From assembly GCA_028289585.1 (NCBI GenBank), contig JANQPI010000026.1:496001-560000 (forward strand): a DNA stretch of 64,000 nt, written 5' to 3'. The translations under genes were made by a program, and so were the position numbers. The stretch's first letter is position 1. Each line of letters opens with the position of its first letter. The DNA comes from Candidatus Zixiibacteriota bacterium. GTDB taxonomy: Bacteria; Zixibacteria; MSB-5A5; GN15; FEB-12. Under the pieces are notes generated by a model. It searched no databases and was not told the DNA's origin. It worked only from the letters and a program-made list of their open reading frames with translations. Shown here one piece after another: positions 1 through 64,000 of this stretch.

Positions 1-1
1 T

Positions 2-1294
2 CGTGTCAATCCCTCGGGTATCTTCGGCTCGACGTATCGAACGACTCCCGGTGGCGGTGCCAAAATCATAATGGATGGGTTCGCCGGTCAGCCCCGTGTC
101 TTTGCCGACTGGCGGCAGTATCGCAAGTGGGGGGAGTGGCTCGGCTATTTTTGGACTGGCCGCATCGACGCTGTCAGGGGCGTCGGTACGGGTCCGCGCG
201 GTGTTTTCATTGACGAATTCTCGCACATCGGTGCGACCGGACGCTTTGATCAGACCGGCGTCAACGCCTATCCGCTGCGCGAAACGTTGTCCGATTGGTG
301 GTCGACCGATTGGCAGAATGTCTATCCCCGGTGGGATCAATCGTTGTCTCACGACGAGGTACGGGATTCGACTTTCAGTCTGATCCTCGAAGCGATGCGC
401 ATTGCCGGGGACTCGCTGAAGAGCGAAGGCTATCTGGGAATGCCGAATGGCGCGTCCGACTGGGGGCCGTATCGAGGTTCTCCCAATTGGGAAGTCGAGG
501 GGATCCCGATCTCCTCTGCACTTGGCGTGGGGGCATGGGGTGAATATTGCTATCTCTATCCGACGATCAATTCTGAGTGGGAGAGCTTGTGGCGAACACG
601 CGACATGATACGCGCCTATGCCGATTCGATACCGTTCTTCTCACTCATGCAGGTATCTGTCGGCACCGACTCCTCGGCTGCCGATTCGCTGACGATTGCC
701 GACACGCGCATGGCCGCGCTCGGATTCTTCCTCGATTGCCTCGTGCCGGGGACGGACGTCTGGTTCTCTGTGCATAACAACCTCTACAATAATCTCTACT
801 TCGACTATGCCGACAACGACGGAACCGGCGATGGTCAGATCGAAGACACGATTACGAACTGGGACGACGCCTGGGGAAAGTACTTCGGTGTACCTCGGCG
901 TCAGCGTGACAGTCTACTGGTTATCGACGCTGCCGGTCAGTTAGTCCAGATCTACCACTTCAGTCTCGGCAAGCCCGGGGATACGATAGCACCACAGACG
1001 CTGGTGGTTGGTCGTTATCCCCGCAACGACGGTTCGGTTGACAATCGCCGGCCCAGCGCCACCGCTGGTTTTACGTTACCTCCCTCGCCCAACGCTGATT
1101 CGTCCTGGTTTGAACTCACGACTGGTGGCCAGTTTCTTGCCGGGTTCCGCGCCGGAGATGTTGTCGACATCCAACCGGTGCGATGGCGGTTTTTTGTAGT
1201 CGATACCGTGCTCGCGTCCACAGGAAAGGCCACGGCGCCAATCGATCCGAGCCCGTCACCCGCCCGACTTCGTATTAAAGGATTCCAACGATGA
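2..1294 (+). CDS. Putative TIM-barrel glycoside-hydrolase-like protein, 5' end missing
   Basis: The reading frame is open from base 2 to the stop at 1294, so the gene begins before the window; the first ATG inside is at 71. At least 430 residues are visible. The motif GVFIDEF, followed later by PNGASDWG, GEYCY and many aromatic residues, resembles uncharacterised glycoside-hydrolase-like TIM barrels (GHL families), where a GVFxDE strand end carries an acidic residue. The C-terminal third is probably a separate beta domain. The next gene starts inside its stop codon (ATGA at 1291), so the two are translationally coupled. Its neighbours include a holin-like protein, which suggests a tail or virion-associated role. 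The fold assignment is a motif-level guess. Confidence 0.55.
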   Translation, partial: RVNPSGIFGSTYRTTPGGGAKIIMDGFAGQPRVFADWRQYRKWGEWLGYFWTGRIDAVRGVGTGPRGVFIDEFSHIGATGRFDQTGVNAYPLRETLSDWWSTDWQNVYPRWDQSLSHDEVRDSTFSLILEAMRIAGDSLKSEGYLGMPNGASDWGPYRGSPNWEVEGIPISSALGVGAWGEYCYLYPTINSEWESLWRTRDMIRAYADSIPFFSLMQVSVGTDSSAADSLTIADTRMAALGFFLDCLVPGTDVWFSVHNNLYNNLYFDYADNDGTGDGQIEDTITNWDDAWGKYFGVPRRQRDSLLVIDAAGQLVQIYHFSLGKPGDTIAPQTLVVGRYPRNDGSVDNRRPSATAGFTLPPSPNADSSWFELTTGGQFLAGFRAGDVVDIQPVRWRFFVVDTVLASTGKATAPIDPSPSPARLRIKGFQR

Positions 1295-1959
1295 ACAAAA
1301 CGTCGCTGCTCCTGGCGCTGGTGCTTGTCAGTAGCCCGCCACTGAGCCGGGCGGTATCACTGGTCGATACCCTCTGGCCAACAGCCGACGTTGGCGGTTC
1401 AGCGCAGTGGTCGACCTCTTCAGGTGTAACCTTTTGGAATCTTATTAACTCTCTGGAGACGTCGACTTGGATCGAATCGGACGACTACAATACGTTTCGC
1501 CGCTTCGCATTTGACAACCTCACGGTTGCTACCGGATTCGAACTGGCTTCAATCACTCAGTATCAATTTTGGATTAAAGGTCAATGTATGTCGTGTCTCT
1601 TTTCTGGCGACGCGGTGTCAGCTCGAGTGGTTCGTCACGATAATGCTGGCGGATCCGAATCGACCGTTAGTCTCACGTTGAATTGGGAGTTCGTTGAAGT
1701 CAGCGCTCCGATTCAAACACAGGACATGTTTGGTGCCCCTCTGACCATAGACACCGACGATAACGTCCTGATGCTGCCAGCGGTCAATTCCCTTGAAGGC
1801 TCGATCTACAATCGAGACTTTGCCTCACCCGCCTCCGATGCCGATCAGCTACGCGTCTATTCGGTCTTCGTTATCGTGGCATATGAGGCGACGCCGGTCT
1901 CAACGCCTTCGTCATCTCGCCGCCGCCATGTTTCTCAATCGCTCGTACTGGGAGAATAG
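1291..1959 (+). CDS. Secreted protein of unknown function in tail-like module
   Basis: This 222-residue protein starts with a short basic N-terminus and a hydrophobic stretch (LLLALVLVSSPPLSRA) that looks like a signal peptide cleaved after about residue 21. The rest is rich in Ser, Thr, Asp and aromatic residues and looks like a beta-sandwich. The pattern of an amphipathic beta protein with an odd 'QFWIKGQCMSCLF' segment does not match any family I know. It overlaps the preceding gene by 4 bases, and the following gene starts 1 base after its stop, so it belongs to the same transcript. An appendage or virion surface role is inference from its neighbours only. Confidence 0.6.
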   Translation: MNKTSLLLALVLVSSPPLSRAVSLVDTLWPTADVGGSAQWSTSSGVTFWNLINSLETSTWIESDDYNTFRRFAFDNLTVATGFELASITQYQFWIKGQCMSCLFSGDAVSARVVRHDNAGGSESTVSLTLNWEFVEVSAPIQTQDMFGAPLTIDTDDNVLMLPAVNSLEGSIYNRDFASPASDADQLRVYSVFVIVAYEATPVSTPSSSRRRHVSQSLVLGE

Positions 1960-1960
1960 C

Positions 1961-3802
1961 ATGCTACGGTTGCTTTTTGCTTTCGCTATCGCCTTGGTCG
2001 TTCCTCCGATCACCGATGCGGCCGTCGATCCCGCTGATACGCTCACGGTTCCCTTCGCCGCTCGGGATTCATTAGGATCACCAATCGATCTGGCGTCGGG
2101 TGACTTTGTGATGGTGACCGTTTTCGATCCGAATGGCGCGATCATCTATACCGATTCTTTGGTCTACAATGACGCCGCCATCATTAGCTACGAATACGAA
2201 GACATTGCCCATCATTACGTCTACGCAAAACCGGTTGCGACTCTTATTGACACATCGACGGCGCACGGGTTGTGGACAATCCAGATAACGGTCGACGACA
2301 ACACCAGCGCCGATCTCTCAACGATTACATGGAGTCAGTTTCAGATTGGCTCCGCTGGTTGGTCTGATGCCGTCGACACTCTCTTCGGAATACTTGACTC
2401 ACTGCAATCCCTAGCTACGCTCTCGGAAGTGACGGACTCAATCTGGAGTCGTGATGCTGTCATCACGGCGACTACCATCGCTACGAACGCGATTGGGAAT
2501 CAGCACCTTGCGGCCAACGCAATCACGTCGGTCGAGTTGGCTGGATCGGCGGGTGAGGAGATTGCGGAGAAAGTGTGGGATGAAGATACGGTTGGTCACT
2601 TCGTCCCGGGACGCTATGGCTATCACGCGGTAACTGTGGAAAGTGGTGGCTCAGGCTTCACGGCGACCGAGGCGGATTCTGTTCTCGCGTGGCTTCTTCA
2701 GGCACGGGATTCGATCGACGTAATCATCGACTCGCTGAACAACCTTGCGACCATTTCCGAAGTCGCTGCGGCGGTCTGGAATGAGGACACCACGAACAAC
2801 ACGATCTCAGGAAGTTTTGGCGAAGCAACTACCCACCCAGGTGGTGGATCGGGCAACTCGCCCTGGTCAACAGCACAGCGTGACTCGCTGCTGACCGCTG
2901 TTGCTGATGATCATGTCGCCAATAAGGTCTGGCAGGCTGATACGATCGGACGGTCAGTAGCGCCCGGTACCTTCGGCCAAGCCAACTCCGGTGGGCTATG
3001 GCCAACCGTGACAGTAATTGTCGATTCAGTTTGGCGTGCCGACACTACAGGGCGGACATCGACAGGGAGTTTTGGTCGTTCAACGGTAGTCGGCGGAGCC
3101 GGCGCCGACTCGGTGTCGCTGGCGCGATGGCTGTGGAACACGCCGCACGTCAATCATCAGCTCCCCGGCACGTTCGGCAGTTATCTTGATACCGACGTTT
3201 CAGGAATCGGGATCGGTGCCGGTCCGATCGGCATCACGGTCGTTGCTTTCGATACGATCGCAAACGAAGTCGTGCCCGATGTGCACGTAGTCGCGCGCAA
3301 TATCGATCGATCAGCGCGGCTCGCCACGGGAGCAACGACCGCTAACGGATCGGTGACGTTCTTCGTAACTCCTGACACGTTGCATCTCGCCGGCGCGGCT
3401 CCCGGCTATCAGTTTCAGCCGGTTGATAGTCTGGTTGCGGACGTCGCCCGCGTTGACACTGTTTATGGAGCGCGATTCGTGCCGACTGCTGCCGACATGC
3501 CGGGCACTGCCCGTGTCTTTGGTTGGGTTATCAAGGCCGACGGCCGTCCGGAAGCCGACGCCGTTGTCTCGGCGGCTCTCCCACCGGGCGTGCGTCGCGC
3601 TGCGTCGATCATCGTCTCACCATTTCCGGTCACCGCCCGTACTGACTCGACCGGCTATTTTGAAATCGATCTCCTGTGGACTTCGCTGATTGCCCCCGAA
3701 TCAGTTCCTTACACAATTACGATAACGAGAACCGACGGGACTATTGTTCGAGCCCGAGCGACAGTCCCGGATGCCTCGGTCTGGCAATTGGTTCTCGACT
3801 AG
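1961..3802 (+). CDS. Secreted tail-appendage-like protein with W/GxFG repeats
   Basis: The start at 1961 was chosen because it gives a signal peptide (MLRLLFAFAIALVVPP) behind GGAGAA; the frame is open further upstream to 1793 but that part overlaps the previous gene. The protein has 613 residues. An N-terminal beta domain is followed by two copies of a segment reading LATxSEV...W, then by repeats of the form VWxxDTxGxxxPGxFG (VWDEDTVGH, VWNEDTTNN, VWQADTIGR, VWRADTTGR, LWNTPHVNH). Similar VW...GTFG repeats occur in phage minor structural and appendage proteins. Two carboxypeptidase-regulatory-like beta domains follow, the second near residues 515-613 with the motif TDSTGYFEIDL. Function is inferred from repeat type and neighbours. 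Confidence 0.6.
   Translation: MLRLLFAFAIALVVPPITDAAVDPADTLTVPFAARDSLGSPIDLASGDFVMVTVFDPNGAIIYTDSLVYNDAAIISYEYEDIAHHYVYAKPVATLIDTSTAHGLWTIQITVDDNTSADLSTITWSQFQIGSAGWSDAVDTLFGILDSLQSLATLSEVTDSIWSRDAVITATTIATNAIGNQHLAANAITSVELAGSAGEEIAEKVWDEDTVGHFVPGRYGYHAVTVESGGSGFTATEADSVLAWLLQARDSIDVIIDSLNNLATISEVAAAVWNEDTTNNTISGSFGEATTHPGGGSGNSPWSTAQRDSLLTAVADDHVANKVWQADTIGRSVAPGTFGQANSGGLWPTVTVIVDSVWRADTTGRTSTGSFGRSTVVGGAGADSVSLARWLWNTPHVNHQLPGTFGSYLDTDVSGIGIGAGPIGITVVAFDTIANEVVPDVHVVARNIDRSARLATGATTANGSVTFFVTPDTLHLAGAAPGYQFQPVDSLVADVARVDTVYGARFVPTAADMPGTARVFGWVIKADGRPEADAVVSAALPPGVRRAASIIVSPFPVTARTDSTGYFEIDLLWTSLIAPESVPYTITITRTDGTIVRARATVPDASVWQLVLD
2573..3180 (+). repeat. Five degenerate VWxxDTxGxxxPGxFG protein repeats
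   Basis: The repeats begin near 2573, 2773, 2926, 3029 and 3133. Each codes for Val/Leu-Trp, a short acidic stretch, and Gly-x-Phe/Tyr-Gly about 14-16 residues later. The spacing shrinks from 200 to about 103 bases, so the linkers differ while the motif persists. This argues for selection on a structural unit and against recent tandem duplication. Confidence 0.7.
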
Positions 3803-3832
3803 CCTCTCCCAAGCAACAAAGGACAACACGCT

Positions 3833-4135
3833 ATGGATATCTTTGCTGGTGGCTTTTCGCTCTTCGGAGCGCTGGGATCACTCCTTGCCACGGTAGCGAC
3901 CTGGGCGGCGACTCGATACGTCATCCCTTGGTTACACATTGGTAAACGGCAGCGTCATGCCGAGCTTATCGCGACGTTGGCCGATGAGATAACCGATGAT
4001 TTGCGTCTGCGCTATCCGGACAAACAATGGTTAGGTCGTCTCGACGAAGCGGTCGATACCCTTGCGGCATTGCTTGGTATTGACACTACCATTGCGCGTC
4101 GAGCCGTTCAAGCAGCCGCTGCTCGCAAAGGCTAA
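3833..4135 (+). CDS. Holin-like membrane protein (LL-H type)
   Basis: This 100-residue protein has one N-terminal membrane segment (about residues 8-32, FGALGSLLATVATWAATRY) followed by a charged helical region and a C-terminal helix-turn-helix-like stretch (LDEAVDTLAALLGID then ARRAVQAAAARKG). That order, and the final 'aa-ID-x-x-x-ARRAV' pattern, recall the phage LL-H holin family. Such proteins make lesions in the cell membrane that release a lysin. It starts 30 bases after the repeat protein and is the last gene before a strong hairpin, a position where phages and tailocins often keep lysis genes. No endolysin is visible beside it. The family match is by topology. Confidence 0.5.
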   Translation: MDIFAGGFSLFGALGSLLATVATWAATRYVIPWLHIGKRQRHAELIATLADEITDDLRLRYPDKQWLGRLDEAVDTLAALLGIDTTIARRAVQAAAARKG

Positions 4136-4136
4136 A

Positions 4137-4172
4137 CAACAGCGGCCCGGTAAAACCACCGGGCCGCTGTTG
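4137..4172. terminator. Perfect 15-bp hairpin between convergent genes
   Basis: A 15-bp perfect stem (4137-4151 with 4158-4172) encloses a 6-base loop, directly after the holin-like stop and 21 bases from the stop of the opposing gene. No T-run follows on either side, so it is probably a bidirectional end point. Confidence 0.7.
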
Positions 4173-4192
4173 CAGTGATCGGTAACCTGTCG

Positions 4193-6367
4193 CTAGCGGC
4201 AGGGTGGCGACACCCGTCCAAAGAGGAAGTTAACGTAGTAGACAGCGTCGGCAATGTTCAGTACACCATCGCAATTGACATCACCACGTACCGCACCACC
4301 GGACGGTGGTGATCCACCGGCCATCAGAAAATCGAGCAACAGCAGCATGTCACCGATATCGACAAACGAATCACCATTGAGATCACCAACGATAAATGCG
4401 GACGTACAGTCGAGGTAGACAAGCGTCCCCGAAGAACCGCGACGGTTCGTTTGGTCGCGAGTAACGGTTTCCAGCCAGTACCACGTGGAATCGGTAAGCG
4501 ACGCTGCCGTCCAGTCGATCTGCCAGCCATCGGCTCCACTCTGGTCGGCACCAGCAAACTGCTGTGGAACCGACCAATCGGAAGCTCCGATAGCAACCAT
4601 CAGGTCAACCGCCTCCCAGGACGACGCGAAGAACATCTCCCATCCACCAACGCCCGGCCGCATCAAAATCTGCTCTACGGCCCCAGAGAGCGGTGACGCA
4701 ACATAGACCTGGTACGCTCCGTCGGGACGGCGCCAGCCGTTGAATCCCTCAATGCCTACCCAGATACCGCGATTGCCGGACAGCCCGACAATCACCGCCT
4801 GTTGCTGAGACTCAACGGCACGACGCAGTTCTCGGTACGATGGTTGCCGCGCCACCGTCACGGAGAGCCGTGTGCCGTTGCCGGCCAGGTAATCCTGGAG
4901 TGACAGCATGAGGCGGTCATCGCGGGTGCCGAGGTCCTCGCGGGTGCGCATGACGACAGCGAGCGCCTCGGCCAGGTCGGGTAGGCTGAGTGTACCCCCC
5001 GCGGTATATTCGGTATAGCCACGCAGATGCCAGACCCACAGCGCGCTTGCAGCGGCGGCCGGGGCGTTGTAGTAGTCCCCAAACTCGCCGTTGCTGGCGA
5101 AGTTACCGTCGCCCGGATTGCCGTTATTGTCACCCACCAGGAACTGATTGAGGGGAATCATCCCGGAGTGATACGTCGAACTGGCATCGCGGCGATAGAG
5201 CTGGATGTAATCGACATCCTCATCAGGAACAGTTAACAACACGGGAATCGTCCCACACACGGTGTCCATAGGATCGGGTTCGACGATCGAAGCTACCGGA
5301 GGGGTTGGTTCCAGATAGACAGATTGCGTCACGCTGTTGTTACGTCCCGCGGAGTCGTATACGGTCGCCCGCAGGAAATACGTCCCCTCAGTTAGTCCAC
5401 TGCCATCCCAGATCAGCGAAAACCCCTGGGCTGTTGCCGTTCCCCCGACACCATTCCGCAGCGGCACGGTGCCATCGATATCGGTTCCGATGACAGTCCA
5501 CCCCGAGCCGGCAAACGAATACTCAAACACGGTCCGCTCGGTCTGATTCGAGCCGCTGGTATCAGCCGCCCAGAGTTCGGTCGAGCCGTAGATTGTCGAC
5601 GCGGCCGTCGGATAGAGCCAGGCAGCCTGGGGGGCCGGCTGGGTCGTGTCGCCGCCGCCCGTATCGACTGTTCCGCCCGCTGGTGTTCCTGAGATCTCCA
5701 TCGCCAGATTGCCGGGGAACGAGTAGAACGAATTGTTTGTCAGGTCGACCCAGCCGACCTGCTCATCCCAGATGTTAAACGAAACACACGGTTCGGGAGA
5801 GTCGTCGGCCAGAACCGCCGGATTGACAGCTGGATCGATCGCGTTGCCAATGAAGAAGCCGGCAAAGACAGGGCCGGTAATCGTGACGGGGCTGTCGAGC
5901 GGAATCCAAACGTTGAAGAGACCGCCTCCGGCCGGAACTGATAGCTCCCAGTCCTGAGAGATGGAGATAACCTCGCCGGGGATCTTGCAGCCGGGTACGC
6001 TGACCGAATCAATGGCTTCCAGATCAACTGAGATGACCAGGTTGGTGGCGCCATCGAATGCCATCGGCAGATTTATTTCAGCGACCGTAAACGGATAGGC
6101 CGAATCGCCGCAGCTGGCAGCCGGATCCATGTACGATTTGTAAAGCTCCTGCCCGGTCACCCATTGGTCGATGCGGTAAATAACATCGCTATTGGGGCTG
6201 ACAAAGCAACTGTCGGCCAGGGTGAGGCGAGGACCGGCCGCCCCTCGGGGTCGTAGAATGTCAACGACGGTAGCGTCGAGCGGTTCGAGACGAGCCGAAT
6301 GCTTTTCGGCCATAACCGAGGCACTACAACAAACGATACCCACGAGAACGAGCAATGCGCGAGGCAT
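4193..6367 (-). CDS. Secreted multidomain beta protein with C-terminal dockerin repeats
   Basis: The 724-residue protein has a signal peptide (LLVLVGIVCCSASVMA) and is preceded by AAGGAGA at a good distance. After an N-terminal jelly-roll-like region of about 220 residues and a Gly/Thr/Pro linker come Ig- or FN3-like domains (about 240-350) and a central region with a cysteine-protease-like look (residues about 450-560: 'SALWVWHLRGYTEY', 'QQQAVIVGLSG') that I cannot assign. The C-terminus carries two dockerin-type calcium loops, GDLNGDSFVDIGDM and GDVNCDGVLNIADA, about 38 residues apart. In cellulosomes dockerins bind cohesins; none is visible here, so attachment to a surface partner is inference. 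It is transcribed towards the phage-like module. Confidence 0.75.
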   Translation of the reverse strand: MPRALLVLVGIVCCSASVMAEKHSARLEPLDATVVDILRPRGAAGPRLTLADSCFVSPNSDVIYRIDQWVTGQELYKSYMDPAASCGDSAYPFTVAEINLPMAFDGATNLVISVDLEAIDSVSVPGCKIPGEVISISQDWELSVPAGGGLFNVWIPLDSPVTITGPVFAGFFIGNAIDPAVNPAVLADDSPEPCVSFNIWDEQVGWVDLTNNSFYSFPGNLAMEISGTPAGGTVDTGGGDTTQPAPQAAWLYPTAASTIYGSTELWAADTSGSNQTERTVFEYSFAGSGWTVIGTDIDGTVPLRNGVGGTATAQGFSLIWDGSGLTEGTYFLRATVYDSAGRNNSVTQSVYLEPTPPVASIVEPDPMDTVCGTIPVLLTVPDEDVDYIQLYRRDASSTYHSGMIPLNQFLVGDNNGNPGDGNFASNGEFGDYYNAPAAAASALWVWHLRGYTEYTAGGTLSLPDLAEALAVVMRTREDLGTRDDRLMLSLQDYLAGNGTRLSVTVARQPSYRELRRAVESQQQAVIVGLSGNRGIWVGIEGFNGWRRPDGAYQVYVASPLSGAVEQILMRPGVGGWEMFFASSWEAVDLMVAIGASDWSVPQQFAGADQSGADGWQIDWTAASLTDSTWYWLETVTRDQTNRRGSSGTLVYLDCTSAFIVGDLNGDSFVDIGDMLLLLDFLMAGGSPPSGGAVRGDVNCDGVLNIADAVYYVNFLFGRVSPPCR

Positions 6368-6595
6368 AGTGAGTCTCCTTAATGCCCATGGACAGGAAAA
6401 CGGGCTCTCTGTTCAGGTATCGAACGGGAGACTCGATCTCGTTACCTTACGCGTCGATCTTTTACCACGATTGCCCTGGGTTTGTCGCTCGATTGCGAGG
6501 TGTTCATTCTTTCATCGATCTGAGGAGCAATGGTAATCCGCTTGTCTAACTTGCCGAAAACGGAAGTGTAACCCCGCTGCTGACAGGTCTAACCG

Positions 6596-8104
6596 ATGCC
6601 GATGCCGCTTAGTCCCCAGATTGTCATAGTCGACGACGAAGAGTACATCTGTGATATTGTCCAGGATGCTCTGGCTGATGACGGTTATGATTTGGTCCCG
6701 TTCAGCCGCGTCAATGATGCCCTCTACTATATTGAGAATCATCATGTCGATCTCGTGTTGACGGATTATCTACTGGGCGAGCGAACCGGGAGCGATGTCC
6801 TTGCGGCGGCACGTCAGCACCATCATGATGCTATCGTTATCGTCATGACCGCTCATCCGACGGTTGAGACGGCCGTCAATGTCTTGACGCGTGGCGCCTA
6901 TGATTTTCTGTTGAAGCCGTTCAAGCTTGAGTTGCTGCGAGCGACGATTGCTCGTGGACTTTCTCATCAGCAGACGTTTCGTGAGAACGTCCATCTACGA
7001 GCCCAGGTCGATTTTCTCAAGGCCGCTAACAGCAGCGCGGTCGATCAGATCGACGACTACCTTCAGCGGGTGCTACACTCCTGTCAGATTGAACTCGGAG
7101 CCGAATGTGCTCGGTTCGTGCAAATTGATCCGGCTACAGGTGAGATCGTCAAAGCGCTCTCCGCATCAGGTGATTGCATGGACGATCTCCCCGCCGACCT
7201 GCTCGCCAATATCGATGCGATGAGCCGCGGCGAGGCCGGTCCGTTCATCACCGTAACGCCAGAAATGAAGACTGATGTCCCCCAGGCGACGCTTTGCATT
7301 ACCCGACCGGTTCGCATCGATGAGGTCCTCCACGGCGTCATCCGTCTGCGTATCGTCAATCGTTTCGGTCGGGTCACCCCCGGACAACTCGATGTTCTGA
7401 CCATTCTGGCCAACTCAGCGGCAGCAGCGATGCGCAACGCAACGTTGTATCGTGAGCTGCGAGATTCCTACCTCCAGACGATCCGTTGCCTCGCCAATGC
7501 CATTGAAGCACGCGATCCGTACACTGCCGGCCATACCGAACGGGTTACGCGGTTGGCCGAGGCTCTGGCCCACCATCTCGGATGGTCACCCGAGCGTTTG
7601 GATAGTTTGAGAAAGGGTTGCATGCTTCACGACATCGGGAAGATAGGCATCCCCGATCGGGTGCTGAACAAGTCCGGACGTCTGACCGATGAAGAGCGAT
7701 CTCTTATGGAGCAGCATCCGGCGGTCGGACACCAGATCATTGCCAGTGTTCCGCAGCTTACCGGTGCGATTCCGTATGTCATTGCCCATCATGAGCGGTT
7801 CGACGGTACCGGCTATCCCGAACGGTTACGGGCCGAGGCGATTCCCGAGGAGGGGCGGTTGCTGGCGGTTGTCGACACCTTTGACGCGATCATGTCCGAC
7901 CGACCGTATCGTCGAGGGGCAACCGTTGCTGTGGCAATCAACGAGTTGATGACTCATTCCGGCAGTCAGTTCGATCCGGTACTGGTCACGTCATTCCTCG
8001 ATCTGCTCCGGCAGGGTGGGGTCGATCTTGAAGCGCTCTATGGCCGCAATCTCGATCTTGAGGTCCTCGCATCCGTTCCCGCTACGATAACGGAACCGGC
8101 GTAA
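6596..8104 (+). CDS. Response regulator with GAF-like and HD-GYP domains
   Basis: The 502-residue protein has a receiver domain (residues 8-120; acid pocket Asp13/Asp14, phosphoacceptor Asp57, Lys107), a central GAF-like region (about 140-285), and an HD-GYP domain (about 290-480) with His345-Asp346 in HDIGKIGIPD and the signature GYP at 406-408. HD-GYP enzymes are metal-dependent phosphodiesterases that hydrolyse cyclic di-GMP, so this probably couples a sensor kinase to cyclic di-GMP levels and surface behaviour. No kinase gene is adjacent; the PAS-rich kinase at 32916 is a possible but untested partner. The Shine-Dalgarno sequence is weak, and ATG 6602 is an alternative start. It overlaps the opposing protease gene by 23 bases. 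Confidence 0.9.
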   Translation: MPMPLSPQIVIVDDEEYICDIVQDALADDGYDLVPFSRVNDALYYIENHHVDLVLTDYLLGERTGSDVLAAARQHHHDAIVIVMTAHPTVETAVNVLTRGAYDFLLKPFKLELLRATIARGLSHQQTFRENVHLRAQVDFLKAANSSAVDQIDDYLQRVLHSCQIELGAECARFVQIDPATGEIVKALSASGDCMDDLPADLLANIDAMSRGEAGPFITVTPEMKTDVPQATLCITRPVRIDEVLHGVIRLRIVNRFGRVTPGQLDVLTILANSAAAAMRNATLYRELRDSYLQTIRCLANAIEARDPYTAGHTERVTRLAEALAHHLGWSPERLDSLRKGCMLHDIGKIGIPDRVLNKSGRLTDEERSLMEQHPAVGHQIIASVPQLTGAIPYVIAHHERFDGTGYPERLRAEAIPEEGRLLAVVDTFDAIMSDRPYRRGATVAVAINELMTHSGSQFDPVLVTSFLDLLRQGGVDLEALYGRNLDLEVLASVPATITEPA

Positions 8105-9167
8105 AGCTCAGAATCATTATCGCGAGTGAGATGATGGCAAAGGCGACCGTCGTTGGCGTCAACGGGCGGTGGTCGTCGAGTGTCGGTGGGTGAGCGATAC
8201 CCGTGAGAAAGCCGAACACGGCAAAGATCCACCAGATCGGTGAGAGAAACCCCAGGGCAAACAGCCCGATGAGTGCCCCCCGGGCCACGATTGGTTGGTA
8301 GCGGGGAAACACGCCGTACGTGATGTGCCCGCCGTCGAGTTGTCCGATTGGTAGTAAGTTTAAAGCTGTTACCAGCAATCCGACCCAACCCGCGAATGCT
8401 GCCTCAGAAATCAGATAGGAGAAGCCGTCCGGCGGGGCGCCGAGTAACAGATCGACAAGCAGTCCGAAGATCAGTGAATAGCCAAGCATACCACCCTCCA
8501 CCGACTGCCCGGCTGTTTCGATCAACGTCGACTGACCAATACCGACAACCAGCCATCCGAGGGCGACGAGCCAGCCGGCGATTGGTCCGGCGGCTGCCAT
8601 CTCAATAAGATCACGTCGATTCTGGAACGGTGACTTCGACATAATCACGGCTCCAAATGTGCCGATGATATTCACCGCCGGGATGAAGAACGGCCATGAC
8701 GTCGCCATTCCCCGGCGCCGACCCGCGACAAAGTGTCCCATTTCATGAATGAGCAGAATAGAGATGAGTGCGATGGTGAAAACCAGTCCCTTACCTGCGG
8801 CCAGGTCTTGGAGTGTCAGTCGCCACGCTTCGGTCGCCGACTCGGCTTGAAAGACGTTCTCGGTATGGACGGGAACGAGGTAGACGGTGATCAGGGTCAA
8901 CACAAAGAGAACAATATTGAGCCAGGGGATATGCGTTCGTCGTTCACCACGAATCGTGAGGATCAGCGAGCCGTTCGCCTGCCAGGTCAGACCGTGACGA
9001 TCGCCAGCAGTTGCAAGGCGATCGCCCAGGACCGCCAAAAGACGTTTCGAGGGTTGATAGGGGGTCGTTCCGATCTGGAGCGAGTTGCCTGATAGATACG
9101 CCGAGTCCACGCGCACGAGGTCAGTGATAAGGGGGCGGATCTCATTGAGACGGCGGGCCGGGTCCAT
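8082..9167 (-). CDS. Site-2 protease family zinc metallopeptidase (M50)
   Basis: The protein of 361 residues has several membrane segments and the M50 signatures HEMGH (residues 141-145) and LDGGH (277-281), which supply two His and one Asp zinc ligands plus the catalytic Glu. The spacing of about 130 residues between the motifs is normal for the family. A cytosolic N-terminal domain of about 80 residues precedes the first membrane segment. Such proteases cut substrates inside the membrane, but this type lacks the PDZ domain of RseP and its substrate cannot be told from the sequence; the plant EGY-like arrangement is similar. Its last 23 coding bases overlap the end of the HD-GYP gene. Confidence 0.88.
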   Translation of the reverse strand: MDPARRLNEIRPLITDLVRVDSAYLSGNSLQIGTTPYQPSKRLLAVLGDRLATAGDRHGLTWQANGSLILTIRGERRTHIPWLNIVLFVLTLITVYLVPVHTENVFQAESATEAWRLTLQDLAAGKGLVFTIALISILLIHEMGHFVAGRRRGMATSWPFFIPAVNIIGTFGAVIMSKSPFQNRRDLIEMAAAGPIAGWLVALGWLVVGIGQSTLIETAGQSVEGGMLGYSLIFGLLVDLLLGAPPDGFSYLISEAAFAGWVGLLVTALNLLPIGQLDGGHITYGVFPRYQPIVARGALIGLFALGFLSPIWWIFAVFGFLTGIAHPPTLDDHRPLTPTTVAFAIISLAIMILSFTPVPLS

Positions 9168-9201
9168 GCTCTATGAAACGCGGGGATGTGGGTGATGTCC
9201 C

Positions 9202-9239
9202 GAAAAAAGAACCGGGGTCTCGCGAACGAGACCCCGGTT
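9202..9239 (-). terminator. Rho-independent terminator of the giant secreted protein gene
   Basis: A perfect 13-bp stem (9210-9222 with 9227-9239) and a 4-base loop is followed, read on the minus strand, by C and six T (the A-run at 9203-9208). It lies 33 bases after the stop at 9272. Confidence 0.88.
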
Positions 9240-9271
9240 GAATGTGCTATCGGAAAGATAGGACTAACTGA

Positions 9272-12200
9272 TTACAGCTCCCAGGCTCCAACCGGGCACG
9301 GCCCGTAGTTGAAGTAGAAGTTCACCAGGTAGTTCACGTCGGCCAGAGCCGGAGCTCCGCCCGAACCGTCGACGTCACCGAGGTGGAGGAACGGCACCGG
9401 GCCGGCACCACCGCCGAAGAGGTAGTCGACAAGGTAAATGATATCCGCGAGGGTCGCGACATTATCATTGTCCACATCGCCGCGGCCAAAGCCTGCGAAC
9501 TTGTTCCACAGGTTGGCGATATCGGCGTATTCGGCCGGATCTTCGAAGACCGTTGGGGTCGTGCGGAAGAACACAAAGCCGAGTTTCAACGAATCACCCA
9601 CGACGCCCGCGAAGTCATGCTCAGCGAACGTGAAGTGAGCTTCGTGATCCGGAGCACCGGTCGCGATAGCGTCGATCGGCTGACCCAGGTTACCCGCCGG
9701 CAAGGACGAGTAGAAGTAAGCCGAATCCCAGTAGATCGCGTCGGTGAACTGCGCCTGCGCGGCGTCGAGTGAGTACGCGTTCTTCAACGGCGTTTCGCCG
9801 CAGCCGAACGGCAGCTTCACGAAGCCCCAGGCAGCCGGGTTGTTACCGGCGATATCCCACGACCAGGCCGTCGAGATCGACTGGTCAACAACCGCCGTGT
9901 CACCACCGCTTGAGAAATCCCAGAGATCATAGTCCATGATCGTCCAGAGTTTCCAATCCGGAATGGCTGTCGCGTTACGGTTCTTGAACGTCATGACCTC
10001 AAGCGTACCGTCGTGCAGAAGCTCTGCACCGGTCGGGGCATCGACAACACCATAGGTGCTGGTGTTAACCGCAAGACCCATGGTCGAGTCGTTATCGAAC
10101 GGAGCGGAGGCGGAGAGACCGAGGAAATCCCAATCCCACGCCACGCCGTCGAAGAAGTTCTGGACGGAGTCGATGTACGACTTGCAGACAACGTTACCCA
10201 TGATCGGATCGTAGGTCAGACCGTCGGTCGAGAACGAACCGAGCATTACGCCCGTCGTCAGGTTCGGCGTGCACGAACCGTCGCAGAAGTTCGGATCAGC
10301 CTGCATGGAGATCCAGTCACCCTCAGAGCCAACGCCGCCAGCCCACTGCGGGGTGTTCATGGCGACACGGAACTGAGAGACACCGTAGACATACGAGCCC
10401 TGGAAGATCGCCGAGGCATCACCGTCGATATCCCAACCGAAACCACTACCGGCGATACGGCCGGCGTTGTAAACGATCTGGGTGTTCGCGGCGCCCGAGC
10501 CGAAGGCCAGGAACGTCGAATCCAGGAGACAGCCACCAACGAGGGCGAGCGTGAATTCCGGATCCGGGCCGCCACCTTCCATGAAGTACGTCGCGTCATT
10601 GTGACGCATCGTGACAAAGAAGGTGTTCGGTCCACGGTTAACCAGCGGGCCGTTGGCACGGACCGTGATCGGTGACGAGGAGCCCGGAGGCGTGATGATG
10701 TCGCCACCCGGCGGATCGAAGACGTCACCCGCGTAGGTGCCGTTCGAGTTCAGGAAGGCCGGAACCGCCAGAGCGGCCGAACCGCGGTAGCGGTCGTTGT
10801 TGTCGGCATTCCAGGTGTCGCGGTTCGGCAGGAAGTCGTTCGGATTCGTCCGAATGACCTGCAGCGCCTTACCCTTCGACCAGTCGTTCGTCAGCTGCGT
10901 CGCCAGGACGTCACCGTCGCTGAGCGCGCGCTCACGGACAACATCGGTACCCAGGCTGAGCGTAAAGCCGCCCACCGGGGTGTCATCAGCAAAGAGCGAG
11001 CAGACGAGATCGGCACAACCGGTGTTCGCGTACATATCCGGGAAGGAGATGAGCGTGTCGGCCGGCGAACCGAACGGAACGGCCTGCTGGGCACTCAGGC
11101 TGAGGATGTCCAGACGCGGAACGTCGACAGCACCCTTGATAAGATCAAAGAGCACGCCGAAGCCATGGCCGAAGACAAGGTGTTCAACACCACCACCGTC
11201 GAGGCCCAAGGCACCCGAGCGACCGCCACCGGTGAAGGTCGTGCGGCGATGGAAGATGTTGTCGCCATTGTCGGCGTCCATAAACGTCAGGTAGTTGTCA
11301 AAGTCGAAGCCGACCAGAAGATCAGCCGCATTGACTTCACACGTCAGCAGACCCTCAGTCAGGTAACCGGACGAACCGGAACGCTGCGGGACTGCGCCGT
11401 TTGCCCAGACAATCGCGTTGTTGTTCTTGCCAACCGCGAAGACCTGGCCACCGATCGGCGTACCGGTCGGGGAAACGACAAACGTGTAGAATGACAGGTT
11501 GATGACGCGGTTCGCGTCAACAAGCGGGCTCGCCAGGAACGAACCCTGGGTGACCGAGGCCGGAGCGAGATCCGCACCGGTCGCGGCGTTCAGGTTGTAC
11601 GAGATACCATCCGGCAGCAGCTGAAGCGTACCAGCAACGTCGCCAATGACCGAAGTCGCGTAGACGGCGTTACGGCCGAGATCAACCGAAACCGAATTGA
11701 AGTTCTCCGCGCCGAGGCCGGTCAGATTGATCGCCTGGAGGCCGGCCGCAGTGGACAGCTGCCAGTTGATCGCACCGGTCGTCGCGTCGATCGCGTACAC
11801 ATCACCCGGCGCACCGGCCGCGGTGAAGAAGACCTGATTGGCGCCATCGGTGGCACCAGAAATCAGCGAGCCACCAACCATCGTCGGGGTGACCCAGCCC
11901 GGCAGCGCCAGACCGGTGAGAGCGTCGACACCATGTACCTGGCCGTTATCATCGGCGTAGTACAGGCCGGTCGTTCCACCAAGGTCGAGCAGCACCGAGG
12001 TACCGTAACGGATACCGCCATGCTGGGTGTTACCCTGCCAGGCGTTGAAGCCGTTGTTGGACCAGACGACGGTCGCCGGGAGTGTCGTGATATCCCAGGC
12101 CGAGAACGAGGACGTTCCACCGGCGAGGAAGAGATAATCGACACCACCGATTTCAGCAGCCGACGGGGTGCTACGGATGTTCGGTCCGATGGAGAACGGA

Positions 12201-14467
12201 TCATCCGCGCTCGTGACCTCATCGAGGACCGCGCCAGTGACGAGGTCGAGGATCACGTACTTGTTCACGAAGGCGCAGATCACCTGATCTTTGTAGATGA
12301 TCGGGCCGTTGAACGACATCGGCTGAGCCGGATCGACATAAATCCAGTTGGTGGTCAGGTCACACCAGGCATCGCCCAGAGCAACACCGCTCGCACTCGT
12401 ACGCTGGTAGTCGAATCCGCGCGTAGCCCAATTGGCATCCGGTAAACAGGGACGCTCATCAACCGGCACCGAGCAGAAGTCGACGTCGATGATGTGGTTG
12501 CGCGTACCCGTGAACTGGAACCAACTACCAAGTCCGTCACCAACGAACGCACCGCCGTTGATTTCCGGATCAGTATTCAGGCCAAAGTAGAAGAAATTGT
12601 TGTCAGGATCGGCAGACACGTTCCGGTAACCGACGAAGAAATCGCCAAGTACCTGGAAGCCGCCGGGGATTACCACTTCTGTCCACCCGTTAAAGTTGAC
12701 CACGGGCACTGGCTGCGTGTACAGCAGCGCGCCAGGAATGCCACCTGCGTTAGCATAGATGGTGGCCTCGATATCCGGGCTACCGACCGGCGGCGGACCA
12801 AAGAGAGCATCGTCCGCGGCGAGGAAGCGAATCACTTCCGCGCGATTGATCGGTGAACCCAGGACGAGCTGGGCGCCCTCAAGGAGACCACCGAGCAGTG
12901 GGCTGGACACAAAGCCCGAACCCAACGGACCGATGACACCATTCGGGCCATGCAGGACCTGCGTCTGACATTCGGCAAACTCGTCACGGCACAGCTCAGC
13001 CTGAACGTAGAAGCCACCGGCCTGCGGCACGCCGCCACCGATATCAAGCGTCCAGGTGTTGCTGTTCTCGAACAGTTCCCAGTTCGGATCCGGAGCAACA
13101 AAGTTGACCGAGCCACCCGTCTGAGGATTCGAGATGAAGTTATCCGTGGCGATGAACGGCGAACCGTCTGCCGGATTGTCAGAAGTCGTCTTAACGGTTA
13201 CGTGATAGGGGCCAAGCAGCACGAGGTTCGACGAGGTGAAATCGACGATAATCGTCTCAAACGCCACGCCATTCGCGGCCTCGTTACCACCGCCCGGGTA
13301 GATGTTCGCGATGCCGCCCGGAACGGTACGGCTATCGATCGGTCCAGCGCCAACGTCGATGCTACCGGTGCCGTCATCATTCCAGATTTCGACGAGGTAG
13401 CCATTGGTGCTGGTCGGTCCGTACGAGAAGAAATCCGGAAGGCTAAACGCCCAGTCGGAGATCGGACGGACACGAACATTCTGCAGAGTCTCAGGACCCT
13501 CGGCGACGAAGCGCTGACCGAAACCGTTCAGCACCTGACCAGTCGTCCACGCGGGATCCGGAACCTGCCAACCAAATACGAACCCCCCAAACGGGAAGTT
13601 GACGTAGCAATCAGAGAAGTATTCGCAATGGCTGGACCCGATAGCGAAGCCAAGGTCGACGCCAAAGGCCGACGTGTTGTCGAGCCAGATCGGTCCACCA
13701 CCCGAAGCCGGGATGAACAGCGAACTGACGTTCTCATTAGCGAGACCGCCACAGGCGCCACCGGCAGCGGTCGGATTGATCGCGGCGATGATCGTGGTCA
13801 GGTTCAGATCCGAACCTTCCAGCGCTACCGAAACGTGGTAGCCGTCACCACCGGCAATCGTGACCGGAGCGATCGGGAACGTTTGGATGACGCCGGGGAA
13901 CGGGAGCGTATCAAGCGTGATATCGGTCCACGGAATCCGGCGCTCATCGATGAATGCACCCGGTAGGCCACCAGCATCTCCGTAGAAGCGGATCACCAGC
14001 TCAGCATCACCGACAGCATCGGGAAGCTCAGCCTGACGTACCCACACTTCAACAGCATCGACATCGGCAAAGTGATTCGCCTGATTGATCGGAATGAACG
14101 ACGCGCATTCAAAGCCATCGTTGGCAAAGATGCGGAAGCCACTTACCGATCCACAGGTGAACACCCCGTCGACGACACCGTTGTCCTCGAAGAAGCATCC
14201 GACTGTATCGGGGCTTTGGACACCCGGGGATCCGACATACGACGGCAGCTGACCATTGAGGGAGGCATCGAGCGGCGTGTACCGCTGGAATCCCGGCGGA
14301 GTTTCAAAGCCTGCCAACGTCTCGACTTTCGCCGGCGCTGTGCGGACAGGCATTTGGACCGCCTGGTCCCCGGAGATCTTGTTGTCGTCCGGACCCGAGT
14401 ATGCAGTAGTCGCGAAACCCGCAACGAGGGCTACAGCGGTTACTGCGGTTATTAGTCGTCTCAACAT
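9272..14467 (-). CDS. Giant secreted beta-rich protein with propeller region and C-terminal dockerin
   Basis: This 1731-residue protein has a signal peptide (MLRRLITAVTAVALVAGFATTAYS) and an ideal ribosome site (AGGAGG, 14475-14480). The first 620 residues contain several jelly-roll-like domains with recurring phrases (AGGLPGAF, AGGIPGAL; GYHVSV, FFVGYRN). Residues about 670-1100 look like a PQQ-type beta-propeller (DVYAIDATTGAINW, VHGVDALTGLALPG). A further secreted region precedes two C-terminal calcium loops, GDVDNDNVATLADI and GDVDGSGGAPALAD. Codon choice is strongly biased (for example AAC for Asn, TTC for Phe), unlike neighbours, which leaves the opposite strand open for over 300 codons. 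Together with its own strong terminator this suggests an abundant surface or extracellular protein. Enzymatic activity is not evident. Confidence 0.8.
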   Translation of the reverse strand: MLRRLITAVTAVALVAGFATTAYSGPDDNKISGDQAVQMPVRTAPAKVETLAGFETPPGFQRYTPLDASLNGQLPSYVGSPGVQSPDTVGCFFEDNGVVDGVFTCGSVSGFRIFANDGFECASFIPINQANHFADVDAVEVWVRQAELPDAVGDAELVIRFYGDAGGLPGAFIDERRIPWTDITLDTLPFPGVIQTFPIAPVTIAGGDGYHVSVALEGSDLNLTTIIAAINPTAAGGACGGLANENVSSLFIPASGGGPIWLDNTSAFGVDLGFAIGSSHCEYFSDCYVNFPFGGFVFGWQVPDPAWTTGQVLNGFGQRFVAEGPETLQNVRVRPISDWAFSLPDFFSYGPTSTNGYLVEIWNDDGTGSIDVGAGPIDSRTVPGGIANIYPGGGNEAANGVAFETIIVDFTSSNLVLLGPYHVTVKTTSDNPADGSPFIATDNFISNPQTGGSVNFVAPDPNWELFENSNTWTLDIGGGVPQAGGFYVQAELCRDEFAECQTQVLHGPNGVIGPLGSGFVSSPLLGGLLEGAQLVLGSPINRAEVIRFLAADDALFGPPPVGSPDIEATIYANAGGIPGALLYTQPVPVVNFNGWTEVVIPGGFQVLGDFFVGYRNVSADPDNNFFYFGLNTDPEINGGAFVGDGLGSWFQFTGTRNHIIDVDFCSVPVDERPCLPDANWATRGFDYQRTSASGVALGDAWCDLTTNWIYVDPAQPMSFNGPIIYKDQVICAFVNKYVILDLVTGAVLDEVTSADDPFSIGPNIRSTPSAAEIGGVDYLFLAGGTSSFSAWDITTLPATVVWSNNGFNAWQGNTQHGGIRYGTSVLLDLGGTTGLYYADDNGQVHGVDALTGLALPGWVTPTMVGGSLISGATDGANQVFFTAAGAPGDVYAIDATTGAINWQLSTAAGLQAINLTGLGAENFNSVSVDLGRNAVYATSVIGDVAGTLQLLPDGISYNLNAATGADLAPASVTQGSFLASPLVDANRVINLSFYTFVVSPTGTPIGGQVFAVGKNNNAIVWANGAVPQRSGSSGYLTEGLLTCEVNAADLLVGFDFDNYLTFMDADNGDNIFHRRTTFTGGGRSGALGLDGGGVEHLVFGHGFGVLFDLIKGAVDVPRLDILSLSAQQAVPFGSPADTLISFPDMYANTGCADLVCSLFADDTPVGGFTLSLGTDVVRERALSDGDVLATQLTNDWSKGKALQVIRTNPNDFLPNRDTWNADNNDRYRGSAALAVPAFLNSNGTYAGDVFDPPGGDIITPPGSSSPITVRANGPLVNRGPNTFFVTMRHNDATYFMEGGGPDPEFTLALVGGCLLDSTFLAFGSGAANTQIVYNAGRIAGSGFGWDIDGDASAIFQGSYVYGVSQFRVAMNTPQWAGGVGSEGDWISMQADPNFCDGSCTPNLTTGVMLGSFSTDGLTYDPIMGNVVCKSYIDSVQNFFDGVAWDWDFLGLSASAPFDNDSTMGLAVNTSTYGVVDAPTGAELLHDGTLEVMTFKNRNATAIPDWKLWTIMDYDLWDFSSGGDTAVVDQSISTAWSWDIAGNNPAAWGFVKLPFGCGETPLKNAYSLDAAQAQFTDAIYWDSAYFYSSLPAGNLGQPIDAIATGAPDHEAHFTFAEHDFAGVVGDSLKLGFVFFRTTPTVFEDPAEYADIANLWNKFAGFGRGDVDNDNVATLADIIYLVDYLFGGGAGPVPFLHLGDVDGSGGAPALADVNYLVNFYFNYGPCPVGAWEL

Positions 14468-14480
14468 TTATGTCCTCCTA

Positions 14481-15467
14481 ATACAAGGAAAAGCATGAAC
14501 CCGTACGACCAACCGATCCGAGCGACCGTACCTACCGAGGGGTCGGAGGTAATGTGGCCGACAGATGCGCCCACGCTCTTGTCTAGGGAATTTGTGGGTC
14601 GGGTTGATAATACTAAGTTCACCGTTATTCCTCTTATGGAGTGAGGATCAGTCATGCTACCACCCTGATGGTGCACAACGTGCTCCGAAATGTCGTGTAG
14701 TCTGTTTCGCTTCTTGATTTTGCTCGTTTCGACGATTCGCGGTCGTCTGCACCTCCTCACAAATTCAGCACCTAACGAAAGGGCCGTGAACTTGTCTTAC
14801 GGTGTCGTACTAGACTCGCGGTGAGAAGACGTCCGGAACAAACTCGACGTAGGAACGAAGTAACGGTGACAATCTGAACGTGAACGTAGTGACCGCTTTG
14901 TCCGAGCGCGGTACGTTGCGATACAAGATCGACAACAACTACCGGACAGACATCTGTCGGTCCCGAATGATTGTCAGGTCGTTAGCGGTTTGATTCCGTT
15001 GCTACTTGAGACAGGGCAGTTAGACGTACGGTTTGGCTCTCGGGTCCAACTACTCTTTGCACACGCTGGACGCAAGGTACGGTCAATCGTCGATATGTCA
15101 ATCCTAAATCGGAAATATTTTCCATGACGCCACAGAGGATAAGATGTTTCCAGATCAGCGCTTATCTACGCTCAGTCGAACCGTCGCGAGAAGCTGGTTC
15201 GTCTGTGGAAACCGTCCCCGATCCCACCCCCTTTCTCGTCGGTTGGGGAACGACACCGGAATCGTCAACCGGCGTCCTCATCGTGCGTCGTTGTTCATCA
15301 GGAACGTGGGAGCACGGCGCCAGTTAACCAACTCTCGTGGGAGCATTGATCGAGCCGACCAAGTGGTCTGGTCAGGCGATCGGGAGCACGACTGCTGTTC
15401 TTTCCGGCAGTCGGGAGCACGGCCATTTCTGCTTGTACCGTCGGTCGGAGCACGGAATACTCAGGCT
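14481..15467. other. Gene-free region of almost 1 kb
   Basis: No convincing gene is seen on either strand. Open frames here are short or lack a ribosome site and a protein-like composition. The left part must hold the promoter and leader of the giant minus-strand gene. A small hairpin with one bulge lies at 14942-14960 (CCGGACAGA / TCTGTCGG). The right end holds the GGAGCA repeats described separately. No tRNA-like cloverleaf was found. Confidence 0.6.
15309..15452 (+). repeat. Five phased GGAGCA direct repeats before the thermonuclease gene
   Basis: GGAGCA starts at 15309, 15340, 15383, 15414 and 15447; four copies continue as GGAGCACG and the second as GGAGCATT. The first four are preceded by G, and the last by C. 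The spacings of 31, 43, 31 and 33 bases lie near 3, 4, 3 and 3 turns of B-DNA. The spacings are not multiples of three, so this is not a protein repeat. The last copy is 15 bases from the thermonuclease ATG. Confidence 0.7.
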
Positions 15468-16130
15468 ATGACTCGTCCTTCCACGATCCGCCGTCTCCTG
15501 GCGGCGGTAGCGGTCATCCTGATTGTGGTCATCTATATAGTAGTTGTTCGCGCTCCGGACCCGCTCCCCGATCCACCCTTACCCTCCGACCGATTTCGTG
15601 TGGTTTCGATTTTGGATGGCGACAGCGCGGAACTACGCGGCGGTGATCAGCTTCGTCTGCTCGGCATCGATACTCCGGAAGCCGGCCAACCCTTCGCCGA
15701 TGACGCGTCATCTCTCTTTCGCAGGCTAACAGCTGATCGCCCGTTGCGACTGACCTACAATCAGAACCGTCGTGACCGTTACGGTCGACTGCTCGCATTC
15801 GCGTATGTCGACGATACCCTGATGGTCAACCGGGTGTTGGTCGATTCCGGGCTGGCCTGGTTGTATCTGCATCATGATCAAGACAACACGACCAGTGAGT
15901 TTCAGCAGTTGCTCGCCGCGCAGCAACACGCGATCGATCACCGGGTCGGAGTCTGGGCGGAGGATCATCCCCCGGAGTCGCACTACCTGTCATCGCCAAA
16001 CTCATTTCGTTTCCATCGCCCGAAGTGCCGTCATCTCGACGGGTTAGCGATCGATCGTTGGGATCAGTTTCCGACACGCTCGGCGGCGATGCGGACGGGG
16101 TTGTCACCGTGTCGGACCTGCCAACCGTAG
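15468..16130 (+). CDS. Membrane-anchored staphylococcal-nuclease-like thermonuclease
   Basis: The start at 15468 gives 220 residues beginning with a membrane anchor (LLAAVAVILIVVIYIVVV). The frame is open to 15144, but the upstream part is Arg-rich, not protein-like and contains the DNA repeats. The nuclease domain shows the catalytic set of the SNase family: ILDGDS (calcium Asp), RLLGIDTPE (Arg, Asp, Glu) and DRYGR (second Arg). A C-terminal module FHRPKCRHL...SPCRTC is the small Cys-rich extension often found after bacterial SNase domains. It should cleave DNA and RNA outside the cytoplasm with calcium. The gene stands alone, with the empty kilobase before it. Confidence 0.88.
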   Translation: MTRPSTIRRLLAAVAVILIVVIYIVVVRAPDPLPDPPLPSDRFRVVSILDGDSAELRGGDQLRLLGIDTPEAGQPFADDASSLFRRLTADRPLRLTYNQNRRDRYGRLLAFAYVDDTLMVNRVLVDSGLAWLYLHHDQDNTTSEFQQLLAAQQHAIDHRVGVWAEDHPPESHYLSSPNSFRFHRPKCRHLDGLAIDRWDQFPTRSAAMRTGLSPCRTCQP

Positions 16131-16201
16131 CGCAATGTGTGAAGTGATGTGCAGCTTCGGATGATTCAGATCGATTCCGAAGCGGCGTTGGCAAAAAAGA
16201 A

Positions 16202-16216
16202 AACGGCTAAGCCGTT
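16202..16216 (-). terminator. Small hairpin with a T-run on the minus strand
   Basis: AACGGCT and AGCCGTT flank one A at 16202-16216; on the minus strand a T-rich stretch follows (A-rich on the plus strand at 16194-16203). No minus-strand gene ends here, so it may shield the thermonuclease from antisense transcription or be chance. Confidence 0.25.
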
Positions 16217-16250
16217 GTCCCACAGTGTTACATCAAATCCTTGTGTGATT

Positions 16251-16266
16251 TGGTGCAGTATTTGCA
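16251..16266 (+). promoter_or_regulatory. Sigma-54-type -24/-12 promoter of the PEP-CTERM gene
   Basis: TGGTGCAGTATTTGCA has the invariant GG (16252-16253) and GC (16264-16265) exactly 10 bases apart, within the frame TGGnnC-N5-TTGCA. The start codon is 68 bases downstream. An imperfect inverted repeat, CATCAAATC (16231-16239) and GATTTGGTG (16247-16255), overlaps the -24 element and could be an operator. In other bacteria PEP-CTERM genes are controlled by sigma-54 with the PrsR activator, which supports the call. Confidence 0.6.
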
Positions 16267-16333
16267 CACAGGCTGGGTCTTGGTTGGTTCACCACACTGC
16301 GTGTAAACGGGTTATATCCCGGGAGGACTCTGC

Positions 16334-16942
16334 ATGAAGCACCTTTTCACGGTAGGGCTTGCCCTGCTTCTGTTCGCGCTGGTCCCGTCGGCGAACGCGT
16401 TCACTTTCACCGAGACGGTGAAAACGGACTACACGTTCCTCGGCGATGGCCACACGTATGACTATGCCTCGTTGATCGATTTTGGTCGTCAGGATTATGG
16501 CATTTTTAATGGCGAGTGGCTCTGGAATGGAGACGAGGCTGAGTGGGAGCACTCCTTGCCAAATCTCTCCTTCCCGCCGCACAAAATTGACAAAGCCAAG
16601 ATCTGGATTGACGCCGCTTACGTTGACAGACACAACAACGTTGTCGAGGTAAGCGGTGCCTATGAACTCGGTACGCTCAATCGCTGGGGATTCGATAACT
16701 CCACCTTTGATCTCGGCTTCCTGCCGGAATCGGAGTGGGAAGGCGGAGAACTAGAGTTTGAGATCGAGGTTTCCGATGGTTACTGGACCAACGGTATCCG
16801 CCTCGACCGAGCCTATCTATTACTCGACTATTCGAATACCAACGGCGGCTCCGATGCCGTCGCTGCGGTCCCGGAACCGGGAACGCTTCTGCTGGTTGGA
16901 CTCGGTCTGGCTGGCCTCGGCCTTCGGCGTCGTCGACGCTAA
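16334..16942 (+). CDS. PEP-CTERM sorting-signal protein
   Basis: The 202-residue protein follows GGGAGGA and has an N-terminal signal peptide (LLLFALVPSANA) and a textbook PEP-CTERM tail: VPEPGTLLLVGLGLAGLGL, then RRRRR. The mature part of about 150 residues is aromatic and acidic and looks like a beta-sandwich. PEP-CTERM tails are recognised by an exosortase, which removes or transfers the protein at the membrane; many such proteins go to the exopolysaccharide matrix. No exosortase is in the window. The gene has its own sigma-54-type promoter and terminator, so it is a single-gene unit. Confidence 0.9.
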   Translation: MKHLFTVGLALLLFALVPSANAFTFTETVKTDYTFLGDGHTYDYASLIDFGRQDYGIFNGEWLWNGDEAEWEHSLPNLSFPPHKIDKAKIWIDAAYVDRHNNVVEVSGAYELGTLNRWGFDNSTFDLGFLPESEWEGGELEFEIEVSDGYWTNGIRLDRAYLLLDYSNTNGGSDAVAAVPEPGTLLLVGLGLAGLGLRRRRR

Positions 16943-16964
16943 CTACACGCGGCTGTGAACCACC

Positions 16965-17001
16965 AACCGCTTTCCGGTCCGCCGGAGAGCGGTTTCTTTT
17001 T
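16965..17001 (+). terminator. Rho-independent terminator after the PEP-CTERM gene
   Basis: A 13-bp stem with one wobble pair (16965-16977 with 16982-16994), loop TCCG, is followed by TCTTTTT. It starts 22 bases after the stop codon. Confidence 0.88.
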
Positions 17002-17046
17002 GCGCTCCTCGCAAATTCAAAGGCGACCGGACGGCCGCGCATTCTC

Positions 17047-17052
17047 TATAAT
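17047..17052 (+). promoter_or_regulatory. Consensus -10 box seven bases before a start codon
   Basis: TATAAT ends 7 bases before the ATG at 17060, so a transcript starting at the usual distance would have almost no leader. No good -35 box is seen at 17 bases. Confidence 0.3.
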
Positions 17053-17059
17053 AGAGGCT

Positions 17060-17530
17060 ATGCGATTTGCCTTTATCCGTCAGACCACGTTGCCCGCTAT
17101 CGTTACCGCGATCGTTGTCGGCTGCGGTTCGCCGCCCCCGCCGCCCCCAATCCATACGGTCGTCGATCCAAGCCAATCGCAGCTTGAGCCGGTTTGGGTC
17201 AATCCCGAGATTGTGGTCTCCGACACCGTGATGACCCTGATCCGGGCCGAGCGTGTTGATTCGATTCCCCCCGATCCGTTTACCGAGACCCCGCACCCCG
17301 AACCGTCGCTTCCGTTCGTTGTCGTCCGTGACGACTGCATCGTAACCGTTACCCTGGTCGCGACCGAATCACCGGTCGCCCATCCGCTACTGATCCGTCG
17401 ACTTGACCGGGGGATCTACAAACTGACGCTCAACAGTCAGTTCCCGCTCCTGGAAACTCAGGAAATCCGCGACTACGAGCTGGTCGCCTCCGTCTGCGGC
17501 GCCGAATCCCGCCGACGTTTCTACCGCTAG
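17060..17530 (+). CDS. Small lipoprotein of unknown function
   Basis: The start at 17060 gives 156 residues with a lipoprotein signal (TLPAIVTAIVVGC, lipobox VVGC) followed at once by SPPPPPP, a flexible tether. The frame is open further back to 16955, but that part covers the preceding terminator. The C-terminal 80 residues (about 75-156) look like a small beta domain with a conserved-looking pair of cysteines (DDCIVTV, ASVCGAE) that could form a disulfide. It does not match a family I know. It sits between a PEP-CTERM gene and an NtrC-type regulator but is bounded by hairpins on both sides. Confidence 0.65.
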   Translation: MRFAFIRQTTLPAIVTAIVVGCGSPPPPPPIHTVVDPSQSQLEPVWVNPEIVVSDTVMTLIRAERVDSIPPDPFTETPHPEPSLPFVVVRDDCIVTVTLVATESPVAHPLLIRRLDRGIYKLTLNSQFPLLETQEIRDYELVASVCGAESRRRFYR

Positions 17531-17554
17531 TCTCAGCGACAGTAAGCAAAACGA

Positions 17555-17578
17555 CCCTATTGGCCGATACCAATAGGG
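17555..17578. terminator. 9-bp palindrome between lipoprotein and regulator
   Basis: CCCTATTGG and CCAATAGGG surround CCGATA, 25 bases after the lipoprotein stop and 63 before the regulator start. There is no T-run, so it could equally be an operator. Confidence 0.4.
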
Positions 17579-17640
17579 GAGCCGCGCCATACTGATGCGG
17601 CCACCGGAACGCGACTGGACACGCAGAACGGGGACTCTCT

Positions 17641-19011
17641 ATGCCGAATATTCTGGTAGTAGATGACAAGGATTCGATGCGGGGGATGCTCAGTGAAACC
17701 CTCGCCGCGGCCGGCCATCGAGTCGACGCCGCCCATTCCGGCAAGCACGCCATCGATCTTCTTCATAACCGCGACTACGATCTCGTTGTCACCGATCTCA
17801 AGATGCCCGAGGTCACCGGCATGGAAGTGCTGACCGAGGCGAAAGAGATCGACACCGATACGTCGGTCATCCTCATGACAGCCTACGGGACGATCGAGGA
17901 TGCGGTCGAGGCGATGCGGCGTGGGGCGTTTGATTTCATCACCAAACCGTTCGACACGGATCACCTTTGTGTCCTGGTCGATCGTGCGCTCGAGAACCGT
18001 CGGCTCGTTCAGGAGAACTCGCTACTTCGCGAGGAGCTCTTCGGCAAGAACGCGACCGATACGATCATCGGCACGAGCCGGGTCATGAAAGATCTCGTTG
18101 CCCTTGTTGAGAAAGTCTCGCAGTCGGACGCCTCGGTGCTGCTTCAGGGGGAGTCCGGTACCGGTAAGGAACTGATCGCCCGCGCCATTCACTCGCTGTC
18201 AGCGCGTAACGACCGACCGTTTATTGCCATCAACTGTGCCGCCATCCCCGGTGAACTGCTCGAAAACGAACTGTTCGGTTCCGAAAAGGGTGCGTTCACC
18301 GGTGCTCATGCGCGCAAGATTGGTAAGTTTGAAATCGCCCATACCGGGACGATCTTTCTCGACGAAGTCGGCGACATGCCGATCGCGCTGCAGGCGAAAC
18401 TGCTTCGTGTTCTGCAGGAGCGGAACTTCGAACGCCTTGGTGGAACGAAGTCAGTAGAAGTTGATGTACGTGTGATCGCGGCGTCGAACATGAATCTCCA
18501 GGAACTGATTTCGCAGAAGACGTTCCGCGAGGATCTCTTCTATCGCCTGTCGGTCTTTCCGCTCCAGATTCCGCCGTTGCGGGAGCGACCGGATGATGTC
18601 GAACCGCTCGCGGACTATTTTATCCAGAAGTACTGCCGCGAAATGAAGAAGCCGGCAAAGTCGCTCTCCAATGACGCCAAGGGTATTTTGCTTAAGTATC
18701 ACTGGCCGGGGAACATTCGCGAACTCGAGAACACCATTGAGCGCGCGATCATTTTGGCTGAGGGAAAGAAGATCACGCCCGAGCACCTGGCGATTCGTAT
18801 CCAGCGTTCGTCAGAGGTTCAGTTGCGCGACGGTGCCGGACTCAAGGAGATCGGCGCTCATGCTCAGGCGGCGGCTGAGCGCGGGACGATCATCCGGGTG
18901 CTTCGTGAGGTTCGCGGCAACAAGCGGAAAGCGGCGAAGATTCTGCAGATCGATTACACGACACTGTTCGATAAGCTGAAGAAGTACGACATCGGCACCG
19001 ACGACATCTAG
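17641..19011 (+). CDS. NtrC-family sigma-54-dependent response regulator
   Basis: The 456-residue protein has a receiver domain (phosphoacceptor Asp52, Lys102), an AAA+ domain with Walker A GESGTGKE (170-177), GAFTGA (217-222) and a Walker B FLDEVGDM, and a C-terminal Fis-type helix-turn-helix (NKRKAAKILQIDYTTLFDKL). GAFTGA is the loop that contacts sigma-54, so the protein is a competent sigma-54 activator. Phosphorylation should drive ATP-dependent opening of -24/-12 promoters. No histidine kinase is adjacent. The only sigma-54-like promoter I see nearby is that of the PEP-CTERM gene 1.4 kb upstream, and PrsR-type regulation is known for such genes; the link is inference. Confidence 0.93.
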   Translation: MPNILVVDDKDSMRGMLSETLAAAGHRVDAAHSGKHAIDLLHNRDYDLVVTDLKMPEVTGMEVLTEAKEIDTDTSVILMTAYGTIEDAVEAMRRGAFDFITKPFDTDHLCVLVDRALENRRLVQENSLLREELFGKNATDTIIGTSRVMKDLVALVEKVSQSDASVLLQGESGTGKELIARAIHSLSARNDRPFIAINCAAIPGELLENELFGSEKGAFTGAHARKIGKFEIAHTGTIFLDEVGDMPIALQAKLLRVLQERNFERLGGTKSVEVDVRVIAASNMNLQELISQKTFREDLFYRLSVFPLQIPPLRERPDDVEPLADYFIQKYCREMKKPAKSLSNDAKGILLKYHWPGNIRELENTIERAIILAEGKKITPEHLAIRIQRSSEVQLRDGAGLKEIGAHAQAAAERGTIIRVLREVRGNKRKAAKILQIDYTTLFDKLKKYDIGTDDI

Positions 19012-19036
19012 TCGGCCCTCGAGCTTTGAGACTAAT

Positions 19037-19065
19037 CAGGCGGGAAGCCGCAGCTCTCCCGCCTG
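19037..19065. terminator. Hairpin between convergent genes
   Basis: CAGGCGGGA (19037-19045) pairs with TCCCGCCTG (19057-19065). It lies between the stop of the regulator and the stop of the opposing peptidase gene; no long T-run follows. Confidence 0.6.
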
Positions 19066-19082
19066 TGAGAGTTCTATCAGGA

Positions 19083-21173
19083 TCAGATCGGGGGTGGGGG
19101 AGACGACGGACCGCAAGTGAGAGAGTCTGTTGTCCCGGCCGATATCGCCGAGTTAATGAGCGAGTAGTCGGTGAGGTCAACAGTCCCATTCCCAGATACG
19201 TCAGCCCCTTCAGGGTTCGCCACCGGAACAAAAGTTACAAACAGATAGTCCATGATGGCTTGCAGGTCGTCATTATTGACGAGGCAGTCTCCGTTTGCAT
19301 CGCCCCCGACGCACCCGATACACGGTTGGCACTCCTCGCTAGTAAGACTGGTCAACGCGGCGAGGTCGCCATCTCCAGACAATGGACCTTCCGAACCGAC
19401 ACCATCGCCATTGTCATCAAGGCGAAAACGATCGCCCCTTTGGTATGTTGGATAGTACCACTCGAACATTTCAAAGTAGCTAATACAACCATTCGAGTCG
19501 GCGTCTTGTACATGCTCCATGGTGCCATCCCATGCGTCCACCGCCCCAAAAATGATCGCGTGGTTGTATCCAACCGTTGTTTCCACCGTGCCGGTCACAA
19601 TAATTACGTCATCACGTGAGCAATTGTTGATGAAACCCCCGCCAAAACATGCCGCCATCGTCATGGCAACTCGCTTGTAGTCGAGTGAATCAAGCCATGC
19701 TGCCAACTCCCCATCACTGAAATAGGTGGCGCTTTCTGTGCTTGCAACAGAATCGGAGAGATCACCATCCCGATTGACGTCAATGCCCGTTACGAGGCCA
19801 TCATTGTTGCTATCAATGGCGGAAATGAAGATTGGATCATACGGCGCACGATTTCCGACGTGAATCTCTGGAATACCGTCATGTCCGGTATCGACAAGTA
19901 TCGCTCCGTAAGAACTGCTTGACCAGTCTTTGTTATCGACAAGCACCGGTGTCAGAGACCAGTCGTCTTCGTCGTAGATGTACTCGCCACCAGAAGTATC
20001 GATTGGAAGGTTCCCGTCTCCATCAAAATCAAACACTTCAAATCCGCTTATCTTAAGATCGTTGTTCGTATCACCCTTCAAGTAGTATCGAAACTCTTCT
20101 ACAAAGATATCCGTGTCGCTGATGATAGAGCCATTTTGCAGCAGTAGGCTGTCAAACTGGCTAATCTTCTTGTTTCGCCAGTAGAAACCTCCCGGCCTCA
20201 CGAATCCTGCCCACTGATTGATGCCAACCATACCGCTGACTGTGCCGCCTTCACGGCTATGGATGTAGTTGAATGCAGACTCTACGGTGAAGTTATCCGG
20301 ATGGCCGGCGGAATCGGCGATTATCTTGCCCCAAGAATAGTCAAAGAATGGAAGATAGTCCTTTGTTGAGTCTTCCAAGCATACCGAGTCGGTGAAATTC
20401 CCCGTACCATGACCGATTTGAAAGATGTGCAAAACATCGGAATCATCCATCCACGACGCGATATCGGCCATTGCCGAGTCGACACCACTCTGGCTCGCGG
20501 CGTAGTCGATGTAGACGGAATCACCATCGTACTGACAGCTGAACATTTTGCCGACCCACACGATGTTGGCATCGGTATAGCCCTGAACGTTACGAAGGTT
20601 GCGATTCATCAGCGCTGCGCGATAATGATAGCCACCGATGGGATCGGGGTCCTGGATGATTAACGCGTAACGGTCTGTGGTTGAGGCGCTTTGCGTTGAA
20701 TATCTCCGTTTCGGGACGATGCTTCGCCAATCGCTCTTCGACCGATCGGCTAGTCGTGGTCGCCTGACTCCGGGGGAAACGAGAATCGTCACGGTACGAG
20801 AAGCGATGATCCCGCTTGATGTATGGACGTGTGTCGTGACTTTATATTTCCCCGGCGACGAGAATGTATGTTCGACATATCGCCCGTCAATCCCCGTCCA
20901 ATCGACTCTGCCGTCAGACTCGAAGTCGACTTCGACACGAATAACCTCGTCTCCGTGCGAAATCGTGCGAACCGGGAAGGGGGTGGGGACTCCGGGGCCT
21001 GTTTCAAGATATGGCTCGATGTCGATCGTTATCAGTGGTCCTCGCGACAACACGTTCTCAACCGGCTCCTGTGTCAGCCGATCGTTCGCCTGCGTTCCAA
21101 CGATTACACAAAAAGTCAGGATCGCAACCAATCCTGCAACCTGACTTAGCATACTACTTGGACTCTTGCTCAT
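19083..21173 (-). CDS. Secreted caspase/legumain-like peptidase with EF-hand loops and dockerin
   Basis: The start at 21173 follows GGGAGGT; an upstream ATG at 21197 lacks a ribosome site. The 696-residue protein has a signal or membrane segment (VAGLVAILTFCVIVG), a PKD-like domain (about 65-135), and a peptidase core starting at DRYALIIQD. The likely catalytic dyad is His255 (QIGHGTGN) and Cys509 (MAACFGGG), matching the HG...C order of clan CD peptidases (caspase, legumain, gingipain). Between them lies about 250 residues with calcium-type loops (DTNNDLKISGFE, DSNNDGLVTGID), and another (DADSNGCISYFE) follows the Cys. Two dockerin loops close the protein (GDANGDCLVNNDDL, GADVSGNGTVDLTD). 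Activity that depends on calcium is inference. Confidence 0.75.
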   Translation of the reverse strand: MSKSPSSMLSQVAGLVAILTFCVIVGTQANDRLTQEPVENVLSRGPLITIDIEPYLETGPGVPTPFPVRTISHGDEVIRVEVDFESDGRVDWTGIDGRYVEHTFSSPGKYKVTTHVHTSSGIIASRTVTILVSPGVRRPRLADRSKSDWRSIVPKRRYSTQSASTTDRYALIIQDPDPIGGYHYRAALMNRNLRNVQGYTDANIVWVGKMFSCQYDGDSVYIDYAASQSGVDSAMADIASWMDDSDVLHIFQIGHGTGNFTDSVCLEDSTKDYLPFFDYSWGKIIADSAGHPDNFTVESAFNYIHSREGGTVSGMVGINQWAGFVRPGGFYWRNKKISQFDSLLLQNGSIISDTDIFVEEFRYYLKGDTNNDLKISGFEVFDFDGDGNLPIDTSGGEYIYDEDDWSLTPVLVDNKDWSSSSYGAILVDTGHDGIPEIHVGNRAPYDPIFISAIDSNNDGLVTGIDVNRDGDLSDSVASTESATYFSDGELAAWLDSLDYKRVAMTMAACFGGGFINNCSRDDVIIVTGTVETTVGYNHAIIFGAVDAWDGTMEHVQDADSNGCISYFEMFEWYYPTYQRGDRFRLDDNGDGVGSEGPLSGDGDLAALTSLTSEECQPCIGCVGGDANGDCLVNNDDLQAIMDYLFVTFVPVANPEGADVSGNGTVDLTDYSLINSAISAGTTDSLTCGPSSPPPPI

Positions 21174-21197
21174 TGTAACCTCCCAGTGTCGAGTCAT

Positions 21198-21565
21198 AGT
21201 TGCGCGGGGAGCGTGATTAGTACTGTCTCTAGCTCAGCTCTGAGGTGACGGAGTGTCAGTTTCAAAATGTGACAGTAGGCTTGATCGGCGCAAGATGCTC
21301 ACCGCCGATTTTGTGAAAAAGGTCACTTGTTTCGAGCCTGCCTCGCGAAGTATGTTGTAATGATTCGGTAGATGCCCGAGCGACTCGCGGTCCAATGTTA
21401 GACCGGAGTTAGCAAAGAAATCCCGCTGGAAATCTTATTGACTTGGGTCAGGAAAGACGGCGTTCTTTACGGGCAATTACGGGATGCCGACGCCAGATGG
21501 CCCCGGAACGTACATCGACTCAATCGGGTATAGAAGGTCAGACTACTTACCTCTGTCCGATACGT
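21198..21565. other. Intergenic region between divergent genes
   Basis: About 370 bases must hold the promoters of the peptidase (minus) and the HNH endonuclease (plus). A short inverted repeat TGTCA (21254-21258) / TGACA (21270-21274) could be an operator. I see no gene, RNA or clear -35/-10 pair. Confidence 0.4.
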
Positions 21566-22084
21566 ATGGAAAACAGTCTCGTCCATCGCAACGTTCTGAT
21601 GCTCAATCAGAACTATGAACCCCTCACCGTTTGCTCCGCCAAACGGGCGATCGTACTTGTCTTCCAGGGGAAGGCGGAACTGATCGAGGAAGTCGACGGA
21701 CTCTGCCTGCGAACGGTCCAGACCGCCTACGGGTTACCGTCGGTCGTCCGTCTCTGGCAGTACAAGCGTGTTCCGTACAAACGCGTCATGCTCTCCCGCA
21801 AGAACATCCTGACCCGCGATCAGAATACCTGCCAGTACTGCGGTACGAGGCGCGGACCGATGACCGTCGATCACGTCCTCCCCAAGACTCGAGGGGGACT
21901 CGATACGTGGGAGAATCTCGTTGCCGCGTGCGTGAAGTGTAATAATAAGAAGGGGAATCGGACTCCGGCCGAAGCGCGGATGCCGCTCAAGAGCAAGCCG
22001 CGTCGTCCGTCGCATATCCACTTCATCAAGCGACATATCGGTGTTTCCGATCAGCGCTGGCGCCAGTACCTCTTTATGGACTAG
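21566..22084 (+). CDS. HNH endonuclease family protein
   Basis: The start at 21566 gives 172 residues (MENSLVHRNVLMLNQNYEPL), the usual N-terminus of this family; the frame upstream to 21443 is not protein-like. The zinc HNH core runs from CQYCG through VDHVLPKTRGG to CVKCNNKKG, with two CxxC pairs and the DH and N of the nuclease motif. Proteins of this exact layout (opening with 'vLvLNqnYePL') are widespread single-copy bacterial genes of unknown role, often near housekeeping genes and not part of restriction systems. It should bind zinc and may cut DNA. It stands upstream of trpS with its own transcript. Confidence 0.88.
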   Translation: MENSLVHRNVLMLNQNYEPLTVCSAKRAIVLVFQGKAELIEEVDGLCLRTVQTAYGLPSVVRLWQYKRVPYKRVMLSRKNILTRDQNTCQYCGTRRGPMTVDHVLPKTRGGLDTWENLVAACVKCNNKKGNRTPAEARMPLKSKPRRPSHIHFIKRHIGVSDQRWRQYLFMD

Positions 22085-22135
22085 CAAGCTAGTCTGTTGT
22101 GTGCCACCGTCTGTGAATCTTATCCGGCTTTACCG

Positions 22136-22164
22136 TTGAATCGACCGTCCGATGGTCGCATACT
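22136..22164 (+). promoter_or_regulatory. Possible sigma-70-type promoter of the trpS operon
   Basis: TTGAAT (22136-22141) and CATACT (22159-22164) are 17 bases apart, close to TTGACA-N17-TATAAT, about 50 bases before the trpS start. The spacer contains a small inverted repeat (CGACC/GGTCG). Confidence 0.35.
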
Positions 22165-22212
22165 CAGGCGCCGAATACAGATTGTACACTCTCACCTGTG
22201 AAGCATTGATCA

Positions 22213-23226
22213 ATGACTGATTCTGCCATTGCTACCCCCAAGAAGAAAGAGACGATCCTGTCGGGCATGCAGCCGACCGGGTCGCTGCATATCGGCAACC
22301 TCGAAGGTGCCCTCAAAAACTGGATTCGCCTCCAGGACGACTACTGGATGTTCTGCTGTATTGTCGACTGGCACGCTCTCACCGCGAGCTGGAAGGATAC
22401 GAAAGAACTCAAGAATCGTGTCTTCGAGATGGCGGTCGACTGGCTTGCCTCCGGGCTCGATCCCGACAAGTGCGCGATCTTCATTCAGTCCGAGGTCAAA
22501 GAACACGCCGAGCTGCATCTCTTGTTTTCGATGCTGATCACTGTTCCGACGCTCACCCGGCTCCCTACGTACGCCGAAAAGAAAGAGTCGCTCGACTCAT
22601 ACGGTTTCCTCGGTTACCCCGTTTTGCAGGCAGCGGATATCTGTCTGTACAACGCCAACAAGGTGCCGGTAGGGAAGGACCAGGAGAAGCATATCTGGCT
22701 GGCGAAAGATATCGCGCAGCGGTTCAATACGACCTACCGCAAAGTTTTTGTTGAGCCAGAGGCGCTGTTTACGACCATTCCGCTGATTCTAGGGGCTGAT
22801 AAGCGGAAGATGTCGAAGTCGTACGACAATCACATCCCGCTCGAGTACACCGAGAAACAGACCGAGAAAAGGTTACGCACATACTTCACCGATCCCGACA
22901 AGCTCCGCCAGGGAGATCCCGGCCGGCCGGAAATTTGCCCGGTCTATCTGTTGCATCAGATTTACTCGCCGGATCATGCCGAGGCGATTGCGCCGCCCTG
23001 TCGCACGGGCGAGCTCGGGTGCGTGGACTGTAAAATGAAACTTGCGGCCAATCTCAATGCTGCGCTTGCTCCAATTCGTGATCGCCGCGCCGACTTGGTG
23101 AAGCATCCAGATACGGTCTGGGATGTGCTAACCACCGGTGCCGAACGCGCCCGCAACCGCGCTCAGAATGTCATGGACAAAGTGCGCAGCGCGATGAAAA
23201 TGGCGTATCGAAAGAGCAAGAAGTAA
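22213..23226 (+). CDS. trpS: Tryptophanyl-tRNA synthetase
   Basis: The enzyme charges tRNA-Trp with tryptophan using ATP. The 337-residue protein has the class I signatures: the HIGH-like SLHIGNLEG near residue 25 and KMSKS (RKMSKSYDN) near 201. The stretch LGYPVLQAADICLYNA is typical of TrpRS and distinguishes it from TyrRS. A pair of cysteines plus CVDCK near 265-275 resembles the metal or cluster site found in some TrpRS. It is the first gene of a run trpS-scpA-scpB-rluB, an order seen in many bacteria. The stop TAA touches the next start codon. Confidence 0.95.
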   Translation: MTDSAIATPKKKETILSGMQPTGSLHIGNLEGALKNWIRLQDDYWMFCCIVDWHALTASWKDTKELKNRVFEMAVDWLASGLDPDKCAIFIQSEVKEHAELHLLFSMLITVPTLTRLPTYAEKKESLDSYGFLGYPVLQAADICLYNANKVPVGKDQEKHIWLAKDIAQRFNTTYRKVFVEPEALFTTIPLILGADKRKMSKSYDNHIPLEYTEKQTEKRLRTYFTDPDKLRQGDPGRPEICPVYLLHQIYSPDHAEAIAPPCRTGELGCVDCKMKLAANLNAALAPIRDRRADLVKHPDTVWDVLTTGAERARNRAQNVMDKVRSAMKMAYRKSKK

Positions 23227-24123
23227 GTGGCATTTCCCGAACCAACGCGCCCCCACGAAACGAACACTCATTCCACCTTGGCTACCGCTCCCGGTAACGG
23301 TTCATCGCCGAACGGCAACGGTGAGTCGTATCATGTCGCGCTCGACGTCTTCTCCGGACCGCTTGATCTCCTCCTGTATCTAATCAAGAAGGAGGAGGTC
23401 GAAATACATGATATTCCGATCGCCCGAATCACCCGTCAGTACCTCCAGTACATCGATATGATGCAGAAACTCGATCTGGAGCTGGCCGGGGAGTTCGTGC
23501 TGATGGCCGCTACACTCATTCGGATAAAGACCCGACTCCTGCTGCCTCGTGATGAGGAAGAGGGGGATGAGATCGATCCTCGTGAGGAGCTGATCATGGC
23601 GCTCGTTGAATACCGCAAGTATCGCGAGATCGCCGAGATGCTACGCGAGCGCGCGTTGCTGGAGGAGTCGTTCTACCCGATTACCGCCGGGGTCGAGAAG
23701 ATCGCCGGGCGAGTTGACCTGATGCCGGCATCGACGGTCTTCGATCTGGCGCTGGCGCATCGCGACGTTCTTCGTCAGCGACCGGAAGAACGGCTTCACG
23801 AGGTTGATATCGAAGAGGTTTCGATTATCGACCGCGCCGCGTTTGTCATGCAGGTGCTATCGACGACCGACTCCGCGCGCTTTGAGGAGATGTACGCCGA
23901 TGCACCGCGAACGATTGTGGCGGTCGTAGCGTTCATTGCGCTGCTTGAGCTCGCCCGGGCTCGACGTGTTTCGTTGCGGCAAGCGCTGCCGTTCGACGAG
24001 TTGCGTGTTTTTCGTGGCCAGCGATTCACCGAGCCATTGGATGAAATCGATGTGATCGCGGCGGTCCCCGTGGGTGAGACTGAACCGACGACTGAAAACG
24101 AAACGGTGACTCCCGATGTTTGA
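23227..24123 (+). CDS. scpA: Segregation and condensation protein A
   Basis: ScpA is the kleisin that bridges SMC heads and, with ScpB, forms the condensin that organises the chromosome. The 298-residue protein starts with GTG directly after the trpS stop. After a low-complexity N-terminus of about 35 residues comes the hallmark VFSGPLDLLLYLIKKEEV, then ARITRQYLQYI and a C-terminal winged-helix region (FIALLELARARRVSLRQ). Length is slightly above the usual 250 because of the N-terminal and C-terminal tails. scpB overlaps its end by 8 bases. The smc gene is not in the window. Confidence 0.93.
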   Translation: MAFPEPTRPHETNTHSTLATAPGNGSSPNGNGESYHVALDVFSGPLDLLLYLIKKEEVEIHDIPIARITRQYLQYIDMMQKLDLELAGEFVLMAATLIRIKTRLLLPRDEEEGDEIDPREELIMALVEYRKYREIAEMLRERALLEESFYPITAGVEKIAGRVDLMPASTVFDLALAHRDVLRQRPEERLHEVDIEEVSIIDRAAFVMQVLSTTDSARFEEMYADAPRTIVAVVAFIALLELARARRVSLRQALPFDELRVFRGQRFTEPLDEIDVIAAVPVGETEPTTENETVTPDV

Positions 24124-24964
24124 TACCGATAATCTCGAATCGGCGATTGAGGCGCTGGTAATCGCCTCGCCGGAGCCGCTCCCGGCAACCAAGATCGCTG
24201 CACTCTCCGACGATGTTACCCCGTCGCGCGTGAAGACCGCGGTTGCGGCCTTGAACGAACGGTACGCCTCGATTGGGGCGTCGTTTCGCATTCGCGAGAT
24301 CGCTGGTGGCTACCAGTTCTATGTCATCCAAGAGTTCGTGGGCTACGTCGAAGAACTCTTCGCTCGCCGTCGCAAAATGCGCCTCACCCGCGCTGCGTTG
24401 GAAACGCTCTCGATCTGTGCCTACAAGCAGCCGGTGACACGTGCTGAGATCGAACAGATTCGTGGTGTGGCGGCCGACGGTGTGGTCAATTCGTTACTCG
24501 AAAAGGGCATGATTCGCATTGTCGGCCGAGCTGATACCGTCGGACGGCCGTTGCAATACGGTACAACTGACGAATTCCTGAAGTTCTTCGGCCTGAATAA
24601 GGTGACGGACTTGCCGCGCATGTCGGAAATCGAAGAGCTGATCGCTGATCAGGAGTCTAAGAACCAGACCGAGCTCGGTCTGTCTGAGCCGCCTGAAGAG
24701 GCCGCTGGAGAACCGAAACTGAACATCGCCGATGGAACCGCAACACCAAACCTAAACGAGGATTATGCGGATACGTCAGAAGCTCGCGCTACGGCGCCGT
24801 CTTCCCCAGACGGCCATGACTCGGTCCCGGATGACGCGGATGCTCAATCGCCAGAATCGGATACCGTCACGGTGGCGGAATCACGTTCCCTGGATGAGTT
24901 GACACCAGCCGATCTATCGGAAACGAGCGACGCGGAGTCGAACGAGCCGGTTGAGCGCGCTTGA
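24116..24964 (+). CDS. scpB: Segregation and condensation protein B
   Basis: ScpB dimers bind the ScpA kleisin in the SMC-ScpAB complex. Residues 1-170 hold the two winged-helix domains with family-typical phrases (ETLSICAYKQPVTRAEIEQIRG, shortened here to ETLSICAYKQPVT; GRPLQYGTTDEFLKFFGL). The last 100 residues are an acidic, Ser/Thr/Glu-rich tail with no predicted fold, which makes the protein longer (282) than the usual 180-200. Translation is probably coupled to scpA. The acidic tail could be a protein-interaction arm; that is inference. Confidence 0.93.
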   Translation: MFDTDNLESAIEALVIASPEPLPATKIAALSDDVTPSRVKTAVAALNERYASIGASFRIREIAGGYQFYVIQEFVGYVEELFARRRKMRLTRAALETLSICAYKQPVTRAEIEQIRGVAADGVVNSLLEKGMIRIVGRADTVGRPLQYGTTDEFLKFFGLNKVTDLPRMSEIEELIADQESKNQTELGLSEPPEEAAGEPKLNIADGTATPNLNEDYADTSEARATAPSSPDGHDSVPDDADAQSPESDTVTVAESRSLDELTPADLSETSDAESNEPVERA

Positions 24965-25003
24965 TCTGATTCCTGGTACCGGGTATACTCGCGCCGGAAT
25001 TCT

Positions 25004-25771
25004 ATGGAAGATAAGGCCGCGGTTATCCGACTCAACAAATACCTCTCTTTAGCTGGTGTCACATCTCGTCGTGGCGCCGCGACCCTGATTGCGGAACAAC
25101 GGGTCACGATCAACGATGAACCGGCCGACGCCCCCGGTCTGATTGTCGATACCGATAACGACACGGTCAAAGTCGACGGTGTCGCGGTCGAACCGGTCGC
25201 AACTCAGGTTTACGTACTCCTCAACAAGCCCAAGAAAGTGATGACGACCCTGCACGACCCGTTTCGTCGCCGGACGGTCCTGCACTACCTCCGCAAACTG
25301 CGTTATCGGGTCTATCCGGTCGGTCGACTCGATTTTGACACCTCCGGGCTGCTGCTTCTGACCAACGATGGTGATCTCGCTTTCCGCTTGGCTCATCCGC
25401 GCTACGAGGTGGCGAAAGTCTACGAGGTTCGGGTTAATGGTCATTTCAAGCCAGAGTCGGCAGAGCAGATCGCCAATGGGTTGACACTTGAAGACGGGGC
25501 GGTTGGCCGTGCCGAGGTCACTATCCTTGGCTTCGTTGGTCGCTGCACGCGACTGCGGATGGTCCTGACCGAGGGGCGCAAGCGCGAGGTTCGGCAGCTC
25601 TGTGAGTTGGTTGGGCATGCGGTCGAGGATCTCGTTCGGGTGGAGTACGCCGGATTAACCTTGAAGGGGCTCCAGTCGGGATCGTGGCGGTATCTTTCGG
25701 CGTCCGAACTGGAACGGCTGCGCTCGATGGTCGGTCTGCCGCCGGTTGAGAACGCCCGCACCAAAGACTAG
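25004..25771 (+). CDS. rluB: RluB-type 23S rRNA pseudouridine synthase
   Basis: The protein of 255 residues has an N-terminal S4 RNA-binding domain (IRLNKYLSLAGVTSRR) and a pseudouridine synthase domain with the catalytic Asp in VGRLDFDTSGLLLLTNDG. The RsuA/RluB/RluE/RluF subfamily is clear from this motif and from TEGRKREVRQLCELVGH. RluB modifies a single uridine in helix 89 of 23S rRNA; RsuA or RluE cannot be excluded, but the position after scpB is the usual one for rluB. It lies 39 bases downstream of scpB. Confidence 0.92.
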   Translation: MEDKAAVIRLNKYLSLAGVTSRRGAATLIAEQRVTINDEPADAPGLIVDTDNDTVKVDGVAVEPVATQVYVLLNKPKKVMTTLHDPFRRRTVLHYLRKLRYRVYPVGRLDFDTSGLLLLTNDGDLAFRLAHPRYEVAKVYEVRVNGHFKPESAEQIANGLTLEDGAVGRAEVTILGFVGRCTRLRMVLTEGRKREVRQLCELVGHAVEDLVRVEYAGLTLKGLQSGSWRYLSASELERLRSMVGLPPVENARTKD

Positions 25772-25814
25772 GATCACTTGTCCGTGGATCGTAACGGCCT
25801 TTAGTTGTCCGATC

Positions 25815-26798
25815 ATGCGTTGGCCTCGACTTCTCATTGTCACAATCTTACTCGGCAGTATTGCCGGTCCAGTGACCGCACAGCCGAGCACCTCTCGGCT
25901 GTGGACCCTCCACTTCACCAATGCCGAATGGGTCACGACTGCTGATTCGGCGCTCATGTTCGCACGGGTCGAATTGGCGCGACTGCTTGGCGATACGCTC
26001 AGCTACGTTCCTGATGTTTTTATCTCCACCACCGATCGTGAGTTCGATTCGCTTATCGGTGGTAAGTTTCCCGACTGGGGTGCGGCCGCGGCAATACCTC
26101 ATCGGGGGATGATCGTTATCAAGTCTCCGAACCACTTCCGTATTCAGAAGTCACTTACCGAGTTGCTGATTCACGAGTATAGCCATCTTGCCCTGTCCGA
26201 TCGTCTGGGGCTCGGCCGAGCACCACGCTGGTTCGATGAAGGTCTCGCCATGCGAGTGTCTCACGGATGGTCGTTTGACGACAATCTCACGATGAGCAAG
26301 GCGGCGCTCTTTTCGGGACTCATTCCACTGTCGGAAATTGACGGTGTCAATGGCTTTGGTGGTCCTCGGGCGGGGGTAGCGTACGCAACGTCGTATCAGG
26401 CGGTTGACTATTTCTACGACACCTATGGTGTCGAGGCGGTGAACCGGTTCCTGAACTACCTGGCTGCGGGTAATGATGTCGATGGCGCGCTGATCCAAAC
26501 GATTGGCGCGACGTTGGGCGATTTTGAGGCTGAGCTTGAGGTCTATCTCAAAGAGCGCTTCACGATCTTCACGATCCTTGCCGACACCGCCTGGATCTGG
26601 ATCGGCCTCGCACTCCTGGTGGTCGTGGGTGGTATCCTGAAATACCGCCAGCGGCGAAAGTACTATAAGCGATGGAAAGAGCACGAGCAGCTGCACTCTA
26701 CTGACTTCGACTACGGTGATCCGAACAACCCCGAGCAGGTCGACGACCCGGAGCCGTGGCGATCTGATGATGCCGATGATGAGCCATGGCGACGGTAG
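25815..26798 (+). CDS. Membrane-anchored gluzincin metallopeptidase (peptidase MA-like)
   Basis: The start at 25815 gives a signal peptide (LLIVTILLGSIAGPVTA) and 327 residues; the longer frame from 25746 overlaps rluB and is less likely. The core motif LIHEYSHLAL, followed 24 residues later by PRWFDEGLAMRVS, is the HExxH...E arrangement of gluzincins of the peptidase MA family. A C-terminal membrane segment (IWIGLALLVVVGGIL) and an acidic cytosolic tail follow, so the catalytic domain faces the periplasm. The substrate is unknown. The acyltransferase gene starts within its last 13 bases, suggesting a shared envelope role. Confidence 0.85.
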   Translation: MRWPRLLIVTILLGSIAGPVTAQPSTSRLWTLHFTNAEWVTTADSALMFARVELARLLGDTLSYVPDVFISTTDREFDSLIGGKFPDWGAAAAIPHRGMIVIKSPNHFRIQKSLTELLIHEYSHLALSDRLGLGRAPRWFDEGLAMRVSHGWSFDDNLTMSKAALFSGLIPLSEIDGVNGFGGPRAGVAYATSYQAVDYFYDTYGVEAVNRFLNYLAAGNDVDGALIQTIGATLGDFEAELEVYLKERFTIFTILADTAWIWIGLALLVVVGGILKYRQRRKYYKRWKEHEQLHSTDFDYGDPNNPEQVDDPEPWRSDDADDEPWRR

Positions 26799-27712
26799 GT
26801 GATCGAGCCCAAATGGTCGCCGTTCGGGCGCTGGCTGCGGTCGCTAATGCGCTTTCGGACAGGACCGCAGATCGTTTCGGAAGTGCTCTGGGGGCGTTCG
26901 TCGGGCGCATTCTCACAAGTCGTCGGCGTGTCGCACTCGAAAATCTCCATCACGCCCTGGGTGACCACTTCTCAGCTTCTGAGATCGAAGCGATCGCTGA
27001 CCGGGTCTTTCGCAACATTGGCCGTACAGCGTTTGAGGTCGCACGCTTTCCGCAGTTAACCCCCGAACACCTTAACTCGATCGTCGTTGAGTCCGGACGA
27101 ACGTTGCTCGATCGCGTCCGCGATGACGGACGCGGGGGGCTCCTCCTATCCGCCCATTTCGGGAACTGGGAACTGCTTGGCGCATGGGCAGCAGCCCAGG
27201 GCTATCCAATCGATTTCCTTGTCTTGGAGCAGCATAATCCGCTGTTCGACCGCTACATTAATAATCTGCGTCACTCAATCGGAGTCGGCGTTCACTACGT
27301 GCCACGGGAGACCAAGGCCGTTTTGCGAGGCCTTAAAGCCGGGCGGATGATGGCAATCCTGATTGATCAGCATGACCCAGCCAGGACGCAGATTGTCGAC
27401 TTCTTCGGCCGTCCTGCCGCCACCCCCCAGGGGGCGGCGGCACTGGCCGTGCGAGCCGAGTGTCCGATTGTCCGTTTTGTGATGCGTCGAGACCGCTTTG
27501 ATCGACATGTCATGATGCACGAGGAGACCCTTTTTCCGGACATAACTGCGGAACGCGATGCCGAGGTGCGGCGTTTGACCGTGGAGTGTGTGCGGTTCTA
27601 TGAACGCCAGATTTCCGCATGGCCCGACCAGTGGTTGTGGACACACCGCCGATGGAAGGTGGCCGACGGAAACTTTCGGGGGGATGCCGCCGTACCAGAG
27701 AGGACACGATGA
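26786..27712 (+). CDS. LpxL/HtrB-family acyltransferase
   Basis: The 308-residue protein matches the bacterial lipid A late acyltransferase family: the catalytic HxxxxE motif is AHFGNWE near residue 121, followed by 'DQHDPARTQIVDFFGRPA' and near the end the WLWTHRRWK signature typical of the family. These enzymes add a secondary acyl chain to lipid A from acyl-ACP. Together with heptose genes in this window that supports an LPS outer membrane, though other acceptors (such as ornithine or glycolipids) are possible. It overlaps the metallopeptidase gene by 13 bases and is the last gene before the efflux operon. Confidence 0.88.
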   Translation: MATVGDRAQMVAVRALAAVANALSDRTADRFGSALGAFVGRILTSRRRVALENLHHALGDHFSASEIEAIADRVFRNIGRTAFEVARFPQLTPEHLNSIVVESGRTLLDRVRDDGRGGLLLSAHFGNWELLGAWAAAQGYPIDFLVLEQHNPLFDRYINNLRHSIGVGVHYVPRETKAVLRGLKAGRMMAILIDQHDPARTQIVDFFGRPAATPQGAAALAVRAECPIVRFVMRRDRFDRHVMMHEETLFPDITAERDAEVRRLTVECVRFYERQISAWPDQWLWTHRRWKVADGNFRGDAAVPERTR

Positions 27713-27774
27713 CACTGCGGTGGCAATCGCTGCATCTGTCATCTCACAGCTGTTAGAGAAAGAGCCCGGCTACT

Positions 27775-29040
27775 ATGAAACGTTGGATCATGATTGGCGC
27801 CGTCGTCGTTGTTGTCGTCCTTGGTGGCTACTATGGCGTACAGGCCTTCTTCACCACCCCTGAAGATATCCCGATGACCCGTGTGGAACGCGGCGAGTTT
27901 CTGCTTTCCCTGAAGGTCAATGGACAGGTCGACGCCCGGAAGGCATCGATTCTCTCGACACCGCGTATTCGTGGTGTCCAGATCACGTGGCTTGCACCGG
28001 AAGGCTCGTTTGTCGAGCAGGGGCAGCCGGTGATTCGTTTCGACCAGACCGAGCATCTTGCTGAGCTCAAAGAGGAGCAGAGCCAGTTGCAGATCAATCA
28101 GACCCAACTCTCCCGAGCCGAACAGGAATACGCGATTCAGGAGAAGCAGCTGGAATTGGAACTGGCGCAGGCGGAACGTAAGTGGAACGAGATGAAGCAC
28201 GAGGCACCCAAGCTGGCCGAAGAGGCTCGCATGGAGCTCGATCTGGCTCGCTTGAACTTCGATGCCAAACTCGATCAGATTAAGTCGGATGTCCAAAAGG
28301 CCCGCTTCGAGGTGCAACGGGCGCAGGATCAGGTCGATGAGGCGCAACGGGAACTCGATCAACTGACCATTATGGCGCCGCGTCCGGGTATGGTCGTCTA
28401 CCTCGAGATCTGGAAGGGTGGGACCCAGTCCAAGGTTCAGGAGGGAGACTCGCCATGGCCAGGGCAGGGCTTGGTTAATCTCCCGGACTTGTCCGAGATG
28501 GTTGTCAAGGCGACGGTCTCCGAGGTGGATGCTTCTCGGGTGGATACGGGTCAGACGTCAATCGTCACGCTCGATGCATTTCCCGACGCCGAGTTCACAG
28601 GCAAAGTCCTGAGCAAGTCGACCCTCGCGCGACCGAAAGACCCGGGGAGCAAGATTCAGGTCTTTGACGTCGAAGTCCTTATCGATCAGGTTGATGAACG
28701 CCTCAAACCGGGTATGTCGGCATCGACACGGATCGTCATGGATCGCGTCGCCGACATCGTGTCCGTACCACTCGATGCGGTTTTCGAGCGCGACGGGCAG
28801 CCGGTTGTCTTTCTCGAGAACGAGCGGGCAGTCCCGGTGGAACTGGGACGGCGCAACGATATGCAGATTGAAGTCCTCTCCGGGCTTGAGGGAGGGGAAC
28901 GTATCTGCTTGGTCGATCCGACGCTCGATGAGACCGGACTGCCAGGCGACCGGGCGACCGAACCGGAGATGAATCGGGGTCGCGAGCCAGGTGAAGGCGG
29001 TGGACGGCGCGGGGGCGGTGGCCGCCGCGGTCCGGCGTAG
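27775..29040 (+). CDS. HlyD/MacA-type periplasmic adaptor
   Basis: The protein of 421 residues starts with a membrane anchor (MKRWIMIGAVVVVVVLGGYYG), then a barrel-sandwich (biotinyl-lipoyl) domain split by a coiled coil of about 120 residues (residues 85-190), a beta-barrel domain, and a membrane-proximal domain. The C-terminus is a Gly/Arg-rich tail (GGGRRGGGGRRGPA) that is unusual for the family. Adaptors of this kind link an inner-membrane permease to TolC across the periplasm. The next gene starts 7 bases later and codes for a MacB-type permease, so the pair forms a MacAB-like pump. Confidence 0.9.
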   Translation: MKRWIMIGAVVVVVVLGGYYGVQAFFTTPEDIPMTRVERGEFLLSLKVNGQVDARKASILSTPRIRGVQITWLAPEGSFVEQGQPVIRFDQTEHLAELKEEQSQLQINQTQLSRAEQEYAIQEKQLELELAQAERKWNEMKHEAPKLAEEARMELDLARLNFDAKLDQIKSDVQKARFEVQRAQDQVDEAQRELDQLTIMAPRPGMVVYLEIWKGGTQSKVQEGDSPWPGQGLVNLPDLSEMVVKATVSEVDASRVDTGQTSIVTLDAFPDAEFTGKVLSKSTLARPKDPGSKIQVFDVEVLIDQVDERLKPGMSASTRIVMDRVADIVSVPLDAVFERDGQPVVFLENERAVPVELGRRNDMQIEVLSGLEGGERICLVDPTLDETGLPGDRATEPEMNRGREPGEGGGRRGGGGRRGPA

Positions 29041-29046
29041 ACAGTC

Positions 29047-30348
29047 GTGGACTATCAACGTATTCTCCGAATCGCTTTCGAGTCGTTGGGGGCCCATAAG
29101 CTCCGAACGTTCCTGACGATGCTCGGTGTCATCATCGGTGTGGCGGCCGTTGTTTCGATGCTTTCGATCGGGGAAGGCGCCAAAGCCGAAGCCCTCGAAC
29201 AGATTTCTATCCTGGGCATCAACAATATCATCGTGAATGCCAAGATCCCTCAGGAGCGACCGGGGGCCGACGAGGGGAACGAACGGTCGCCCGGACTATC
29301 ACTCGCCGATGCTGAAAACATTGCCGAATTCGATGATCTGGTCGCGCGCGTTGTCCCGCAGCGATACGAACCGGTAACGACGATCTATTACCAGTCCCAG
29401 GAGGCGCCGGTACGAGTGGTGGCGACAATGCCCGACTTCGTCCTCTCGTCCTCAATCGAAGTCGCCACCGGCCGATTCATTACTCCGTCGGATATCGAAG
29501 GTTTTCACCAGATCTGTGTTCTCGGTGCCAAGGCGAAACGAACACTGTTTGCCTTTTCCGATCCGATCGGCGAATCGGTTCGCATCGGTGATCTCGACTT
29601 CACCGTGGTCGGTGTGATGGCCGACAAGTATATCGGACGTGGCAAGGTCGAGGGATTGGAGCTGAAGAATTTCAACGAGGACGTCTACATTCCGCTGACG
29701 ACGGCGCAGAAGAAATTTGATCGCACCGATCTGGCATCGAGTACTTCCGGAACGCCGTGGTTTGTTATCTCCAGCCAACAGCGTCCCGACCGGAATATTG
29801 CCGAACTCGATCAGCTGACAATCACCGTCCATGATTTGAAAGATGTCTCGGCGGCCACTCGTCTTGTCGAGCGTATCCTGGAACGTCGGCATCTCGGCGT
29901 TGCTGATTACGAGATCGTTGTTCCGGAATCGTTGCTCCGTCAGACCGAGAAGACGCAGGAAATCTTCAATATTGTTATGGGAGCAATCGCCGGGCTGTCG
30001 TTGCTGGTGGGTGGTATTGGCATCATGAATATCATGCTGGCCACCGTTCTGGAACGGACGCGCGAGATTGGTGTTCGCCGTGCTGTCGGTGCGACGCGTG
30101 GTGACATTATGCGCCAGTTTCTTATCGAGGCCGTTACGATCTGTCTCCTCGGCTGTGGTGTCGGGCTTGCGCTGGGGATCTTTATCTCCGAGGCGATTTC
30201 GGTTTTTGCCGGGTGGCCAACGATTGTCTCAATCTTTTCTATTGTCCTGGCCGTCGGTGTTTCGACCAGTGTTGGTGTCATTTTTGGACTCTATCCGGCA
30301 CGTCGGGCGGCGTCGCTGGATGTCATCGAATCTCTTCGTTACGAATAG
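29047..30348 (+). CDS. MacB/FtsX-type ABC transporter permease
   Basis: The GTG start gives 433 residues. The N-terminus shows KLRTFLTMLGVIIGVAAVVSM, the first membrane segment of MacB-type permeases, then a periplasmic domain of about 230 residues and three C-terminal membrane segments with the FtsX core (GIMNIMLATVLERTREIG). In Escherichia coli MacB the ATPase is fused to the N-terminus; here the protein starts directly with the membrane segment, and no ATP-binding protein is encoded between adaptor and TolC. The partner ATPase must lie elsewhere. The likely role is export of a peptide, siderophore or lipid. Confidence 0.9.
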   Translation: MDYQRILRIAFESLGAHKLRTFLTMLGVIIGVAAVVSMLSIGEGAKAEALEQISILGINNIIVNAKIPQERPGADEGNERSPGLSLADAENIAEFDDLVARVVPQRYEPVTTIYYQSQEAPVRVVATMPDFVLSSSIEVATGRFITPSDIEGFHQICVLGAKAKRTLFAFSDPIGESVRIGDLDFTVVGVMADKYIGRGKVEGLELKNFNEDVYIPLTTAQKKFDRTDLASSTSGTPWFVISSQQRPDRNIAELDQLTITVHDLKDVSAATRLVERILERRHLGVADYEIVVPESLLRQTEKTQEIFNIVMGAIAGLSLLVGGIGIMNIMLATVLERTREIGVRRAVGATRGDIMRQFLIEAVTICLLGCGVGLALGIFISEAISVFAGWPTIVSIFSIVLAVGVSTSVGVIFGLYPARRAASLDVIESLRYE

Positions 30349-30385
30349 CTCACTCCGTGAACGATTGTATTTCCGACTACGAGGC

Positions 30386-31885
30386 ATGTTCATGATTCGT
30401 TGTACTGTCGTATGCTGTCTACTTGGTGTGGCAATAGCCACGTCCCCCGAAGCTCGAGACCTGACTCTGAACCAAGCGGTCGACCTGGCTCTCCTGCGAT
30501 CATCGCAGGCATCGATCATTCGTGGTAATCGCGACGTGGCCGAGTCGCGCTATCAGGCGGAGCGGATTAATTTCTATGTTCCGGAGATTTCGCTCAACGG
30601 CTCATTGCCGGCGTACAATTTCGACGAGCGATTTGAGTTCTTTGGCAGTAACAATGCCAAGCGCGTCATTGAGCAGCGGAATCTTCAATTCCAGGGCTTC
30701 CTTGAGCTACGGCAGTCCTTGTTCACCGGTGGCGAATTGACCGCCTCGGCGAATCTACAGCGGCGTGACGAGCGCTATCCCAACCTTCGTTCGCAGACGC
30801 TGTCGGACCTGACCTTTGAGGACACGCGTCGGGGATTCTTGCAGTTTGATCTGACCCAACCGCTGTTTCGACCCTCACAGACCAAGCATGACCTCAATAT
30901 CCAGCGTCTGAATTATGATATGGCCGAGATCGATTTCTTGCTGGGTCAGGACTCGTTGCGTTCCGAGGTTGTGGCGCAGTTCGTCAACTTGCTTCGCAAA
31001 CAAGTCGAAGCTGATCTGAAAGCCGATCAGTTACGCAAAGCCCAGCTTCAGGCTGCTATCGATTCGTTGAAGCTGATCGATGGTGTCGCTTCGGAAGAGG
31101 ACTACATCACCTCCAGCTCGAGTATGCTCGATGCCGAGCTTGCCATGTTTGAGTTCGAAACGGAACTCACGCAGCAGGTTCGGGAACTTGCGTTGCTCCT
31201 CGATCTTCCGGTGACCGAGGATTTAACACCTCTCGAACCGGAGGTCCCCGAGCCGTACTCCGATGCTCAGCGAGAGGCCTATCTCAACGGATGGGAGACG
31301 TCACTGGACATCCAGCGGGCCGATTTGCAGTTCCAGAAGAGTCGTCGCGAAGCCCGCTTCTCAGCATCCGGACTGGGTTTGACCGGTGATCTGGAAGCGA
31401 GATTCTCTATTGCCGAGGGTGAAGCGGAGACACGCGACGAGTTTTCCTCGGGAGGTGGAATCGATAGCACGCTGGTGGGGGTGAGTGATCTCGGCACCAC
31501 CGGGTGGGGGGTAACGTTGCGCGTTCGCTATCCGATCTTTGATGGTGGTGCATCGCGTGCCGCAGTTCGAGCCGCCGAGTTCCAGGCGGAACAGGCGAGG
31601 CTGACGTTTGAGCGTCTCCGGCGGACGACGCAGGCAGAGATTGCCAATCTGGTGAATCAGATCGATGTTAGTTACCGACGCATTGATATCTTCCAGAAAC
31701 AGATCGCTCTCGCCGAGAATCGTCTCGGCATTGCGGAGACCCGAGCCGCGGATGGGCAGATCTCAGAAATTGAGTTCCTGGATGCGCGTATCTTTTATCT
31801 TGAGCAGCGGGATAAGTATTTCCAAGAATTGTCCAGCTACCTGACTAACCGAATCGAACTGGAGAGTAAATTCCCGCAATCATGA
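30386..31885 (+). CDS. TolC-family outer-membrane efflux protein
   Basis: The start at 30386 (or ATG 30392) gives about 499 residues with a signal peptide (CTVVCCLLGVAIATSPEA). The rest is a long helical protein with two TolC/OEP repeats: LNQAVDLALLRS at the start of the first and 'YPIFDGGASRAAVRAAE' in the second. Such proteins form trimeric outer-membrane barrels with a periplasmic tunnel. It follows the adaptor and permease with a 37-base gap, completing a tripartite pump. The heptosyltransferase start overlaps its stop (ATGA). Confidence 0.9.
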   Translation: MFMIRCTVVCCLLGVAIATSPEARDLTLNQAVDLALLRSSQASIIRGNRDVAESRYQAERINFYVPEISLNGSLPAYNFDERFEFFGSNNAKRVIEQRNLQFQGFLELRQSLFTGGELTASANLQRRDERYPNLRSQTLSDLTFEDTRRGFLQFDLTQPLFRPSQTKHDLNIQRLNYDMAEIDFLLGQDSLRSEVVAQFVNLLRKQVEADLKADQLRKAQLQAAIDSLKLIDGVASEEDYITSSSSMLDAELAMFEFETELTQQVRELALLLDLPVTEDLTPLEPEVPEPYSDAQREAYLNGWETSLDIQRADLQFQKSRREARFSASGLGLTGDLEARFSIAEGEAETRDEFSSGGGIDSTLVGVSDLGTTGWGVTLRVRYPIFDGGASRAAVRAAEFQAEQARLTFERLRRTTQAEIANLVNQIDVSYRRIDIFQKQIALAENRLGIAETRAADGQISEIEFLDARIFYLEQRDKYFQELSSYLTNRIELESKFPQS

Positions 31886-32919
31886 CGCCCGCTGTCGCTG
31901 TACGCTGTCCGAATCATCTTGGCGACATGATCATGGCGCTGCCGATGATTCGACAGGTTGGCGAGGCACATCCGGGCGCATCCGTTACGCTCCTGGCTCC
32001 AGCACCGCTTTGCCCACTGGTTGACGGCGACCCGTCTGTCGACCGAGTTATCCCCCTTCCCAATGATCACCTGCACGGTCTGGCCGCCGTTATGAAGGTC
32101 AGAGGGGTACTTGCGAATAGTGATTACTCCCACGGGTACATACTGCCACCGTCATTCGGAGCAGCCTCGTCGTTTGCACTTGCAGGGGTCGTTGAGCGAG
32201 TCGGCTACGTCACCGATGGTCGTCGCTTGCTCTTGACCAAGCCGCTGGTGCTTCCGGAACCACGGTGGTCGGAACATCGGTCCGAGCTCTATCTCAATCT
32301 TCTCCGGCGAGCAACCGGCCGGGAGTTAGTCTATACGCCCCCAACGATTCGTGTTGCCGACACCGAGACAGCCGCTGCCGTTGACCTTTTGAGCGCCCAT
32401 CGTATCGCCTCGGGTACGCCGATTGTTGTGGTTGCCGTTCGAGCCGTTGCCGAATCACGTCGTTGGGGAGTTGCGAACTACGCCCGGTTCATCCGTACCC
32501 TGATGAGCACCGTCGATGCCGGCGTCGTGCTGGTCGGCGGTCCTGATGATCAACCAACCGCGGCCGATGTCGCTGCGGCGTCGGTGCCCGATAGCATTGT
32601 CAATCTGGCCGGCAAGACAACGCTCCGCGAACTTGCCGCTATTCTGACGTTGGCCCGGGTGTTCGTTGGCAACGATTCAGGCCCGGCGCATCTTGCCGCG
32701 GCGGCGGGAACGTCACTCGTTGTCTTATCGGGGGCCGATGATCCCCGAGAGACATCACCGATTAGTCAGCAGAAGACAGTTCTACGGGCCGAGCATCTTG
32801 AGTGCCTGGGGTGCGTCAAGAACAGCTGTCCGCTGACCGGCGACGATCGCATGCGTTGCATGCGTGATCTGCCGATGGAAACCGTTTTGGAGGCGACGCT
32901 GGCCTACTTGCGTGATTAG
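31882..32919 (+). CDS. waaF: ADP-heptose:LPS heptosyltransferase (GT9, WaaF-like)
   Basis: This 345-residue protein belongs to glycosyltransferase family 9. The N-terminus has RCPNHLGDMIMALPMIRQV, and the C-terminal donor-binding half has VGNDSGPAHLAAAAGTSLV. The Cys motif CLGCVKNSCPLTGDDRMRC is typical of WaaF, which adds the second L-glycero-D-manno-heptose to the LPS inner core. Assignment to WaaF over WaaC is probable, not certain. Its presence fits the heptose genes at 38568 and 40504. It converges with the PAS kinase gene; their stops overlap by 4 bases. Confidence 0.88.
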   Translation: MTPAVAVRCPNHLGDMIMALPMIRQVGEAHPGASVTLLAPAPLCPLVDGDPSVDRVIPLPNDHLHGLAAVMKVRGVLANSDYSHGYILPPSFGAASSFALAGVVERVGYVTDGRRLLLTKPLVLPEPRWSEHRSELYLNLLRRATGRELVYTPPTIRVADTETAAAVDLLSAHRIASGTPIVVVAVRAVAESRRWGVANYARFIRTLMSTVDAGVVLVGGPDDQPTAADVAAASVPDSIVNLAGKTTLRELAAILTLARVFVGNDSGPAHLAAAAGTSLVVLSGADDPRETSPISQQKTVLRAEHLECLGCVKNSCPLTGDDRMRCMRDLPMETVLEATLAYLRD

Positions 32920-35900
32920 GTTGGTGACGGTACGGACACGGGTCGGATGCCGTCAATGATAGCCGTCAATGCTGGTACACCGACATCGGCATTCGTTGTC
33001 TGACCACGCACCTGCAGCAGTTCGCGATCGTAATCACTGCAGTTGATCAGATAGATCGGTATATCATCCCGCTGACATCGTTCTAACATCCGATACAGTT
33101 CAACTTTTGCGGAGTATGCGGCATCGATAATCATCGCGTCGGCCGCCTCCCGGAGGTCGATGTCAACTGACAGATTGGCATCGACCGGTTTCAACTCACA
33201 CTGCTCTGCCATTGCCTGGGCCAGCATCTCAGTGATCAAGGCGCGATCCATCGAGAAAAGAAGCAGTCGCCGTGACTCAGTTGGCGTAAGAGGTTCAGCG
33301 CCGGCAACGCCGATGGCCAGGGGAAGTGTGAGGGTGAAAGTTGAGCCGATGCCCGCCCGGGTCTCCACGGTGAGGTCGCCGCCCATTTCCCGCGCCAGAT
33401 TGCGGGCGACGGAAAGTCCCATTCCGGTACCGGTTGGCCCTGACTCGGTCTCGCCCCAGACACCTTTGGTCGAATAGAAGGGATCAAAGATTCTCGGGAG
33501 AACATCGCGATTGATGCCGCAGCCGGTATCACCGACCCGGATGACGACCCGGTCGTCGTCGGAGAGAAGAGCGATCGTTACTACCCCCCACGGCTCGTCG
33601 ATCGACTGCACGGCATTAATCAGCAGGTTCAACAGGATCTGTTGGATGCGCGCGGCGGAAGCAGTCAACTGCGGCAGTGTCGGATCGACATAGGTAACGA
33701 CTTCAATCGAGCGGTGACGAATCTCTCGTTCGATGAGAGTAACTGTTTTAGTCACAACTTGAGGTAGATCGACGACCTCGATCATGTCGGTGCGTCCACG
33801 CGAATAGGTCAGCAGCCCCATGGCGACGCCATTGGCCCGCTCGCTGATCGTGATGATCTGTTCGAGCACATCTCGCCAGGGTGTCGATGACTCGTCGCTC
33901 TGCATCTCTTCAAGAGCCAGCGACGCGTGACCGATGATGCCGCCCAGGTAGTTCTTGAATTCGTGCGCGACTCCGGCTGCGAGCATACCGACCGCAGCCA
34001 GTTTGTCCGCCTCCTGCAGTTGCTCCTGAGCCTCGACCTCACGTGAGATATCGTCGCAGACAACGAGATAGTTGGTGACCTCACCCCGATCATCGCGGAT
34101 CGGTGAAACCGACACGCGCTCCCACACCGCATGGTTCGATTTGTCTTCCCGTCGCAACCGTGCCGTCCACGATTCTCCGGCATCCAACAGCGATTGCATC
34201 CGCTGACCATCGGCAGTGGTTAAGAAGTCGGCGCTGAAGTAGTGCAGGGGAGACTTTGCGGGTGGGTCGTCGTCAACGTTGGTGTCATGATGGTAGGCAT
34301 GGTTAAGAAACTGCGGATAGCCTTTGTTGTCGGTAATTGCAACCCGACTGCTCGTCTGCATGATCGCTGTCGACAGCGTTGCCAACTCCTGATTCGACTG
34401 ACGAATGGTGGCTTCCGACGCCCGGGCCGCTGTTACGTCCAGTGCCAGAGTCGCCGTGGCAAATGGTTCACCGTCTTCGTTCATCATCGGGAACCGGATG
34501 GTGTCGAAGTACTTGACTCCCTGAAGCGATGGAAAGCGTACTGTGTAGTAGATCGCTGTTTGCATCTCAATAACCTGTCGCTCGAGCCGGGCGATCTCTT
34601 CACACAGCTCTGGTGGCAACAGGTCCTCGTCGCGCTTGCCAATCACATCGTCAACAGCATGGGGGGTGAGACCAACAGCGCTGTCGGAGACCATCAGGTA
34701 ACGGCCGTCGATACTCTTAATCGCAAGAATGACCGGCGAGTAGCGCATGAGCGCCCGGAATTGTGCTTCACTATCTCGCAGTGCCCGTTCGATACCAATC
34801 CGATCGCTGATATCCCGGGACGTCGTCTGCAATTCCTCGGGGATGCCGTCGGCATCACGAATGATCCGGGTTCGCGATTCGATCCAGACGTAGTGGCCGT
34901 CGCGATGCCGAACACGGCTGGTTGTCAGAACGTCGTTGCGGCCTCCCGTCATTGCCTCCGTGAGCTCGTTAGTAATCCGCTCTTGGTCGTCTGGGTGCAG
35001 GATGTCTTGGGGCAGCATCGATTCGATTTCGGACGGTGCATAGCCGAGCTGTCGTTCAATGGAGGGAGACACATACCGCGAGGTGAAATCCGATCCGATA
35101 ACTGAGATAACATCGGTGGACCGTTCGGCAAGGAGCCGATATCTCGCTTCGGATGCCGAAAGGTCAGCCTCGAAGCGCTTTCGTTCGGTGATGTCTGTGA
35201 CCAATCCGGCATAACCGAGGGCCGTCTGTCCTGACAGTGGAGATGCTTCCAGTCGGACCCAGCGGACACCAGCGGCCGCCTGGACGCGGAAGTCAGCGCG
35301 CCAGGGCTGTCCTTTGCGGGCGGCAGTACGGAGGGTTTGGACGAGGCGGCCACGATCTTCCGGGACGATGCGGTCAAACACGAGGCTTGAGTTGGCAACC
35401 GCGTCGTTTGCTGAGATGCCAAAGATCGTCGCAATCCCCGGACTGACATAGGTCAACTGGATGTTGGCGCGATCGGTGATTTTCATCTCAAAGATGACAC
35501 CAGGAACGAGTTCCGTCACTCGGCTATAGCGAGCATCGCTTGCGGCGAGGGCAGCGGTCGCTTGACGGCGCTCCGAAATGTCGCGGACAGTGACAGCGAG
35601 ACGTTCACCCACCGGAACGATTTGGATACGCAGCCAGCGGCTAGGTCCCGAATCCTGGATGACTTCCCATTCGTGTTCCCGCGTGTCATAGCTGAGCGTC
35701 GCCGCGGTTAGTTCCGCCGCCAGACGTTCGCCCAGATCGATAGCGAAGAGGGTGAGGAAGTCAGCTCCAATCAGCGGTTCCCCGGAGTTCGTGAACTGAC
35801 GACCGGCTTGCTCATTATGATGGCAGACAGTGAACCGGGGAAACTCAGCATCGACGTCGGTCGCCCTCGCCACGATGAACACAGAATCGAGTGATCCTGC

Positions 35901-37793
35901 CGCCAGCGCAGCAAGCTCCTGTTCCAACTCTCCGACACGGCGGTCGTGTTCGATTCGCTCGGTGACATCGCGAACCGCGATCTGAACGCGCTGCTCGTCG
36001 CCCAGCATGATGGCCCGTCCCGAGATCTCGGCGGTGAACAGCGTATTGTCGGCCCGAACATATCGGCGCTGTACCGGTCCCACGAGTTCACCGGACGCAA
36101 CTGCCTGCTCGAAGTTAGCCACGGCGAGGTGGCGGTCTTCGGGCAACAAGAGATCGACATACGGACGGCCAATGAGGGCGCTGGCAGAGTCATAGCCGAG
36201 GAGTTCGACCAGTCGGGGATTGACGTATTCGATGATTCGGTTGCTGCACACGACCAGTCCGTCGGGGAGAGTCCCGAGGAGATCGAAATAGCGTGTCCGC
36301 TCGGCCACGAGATGCTGCAGTGCGGCCTGCCGGTCGAGTTCAGCCTCGGTGCGTGCGGCGAAGATGCGAATGATCGACTCTTCACTTTCGTGATCGGAGC
36401 CGAGTGGTTGACGCGAAAGGGCTGCGATGTTGCCAATCGGCGTGCCTGATTTGTCGTTCAAGACAACGCCGATGTAAGATTCGATTTGCTCGTCGCGAAG
36501 CATCGTATCATCTGGATAGCGATCGGCTACATGCGCTTCATGGATGCAGACGTTGTGGTCGAGGAGGTCACCACATGGTGTTGCCGCCACCGGGTAGGTG
36601 ATCGGATCACGAAGAGAACCGTCGTGCCAGTAGGCTGCGGTTGTCAGGGTTTCGCGGTTGCTCGGGTCGAGGCGGGAGATGGTGACGATCTCTTTGCCCA
36701 GTGTTTCGCCCAGATACCGGGCCAGAGAGCGGAAATAGTCATCACCGGTTTTCGACGACAGTCCTTCGGCCAGCACGCTCAGTCGCTGCTCGAATCGGTG
36801 GCGTTCGGAGATATCACGCAGGAAGATCAGCACCTGTTGATCCGGAGTGGCGATAAGTCGCGCTTCGGTCGCGGTCGATTTTGGGCTGGAGTCGGAGACG
36901 ATGGTGAGCGTTTCGAGCTCCTGTGAGAGCAGAACGCGGCTAATCGCTTCACGAATTGAAGCTGCTCCCGCGTCGCCCAGGTAGGCAGTCAGGGTCTTGG
37001 GGGCGGTTGCCATCAATCTTTGGCGGTCGGGTGGCAGGTGAGCCTCGACAATGGTACCGTCGCCTTCCACGCGAAGATAAGTGTCGGGCAGCGCCCCAAG
37101 AACCGCGCGCGTTTCGGCGAGGGAGCGATAGAGTCGCTCCTCGGCAAGTTTGCGACCGGATGCATCGCGAACCGCCACGACCCGCGCCGGTCGGCCGCGG
37201 AAGCGTGTCTGTCGGCCCAGGAGATCGACCGGGACAAGCGTCTTATCGGCCCGAACAATCTTGATTTCGTAGGGGGATTCGTCGCCGCGACGGACGTGGT
37301 CCTCGACTGTCGCCTGGGACTCCGGTGCCACCACCATCATGATCGACTGTCCTATGAGCTCGTTGCGGTGGTAGCCGCAGATACCCTCAAAGGAGCGATT
37401 GCAGTCTACGAATTTGCCGTCGGCATGAATCACCAGGCCTTCGAAGCCGGCGCTGGCGAAGATTCGGAGTCGTTCGAGCTCATCGTCCTGAGGAGCCTCG
37501 GCCGTTGTTTGCGGACGGATCGCCCATGCTACGAGCAGCCCGAGCCAGGCGGCCAGGATTGATCCCAGGCCGGTTGCCAGACCCAGGTCCGGAAGATGCA
37601 CCGCGAAGAGATCGCTGAGAGGAGCGATGATGATAAGCAGACTGAGCATGAGCGGAGCGGTGGCCAGAAGGCGAAGCCGGGCGTCGAGCCGGGAGTGTTC
37701 GGCGGCCCGCCAGCAGAGCAGGCTGATCAGCGCGAGTGGAACCGCGGTCAGAATGGCGGAGAGAAACGGCTGCATCATCAGAAGGGGAACCAA
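32916..37793 (-). CDS. Giant PAS/GAF sensor histidine kinase with degenerate receiver-like tail
   Basis: The 1625-residue protein starts with about three membrane segments (residues 5-95). I count about eight PAS domains with one GAF domain (roughly 335-490) after the second; the repeated endings RDISERH, RDVTERI, RDISERR, TDITERK and RDISDRI mark domain borders. The kinase core has an H-box with His1277 (AAGVAHEFKNYLGG), an N-box (LLNLLINAVQSI), DTGCGI and GTGMGLSVAR. About 120 C-terminal residues look like a receiver domain that lacks a clear phosphoacceptor (SRRLLLFSMDRALITEML...PIYLINCSDYD). The many PAS domains suggest integration of several signals. No response regulator gene is adjacent. 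Confidence 0.9.
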   Translation of the reverse strand: MVPLLMMQPFLSAILTAVPLALISLLCWRAAEHSRLDARLRLLATAPLMLSLLIIIAPLSDLFAVHLPDLGLATGLGSILAAWLGLLVAWAIRPQTTAEAPQDDELERLRIFASAGFEGLVIHADGKFVDCNRSFEGICGYHRNELIGQSIMMVVAPESQATVEDHVRRGDESPYEIKIVRADKTLVPVDLLGRQTRFRGRPARVVAVRDASGRKLAEERLYRSLAETRAVLGALPDTYLRVEGDGTIVEAHLPPDRQRLMATAPKTLTAYLGDAGAASIREAISRVLLSQELETLTIVSDSSPKSTATEARLIATPDQQVLIFLRDISERHRFEQRLSVLAEGLSSKTGDDYFRSLARYLGETLGKEIVTISRLDPSNRETLTTAAYWHDGSLRDPITYPVAATPCGDLLDHNVCIHEAHVADRYPDDTMLRDEQIESYIGVVLNDKSGTPIGNIAALSRQPLGSDHESEESIIRIFAARTEAELDRQAALQHLVAERTRYFDLLGTLPDGLVVCSNRIIEYVNPRLVELLGYDSASALIGRPYVDLLLPEDRHLAVANFEQAVASGELVGPVQRRYVRADNTLFTAEISGRAIMLGDEQRVQIAVRDVTERIEHDRRVGELEQELAALAAGSLDSVFIVARATDVDAEFPRFTVCHHNEQAGRQFTNSGEPLIGADFLTLFAIDLGERLAAELTAATLSYDTREHEWEVIQDSGPSRWLRIQIVPVGERLAVTVRDISERRQATAALAASDARYSRVTELVPGVIFEMKITDRANIQLTYVSPGIATIFGISANDAVANSSLVFDRIVPEDRGRLVQTLRTAARKGQPWRADFRVQAAAGVRWVRLEASPLSGQTALGYAGLVTDITERKRFEADLSASEARYRLLAERSTDVISVIGSDFTSRYVSPSIERQLGYAPSEIESMLPQDILHPDDQERITNELTEAMTGGRNDVLTTSRVRHRDGHYVWIESRTRIIRDADGIPEELQTTSRDISDRIGIERALRDSEAQFRALMRYSPVILAIKSIDGRYLMVSDSAVGLTPHAVDDVIGKRDEDLLPPELCEEIARLERQVIEMQTAIYYTVRFPSLQGVKYFDTIRFPMMNEDGEPFATATLALDVTAARASEATIRQSNQELATLSTAIMQTSSRVAITDNKGYPQFLNHAYHHDTNVDDDPPAKSPLHYFSADFLTTADGQRMQSLLDAGESWTARLRREDKSNHAVWERVSVSPIRDDRGEVTNYLVVCDDISREVEAQEQLQEADKLAAVGMLAAGVAHEFKNYLGGIIGHASLALEEMQSDESSTPWRDVLEQIITISERANGVAMGLLTYSRGRTDMIEVVDLPQVVTKTVTLIEREIRHRSIEVVTYVDPTLPQLTASAARIQQILLNLLINAVQSIDEPWGVVTIALLSDDDRVVIRVGDTGCGINRDVLPRIFDPFYSTKGVWGETESGPTGTGMGLSVARNLAREMGGDLTVETRAGIGSTFTLTLPLAIGVAGAEPLTPTESRRLLLFSMDRALITEMLAQAMAEQCELKPVDANLSVDIDLREAADAMIIDAAYSAKVELYRMLERCQRDDIPIYLINCSDYDRELLQVRGQTTNADVGVPALTAIIDGIRPVSVPSPT

Positions 37794-37883
37794 CGCTCCC
37801 GGACCTAACCTCCCGGTTTACCCAATCGCCTGCAGCGACCGGCTTCCTTGGGAGTTTCGGCAGATTAGCAGCGATCGATTAGG

Positions 37884-38102
37884 CTAGCGCCCGAATTGGA
37901 GGTAGAGAAAAAGAGTGAGCACGAGCGCGGTGGCGAGACCGGCGATAAAGCCGACGCGAAACGTATTGAGGCGCCGAGCGATTCGCTCCCGACGGCTAGT
38001 GCCGCGGCGCACCTCCGACTGACAATGCTTGCAGACCCGAGCCTGGGGATGAATGACTTCCCGGCACTGAGGACAGACCGCTATTGGCTTGGCAATCGCC
38101 AT
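37884..38102 (-). CDS. Small zinc-ribbon protein with C-terminal membrane anchor
   Basis: The protein of 72 residues has two CxxC knuckles, CPQC at 10-13 and CKHC at 29-32, making one zinc ribbon, then a basic stretch (RRGTSRRERIARR) and a C-terminal membrane helix (VGFIAGLATALVLTLFLYL). The topology suggests a cytosolic zinc ribbon tethered to the inner membrane. It lies 44 bases before the next gene downstream of DUF3467. The role is unknown; proteins of this build are often found in uncultured bacteria. Confidence 0.8.
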   Translation of the reverse strand: MAIAKPIAVCPQCREVIHPQARVCKHCQSEVRRGTSRRERIARRLNTFRVGFIAGLATALVLTLFLYLQFGR

Positions 38103-38146
38103 ACCGATGCATGGCGCGGGTTACCTCGGGTCTCAACTAAAAGCTG

Positions 38147-38464
38147 CTATTCCGGGGTCGTCGCGTCCGGTGTTTGAAAGCCGATTGGCTTGGACTGACT
38201 CTGTCCGTGGACTTTGATCTCTCCAAACTGGGCCTCGAATTTCTTCAGGTTATCATCGAGGGCACGCTGGAGCAGTCGGGCATTCATCGGCGTCATGATA
38301 ATTCGAGAGAGAATACGGGCTTTGGGCGAGCCGGGGACAACACGAGCGAAATCGATGACAATCTCATTTGGCGAGTGGGTCAGCATCGCCAGGTTGGCGT
38401 AGATCCCTTCGGCTTCGGGCTCCTTTAGTTCGATGTTCAGCTGCTGGCGGGGTCCCTGGTTCAT
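38147..38464 (-). CDS. DUF3467 family protein
   Basis: ATG 38464 follows AGGAGA at 6 bases and is preferred over TTG 38470. The product has 105 residues. The signature phrases EGIYANLAMLTHSPNEIVIDFA and SRIIMTPMNARLLQRALDDNL (parts of about 20 residues each) are those of DUF3467, a small soluble family of unknown function common in bacteria and archaea. It is transcribed away from the heptose kinase and toward the zinc-ribbon gene. The family's frequent conservation without a known role makes it a housekeeping-type unknown. Confidence 0.88.
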   Translation of the reverse strand: MNQGPRQQLNIELKEPEAEGIYANLAMLTHSPNEIVIDFARVVPGSPKARILSRIIMTPMNARLLQRALDDNLKKFEAQFGEIKVHGQSQSKPIGFQTPDATTPE

Positions 38465-38567
38465 GATCAATCTCCTGTTGAGGGGGGCGTCGGATGGGCT
38501 GAAGAGCGCACTTGTCGCGTTTCCCGGATACTAGTATGATCCCGATGGGAGTCAAGAGGAGTTCCGT

Positions 38568-39599
38568 ATGCCCGTGCCGCCGAGCCGGTTACATGACATC
38601 GTTGGAGCCCTGGGCCGATCGCGCATCGGCATCGTCGGGGATATCATGCTCGACGAGTACCTCCACGGTACAGTCGAACGCATTTCACCGGAGGCCCCGG
38701 TGCCGGTTGTCGATATTGCATCGTCGCGACTCCTCCTGGGCGGGGCGGCGAATGTCGCTGCCAACGTTGCTGCCCTCGGCGACGATCCCGTGCTCATCGG
38801 TGTGGTCGGGGAGGACGACGCCGCCAATCGCTTGCGGATGCTACTCGATGACTATGGCATTGCTCCCGAATCGCTGGTCGTTGAGGAAGGGCGACGGACG
38901 ACGATCAAAACGCGCATCATGGCTCATGCCCAGCAGGTGGTTCGGGCCGACCGGGAAGATCGTACGGCCATTCGCGACGTTACTGCGACTGGCATTGTGC
39001 AGCGATTCGAAGCGACCCTCGATTTGTTGGGGGGGGTAATCATCTCCGACTACGGCAAGGGTGTCATCACGCCGACTCTGCTGACGGCCCTTATTGCGCG
39101 GGCCCGCGAGCGCAACCTTTTCGTCGCTGTCGATCCCAAAGATGCGAACTTCATGAATTATCGCGACGTATCGCTGATCACGCCCAACCATCACGAGGCG
39201 GGATTTGCGTTTGGCCGCCGCATTCGGTCCGAGCACGATCTTCTTGCTGTTGGCCACGGCCTGCGGGAGCGGCTGAACACCGAGGCGCTGTTGATAACCC
39301 GGGGGCCGGACGGGATGTCGCTCTTTCAGCAAGGTGAGCAGCCAGTGCATGTGCCGACCTTTGCTCGGCGTGTGTATGATGTCACCGGTGCCGGGGATAC
39401 CGTCATCGCAGCGTTTGCATCGGCCCGCGCCGCTGGTGCATCAAATATTGAGGCAGCCATCATTGCCAACGCCGCTGCTGGCTACACCGTTGGCGAAGTC
39501 GGTACCGCAGCAGTGACTGGCGACGATCTGGCCGCCGAATTGGAGCGGACAATCGCCGACGGTGCGATCGGCACTGTTGTCAAGGATAGTCAGTCATGA
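38568..39599 (+). CDS. rfaE1: D-glycero-beta-D-manno-heptose-7-phosphate kinase
   Basis: The enzyme phosphorylates D-glycero-D-manno-heptose 7-phosphate at C1 on the route to ADP-heptose for the LPS core. The 343-residue protein is a PfkB/ribokinase-type kinase: VGDIMLDEYLHGTVERISPEA at the N-terminus (about residues 23-43), the GGAANVAAN substrate loop, and the catalytic VTGAGDTVIAAFA near 266-278 with the Asp base. In Escherichia coli it is fused to the adenylyltransferase as HldE; here the two activities are separate genes, as in many other phyla. The next gene overlaps by 4 bases. Confidence 0.93.
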   Translation: MPVPPSRLHDIVGALGRSRIGIVGDIMLDEYLHGTVERISPEAPVPVVDIASSRLLLGGAANVAANVAALGDDPVLIGVVGEDDAANRLRMLLDDYGIAPESLVVEEGRRTTIKTRIMAHAQQVVRADREDRTAIRDVTATGIVQRFEATLDLLGGVIISDYGKGVITPTLLTALIARARERNLFVAVDPKDANFMNYRDVSLITPNHHEAGFAFGRRIRSEHDLLAVGHGLRERLNTEALLITRGPDGMSLFQQGEQPVHVPTFARRVYDVTGAGDTVIAAFASARAAGASNIEAAIIANAAAGYTVGEVGTAAVTGDDLAAELERTIADGAIGTVVKDSQS

Positions 39600-40507
39600 T
39601 TCGCATCGCGCTCGTTGTTGTTGGGTTGATCGTACTGGCTGCGGAGTTGTCCGCAAATGATGTTCGTCGACTTTCGTTTGGTGTCGATTCCGTCGTCACG
39701 TTCACCACGTCAACGGTAGTCGAGCGCTTCACTGATTTCAATGAGCAACGAGTTCTCGACTCGACCATAGTCATGCGCTCGCATGAGTTGTCACCAATTG
39801 ACGCTGGGTGGCAGTTAACCACCATTGTGACATCTAACCGCCGTGTTCGCAACGGTCAGCCAGTCGACGATGCTCTGGCGCCGATCATAGCGCAACTTCG
39901 TATTGTGGCAAATCTTGATAGCACGGGTCGCATGACCGCCATTGATGGTTATGAGCGGCTCTACCCTCTGATCGACTCTTCGTTTGATGCTGAGACGGCT
40001 GTCGGTCTCCGGCGTTTGGTCGATCCCGTGGTGCTCGCCAACAACGATCGATCGATCTGGAATGGTCGCCTCGCAAATCTGATCGGGCGGCAGATGCAGA
40101 TCGATGACGTTATCCGCGATGAGGGGATCTACACAATGCCGAACGGACGAGAGCGCGAGGTGTATTCGCGTTCGGTGGTCATTGACACGCTGCGTATTCG
40201 TGGACGGTGGCATGGCGAAGTTCTTGTACAGTCAGCAACATCGGCGATGGCAATGTCGAAGCTGTCCGGTATTGGTCTGCTCGATGTTGTCAAGCAGTGG
40301 GCGATTCCGGATTCGGTCTGGCGTTTCTTCGCGACCAATCGCGGGGATATGACTTTTCAGAATCGGCTTCGCTTCGATCTCAACTCGCTTCTGCCTCATT
40401 CAGAAGACGGGGAACGACTGATTGAAACGATTGTGCCGATGGAGTCGGGGGAGTGGTTACCGTATCGTGCCACAGAGCGTCGATCGGTTTCGTATCGTTA
40501 CCAATGA
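39596..40507 (+). CDS. Secreted protein of unknown function in the heptose operon
   Basis: The 303-residue protein starts with a signal peptide (IALVVVGLIVLAAELSA) and looks like an all-beta periplasmic or outer-membrane-associated fold; there are no cysteines in the mature part and no recognisable catalytic motif. It overlaps the kinase before it and the adenylyltransferase after it by 4 bases each, so all three are co-translated. This tight position between two heptose enzymes suggests a role in outer-membrane or LPS biogenesis, but nothing in the sequence proves that. Confidence 0.7.
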   Translation: MIRIALVVVGLIVLAAELSANDVRRLSFGVDSVVTFTTSTVVERFTDFNEQRVLDSTIVMRSHELSPIDAGWQLTTIVTSNRRVRNGQPVDDALAPIIAQLRIVANLDSTGRMTAIDGYERLYPLIDSSFDAETAVGLRRLVDPVVLANNDRSIWNGRLANLIGRQMQIDDVIRDEGIYTMPNGREREVYSRSVVIDTLRIRGRWHGEVLVQSATSAMAMSKLSGIGLLDVVKQWAIPDSVWRFFATNRGDMTFQNRLRFDLNSLLPHSEDGERLIETIVPMESGEWLPYRATERRSVSYRYQ

Positions 40508-40986
40508 ACGCACCACAGCTCGTTCCTCGCAAGTCAGTCGGTGCGCTTGTCACGTATCTGCGTCATCGGCGACAGCGTATCGTTTTTACCAATGGTGTTT
40601 TTGATATTCTGCACCGCGGCCATGTGACGTATTTGACCACGGCACGAGCACTGGGAGATTGCCTTATCGTCGGTATCAATTCCGATGCTTCCGTACGCCG
40701 ACTCAAGGGGCCTGAGCGGCCTCTCCAGTCGCAGCGCGATCGCGCGCACATTCTTCTTGGTTTGCGGGCCGTTGACTACGTTGTCGTGTTTGGCGAGGCG
40801 ACTCCCGCTCGACTCATCGAACAGATTGGCCCTGACGTACTGGTGAAGGGTGCCGATTACCGGATCTCCGAAATTGTGGGTGCCGATACGGTTCTGGCAG
40901 CGGGCGGAGAGGTTCGTCGTATCCGGCTCGTTCCCGGCCGTTCAACGACCGCAATCGTTGACCGTCTCACGAGCGACGACTCTTGA
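40504..40986 (+). CDS. rfaE2: D-glycero-beta-D-manno-heptose 1-phosphate adenylyltransferase
   Basis: The start at 40504 overlaps the previous stop (ATGA) and gives 160 residues, the normal length; the frame open from 40453 is inside the previous gene. The cytidylyltransferase-fold motif FTNGVFDILHRGHVTYL carries the HxGH nucleotide site, and PERPLQSQRDRAHIL and VKGADYRISEIVGAD match the HldE C-terminal domain. The enzyme makes ADP-D-glycero-beta-D-manno-heptose from the bisphosphate-derived 1-phosphate and ATP. The phosphatase (gmhB) and the isomerase (gmhA) are not in the window. Confidence 0.93.
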   Translation: MNAPQLVPRKSVGALVTYLRHRRQRIVFTNGVFDILHRGHVTYLTTARALGDCLIVGINSDASVRRLKGPERPLQSQRDRAHILLGLRAVDYVVVFGEATPARLIEQIGPDVLVKGADYRISEIVGADTVLAAGGEVRRIRLVPGRSTTAIVDRLTSDDS

Positions 40987-41023
40987 CTTGCCCGCGTTCG
41001 GGCAATCTCGTTCTTTCGCACAC

Positions 41024-41641
41024 ATGATCCGCCACGAGACTGGTCCACACGATTTATCGACCCCAATCGAAGGAAATGCTGCCTGGCTGGCCGAGGCACG
41101 GAACCATCTGGACGCCGGCCGACTGGCCGATGCGATCGAGTGTTGTCGCGCCAACCTTGATCAGCATGCGAATGCTTCGGATGGACGTCAGATTCTGGCA
41201 GCGGCATTGTTGCGTGGTGGTCAACCGCGGGCGGCGCTGGTAGAACTCGAACAGCTGCAACAATCACATACTGCCGATGCTTCGGTGACCAAGATGATTG
41301 GTGATGCCCGCTTCGCTCTTGGTGACGAATGGGGTGCGGTTGCCTGTTACATCGACGTTCTGCGATCGTCTCCGGATGGGACTCTGCTAGTCTGTCAGCG
41401 CTGTGAAAAGCCGCGTGCCCGATCTCGGTTGCAACTCACGTTGCGTCGTTCCGACGACTCGGCGTTAAGTGAGACTGAGCGCCGCCGGATTCCGTTCGTC
41501 ACAGAGACGTTAGCTGATCTGTATGCCGCTCAGGGACAGCGGCGGCTCGCTCAGGCTCTATACGAAGATTTGTCATCGACGGACGAGAACCCGCGTGTCT
41601 CGGCCAAACTCGCGGACCTCGATCGTCCGCGCACCGGTTAG
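41024..41641 (+). CDS. TPR-repeat protein with a CxxC knuckle
   Basis: ATG 41024 gives 205 residues; the frame is open back to 40850 but that part overlaps the adenylyltransferase. The sequence is helical with about three TPR-like units (WLAEARNHLDAGRLADAIE, QILAAALLRGGQPRAALVE, MIGDARFALGDEWGAVACY), then a single CQRCEKPRARSR knuckle and a last TPR-like helix pair (LADLYAAQGQRRLAQALYE). No signal peptide is visible, so it is probably cytosolic and mediates protein contacts. It lies between heptose and peptidase genes with short gaps. Confidence 0.72.
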   Translation: MIRHETGPHDLSTPIEGNAAWLAEARNHLDAGRLADAIECCRANLDQHANASDGRQILAAALLRGGQPRAALVELEQLQQSHTADASVTKMIGDARFALGDEWGAVACYIDVLRSSPDGTLLVCQRCEKPRARSRLQLTLRRSDDSALSETERRRIPFVTETLADLYAAQGQRRLAQALYEDLSSTDENPRVSAKLADLDRPRTG

Positions 41642-41652
41642 GAGATCAACAG

Positions 41653-42726
41653 ATGTCGGCCAAACGTATTGCTACGCTTCGCAAGGAGATGAAAGCTGCC
41701 AACCTTGAAGCGCTGGTCGTCACGCACCTTGACTATGTTCGCTATCTGACCGGATTCACGGGAACTGCCGGTGTGTTGATTATCGACACCAAGGCCGCGC
41801 ATTTTTTGACTGACTCCCGCTATACCGTTCAGGCAGGCGAACAGATTACGGGAGCCCATGTTCATACGGTTAGCGGACAGGGGCTCGCCTCTTTGGCAAC
41901 GATTGACAGTCTGCTGTCACCAAACATCCGTGTTGGCGTCGCCGGAGAGTACGTTACGATGCGCCAGCAGGCGCTGATTCGACGGGTACTGCCGGAAGCC
42001 TTGGTTATCGATGCGACATCGTTGTTCGCGCAGCTCGGTTGGATCAAAGATGCCGGAGAACTCCGTCTTATCGAAAAGGCCGCGGCGGTCGCGGATACCG
42101 CGTTCGCTCGCATCCTCGGGATCGTCGAGCCGGGTATCCGGGAAAAGGAGTTGGCTGCCGAACTGGAGTATCAGATGGCGATGCTCGGCTCGGAGAAGCC
42201 GGCATTTGAGACGATTGTCGCATCAGGTCATCGCTCCGCAATGCCCCATGGCCTGCCCTCAAGCAAAAAGGTCGAGCGCGGAGATTTCATCACCTTTGAC
42301 TTTGGCGCCACTATTGGCGGCTATGTCTCCGACATGACTCGCACTGTCGTCGTGGGGAAAGCGACTGCCAAGCAGCGGAAAATCTACGATCTCGTCTTGA
42401 AAGCTCACTTAGCGGGAATCGCGACGGTGAAGGCGGGGGTGCCGGCACAGAAAGTTGATGCGGCCAGCCGTGCAGTGATCAACAAGGCGGGATACGGCAA
42501 ACGGTTTGGTCATGGCACCGGTCATGGAATCGGGTTCTATGTCCATGTCGGACCGCGAGTTGCGCCGAAATCGGAAGACGTCCTGCGGGCCGGGCATGTC
42601 ATCACGGTCGAGCCGGGAGTGTATCTGCCGGGTTGGGGTGGAGTGCGGATTGAGGACGACATTATCGTGACACGCACCGGTGGCCGGAGTATCAATCGGT
42701 CGGAAAAAAAGCTATTGGAACTGTAG
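41653..42726 (+). CDS. Xaa-Pro aminopeptidase-type metallopeptidase (M24B)
   Basis: The 357-residue protein has a creatinase N-terminal domain (about 1-125) and an M24 pita-bread domain. The metal ligands are visible: [19 protein letters not shown] (two Asp), [16 protein letters not shown] (His), [19 protein letters not shown] (two Glu). Such enzymes remove N-terminal residues before proline or cleave Xaa-Pro dipeptides. In many bacteria this gene precedes efp, accB and accC; here accB follows after 77 bases and efp is absent from that gap. Confidence 0.92.
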
Positions 42727-42803
42727 GCGCCGGCACCTATGCTGTTGCGTTACCTGAGCTTGGCGGGATACGTCGGTATCCTGAGCGGGAGATTCTATTC
42801 CCT

Positions 42804-43283
42804 ATGAATGAACAATACATCAAGAAGCTCATCCGCCTCGTCGAAGAGTCCGACATCGAATCGCTCGAAGTTTCGAGTTGGGGTCGGAAAGTTCGGATTA
42901 CGCAGCGTGGGGAGATGACCAATGGTGCCGCTACCGGCAATGGTCACGCCGCGCCTGCAATCGCGGTTGCCCCTAACTCGGCCCCGGCTCATCCGGAAGC
43001 AGCCCCGGTGCCCGCCGCGCCGGCGCCCGCGACATCCGAAAATGTTCACGAGGTCAAGTCCCCGATGGTCGGTACATACTACTCGGCACCGTCCCCGGAT
43101 GCCGATCCGTACGTGTCACTCAACGAGAAGGTCCGGGCGGGACAGGTGATTTGCATTGTGGAAGCGATGAAGCTCATGAACGAGATCGAGTCTGATATCT
43201 CCGGACGGGTCGTCGAGATCTGTGTCGAGAACTCTCAGCCGGTCGAATTTGGCCAGGTCCTGTTCAAGATCGTACCTGAGTAG
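42804..43283 (+). CDS. accB: Biotin carboxyl carrier protein of acetyl-CoA carboxylase
   Basis: The 159-residue protein carries biotin on the Lys of [11 protein letters not shown] (near residue 123), in the normal position about 35 residues from the C-terminus. An N-terminal segment, [21 protein letters not shown], matches AccB of other bacteria, followed by a Pro/Ala-rich hinge. It carries CO2 from biotin carboxylase to the carboxyltransferase in the first step of fatty acid synthesis. Its usual downstream neighbour accC is separated by pilT and an aminotransferase gene, and a terminator follows directly. Confidence 0.95.
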
Positions 43284-43309
43284 CAAACAGCATAACGACT
43301 GAACACAGC

Positions 43310-43339
43310 GCGGGCGGCCATACTGGTCGCCCGCTTTTT
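43310..43339 (+). terminator. Rho-independent terminator after accB
   Basis: An 11-bp stem with one wobble pair (43310-43320 with 43324-43334) is followed by TTTTT (43335-43339), 27 bases after the accB stop. Confidence 0.88.
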
Positions 43340-43431
43340 CGTGAAGCATTTGTCCGAACAGGCCGACGTAGAGGATAGGGCGGGAATCGGTCCCGCGCCC
43401 CTCGTTGCCCCGCGAAAGGATCGGAGCGATC

Positions 43432-44625
43432 ATGACGCTGAAACAGATGCTCGTCGAAATGCTGAATCGCAAGGCCTCGGACCTTCACCTCCGTGTTGGC
43501 ATCCGACCTCACCTCCGCGTCAACGGAAATCTCGAACAGATTTCGGCCGAGCCGGTAACGATCGATCAGATGGACCAGTTCGTTGGTCAGATCCTGACTG
43601 AGAAGCAGCTTGACCGATTCAACCGCAAGCATGAGATGGACCTCGCCCTCTCGGTGGCGAAGCTCGGCCGATTTCGTATCAACCTCTTCCGGCAGCGGGG
43701 AACGTCCGGTATCGCCATTCGTGCGGTCAACACGGTCGTGCCCGATTACGACGAACTCAATCTGCCGTCGATTCTCAAGAAGATCGCCAACGAACGACAC
43801 GGGCTGATTATCATTACGGGAACGACCGGTTCCGGTAAATCAACGACGATGGCGTCGATGATTGAACAGATCAACTCGCAGGAACCGCTCAACATTCTGA
43901 CCGTCGAAGATCCGATTGAGTACATTTACCGCGATAAGCAGGCGATTATCTCGCAACGCGAGGTGGGTGGCGATACGGAGTCGTTTTCGTCGGCGCTACG
44001 CTACGCTTTCCGCCAGGACCCCGACGTTATTCTCATCGGTGAGGTCCGTGATTTGGAAACGATGTCGATTGCGCTGACCGCTGCCGATACCGGTCACCTC
44101 GTTATTACCACGCTCCATACGCTGAACGTTGTCGAGACGATTTCGCGAATTGTGTCGTTCTTTCCGCCGCATCAGCACCAGCAGATTCGCCTGCTGCTGG
44201 CCGGTACCATCAAGTCGATTATCTGTCAGCGACTGCTGACGCGATACGACTTCCCCGGTGTCGTCCCGGCGCTGGAGGTCATGGTGTCAACCGGCGCGAT
44301 CCGGGAATGCATCATGGATCCCGAGAAGACGATGGAGATTCCCGAGCTGATGGAGCAGGGGAAGGTCCAGTACGGTATGCAGACGTTCGACCAGTCGATC
44401 ATGGATCTCTTTAAGAAGGGGATGATCTCCTTCGAAGAGGCGATGGCAGCGGCCTCGAATCCGGACGACTTTGATCTCCGGCTTAAGGGGATTGTCGGTG
44501 CGGCGGATCGCTGGGAGGATAGCGATGCCGAGGGTCCGTCGTCGGAGCGGTCGATCGAGGGCGGGAAGGATCGCGGTCTGGGGGGCACCAGCCGCGAAAT
44601 GCCGGAAGGCTTCTCCCAGTTCTAG
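43432..44625 (+). CDS. pilT: Type IV pilus retraction ATPase
   Basis: ATG 43432 follows GGAGCG and gives 397 residues; an upstream start at 43405 is less likely. The protein opens with the PilT N-terminal phrase KASDLHLRVGIRPHLR, then Walker A (TGTTGSGKSTT), an Asp box, Walker B (DPDVILIGEVRDLET) and the His box HLVITTLHT. PilT hexamers pull pili back by depolymerising them, giving twitching motility and DNA uptake. The last 45 residues are a charged extension without a known role. It is an isolated pil gene in this window. Confidence 0.93.
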   Translation: MTLKQMLVEMLNRKASDLHLRVGIRPHLRVNGNLEQISAEPVTIDQMDQFVGQILTEKQLDRFNRKHEMDLALSVAKLGRFRINLFRQRGTSGIAIRAVNTVVPDYDELNLPSILKKIANERHGLIIITGTTGSGKSTTMASMIEQINSQEPLNILTVEDPIEYIYRDKQAIISQREVGGDTESFSSALRYAFRQDPDVILIGEVRDLETMSIALTAADTGHLVITTLHTLNVVETISRIVSFFPPHQHQQIRLLLAGTIKSIICQRLLTRYDFPGVVPALEVMVSTGAIRECIMDPEKTMEIPELMEQGKVQYGMQTFDQSIMDLFKKGMISFEEAMAAASNPDDFDLRLKGIVGAADRWEDSDAEGPSSERSIEGGKDRGLGGTSREMPEGFSQF

Positions 44626-44629
44626 GCTG

Positions 44630-45793
44630 TTACGAGGCGGTCCGAACTGCCGGTGCCAGAACTTCGAACAGATGGTCGATGTCGTGCGTGTCGTTATAGA
44701 GATGTGGTGACACGCGAATTGCATCTCCGCGAATCGACACTGACACATTTTCCCGTTTCAGAAGTTCACCCAAGTTCTCGGGCAGGTGGGTAGGCCAGCG
44801 CAATCCAAGCATGTGCGGTGCGCGTCGATCCTCACGATTGACCCCGAAACCGATCTCCTCAGCACGACCGGCAATCTCGGCGGTCAGAACACCGAGCGAC
44901 TGCGCGATATTTTCCACACCCCAGTCGAGAATTTGGAGCAACGCGACTTCGGCGATGGGGGTGAGTTGCAGGCTGGCCCGTTCTCCAAAATCAAATCGGC
45001 GGGCCCCGGGAGCATAGCGGTCCTGGTAGTTTACCAGTTGCGCGAAGTCCCGTGCGCCCTCCCGGTTTATCCAGTTCTCTTCAAGAGGGGTACCGTCGAG
45101 GTACGCCTCATCGACGTACAGGAAGCCGTAGCTATAGGGTCCGAGAAGCCACTTGTAGGCGGCCGCAGTGAGAAACGCCGGGCGGATACGAGTGACATCA
45201 AGCGGCAATGCTCCCAGAGATTGTGTTACGTCGAGCACTAGCGCGCAACTGTTGGCGCGACACTGATCGGAAACAGCTTCGAGGTCAATCAGGTCCCCGT
45301 CGGTCCAGTGACAGTGGGGCAGAGCCGCGATGCGCGTTCGTGGGCCGATTGCATTCAGAATCGCCGGAGTCCAATCATCGTCGTCCGGTCGCGCCACGGT
45401 AACGACGGTGGCTGCATAGTCCGCAGCGTGTCGATGCCAGGTGTAGACATTAGACGGAAACTGTTCGGCGAGGATGACGATTTCGTCACCGGACTCCAGG
45501 GGAAGGTTCTGTGCCGCGGTGGCGAGGCCGTACGAAGCAGAGGAGACGATGGCGATCTGATCGGCAGAAGTGCCGAGCAGCCGTGCTCCAAGACGGCGAA
45601 CGGATTCACTCGAATCGAAGAAGTGGTCGGGAGTCATGCGCCAGGGATGTTGCCGGAGGTCAATCGCCGTGCGGCCGGCGTCCAGGGCCGACTTCAGCAA
45701 TGGTCCCATGTACGCACAATTGAGATAGGTGACATAACTCGGAATCTCGAACAAGTCGCGCTGGCTGGTTAGGGTACGCTCGCTCACGGTCAC
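44630..45793 (-). CDS. Class V aminotransferase family protein (SufS/NifS fold)
   Basis: The 387-residue PLP enzyme has the class V pattern: HCHWTDGDLIDLEAV, the PLP-binding Asp in LVLDVTQSLGALPLDV, and the Schiff-base Lys in YKWLLGPYSYGFLYV. There is no catalytic Cys loop as in true cysteine desulfurases, so it may be an isopenicillin N epimerase-like or kynureninase-like relative. A GTG at 45787 behind GAGG is a plausible alternative start. It runs against pilT, with 4 bases between their stops, and is an island between accB and accC. Confidence 0.85.
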   Translation of the reverse strand: MTVSERTLTSQRDLFEIPSYVTYLNCAYMGPLLKSALDAGRTAIDLRQHPWRMTPDHFFDSSESVRRLGARLLGTSADQIAIVSSASYGLATAAQNLPLESGDEIVILAEQFPSNVYTWHRHAADYAATVVTVARPDDDDWTPAILNAIGPRTRIAALPHCHWTDGDLIDLEAVSDQCRANSCALVLDVTQSLGALPLDVTRIRPAFLTAAAYKWLLGPYSYGFLYVDEAYLDGTPLEENWINREGARDFAQLVNYQDRYAPGARRFDFGERASLQLTPIAEVALLQILDWGVENIAQSLGVLTAEIAGRAEEIGFGVNREDRRAPHMLGLRWPTHLPENLGELLKRENVSVSIRGDAIRVSPHLYNDTHDIDHLFEVLAPAVRTAS

Positions 45794-45988
45794 CTCACTT
45801 CCACCGTCGGTGGTTCTGTACCATCACCGCAACAAAGGACACAGTAGCACTCGAGCGGTTCACGTCAAGTCTCACAGGAACCGACGCAGCTAGGGAGGGA
45901 GTTCCGGGCAAAGCGACTTGGCCGCCGGGGCAATGGTTCGTATCTTATTCCTTTACACGTGGTGCCTCGAGACGGAAGTTGCCTACCT

Positions 45989-47443
45989 ATGTCTAATCAA
46001 CCGATTACGAAGGTCCTGGTGGCGAATCGCGGCGAAATCGCCCTCCGGGTGATGCGCGCCTGCCGCGAACTTGGCCTCAAGACGGTCGCGGTCTATTCAC
46101 AGGCCGATCGGGATGCGCTGCACGTGCGATTTGCGGACGAAGATGTCTGCATCGGTCCCGGTCCGGCGAAAGAGTCGTATCTCGACTTCAAGCGAATCAT
46201 CGCGGCCGCTGAGGTTTCCGGGGCGGGAGCTATCCACCCGGGCTACGGGTTCCTCGCTGAGAACGCCGACTTTGCCGAAGTGGTTGATTCCTGCGGCCTT
46301 CGCTTCGTTGGTCCCAGTCCGGATGCGATTCGCCGCATGGGCGATAAGGCGCGAGCGAAAGCGACCATGAAAGCCGCTGGCGTGCCGACGATTCCCGGGT
46401 CGGATGGTGTCGTCGGATCGTTTGAGGATGCATCGCGCATCGCTGACGAGGTCGGCTATCCGGTCATTCTGAAAGCGGTGGCTGGTGGCGGCGGTAAAGG
46501 GATGCGCATCTGTCGTGATGTCGCCGAATTGGAACGGGGCTATTCGCTGGCATCGTCGGAAGCGGGCAATGCCTTTGGCAATCCTGATCTCTACCTGGAG
46601 AAGGTGATCGTCAATCCGCACCATATTGAGGTGCAGATCATGGCCGATCAGTTTGGCAACGTCTTCCATTTCGGCGAACGTGACTGTTCGATTCAACGCC
46701 GGCATCAGAAACTGGTCGAGGAAACGCCGTCGCCCATCATGACTGCCGAGGTCCGGGAAAAGATGGGTGCTGCGGCGATTGCTGGCGCGCACGCCGTCGA
46801 CTACGTGGGGGCCGGAACGGTCGAGTTCTTGTGTGATGACAATCTGAATTTCTACTTCATGGAAATGAACACGCGGATTCAGGTCGAACATCCGATCACC
46901 GAAGAGGCGTATGAAGTTGACCTGGTCAAGGATCAGTTGCGGGTCGCCATGGGCGAGCGTTTGGATTACCACCAGGCGGACCTCGTTCCGAAGTGGGCCG
47001 CGATCGAGGTTCGTGTCAACGCCGAAGACCCCGACAACGACTTCCGGCCAGCGCCGGGCAAGATCACCGGACTGCACGTCCCGGGTGGTCTGGGAGTTCG
47101 AGTCGAGAAAGCGATTTATTCAGGGTATTCGATACCGCCGTTTTATGACTCGATGGTATCCAAGCTGATCGTGCGAGCCCGTACGCGGTCAGAGGCGATT
47201 GCGCGGATGCGCGGGGCTCTTGGCGAGTTCGTCGTAACCGGCATTCCAACGACGCTCCCCTTCCACCAGAAGATCATGGATAACCCGGCCTTTATCGCCG
47301 GCACCTACACTACTAATTTCATTGCCGAGCAGTTTCCTCCGACCGGTTCGCCCGCCAATGGCCTGACATTAAAGCGACCCACAGAGGAAGCGGAAGCATC
47401 GTCCACCGAGTCGGTGGCAGAGGTCAAGGAGACAAACGCGTGA
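45989..47443 (+). CDS. accC: Biotin carboxylase subunit of acetyl-CoA carboxylase
   Basis: The start at 45989 gives 484 residues beginning with TKVLVANRGEIALRVMRAC; a GTG at 45959 is in frame but lies before a plausible GGAAG site. The ATP-grasp signature is complete (KAVAGGGGKGMRICRD; HIEVQIMADQFGNVFHFGERDCS; FYFMEMNTRIQVEHPITEE). The enzyme carboxylates biotin on AccB using ATP and bicarbonate. A 25-residue acidic C-terminal tail (RPTEEAEASSTESVAEVK) extends past the usual 450 residues. gcvH starts within its stop codon, an uncommon pairing. Confidence 0.95.
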   Translation: MSNQPITKVLVANRGEIALRVMRACRELGLKTVAVYSQADRDALHVRFADEDVCIGPGPAKESYLDFKRIIAAAEVSGAGAIHPGYGFLAENADFAEVVDSCGLRFVGPSPDAIRRMGDKARAKATMKAAGVPTIPGSDGVVGSFEDASRIADEVGYPVILKAVAGGGGKGMRICRDVAELERGYSLASSEAGNAFGNPDLYLEKVIVNPHHIEVQIMADQFGNVFHFGERDCSIQRRHQKLVEETPSPIMTAEVREKMGAAAIAGAHAVDYVGAGTVEFLCDDNLNFYFMEMNTRIQVEHPITEEAYEVDLVKDQLRVAMGERLDYHQADLVPKWAAIEVRVNAEDPDNDFRPAPGKITGLHVPGGLGVRVEKAIYSGYSIPPFYDSMVSKLIVRARTRSEAIARMRGALGEFVVTGIPTTLPFHQKIMDNPAFIAGTYTTNFIAEQFPPTGSPANGLTLKRPTEEAEASSTESVAEVKETNA

Positions 47444-47823
47444 ACGTTCCGGCGCAATTACGGTACACCAAAGAGCATGAGTGGGTAGCTGTTGATGGCA
47501 ATGTGGCCACGGTCGGCATCACTGACTGGGCGCAAGGGGAACTCGGCGACATTGTTTTCGTCGAATTGCCGACCGTTGGCGATTCAGTCGAGCAGATGGG
47601 GACGTTTGGCACGATCGAAGCCGTGAAGTCGGTTTCGGAATTGTTTTCACCACTCGCCGGAACGATTGCCGAGATCAACGGAGCGCTCGATGACGATCCG
47701 ATGGTGATCAATCGGGATCCCTATGGTGAGGGGTGGATGATAAAGATCGAGATCTCGGATCCGAGTCAGCTTGAACAACTTCTCGACTCGGATGGTTACA
47801 AATCTTTGTTGGAGACTGTCTAA
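47440..47823 (+). CDS. gcvH: Glycine cleavage system H protein
   Basis: The GTG start overlaps the accC stop. The 127-residue protein is a lipoyl carrier: the lipoylated Lys lies in TIEAVKSVSELFSPLAG, and the N-terminal LRYTKEHEWVAVDG and C-terminal PYGEGWMIKIE are family hallmarks. H protein shuttles the methylamine group from P protein to T protein. It leads the cluster gcvH-gcvPA-(two DUF2007)-(thioredoxin)-gcvPB; no gcvT is present. Confidence 0.95.
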   Translation: MNVPAQLRYTKEHEWVAVDGNVATVGITDWAQGELGDIVFVELPTVGDSVEQMGTFGTIEAVKSVSELFSPLAGTIAEINGALDDDPMVINRDPYGEGWMIKIEISDPSQLEQLLDSDGYKSLLETV

Positions 47824-47899
47824 GAGTCTACGACGGTCTGTGTGCCAGCCGCCTTGGGGGCGGATGCGTACCCGCTACGTGCGCTGAGAAAGGGTTGTC

Positions 47900-49258
47900 A
47901 TGGCGTTTATTCCGAATACCGATGCTGATCGTCGCGACATGCTCGCTGCAGCCGGTGCTGAATCGTTTGAAGACCTCCTGACCGGTATCCCGAAATCGGC
48001 CCGGCTCGATCGCGAGCTCTCGATTGAGCCGCTCTCCGAACAGGAGCTGATGGCCGAAATAGAACAGGTCGCTTCGCGCAGCCAACAACTGCTCAGTTTC
48101 GCCGGTGGCGGCGTCTACGATCACTTCGTTCCGGCGGCGGTCAATGCGGTCATTGGTCGGCCGGAATTCATGACCGCGTATACGCCGTATCAAGCCGAAG
48201 TCGCACAGGGGACGTTGCAGATCATCTATGAGTTTCAGTCCCACATCTGTCGGCTCACCGGTATGGAAGTTGCCAATGCGTCGATGTACGACGGCGCCTC
48301 AGCGTGTGCCGAAGCAGTGCTACTGGCGATGGCATCGACCAAGCGGCAGAAGCTGGTTCTCGCCACATCACTCTCGCCGCTCTATCGTCAGGTGATTCGC
48401 ACCTATCTGGGCGCGCGGCAAGTTGATTTCGATGCCCTCGACCATGTCGATGGTGTCATTGACGTTCAGCGTCTGGCTGATGAGGTCGACGAGGAAACAG
48501 CGGCGGTGATTGTCCAGCAGCCGAATTTTTTCGGTCGCTTGGAAGATGTTGCGGCCATTGAGGAGGTTACCCACCGCGTCGGTGCGAAACTCATCATGGC
48601 GGTTGATCCGATTGCTCAGGCAGTGCTCAAAACACCGGGTGAACTCGGTGCCGATATCGTTGTCGGCGAAGGACAACCGCTTGGGCTGCCGCTGTCGTTT
48701 GGCGGTCCGTTGGTCGGCTTTTTTGCGATCCGGAAAGAACTGATTCGCCGGATGCCCGGTCGTCTCGCTGCTCGATCGAAAGATATCGACGGCAAGCCCG
48801 GCTTCGTGCTCACGCTGCAAACTCGCGAACAGCACATCCGTCGGGATAAGGCGACTTCCAACATCTGCACTAACCAGGCACTGTGTGCCGCGGCGGTCAC
48901 CGTCCATCTGTCGCTGGTTGGCAAAAGTGGGTTGAAGAAGATCGCATTACTCTCAATGGAACGAACGCAGGAGATTGCGGCCGCTATTCGCGATCTTGAC
49001 GGTTTCGATCTGTTCTACGACGCTCCCTTTGTCCGGGAACTTGTTGTCCGAACCCCACGTCCGGCTGCCGAGGTCGTGGCCGAGGGGGTGCGTGCGGGGA
49101 TTCTCCCGGGAATCGATCTGGGACGGTACTATCCGTCAATGACCGATGCCCTGTTAGTGGCGGCCACCGAGAAGCGGACAGCTGCCGACGTCGAACGACT
49201 CCACAGTTTCCTCCAGGAGATGGTTGGTGGGCCGGTCGTGTCCCGCATGCAAGGATAA
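47900..49258 (+). CDS. gcvPA: Glycine dehydrogenase (decarboxylating) subunit 1
   Basis: The 452-residue protein is the N-terminal half of the split P protein. It opens with FIPNTDADRRDMLAAAG and contains LLSFAGGGVYDHFVPAAV, AYTPYQAEVAQGTLQIIYEFQ and the stretch GEGQPLGLPLSFGGP, all standard for GcvPA. With GcvPB it decarboxylates glycine and passes the aminomethyl group to GcvH. It overlaps the following zinc-ribbon gene by about 35 bases. The partner gcvPB lies 1.7 kb downstream. Confidence 0.95.
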   Translation: MAFIPNTDADRRDMLAAAGAESFEDLLTGIPKSARLDRELSIEPLSEQELMAEIEQVASRSQQLLSFAGGGVYDHFVPAAVNAVIGRPEFMTAYTPYQAEVAQGTLQIIYEFQSHICRLTGMEVANASMYDGASACAEAVLLAMASTKRQKLVLATSLSPLYRQVIRTYLGARQVDFDALDHVDGVIDVQRLADEVDEETAAVIVQQPNFFGRLEDVAAIEEVTHRVGAKLIMAVDPIAQAVLKTPGELGADIVVGEGQPLGLPLSFGGPLVGFFAIRKELIRRMPGRLAARSKDIDGKPGFVLTLQTREQHIRRDKATSNICTNQALCAAAVTVHLSLVGKSGLKKIALLSMERTQEIAAAIRDLDGFDLFYDAPFVRELVVRTPRPAAEVVAEGVRAGILPGIDLGRYYPSMTDALLVAATEKRTAADVERLHSFLQEMVGGPVVSRMQG

Positions 49259-49607
49259 CGAGTGGGACGCGACGTACACCGATTGCCCGATCTGTGGTCG
49301 TGAACTCCTGTCTTCCGATGATTCATCATCGGACAAGGAAACGAGTGGCTGGTTGTTAGTCGGAACGATTGATGAGTTAGTATCGGCCAATTTGGCGCGG
49401 GAAGCGCTGAAGTCGGCAGAAATACCCGCGGTGGTGATTTCGAAGAGTGGGTACTTTGGGCAGGTCGGATTGATTATGAACAACTTCCTGTCCGGAGCTC
49501 CGCAACTCTTCGAGGTCTCCGTTCCGACAGGATTTGAAGATGACGCGATTGATCTGCTGACCGTCGTTGTTGGTGACCACTTCACCGCGAGCCGACCGGC
49601 AGAGTGA
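49227..49607 (+). CDS. Zinc-ribbon plus DUF2007 protein inside the gcv cluster
   Basis: The protein has about 126 residues. GTG 49227, six bases after AGGAGA, is the preferred start; TTG 49224 is possible. The N-terminus holds a zinc ribbon, CPAC (6-9) and CPIC (22-25), then a Ser/Asp linker, then a DUF2007-type domain (LLVGTIDELVSANLAREALKSAEIPAVVIS, seen as two stretches of 15). DUF2007 is a small signal-transducing-like ferredoxin fold with unknown ligand. It starts inside gcvPA, so translation is coupled to glycine cleavage, which suggests a link to redox or metal state; that is inference. Confidence 0.8.
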   Translation: MGRSCPACKDNEWDATYTDCPICGRELLSSDDSSSDKETSGWLLVGTIDELVSANLAREALKSAEIPAVVISKSGYFGQVGLIMNNFLSGAPQLFEVSVPTGFEDDAIDLLTVVVGDHFTASRPAE

Positions 49608-49626
49608 GGATAGTTTGGACGCATCT

Positions 49627-49956
49627 ATGTTGAGCGATAGCACACCACAGCCGAGCCCACGAAAAGCAGCTGCCACCGAACCCGACGAAAGCTGGGTCGG
49701 CATTTGCACGGTGGGAAATCCGTCCAGCACCGACAAGGTTCGCGAGGTGTTGGACGACGGAAACATTCCGTCGGTCGTGCTCGATCCGTCGTTGCGCGCG
49801 TCGGGGCTCGCCGGTTGGCAGCCGTCCGACCTCGAAGCACGCGATGAAGCTCACTTGGTGATGGTGCCGCGTGAGTTTCGCGAGGCGGCTCTGCTTCTGC
49901 TGATCGGACAGTTCGATTCACCGGAGGCATCCGAAGATCAGATAAATCGACTGTAA
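49627..49956 (+). CDS. Second DUF2007-like protein
   Basis: The 109-residue protein starts at ATG 49627; an earlier in-frame start at 49567 would overlap the previous gene. After a short Ser/Pro/Ala-rich tail the domain reads WVGICTVGNPSSTDKVREVL and NIPSVVLDPSLR, then LVMVPREFREAALLLL, paralleling its neighbour but without the zinc ribbon. It looks like a diverged tandem duplicate of the DUF2007 domain just upstream. Function is unknown. Confidence 0.72.
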   Translation: MLSDSTPQPSPRKAAATEPDESWVGICTVGNPSSTDKVREVLDDGNIPSVVLDPSLRASGLAGWQPSDLEARDEAHLVMVPREFREAALLLLIGQFDSPEASEDQINRL

Positions 49957-50060
49957 GGGCTCGGGCAGTTAGTGAGCCGCTTGCATTCCTTGGAGCTGTT
50001 ACGAGCAGATGACACAGGTTCTTCGGGCGACAGCCAGGGAGATCAGGAAGGGAAAATCGC

Positions 50061-50948
50061 ATGTTGAAACGATTGATGACCGGCGCGGCGGCTTTGGCCG
50101 TTATCGCTCTTGCTGTTGGCTGTTCTGGCCAACCGGATGAAACCAGTCAACCGGCGGGTGATCTTGTTACCGACAACGGCGCCCCGTATTACACGACACT
50201 GGCCGCAGCTCAGTCTGCCGCTGGCGACGAGCAGCTGATCGCGGTAAAGTTCTACACCGATTGGTGTAGCTGGTGCAAAGTCCTCGATACCAACCTGTTC
50301 GCGTCTGTAGAGGGGACAGAGTTCTTCACCAATGAAATGGTACTCGCGAAGATCAACGCGGAAGTCGATACGATGGTCGCACAGCAGTATGATGTCTCGG
50401 GCTACCCGACGATGGTCCTCGTCGACAAACAGGGGAACGAGGTCGATCGAATTGTCGGTTTCATGCCTCGCGACGATTACATCGCCGAAATGGTCAATTA
50501 TTCAAAGGGCATTGGTACGTTGGACGATCTCCTCAGCCAGGCCGAGGGTTCGGACGATCGGATGCTGATGTACCGTATTGCGGACAAGTACAAGTACCGT
50601 GGAGGCGACGTCGAGGCGACCGAGTGGTTTAACCGCATCATTGCGGCGGGAGAGCCGACCGATTCGATGTCCGGTGAGGCGCGACTCAGTCTCGCCGACA
50701 TGCACCGCCGAGCGAACGAGTTTGCCACTGCGATCGAAATGTACCAAGCTGTTGTTAAAGATTTTGGGGACACTCCTCATGGTGAAGCGGGTCATATCTG
50801 GACCGCGATTACCTATCGCAACCAGGGCGACACGACCGCCGCAATTGAACACTTTGAATCGTTCATTACCGCTTTCCCGAATTCTGAGGATGTCGATTAT
50901 GCTCGCAAGCAGATCGCCCGGTTGAATGGTTCGGATACGGAAAGCTGA
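50061..50948 (+). CDS. Thioredoxin-like lipoprotein with TPR domain
   Basis: The 295-residue protein has a lipoprotein signal (ALAVIALAVGC) and a thioredoxin fold (about 55-150) with the active-site pair in FYTDWCSWCKVLD and the cis-Pro in VSGYPTMVLVD. The C-terminal third contains TPR-like helices (MYRIADKYKYRGGDVEATEWF, cut here; HIWTAITYRNQGDTTAAIEHF). A thioredoxin of this DsbD-gamma-like type facing the periplasm would reduce or isomerise disulfides. Placement between DUF2007 genes and gcvPB in one transcript is unusual for a periplasmic redox protein. Confidence 0.85.
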   Translation: MLKRLMTGAAALAVIALAVGCSGQPDETSQPAGDLVTDNGAPYYTTLAAAQSAAGDEQLIAVKFYTDWCSWCKVLDTNLFASVEGTEFFTNEMVLAKINAEVDTMVAQQYDVSGYPTMVLVDKQGNEVDRIVGFMPRDDYIAEMVNYSKGIGTLDDLLSQAEGSDDRMLMYRIADKYKYRGGDVEATEWFNRIIAAGEPTDSMSGEARLSLADMHRRANEFATAIEMYQAVVKDFGDTPHGEAGHIWTAITYRNQGDTTAAIEHFESFITAFPNSEDVDYARKQIARLNGSDTES

Positions 50949-50965
50949 TTAGGCACGATACTGAT

Positions 50966-52444
50966 TTGCCTGAGTACGAGGGTGATGTGAGAGACAATCG
51001 CGTTATCTATGAGAAGGCGGCAGAAGGCCGCAATGGGTATGGCACACCGGCGCTACAGCGTTCGGCGGAGGAACTGTTATCGATTCTTCCCGTTGATGCG
51101 CGTCGAACCAACGATGCAGCACTACCGGAGATCGATGAACCGACCGTCATGCGCCACTTCGTCAACATGTCGACGACTAATCATCACATCGACAAAGGCT
51201 TCTACCCACTCGGCTCGTGCACGATGAAGTACAACCCGAAACGTAACGACATCGCCGCGTCACATCCGGGTTTCGCTAACCTGCATCCGTTGCAGCCAGA
51301 GGAAACGGCGCAGGGGGCGCTACAAATCATCTTTGATCTGGAAGCACTCCTCTGTGAAGTCTCCGGCTTTGGCGCGACGTCGGTACAACCGGTGGCGGGA
51401 GCCCAGGGGGAATTTACCGGGCTGGCGATCATGCGCGCCTGGCAGAACGAGCGCGGGCAGGGTCACCGCAACAAAGTGATTATCCCGGAATCGGCCCACG
51501 GGACGAATCCGGCGACGGTTACCTCCATGGGCTTCACGGTCGTACAGATCAAATCGAACGCTGAGGGGTTGATCGACCCCGATACCGTCCGGGCCGCGAT
51601 GGACGATTCGGTTGTCGGTATGATGACGACTAATCCCAATACGCTGGGCCTCTTTGAAACCCACATCGAGGAGATCGCGAAGATCGTCCACGACGGTGGT
51701 GGATTGATGTACATGGATGGCGCGAATCTCAATGCCCATATGGGGATTTTCCGTCCGGCGGATATCGGGTTCGACATGATGCATTTCAACCTTCACAAGA
51801 CGTTTACGATTCCTCACGGCGGTGGAGGTCCGGGGGCAGGTGCCGTCGGTGTCACCAAGGAACTGGAAAAGTACCTCCCGGCACCTCGCGTGACTGCGAC
51901 GACCGACGGTACCTATCGGTTCGACTACGATCGACCCCACGCAATCGGCCGTCTCCATGCCTATTTCGGTAACTTTGCGCACATGGTTCGCGCCTACGCG
52001 TACATCCGTACCCTCGGCGGTCGGGGGCTTCGCGAGGTGTCGGAGAACGCTGTCATCAATGCGAATTACCTCAAGGCGAAACTGGTCGAGGATTACGATC
52101 TGCCGCATCCTCAGCCATGCATGCATGAGTTTGTGATTTCGGGGAATCGTCAGAAGAAGCTCGGTGTTAAGACCGCCGATATCTCCAAGCGGCTCCTCGA
52201 CTTCGGCGTCCACGCACCGACCAATTACTTCCCGTTGATTGTCCCCGAGGCGATGATGATTGAGCCAACGGAAACCGAATCCAAGCACACGCTTGATTAC
52301 TTCGCTCAGGTGATGAAACAGATTGCTCGGGAAGCAGAGACAAACCCGGACATCGTGACCTCCGCGCCCCACGACACGCCGGTGCGTCGCATGGATGAGA
52401 TCACGGCGGCGCGTCAACTCGACGTTGCGTATCTCGAAGACTAA
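50966..52444 (+). CDS. gcvPB: Glycine dehydrogenase (decarboxylating) subunit 2
   Basis: The protein has up to 492 residues from TTG 50966; GTG 50987, behind GAGGGT, gives VRDNRVIYEKAAEGRNGYG and is a good alternative that matches the family N-terminus better. The PLP Lys is in FNLHKTFTIPHGGGGPGAG, preceded by the glycine-rich MDGANLNAHMG. GcvPB is the catalytic half of split P protein; with GcvPA and GcvH it makes CO2 and methylamine-H from glycine. A terminator follows 28 bases after the stop, closing the cluster. Confidence 0.95.
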   Translation: MPEYEGDVRDNRVIYEKAAEGRNGYGTPALQRSAEELLSILPVDARRTNDAALPEIDEPTVMRHFVNMSTTNHHIDKGFYPLGSCTMKYNPKRNDIAASHPGFANLHPLQPEETAQGALQIIFDLEALLCEVSGFGATSVQPVAGAQGEFTGLAIMRAWQNERGQGHRNKVIIPESAHGTNPATVTSMGFTVVQIKSNAEGLIDPDTVRAAMDDSVVGMMTTNPNTLGLFETHIEEIAKIVHDGGGLMYMDGANLNAHMGIFRPADIGFDMMHFNLHKTFTIPHGGGGPGAGAVGVTKELEKYLPAPRVTATTDGTYRFDYDRPHAIGRLHAYFGNFAHMVRAYAYIRTLGGRGLREVSENAVINANYLKAKLVEDYDLPHPQPCMHEFVISGNRQKKLGVKTADISKRLLDFGVHAPTNYFPLIVPEAMMIEPTETESKHTLDYFAQVMKQIAREAETNPDIVTSAPHDTPVRRMDEITAARQLDVAYLED

Positions 52445-52471
52445 CTGTTGAATCGCTTCAGCAAAACCTTG

Positions 52472-52497
52472 CCCCGGCCGTCCTGGCCGGGGTTTTT
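52472..52497 (+). terminator. Rho-independent terminator after gcvPB
   Basis: CCCCGGCC (52472-52479) pairs with GGCCGGGG (52485-52492), loop GTCCT, followed by TTTTT. The next gene starts only 7 bases later, so its promoter must lie inside this region or it depends on read-through. Confidence 0.88.
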
Positions 52498-52503
52498 CTT
52501 ATC

Positions 52504-53823
52504 GTGATCGAGATCAGTCATCTTTCGTATACCTATCCCGGAGCGACAACTCCGGCATTGGATGATATCACCCTGGTTGTTCGTCCCGGAGAGCGGGTTG
52601 CCCTCGTCGGCGCCAACGGCTCCGGTAAGTCGACGCTCCTCCATTATCTCGCCGGCCTTCTACCACTCCAGCGCGAGAGTCCCTTGGCGGCCCAACCGGC
52701 GCTGGTGTTTCAGTCACCCGATGACCAGGCCGTTGCTCCGTCGGTCATCGGTGAACTCGCCTTCAACCTCGAACAGGGGGGCTGGGTACGATCACCGATG
52801 CTTGAGCGGCTGGCAGTATGGGCCAGCCGGTTCGGTCTGACCGCGCTTGCCGACCGCGACCTGACACGGCTCTCGGGGGGGGAGCAGCAGACGGTCGCGC
52901 TTGCCGCCGCGACGATTGATCAGCGACCGGTCTTGTTGCTCGATGAGCCGGAGAGCTGGTTGGATACCGACGGTCGAACGCGCCTGGCTGACGCCCTGTC
53001 GGAACTTCGGACAGCACTCCCCGAACTCATTGAAGTGCGAGTAACCCAATCACAGGAAACGGCGGACGACTACGAGCGTGTCATTGCGCTTCGGAACGGT
53101 CGCCTCATGACGGATCCCGCCGCCATCGCGACAGTGTTATGTCCTCCGTTGCCGACTTCCTCGGTATCCGGCTTCGAGAGTCCACCGGAAACCGGGTGGA
53201 ATCTGGAGGGCGTCAGTTTCAGCCGTCCGGAAACCGGCACAGTTTTCCGGGACGTAACAACAGCGATTACGGGGCGCATTATTGCCATCGATGGTCGTAA
53301 CGGGAGTGGAAAGACAACGCTCCTCAGATTGCTTGCCGGATTAATCGTTCCGACTGCGGGTCAGATTCGGCTGCGCGATGGGAGGCGGGTTACACCTCCC
53401 GGATCAGATGCGTATCTCGTGGGACAGCTCCCGGAGCGGCAGTTCTTTTGTGACTCCGTAGCCGATGAGTTGCGGTTTGGTCTCCGGCGATGCGGACGGC
53501 ACCACGATGACGAGATCCTCCGGAGGGTTCTCGATCGGGTGGGGCTTACTGTCGACCTGTCACGTGACCCGCTGTCTTTGTCAGGCGGAGAACAACGTCG
53601 GTTGGCCCTGGCGATTGCTCTCTCGCTACAGCCTTCGCGGCTGCTGTGCGACGAGCCGACGGCAGCGCTGGACAATCGAGGGCGCGCCCTGGTCGCCGAA
53701 ATACTCGCGTCGACGGCAGCGAACGGTACGCAAATCGTAATCGTCTCGCACGATGCGCTCATGAACGACCTGGCCGACATGCGATACACAATTCGCGAGA
53801 AAAAGATCGTACCGACTACTTGA
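52504..53823 (+). CDS. Two-domain ECF/cobalt-type ABC ATPase
   Basis: The GTG start gives 439 residues with two fused ATP-binding domains. Domain 1 has Walker A VGANGSGKST, a Q-loop VFQSPDDQAVAPSV typical of energy-coupling-factor (EcfA) ATPases, LSGGEQQ and LLLDEPESWLD. Domain 2 repeats this with DGRNGSGKTT, VGQLPERQFF, LSGGEQRR and LLCDEPTAALD. ECF transporters need two ATPases plus an EcfT membrane protein and a substrate-binding S component; neither is in the window. Substrate may be a vitamin or metal ion. Confidence 0.88.
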   Translation: MIEISHLSYTYPGATTPALDDITLVVRPGERVALVGANGSGKSTLLHYLAGLLPLQRESPLAAQPALVFQSPDDQAVAPSVIGELAFNLEQGGWVRSPMLERLAVWASRFGLTALADRDLTRLSGGEQQTVALAAATIDQRPVLLLDEPESWLDTDGRTRLADALSELRTALPELIEVRVTQSQETADDYERVIALRNGRLMTDPAAIATVLCPPLPTSSVSGFESPPETGWNLEGVSFSRPETGTVFRDVTTAITGRIIAIDGRNGSGKTTLLRLLAGLIVPTAGQIRLRDGRRVTPPGSDAYLVGQLPERQFFCDSVADELRFGLRRCGRHHDDEILRRVLDRVGLTVDLSRDPLSLSGGEQRRLALAIALSLQPSRLLCDEPTAALDNRGRALVAEILASTAANGTQIVIVSHDALMNDLADMRYTIREKKIVPTT

Positions 53824-53893
53824 CCGCTTCGCGCCACGCGGTATCCTCAATCGCACTCGGTCGCGCGTGAGTCCACGCTGCGATTCGACTCTC

Positions 53894-53911
53894 AGTCCGC
53901 GGGAGACGAGG
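53894..53911 (+). promoter_or_regulatory. Possible PyrR-binding hairpin over the pyrR ribosome site
   Basis: AGTCCGCGGGAGAC (53894-53907) can pair GTC with GAC around a 7-base loop CGCGGGA. PyrR sites in Firmicutes and mycobacteria show GUC/GGY pairing around the loop CNGNGA; here one extra base is present. The 3' side runs into the ribosome site GAGGAAGGG (53908-53916), so binding could block translation. Confidence 0.3.
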
Positions 53912-53922
53912 AAGGGATCAGC

Positions 53923-54576
53923 ATGGTCAGCCAGGAAAAGGCGGTGATGGATGCGGCCAAGGTCAAGCGCGCCCTCACTCGAATCGCTCATCAGATTCTC
54001 GAAAAGAACGGCGGTGCGGAACACCTCGCGATTATTGGTATCCTGACTCGGGGAGCCCATCTCGCCAAGCGTATTGCCAAACTGATCGAGGAGATCGAAG
54101 GGACAAAAGTGCCGGTTGGATTGATGGACATCAATCTCTATCGCGATGACGTCCATTCCACGCTTGATCAACCGATCGTGCAACGAACCGATATCATCTT
54201 CTCAGTTGAGGGACGACATATCGTTCTTGTCGACGACGTCCTGTTCACGGGGCGGACGATTCGTGCGGCGCTCGACCAGATCATCGATTTCGGTCGGCCG
54301 CACAGTATTCAACTTGCGGTCCTGATCGACCGAGGGCATCGGGAGTTACCGATCAGTCCCGACTATGTCGGCTCGAAGCTGGCGACATCGCGGTCAGATC
54401 GTGTCGTGCTCGAGGTCGAGGAGAAGGAAGGGGCCGATCGGGTTTACGTGACCAATCGCCCGAAGCCGTCACGGAAACCGTCGACCGAGAAAGCAGCCAC
54501 GTCGTCCGGCACCAAGCGTCCGACGAAGAAAACGACCGGGAGTAAGCGAACCACGACCAAGAGGAGCAAGTCATGA
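53923..54576 (+). CDS. pyrR: PyrR pyrimidine regulator / uracil phosphoribosyltransferase with basic tail
   Basis: PyrR binds leader RNA of pyr genes in response to UMP and can also convert uracil to UMP. The 217-residue protein contains the PRPP loop VLVDDVLFTGRTIRAAL and the family phrases IGILTRGAHLAKR, DINLYRDD and VLIDRGHRELPISPDYVGS. After about residue 176 comes a tail of some 40 residues rich in Lys, Thr, Ser and Arg (TKRPTKKTTGSKRTTTKR), absent from typical 180-residue PyrR and likely to add nucleic-acid affinity. pyrB overlaps by 4 bases. GAGGAAGGG gives a strong ribosome site. Confidence 0.92.
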   Translation: MVSQEKAVMDAAKVKRALTRIAHQILEKNGGAEHLAIIGILTRGAHLAKRIAKLIEEIEGTKVPVGLMDINLYRDDVHSTLDQPIVQRTDIIFSVEGRHIVLVDDVLFTGRTIRAALDQIIDFGRPHSIQLAVLIDRGHRELPISPDYVGSKLATSRSDRVVLEVEEKEGADRVYVTNRPKPSRKPSTEKAATSSGTKRPTKKTTGSKRTTTKRSKS

Positions 54577-55508
54577 GTGGTCTTTCCTCGCGACATCTTC
54601 TGGGTCTTGAGAATGTCCCGGCGGAGGATATCACACGAATTCTGGATACCGCGATCTCATTTCGCGAAGTTCTTGAACGGGAGGTGAAGAAGCTTCCTCC
54701 GTTGCGTGGCATTACCGTCCTCAACCTTTTTTATGAACCATCGACCCGGACGCGCATTTCGTTCGAGTTGGCTGAGAAGCGGTTATCGGCCGATACGGTC
54801 AATTTTTCACCCTCCGGATCGTCGGTCAAAAAGGGTGAGTCACTGCGTGACACGGTACAGAACATTGAGGCGATGAAGATCGACATGGTTGTCGTTCGTC
54901 ATCAGTCGACCGGGGCGCCGTACTATCTGACGCAGTGTATGGATGCGACGATTATCAACGCCGGCGATGGTGCTCACGAGCATCCCACGCAGGCACTCCT
55001 CGACATGTTTACCATCCGCCAGAAATACGGCAAGCTCAAGGGGCTGCGCGTCGTGTTGGTCGGCGATGTCAAACACTCGCGGGTGATTCGTTCCAATATC
55101 TGGGGGCTGAAGGCGATGGGTGCGGAAGTCGTGCTCTGTGGTCCCTCGACCTTAATGCCGAGTGAGATTGAACGATTCGGATGCGAAATCGCAACCGATA
55201 TCGACACGGCGCTTGACGGCGCGGATGTGGTCAATGTGATGCGCATTCAGTTAGAGCGTCAGCAGGCCGGCCTCTTTCCCTCGCAGCGCGAGTACACCAA
55301 CTTGTTCGGGATTACGAAGGAACGGCTGAAACGCCTGAATCGAAACTACACGATCATGCATCCGGGGCCAATGAACCGCGGTGTAGAGATTGCTACCGAT
55401 GTCGCCGACGGCAAACACTCGGTCATTCTCGATCAGGTTACCAACGGACAGGCGGTTCGCATGGCCGTGTTGTATCTCCTGTCCGGTCGCGATGAGACGG
55501 AGGCGTAG
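54573..55508 (+). CDS. pyrB: Aspartate carbamoyltransferase catalytic subunit
   Basis: The 311-residue enzyme joins carbamoyl phosphate and aspartate to carbamoyl aspartate, the committed step of pyrimidine synthesis. The carbamoyl phosphate site FYEPSTRTRISFELAEKRL is intact, as are NAGDGAHEHPTQALLDMFTI and MHPGPMNRGVEI. No pyrI regulatory subunit is present, as is usual with a pyrR-pyrB-pyrC arrangement. It is translated from within the pyrR stop and followed by pyrC after 8 bases. Confidence 0.96.
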   Translation: MSGLSSRHLLGLENVPAEDITRILDTAISFREVLEREVKKLPPLRGITVLNLFYEPSTRTRISFELAEKRLSADTVNFSPSGSSVKKGESLRDTVQNIEAMKIDMVVVRHQSTGAPYYLTQCMDATIINAGDGAHEHPTQALLDMFTIRQKYGKLKGLRVVLVGDVKHSRVIRSNIWGLKAMGAEVVLCGPSTLMPSEIERFGCEIATDIDTALDGADVVNVMRIQLERQQAGLFPSQREYTNLFGITKERLKRLNRNYTIMHPGPMNRGVEIATDVADGKHSVILDQVTNGQAVRMAVLYLLSGRDETEA

Positions 55509-55516
55509 CGAACATC

Positions 55517-56824
55517 ATGGCGAAACACTCAGCTGATCTGGTCATCTCCGGCGGCCGCATTATTGACCCCGCTCTCGGCTTTGGCAAAGAGGGGCATGTC
55601 TTTATCACCAACGGCTGCATCGATGCGGTCGAGGGAGACACTGCTGCTGCAAAAAAGCGAGCGGTCCGAGCGGCCGAGACGATCGACGCCGCCGGGCAGA
55701 TTGTTGTTCCAGGATTGATCGACTGCCATGTCCATCTGCGCGAACCCGGTCGTGAGGATGCCGAGACGATTGAATCCGGATGTCACGCTGCGGCAGCGGG
55801 CGGTTTCACGACCGTCTGTTGCATGCCCAACACGACACCACGTATCGACAATCAGGAGACGGTGAAATTCGTGCAAGACCGGGCCAAGACTGCCCGGGCC
55901 CGTGTCTATGTCGTCGGAGCGATTACAAAAAATCTCGACGGGAAAGAACTCGCCGAGATTGGTGATCTCGTTAAGATGGGTGCGGTGGCGATCACCGATG
56001 ATGGCCACTATGTGCAGAACCCCGAGATCATGCGGCGTGCGCTTGAGTACTCGAAAATGTTCGATATCCCCGTCATGGATCACGCCGAAGATCAGTATCT
56101 GGTCGCGGGTGGGGTCATGAACGAGGGGTACGAGTCGACACGGTTAGGCATCAGTGGCGCAACGTCGGCTGCCGAGGAGATTGCGATCGAACGGGATGTT
56201 GCCCTCTGCCGCATGACCGGCGCACGACTTCACATTCAACACGTCTCTACCGCGCGAGGGGTCGAGGCGATTCGTCGGGCCAAAGAGGACGGGGTCCGGG
56301 TGACCTGCGAGGCGTGCCCCCACCATTTTATCCTCACTGACTCACTCATCGGTGAGACATTCAACACAGCCCTCCGAGTCAATCCGCCGTTGCGTACTCA
56401 GGCCGACGTCGATGCTATTATTGAGGGGCTGGTTGATGGCACGATCGACGTAATTGCCTCGGACCACGCACCGCATTCGGCTGAGTCCAAAGACGTTGTC
56501 TTCGACGACGCGCCTCCCGGCATGATCGGCCTGGAGTTAACGCTTTCGCTGGTGAAAACGTATCTGATCGACAAAGGTTATCTGACCTGGGCCGAGGCGA
56601 TCCGCAAGATGACGACCGTGCCCGCGATGATCTTCAAGCTTCCTCATGGCACGCTGGAGCCGGGGAGCGAAGCCGACATCACCATTATCGATCCGGAGCG
56701 AAAGTGGACGGTCAAGGCGGATGGCTTCCATTCCAAGTCCTCTAACTCTCCGTTTATCGGGAAGCGGCTCGTGGGCCGGGTTACCCGAACGCTTCTGTCT
56801 GGTCGTGAGGTGTTTGCGCTCTAA
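55517..56824 (+). CDS. pyrC: Dihydroorotase
   Basis: The 435-residue class I dihydroorotase cyclises carbamoyl aspartate. Metal ligands are visible in GLIDCHVHLREPG (HxH), the GAVAITDDGH region, MDHAEDQYL, LHIQHVSTA and ASDHAPHS (catalytic Asp). It lacks the carboxylated-Lys motif typical of class II enzymes and fits the type found with PyrB in Bacillus and relatives. Its last 4 bases overlap the stop of an opposing gene, which ends the pyr operon. Confidence 0.95.
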   Translation: MAKHSADLVISGGRIIDPALGFGKEGHVFITNGCIDAVEGDTAAAKKRAVRAAETIDAAGQIVVPGLIDCHVHLREPGREDAETIESGCHAAAAGGFTTVCCMPNTTPRIDNQETVKFVQDRAKTARARVYVVGAITKNLDGKELAEIGDLVKMGAVAITDDGHYVQNPEIMRRALEYSKMFDIPVMDHAEDQYLVAGGVMNEGYESTRLGISGATSAAEEIAIERDVALCRMTGARLHIQHVSTARGVEAIRRAKEDGVRVTCEACPHHFILTDSLIGETFNTALRVNPPLRTQADVDAIIEGLVDGTIDVIASDHAPHSAESKDVVFDDAPPGMIGLELTLSLVKTYLIDKGYLTWAEAIRKMTTVPAMIFKLPHGTLEPGSEADITIIDPERKWTVKADGFHSKSSNSPFIGKRLVGRVTRTLLSGREVFAL

Positions 56825-57330
56825 AGTGGGGAGGCTGCGGCGGTCACCGCGATCACGTACGACCCCTGTTCGCTGGTGAGACGACGTTTGTCGTTGAGAA
56901 CCGTCGTGTCACCCTGTTGTGTGAAGAGCTCCGGTGTATGACGAGTCGATCGGGCGTATTCGGTAACGATCTCTTCATAATCGGCAAGGAACGAGACGGT
57001 CACTTTCAGGTCGGCCGTATCCGGATTCAACACCGCAACACGAATCGAATGGTCTTGGTAACTGCGTGATTGTCTCAGCAGGTCCTCACGCACTTCGATA
57101 ACCTGTACCAGTGGACGCGCGAGCGCGAACTCCTCCGAGACCGGATGGGGGCTATTCATCCCGACCAGCAGGTAGAGTCCGGAGACGATAACAAGACCCC
57201 CGGCGACGAAGAAGAAGGCCAGGCGGACGGCGGTTGGCAGGCTCTGGGGCATCACTTTCTCGCTGCTGACAGTTAGCGATCCATCTAACTGGGCTATCGG
57301 AGGCATCGACTCAGACTTGACCCCGGCCAT
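56821..57330 (-). CDS. Small single-pass membrane protein of unknown function
   Basis: The 169-residue protein has about 35 polar residues, one membrane helix (AVRLAFFFVAGGLVIVSGLYLLVG, shown as 15+9), and a periplasmic domain of about 100 residues with a beta look (VRVAVLNPDTADLKVTVSF). A GTG- or ATG-internal start near residue 9 is possible. No family is recognised. It overlaps the pyrC stop by 4 bases and is divergent to the amidase gene with only 24 bases between starts, so the promoters must overlap. Confidence 0.6.
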   Translation of the reverse strand: MAGVKSESMPPIAQLDGSLTVSSEKVMPQSLPTAVRLAFFFVAGGLVIVSGLYLLVGMNSPHPVSEEFALARPLVQVIEVREDLLRQSRSYQDHSIRVAVLNPDTADLKVTVSFLADYEEIVTEYARSTRHTPELFTQQGDTTVLNDKRRLTSEQGSYVIAVTAAASPL

Positions 57331-57354
57331 TTATGCACCAGATTGGTTCCGATC

Positions 57355-58023
57355 ATGCGCGTTCATCTTGTCCAGAAGCACTGTCAGGATACCGACTTGC
57401 GGTCGTGGGTCGATGCTGCCCTCGCCCGAGGCGCGACCGCGGTCTTTTTCCCGGAGTTGGCCGCTACCGGGGCCGTCTACGAGAGCCGCCGGCTTCCGAG
57501 TCTTACCGAGCTGACCGAGCCATTAGCCGATGTCGACCCGGCCCTGACGATCTATTTTGGGGCGGCCGTACCGGAGAATGATCGTGTCACCAATTGCTAT
57601 CTCGCCTGGCGAGGAGGGAAAGAGATCGGACGCTATACCAAGATCAATCTTTTCCCGGGAATGAACGAGGACAAGGTATACGAACCCGGCCGCGACGTCG
57701 GCCGGATCGATTTCGGCTCGAAAACGGCGGGAGTTGCGATTTGCTACGATCTCCGTTTTCCGGACCTCTGGCCGCCGCTGGCCGATGGCGTGGAGCGCAT
57801 CTTTCTGCCCGCGGCCTGGCCCCGGATCCGGATTCACGACTGGCAGCGCCTCATTGTCGAGCGGGCTCGCGCAACCGAGACGCCGGTCATTGGTATCAAT
57901 GCCGTTGGTGATGACGGCACGAATCGTTTCGGCGGCTCAACGATGGTCGTCGACACAGCAGGGGAGATTGTCGCTCAGGCCGATACCGATACGGTAGGCG
58001 TGTTGGAGATTGATCTCGCGTAA
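57355..58023 (+). CDS. Nitrilase-superfamily amidohydrolase
   Basis: ATG 57355 gives 222 residues (MRVHLVQKHCQD); TTG 57343 is less likely. The Glu-Lys-Cys triad is intact: Glu in FFPELAATG, Lys in YTKINLFPGMNEDK, Cys in VAICYDLRFPDLW. The DLRFP context after Cys is like omega-amidase/deaminated-glutathione amidase (Nit1/Nit2, YafV group), which hydrolyse small alpha-keto acid monoamides or damaged metabolites. The enzyme is a little short for the family (usually 255-280), with a compact N-terminus. It stands upstream of the glycan cluster with no clear link. Confidence 0.9.
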   Translation: MRVHLVQKHCQDTDLRSWVDAALARGATAVFFPELAATGAVYESRRLPSLTELTEPLADVDPALTIYFGAAVPENDRVTNCYLAWRGGKEIGRYTKINLFPGMNEDKVYEPGRDVGRIDFGSKTAGVAICYDLRFPDLWPPLADGVERIFLPAAWPRIRIHDWQRLIVERARATETPVIGINAVGDDGTNRFGGSTMVVDTAGEIVAQADTDTVGVLEIDLA

Positions 58024-58104
58024 ATTGTCATTGCACCGTCGTGAGCCGATCCTGACCATGGAAACGGCAGAAAAAGTAGTGAACCAGCAAACGATAGCGA
58101 ATCG

Positions 58105-59121
58105 ATGAGTTCCTCCCTCGACCAACCCACTTCCGCTATGACATCACTATCGGGTCGCCCCGATGAGTCACGGCCGCTTGTCTCGACGATCGTGCCGGCG
58201 ATGAATGAGGAGGGAAATATTGATGAGTTCGTTCGTCTCTTCGCGGAAATGCGCGAGACTGCCCCGTTTGACTGTGAACTTGTCTACATCGACGACGGCT
58301 CGACAGACACAACGCGCAGCAAGATGCTCGCTGCCGCCTCTCGCCATGACTGGATCCGCGTCGCGTGGCATCAGCGAAATCGAGGCCTGACCGAGGCGTT
58401 GCAGACCGGATTCGCGGCCGCGACCGGTTCCATCTTTGTCTTCTATCCGGCCGATCTGCAGTTCTTGCCGGAGGATATTCCGCGACTGGTGGCGCCGATT
58501 ACGGAACGGGGGATCGATCTCGTCGCCGGATGGAAGCAGGGGAAGTACCAGAAAGCGTTCGTGTCGAGCATCTACAATGCCTTCTCGCGGTGGCTATTCA
58601 ATCTCGAAGTCCATGACATGAACGCGGTTAAGGCATTCCGTCGGGAAGTCGTGGAGCGGATCTTCCTGCGCAAAGACTGGCACCGGTATTTGGTCGTTCT
58701 GGCAGCGAATGAGGGGTTTACGATCGACGAGGTGAAGGTACCTCTCTATGAGCGGGCCTGGGGAAGTTCCAAGTTTACCGGGGTTTGGAGGATTCTCATC
58801 GGCGTGCTGGACCTGTTGGCCGTCAAATTCCAGATCTCGTTCCTGAAGAAGCCGCTCCTCTATTTCGGCACGATCGGTGTCGGACTCTTTGGCCTGGCCG
58901 GTCTGATTGGGCTGTTCGCTGTCTATCGTCGCTATGTCGAAGGCGTCGGCGACCGAAACCTCGTCTTTCTCGTCATCTTCCTGGCCGGGCTCGGGATGGG
59001 CTTTTTCATGCTCGGCTTCATGTCCGAGGGGCAGACCGCGCTGAAGGAGGAGATCACCGATCTCCGGCGCAGGGTCAAGCGGCTCGGGTCATCCGACGAC
59101 ACCAACGAGTCGCCATCCTGA
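58105..59121 (+). CDS. Family 2 glycosyltransferase with C-terminal membrane segments
   Basis: The 338-residue protein has an N-terminal GT-A domain (about 25-240) with VSTIVPAMNEEGNIDEF, LVYIDDGSTDTT and the metal-binding region FYPADLQFL, then two membrane helices (LLYFGTIGVGLFGLAGLIGLF, cut here; LVIFLAGLGMGFFMLGF). This layout is that of DPM1/GtrB-like polyprenyl-phosphate glycosyltransferases, which load a sugar onto undecaprenyl phosphate. It begins the glycan cluster. The usual DAD motif reads PAD, so donor binding may differ slightly. Confidence 0.88.
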   Translation: MSSSLDQPTSAMTSLSGRPDESRPLVSTIVPAMNEEGNIDEFVRLFAEMRETAPFDCELVYIDDGSTDTTRSKMLAAASRHDWIRVAWHQRNRGLTEALQTGFAAATGSIFVFYPADLQFLPEDIPRLVAPITERGIDLVAGWKQGKYQKAFVSSIYNAFSRWLFNLEVHDMNAVKAFRREVVERIFLRKDWHRYLVVLAANEGFTIDEVKVPLYERAWGSSKFTGVWRILIGVLDLLAVKFQISFLKKPLLYFGTIGVGLFGLAGLIGLFAVYRRYVEGVGDRNLVFLVIFLAGLGMGFFMLGFMSEGQTALKEEITDLRRRVKRLGSSDDTNESPS

Positions 59122-59257
59122 GCACGTTGACTGCCGACGCAAGCGGGTCGCCTCAAAATTGTTTGCGAGCCCTTGGACCCGCGCCTATGTTCTTGGCCGA
59201 CTTGGGCATGAGAGTGGGCATTCGGCCTCGCCCTAACCCCCAATAGACGCTGGACGC

Positions 59258-61705
59258 ATGGCGAAGAAGAAAACAGCCCCGACCCGCCCTCGACCTTCCC
59301 GAGCTGCCTTTGATCCCCTCGATTGGCGGTGGCTGGGTATGGGCGGACTGGGTGTTTTTGCTCTCGGGCTGATCTGGCTTTTCCGTGGTTTTTTCTTCTC
59401 CAGCGACATGATTGTCGGCTCTGACCTCATGTCGGCCGGATTCTTCTTCCGGTCGTTCGTTGCCGAGGTCGTCCATAACCCGTTCAGCTTCCCGCAGTGG
59501 AATCCGTACATCTTCGGCGGCATGCCATATCTGGAAGCGTTTTTCGGTGACGTTCTCTATCCGCCTTCTCTTCTGATTCGTCATCTTGGTGATATCTGGA
59601 CGATGCTCTCGCTCAACCTGGTCATCCACATCTGGCTGGCCGGAGTCGGCACCTACCTGTTTACGCGGCAGATTGGTCTGGGAAGGCTACCGGCGCTGAC
59701 TGCGGCGGCGGCCTATCTGTTTGCCCCGTATCTCGTGTCGTTCGTCGCTCCGTGGCATGATGGCAAGATCTTCGTTACCGCCCTGCTGCCGTTCGGCCTG
59801 TTGTTGCTCGATCGTGGTTTCAGCCGTCGTCCGCTGCTCAATTTCACGCTCTTTGGCGGCATTATTGGGCTGATTATCTTAACGCCGCATCCACAGATGG
59901 CGTACTTCTCACTCTGGCTCTACGGGCTCTATACGCTCCACAAACTCTGGCATCTGTGGCGGGAGAAGGCGACTCCGTTGCGGATGCTTTTACCGACCGG
60001 GCTGGCCGCCTACGCCGTTGCTCTTGGGCTGGCGATTTCGGCGATTCAGTTTCTGCCCGGGTTCATCTACACGCGGGAATTCTCTCCGCGGGCCGATACA
60101 AAGTCAGGTTGGGAGTGGGCGACGAGTTGGTCAATGCATGCCGAAGAGGCCTTCTCTTTGGTTATTCCCGAGTTTTCAGGAGTGTCGACCCAGGGGGCTG
60201 AAACGTTCTACTGGGGCAAGAACCCGTTTAAAGACAATTCTGAGTCGACTGGTGCGCTCGTCTTCTTTCTCGCCCTCTTTGGCGCAGTTGCGAGTCGGCG
60301 ACGTGGCCGATGGTTTTTCATCGGGGTTGGGTTGTTTTCGCTGACCTATGCCCTGGGGGCTACAACGCCTCTCTTCCGTCTCTACTTTCTGATACCGCTG
60401 GTTGAATCGCTACGTGCGCCGTCGATGATTATGTTTCTCCTGTCGCTTTCGGCGGCGGTACTCGCCGGGATGGGTGTGCAACGGGTGATGTCAGGAAGTG
60501 ACAAAGATGATGCCATGAGTCGCGCTGAGCGAGGTATCTTGCTCGGCTGGCCGGCATTGTTGGGTCTTCTCGCGGTTGGCTTTACGGTCGCCGGAGAATC
60601 ACTCTTGGGAACGTGGAGCGCGATCTTTTATCCGGCCTCATCAACCGAGATGGTGCAGCAGGGTGTCAGTAAGGCCGACCTCGCGTTAATGAACCTGCCC
60701 GCGATACGGAGTGGGGCCTGGTTTGCTTTCTTCTTCGTTTCGATCGCGTCGGGAATTCTGTGGTCGATTCGGATGCGCAAAGCAACGCCGGTACTATTGG
60801 TGGTGATTCCCCTACTCGTGATGGTCGATGGGATTCGCTTCGGCGGTCGCTTTGTCGAGACGGCACCAGCGGAGGAATTCATTCGCCCCGATCCTGTCAC
60901 CACCTACCTGGCGTCTTTGCCCGGTGAATTCCGTGTGCTCGACCTGTCGGATCGTCGCGGACCAAACTCTAGCCGTTTGCCATATCACGGTATTGAAGTT
61001 GTTGCCGGCTACCACGGCAATCAACTTCGGTGGTACGATGATCTTCTCGGTTCGCTAACGATGGCGAACCTACTCAATGCGCGGTTTCTGCAACTTGCCA
61101 ATGCCCGCTATGTCATTCTCCCGGCGGGACAGCAGTTACCGGAGGGGTTCCTCGGGCCGCAAGCTCCGGTTCTCGCTCGTAATTTTGGTCCGGTCGCGGT
61201 TTACGAGAATCCAAACGCACTACCTCGGGTTTATCTGGCCGACTCGGTTGTCCGCGTGGAGGACCGCCGGGCTGCCTATGATGCTGTTATCAACGGAAGT
61301 GCTGATCTGTCAGAGGTTGTTTACCTTGAAGAGGAGTCGCCAGTTTCCGTAACGTGGTCCCCGGATACGCTGCAGGATGAGCAGGTCGCCATCGGCTACG
61401 CGCATTACGGATCGATGGGCCTGACCGTCTCATCGCCGTCGCCGCAGCTGTTGGTCATTACACAGAATTGGTACGACGCCTGGGCGGCGACCGTTAATGG
61501 TGAATCCGTAGATGTCCTGCGGGCCTACGGTTCGTTTAAAGCGATACCGGTTCCGGCCGGAGAATCCGAAGTTATCCTTGAATATCATTCTCCTCGATTC
61601 CGTACCGGTGCCTGGGTGACGGCGGGATCGCTGATCTGGATGCTGGGGGTGGTGGGCGTGAGCCTGCTGCTCGGCCGTCGCCGACGAGATGAAAGCGAAG
61701 CATGA
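59258..61705 (+). CDS. YfhO-family multi-pass membrane protein
   Basis: The 815-residue protein has about 12-13 membrane helices and a C-terminal soluble beta domain (about 560-780) before a final helix (AGSLIWMLGVVGVSLLLG). The early loop SDMIVGSDLMSAGFFF and FPQWNPYIFGGMPYLEAFF are typical of YfhO proteins, GT-C-type enzymes thought to transfer a sugar from a polyprenyl-phosphate donor to a lipid-linked or cell-wall acceptor. Such a donor would be produced by the flanking polyprenol-phosphate glycosyltransferases. The next gene overlaps by 4 bases. Confidence 0.88.
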   Translation: MAKKKTAPTRPRPSRAAFDPLDWRWLGMGGLGVFALGLIWLFRGFFFSSDMIVGSDLMSAGFFFRSFVAEVVHNPFSFPQWNPYIFGGMPYLEAFFGDVLYPPSLLIRHLGDIWTMLSLNLVIHIWLAGVGTYLFTRQIGLGRLPALTAAAAYLFAPYLVSFVAPWHDGKIFVTALLPFGLLLLDRGFSRRPLLNFTLFGGIIGLIILTPHPQMAYFSLWLYGLYTLHKLWHLWREKATPLRMLLPTGLAAYAVALGLAISAIQFLPGFIYTREFSPRADTKSGWEWATSWSMHAEEAFSLVIPEFSGVSTQGAETFYWGKNPFKDNSESTGALVFFLALFGAVASRRRGRWFFIGVGLFSLTYALGATTPLFRLYFLIPLVESLRAPSMIMFLLSLSAAVLAGMGVQRVMSGSDKDDAMSRAERGILLGWPALLGLLAVGFTVAGESLLGTWSAIFYPASSTEMVQQGVSKADLALMNLPAIRSGAWFAFFFVSIASGILWSIRMRKATPVLLVVIPLLVMVDGIRFGGRFVETAPAEEFIRPDPVTTYLASLPGEFRVLDLSDRRGPNSSRLPYHGIEVVAGYHGNQLRWYDDLLGSLTMANLLNARFLQLANARYVILPAGQQLPEGFLGPQAPVLARNFGPVAVYENPNALPRVYLADSVVRVEDRRAAYDAVINGSADLSEVVYLEEESPVSVTWSPDTLQDEQVAIGYAHYGSMGLTVSSPSPQLLVITQNWYDAWAATVNGESVDVLRAYGSFKAIPVPAGESEVILEYHSPRFRTGAWVTAGSLIWMLGVVGVSLLLGRRRRDESEA

Positions 61706-62430
61706 ACCGAACAGTCCGCGCACTAATCATCTTTCCGACCTACAACGAGAAAGACAACATCGAGAAGATCGTTCACGCGGTCCTTCCGCTCGATCCTCGT
61801 ATCCATGTGTTGATCGTCGATGACTCGTCGCCCGATGGGACAGGCGAGATTGCCGACCGCCTGAGCAACGAATTGGAAAAGGTCAACGTTCTTCATCGCA
61901 AAAAGAAGGAGGGGCTGGGGCGGGCGTACATCGCCGGTTTCAAATGGGCGATCGAACGCGGGTACGACTACATCTTTGAAATGGATGCCGACTTCTCGCA
62001 CGGTCCCGAGTATCTCAAAGACTTCCTGCGTGAGATTCAGGACTATGATCTCGTTCTTGGTTCGCGCTACATCTCGGGAGTTAATGTCATCAACTGGCCG
62101 ATGACCCGGCTGTTGTTATCGTACTATGCCAATGTCTACACCCGAATTGTCACCGGGCTGCCGTTGCGTGATGCGACCGGAGGGTTCAAGTGCTTCCGTC
62201 GCGAAGTACTCGAAGCGATTGATCTTGATGCGGTGACATCATCCGGCTATGTCTTCCAGATCGAGATGTCGATGCGAGCCTGGAAGAAAGGTTTTCGCAT
62301 CAAGGAGATTCCCATCATCTTTGTCGATCGCGTGGCAGGGTCATCGAAGATGTCAAAGCGGATCATGCGTGAGGCGATCTGGAAAGTTTGGTCGCTGCGC
62401 ATGCAGTCGATGCTAGGACGGCTCGGCTAG
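61702..62430 (+). CDS. Polyprenol-phosphate mannosyltransferase-like GT2 (Dpm1/Ppm1)
   Basis: The 242-residue protein closely follows the Dpm1/Ppm1 pattern: IIFPTYNEKDNIEKIV, VDDSSPDGTGEIAD, the catalytic EMDADFSHGPEYL, LGSRYISG and RDATGGFKCFRREVL. It should transfer mannose (or another hexose) from a nucleotide sugar to polyprenyl phosphate on the inner face of the membrane. It has no membrane segment of its own. Translation is coupled to the YfhO-like protein, which probably uses the product outside. Confidence 0.9.
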   Translation: MNRTVRALIIFPTYNEKDNIEKIVHAVLPLDPRIHVLIVDDSSPDGTGEIADRLSNELEKVNVLHRKKKEGLGRAYIAGFKWAIERGYDYIFEMDADFSHGPEYLKDFLREIQDYDLVLGSRYISGVNVINWPMTRLLLSYYANVYTRIVTGLPLRDATGGFKCFRREVLEAIDLDAVTSSGYVFQIEMSMRAWKKGFRIKEIPIIFVDRVAGSSKMSKRIMREAIWKVWSLRMQSMLGRLG

Positions 62431-62445
62431 CGCGGGAGGCCCGCA

Positions 62446-63300
62446 GTGGCGGCAGCCGACGGAACCGTATCGGCCATTCTGGTCACTCATAACTCAAGCG
62501 AACATATTGACGCCTGCTTGGTCGCTTTGACGGGAAGTGACGGCAATCACCTGCGCGAAATCATCGTCGTCGATAATGCGTCGACCGATCAAACACCAAC
62601 GCATATCGCCCGACGCTGGCCCTCGGTGACACTTGTTCTCAATCGAACAAATGAAGGGTTTGCGGCGGCATGCAACCGCGGAGCACAGGCGGCGAGCGGA
62701 GCGTATCTCTTGTTCGTGAATCCTGATGTCGTAACTGACAGCGACATGATCACCGAGCTCATGCAGGTTGCCGCAGCAACTCCGCAGCTTGGCCTTGCGG
62801 TACCGCGGCTGCGCCACGCCGACGGTCGATGGCAGGCCAATTGTCGTGCGTTTCCGTCGCTCTCCAATCTCGTCCGGTCCCGCGGATCGATTCTCTCGCG
62901 GCTGCGACCGTCAGCTCAAGATGACTATACGATTGCGGACGCACGAGAAAACCGCATGGTCCCGTCTGTGGCCGGAACGGTTGCGTTGATCCGGAAAGCT
63001 CGCTTTGATGCCGTCGGCGGTTTCGACCATCGCTTCTTTCTGTTTGTCGAAGATACAGATCTCTCGCGTCGCTTAGCCGACAGTGACTATGTGAACGTGT
63101 ATGTTCCGTCTGCCGGCGCCCTGCATCATTGGGGGCGTGGATCTACGGCCGGTCGAATCCGCCGGATGTGGCATCATCACCGGTCGATGTGGCGGTATTT
63201 TCTTAAACATGACCGCCGTATCCAAATTCTTGTCCCCTTGGCAGGCCTGCTGTTCGGGAACTTCGTGCTCTCGTTGCTTGTCCCGAGTCGAGCACCATGA
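62446..63300 (+). CDS. GT2 glycosyltransferase, rhamnosyltransferase-like (WbbL type)
   Basis: The GTG start behind GGGAGG gives 284 residues. The GT-A domain has VSAILVTHNSSEHIDACL, IIVVDNASTDQTPTHI, the Rossmann-end NRTNEGFAAACNRGAQ, LFVNPDVV and the later FLFVEDTDLSRRL, a combination typical of WbbL-like enzymes that add rhamnose to lipid-linked glycans. A C-terminal hydrophobic helix (LVPLAGLLFGNFVLSLLV) may anchor it. It overlaps the next gene by 4 bases. Confidence 0.88.
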   Translation: MAAADGTVSAILVTHNSSEHIDACLVALTGSDGNHLREIIVVDNASTDQTPTHIARRWPSVTLVLNRTNEGFAAACNRGAQAASGAYLLFVNPDVVTDSDMITELMQVAAATPQLGLAVPRLRHADGRWQANCRAFPSLSNLVRSRGSILSRLRPSAQDDYTIADARENRMVPSVAGTVALIRKARFDAVGGFDHRFFLFVEDTDLSRRLADSDYVNVYVPSAGALHHWGRGSTAGRIRRMWHHHRSMWRYFLKHDRRIQILVPLAGLLFGNFVLSLLVPSRAP

Positions 63301-64000
63301 CCGTACCAGAACTGTTCGAGGCGATCCTCCCGCCGATTGTCGGAGCAACGGTTGTGACCTTGGTGCTTGCGCCGCTGTTGCGCGTGTGGGCGGTGCACAT
63401 CGGCTTGGTCGATCGACCGGATCATGGTCACAAACGTCACCAACGACCGGTCCCAACGGTCGGAGGAATCATTCTCTTGCCGGCGCAGGTTGTGGCGATT
63501 GAGGTCGCTATTGCCGTCAATGCCACAGTAGCTGCGGAACTCGGCGCCATCCGTGGTTGGCTCTATGGTGGTGGTGCGATCGTCATGGCGGTTGGTGTTG
63601 TTGACGATTTCCGCCCACTTGGGCCAACATTAAAGATTGTCGCTCAACTGCTCGCGGGAGCGTGTCTTCTCGCGGCGGGTCTTGTTGTCGATCGGTTGTG
63701 GCTACCTTTCGCCGGTGAGGTTATGATTGGTGCGGCAGGCATCGTCGTCACGCTCGTCTGGGTTGTTGTCCTGTGCAACGCGGTGAACTTTATCGATGGT
63801 GTCGACGGTCTGGCATCGGGCGTCTCATTGATCGCCGCCGTGACCCTCGGCGTGATAGCCGGACTCTATGCCAATCCGGGTCAGCTCGTCGTTACCTCGG
63901 CGCTGGTTGGTTTTACCTCCGCGTTCCTTGTCTTCAACCGCCCCCCCGCCCGGCTCTTTCTGGGTGATTCGGGGTCGATGCAGCTTGGATATTTCTTCGC
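63297..64000 (+). CDS. WecA/MraY-type glycan-1-phosphate transferase, cut by window end
   Basis: The gene starts at ATG 63297 (ATGA overlap with the previous stop) and runs off the window. The 234 visible residues show several membrane helices and the family motifs RPDHGHKRHQRPVPTVGG, VVDDFRPLGP, NFIDGVDGLASG and FLGDSGS. The NFIDGxDGL motif with an HKRH region fits WecA/TagO-type enzymes, which attach GlcNAc- or GalNAc-1-phosphate to undecaprenyl phosphate and start a polysaccharide. MraY is less likely in this context. It ties the cluster to lipid-linked glycan synthesis. Confidence 0.9.
   Translation, partial: MTVPELFEAILPPIVGATVVTLVLAPLLRVWAVHIGLVDRPDHGHKRHQRPVPTVGGIILLPAQVVAIEVAIAVNATVAAELGAIRGWLYGGGAIVMAVGVVDDFRPLGPTLKIVAQLLAGACLLAAGLVVDRLWLPFAGEVMIGAAGIVVTLVWVVVLCNAVNFIDGVDGLASGVSLIAAVTLGVIAGLYANPGQLVVTSALVGFTSAFLVFNRPPARLFLGDSGSMQLGYFF

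Follow-up and report, generated by a model that had tools for sequence, protein, structure and literature searches.

A helically phased array of asymmetric 10-bp sites, probably bound by a protein, beside a thermonuclease-like gene in one branch of the GN15 clade

Several described DNA-binding systems use short asymmetric sites. The MalT box (GGGGAKGAGG) is the site of MalT, a STAND-class activator; the heptamer arrays of response regulators (NarL, Spo0A, and PhoB) are composed of asymmetric units of 7–10 bp that vary in number, orientation, and spacing; and DnaA-box clusters consist of asymmetric 9-mers in both orientations, bound by a cooperative ATPase, and may lie in genes. Cooperative binding as a multimer has been described for MalT (PMC4381067). 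BldC forms a cooperative head-to-tail multimer on one DNA face over asymmetric direct repeats, the number of which varies (PMC5859096), and cluster A mycobacteriophages carry stoperators, many asymmetric monomer sites located away from promoters (PMC9283540).

We analysed a 64-kb stretch of DNA (the window) from a genome of the GN15 clade (3.15 Mb, 99.6% complete), in which a first-pass annotation had noticed five GGAGCA copies and interpreted them as a phased array of sites for a protein. All five claimed starts (15309, 15340, 15383, 15414, and 15447, + strand) were confirmed, and the clustering exceeds chance, with GGAGCA being the sole 6-mer in the window that has five non-overlapping copies in a span of 144 bases; any equally clustered 6-mer arose in one of 60 first-order Markov sequences of window length. 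Across the whole window, GGAGCA is not enriched (38 found vs 33 expected, both strands). The hexamer proved to be the core of a longer unit: in the consensus of 105 sites, all picked for the GGAGCAY core, the flanks sharpen to the decamer YGGGAGCAYG and then end abruptly, and four of the five window copies read GGGAGCAY. The two looser copies suggested as an extension, at 15209 and 15247, lie outside the array because their motif scores (−12.3 and −3.4 bits) are far below those of the true members (10.5–17.1 bits). The sites and flanking features are listed in Table 1. A lone extra site, TCGGAGCACG, is located at 14679–14688 (−), 630 bp from the array and within the leader of the divergent gene.

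Table 1. Array sites and flanking features in the window (motif scores from the model of 105 sites)
Feature	Position	Strand	Details
Site 1	15307..15316	+	TGGGAGCACG; 16.2 bits
Site 2	15338..15347	+	TGGGAGCATT; 31 bp from site 1; 12.6 bits
Site 3	15381..15390	+	CGGGAGCACG; 43 bp from site 2; 17.1 bits
Site 4	15412..15421	+	CGGGAGCACG; 31 bp from site 3; 17.1 bits
Site 5	15445..15454	+	TCGGAGCACG; 33 bp from site 4; 13.3 bits
Thermonuclease-like gene nuc	15468..16130	+	Pfam SNase PF00565, E 4.5e-18; starts 14 bp past site 5
Divergent secreted protein gene	9272..14467	−	From ORF list; dockerin-like C-terminus pattern; Pfam PQQ_2; other flank of the array
Likely promoter of divergent gene	15074..15101	−	TTGACA, 16 bp, TACCTT; ~205 bp from site 1

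Compared with the described systems, the array resembles MalT boxes, which form arrays at target promoters, in its asymmetric, G-rich 10-bp sites set in arrays, and the MalT box agrees with the unit at 7 of 10 positions; however, three base positions differ, the consensus being YGGGAGCAYG and not GGGGAKGAGG, one of the main arrays is intragenic (see below), and no MalT-like protein is tied to the arrays. Asymmetric repeats in variable number are shared with BldC operators, and one-face cooperative occupancy may be a further likeness, whereas BldC recognizes 9-bp AATT direct repeats, head to tail in one orientation, and the present sites have a GC-rich core, lie one to five helical turns apart, and occur in both orientations. 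The arrays are also like those of NarL, Spo0A, and PhoB in their short asymmetric units of varied number, orientation, and spacing, but no regulator of this type was identified, and none of the three is known to recognize this sequence. Stoperators belong to a phage genome and differ in being single 13-mers, the orientation of which is linked to that of transcription. DnaA-box clusters share the asymmetric sites, both orientations, and a possible location in genes, but have the consensus TTATCCACA in place of YGGGAGCAYG, and one DnaA-domain match was found in every genome tested, with or without an array. By these features, the array belongs neither with BldC operators nor with DnaA boxes. A literature search for the heptamer yielded no relevant paper among those listed.

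All sites of the window array are on the + strand, whereas the arrays of relatives hold both orientations; distances between same-strand neighbours peak at 11–13, 19–23, and 30–33 bp. The near-integral helical spacing noticed in the window (31, 43, 31, and 33 bp, with cosines of 0.96, 0.83, 0.96, and 0.62) is borne out beyond it: the 58 adjacent pairs in the non-coding arrays excluding the window have a mean cosine of 0.49 at 10.5 bp. Some of these pairs are taken from orthologous places, which limits their independence (though their spacings differ), and three derive from a cluster inside yidD of one genome (G001) that was not counted as an array place. None of 2000 trials, with the distances jittered by up to 5 bp and the offset refitted, reached 0.49. 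A period scan had its optimum at 10.5 bp, with a best strand offset of 4 bp; phasing was not a criterion in choosing the arrays. Because one strand offset applies, sites in opposite orientation share one face, and the 10.5-bp phasing with this single offset therefore argues for binding to duplex DNA.

In a first pair search of the own genome, matches beyond the window array and a second locus (place B) mostly resembled ordinary coding sequence; later searches were therefore made with GGGAGCAY pairs in all relative orientations, with the reversed pattern as control, in the own genome and 60 relatives. The pair searches over these 61 genomes found 25, 18, 23, and 33 matches; with the reversed control, the numbers were 3, 0, 3, and 3. 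The motif is conserved at three orthologous places, designated A, B, and C, and GGGAGCA is confined to a few clusters without being over-represented genome-wide, so that neither the lack of conservation nor the scattered occurrence that would have counted against the original interpretation was found. Sites were counted by pattern searches and in sampled stretches, where the background density is 0.13–0.18 sites per kb; at least three sites occurred in one of 1200 background segments of 400 nt, and the stretches sampled from the genome of that segment take in the sbcC array. Scans for triple sites in collections of genomes and viruses returned mainly unrelated repeats. Pairs of GGGAGCAYCTNNYGGGAGCAT in several array-negative genomes resemble coding sequence for GSI-x-REH and were not counted as an array place.

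Place A lies within sbcC upstream of nuc or, in the two genomes without sbcC (the window genome and one relative), directly before nuc; nuc has orthologues in 54 of the 61 genomes and adjoins array A across the family. In ten array-bearing genera, the sites are in an sbcC/Rad50-like gene (about 800 aa) immediately 5′ of nuc, and in most relatives the array is ~600 bp inside sbcC, distant from obvious promoters. The annotated position just before the thermonuclease start thus holds for the window, but the array has no specific link to the nuc promoter, because most relatives carry it in sbcC, ~1.8 kb upstream of nuc. Complete sbcC sets have four sites with spacings of 43, 53, and 26, unchanged although the protein diverges, and the sites encode REH, GA, REH, and CS, i.e., in differing frames and strands. 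Shuffling of synonymous codons per gene gave 10.6 expected against 50 observed sites for eleven array-positive sbcC genes, with three genomes (G025, having two sites at other positions, G013, and G023) being individually weak, and 0.7 expected against 1 observed for the array-negative genes, the latter being the total among the sbcC genes of fourteen genomes. The sites in sbcC are under selection at the DNA level. Since the array-positive genes also have higher expected counts (about 1 per gene), the SbcC protein sequence has followed the sites. No sbcC was found in the window genome, where a search gave one weak N-terminal ATPase match (E 5.8e-4), and no sbcC remnants were detectable around the window array. 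The relative with the array before nuc (G028) has spacings of 43 and 25 that are also found in sbcC, with no sbcC found in the region. In the SbcC tree, one change separates the array-positives in 85% of bootstrap trees; the tree of the shorter nuc gene needs five changes, against 11.2 with shuffled labels, and may be compatible with one origin of the arrays. The matching rows of the relatives were first taken for rRNA or structured RNA, a reading rejected when they proved to be the coding sbcC gene.

Place B falls at, or shortly after, the 3′ end of a sigma54-type response-regulator gene downstream of a histidine kinase gene, and sits 190–400 bp before a gene for a secreted coiled-coil protein. 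Place C precedes an alpha/beta-hydrolase gene by 50–450 bp and lies immediately upstream of sigma70-like promoters (judged by eye), with a divergent dockerin-type gene opposite in several genomes. Absent sites can be scored at B and C because both loci were located by protein search in 49 of the 61 genomes; in incomplete genomes, a missing locus was not scored as absence of the array. Uncorrected for phylogeny, the arrays at B and C co-occur (7 both, 0 B only, 1 C only, and 13 neither), as do those at A and C (10, 0, 1, and 12, in the same order) and at A and B (6, 1, 1, and 11). One genome (G027) lacks an array at B but carries them at A and C, and G001 is negative at all three places. At B or C, most array-positive genomes have GGGAGCA as their most frequent repeated 7-mer, and no shared GC-rich repeat of this kind was found at B and C of the array-negative genomes. 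The arrays are thus a phased, selected DNA element that genomes carry, or lack, jointly at three orthologous places.

Other elements were observed around B and C. The window genome has a second, four-site array near B (G000:C21:316817-316875; L106 4818-4875), at the 5′ end of a gene for a predicted outer-membrane-like protein. A palindrome near TGTACCN4GGTACA, 135–240 bp upstream of the coiled-coil gene (L106, L103, and L398-L427), is present in almost all tested genomes, with or without arrays and including another family; it is likely the operator of another regulator, perhaps that of the adjacent response-regulator gene. At C, the dockerin-type gene (L144, L146, and L101) has a strong TTGACA/TATATT promoter and a conserved leader of a few hundred nucleotides, CAGGTTACTTACAAGCGC...CTACTGCTAAA.

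Conservation, non-scattered distribution, and phasing all support the original reading of the window copies as a phased array of sites for a protein. Because rows of identical sites are kept at three chromosomal places, once inside a gene, protein binding is predicted, and we consider it probable that the five asymmetric 10-bp sites in the window are a cis-acting array bound cooperatively by a protein of one GN15 branch. This sequence-specific protein would occupy the sites cooperatively along one duplex face, would serve array B (coiled-coil gene) and array C (alpha/beta-hydrolase gene) as well, and may have been gained, or have changed its specificity, once in the clade. It is most likely a transcription regulator, since B and C keep their places before gene starts, C upstream of sigma70-like promoters; this assignment is less certain for A, whose intragenic position in sbcC of most relatives is odd for a promoter-proximal regulator. 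In the window, the protein would putatively control the transcription of nuc, of the divergent dockerin gene, or of both; either gene could be the target because the array is also near the likely promoter of the latter. The response regulator at B was considered as the discriminating factor (an NtrC-type enhancer arrangement) and rejected, its recognition helix (RRRLYSRMK) being found in array-positive and array-negative genomes. Counts of LuxR-type HTH domains did not separate array-positive from array-negative genomes, both of which have them.

The arrays might instead be sites of chromosome maintenance or architecture, comparable to DnaA-box clusters or to sites for protein loading, and not serve transcription of the neighbours. 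Array A is tolerated in coding sequence and shifts between coding and intergenic DNA, B lies in some genomes at the regulator gene's end and in others in the spacer, each genome has few clusters, and the neighbour genes at A, B, and C have no evident common function, all of which would suit such a role. We nevertheless judge it unlikely: in the one-contig genome G027, dnaA maps to 2.894 Mb, the B gene (no array) to 2.938 Mb, A to 1.731 Mb, and C to 1.270 Mb, so the arrays are not gathered at the origin or terminus (GC skew was too weak to mark either), and the arrays at B and C stay in a fixed position ahead of a gene start, with a sigma70-like promoter just downstream at C. Taken more widely, a clade-specific DNA-binding system that does not initiate transcription, e.g., one organizing the chromosome or blocking elongation in sbcC, is possible, if doubtful; if it exists, strong selection would have reshaped SbcC and kept the array after loss of the surrounding gene.

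A function of the sites in transcripts, either as hairpins or as GGA motifs recognized by a protein, is very improbable. The GGA core, the hairpins possible in some window spacers, and the inverted pairs within some arrays would fit it, but both strands carry sites in sbcC as well as at B and C, a 10.5-bp phase with one strand offset belongs to double-stranded DNA, the array folds with unremarkable energy (z of 0.19 for the + strand and −1.17 for the − strand), and no Rfam family matches. Repeated hairpins between the window copies are not kept in relatives. A genome-wide signal (recombination hotspot, DNA uptake sequence, or Chi) could likewise be short, asymmetric, and GC-rich and be present in a DNA-repair gene, but GGGAGCA ranks 51st among 105 letter permutations in 304 kb of the own genome and forms few clusters only, which leaves this explanation hardly credible. 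The same low credence is given to chance clustering or plain amino-acid conservation in SbcC: REH and GA are recurrent in coiled coils with such a composition, and the array-positive proteins do lift the expected count, but the codon shuffling, the differing reading frames and strands, the helical phasing, and the non-coding arrays at B, at C, and before nuc in the two sbcC-less genomes all speak against it.

With the phased sites read as targets of a DNA-binding protein, the motif, phase, strand offset, three target places, and carrier genomes together make up a sequence-derived cis-regulatory code with a putative regulatory role; no described regulatory motif was found for the uncultured GN15 clade. 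In sbcC, the array is a clear case of a putative DNA-binding array written over a coding gene, with the protein forced to follow, and the all-or-none distribution should make the predicted binding protein findable by phylogenetic profiling.

The surroundings of the window array have further conserved features. The promoter of the divergent dockerin gene is kept in 15 genomes as CTTGACAA...TA..TT, and the leader of roughly 600 nt that it precedes (14468–15105, −) is conserved blockwise in the 15 genomes, with the promoter block CTTGACAA followed by GAGCGTGTG, GAGAGCCA, TTCCCTAGACA, and AAGGAGG near the gene; the equivalent position was also seen in L073, L074, and L076. The leader has no Rfam match and, in RNAalifold, weak local consensus structure only; it is possibly a regulatory leader RNA. 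On the other side of nuc, TGGTGCAGTATTTGCA (16251–16266) closely matches a sigma54 −24/−12 promoter, 70 bp before a gene for a PEP-CTERM protein (16334), and a sigma54-type response-regulator gene is located at 17641.
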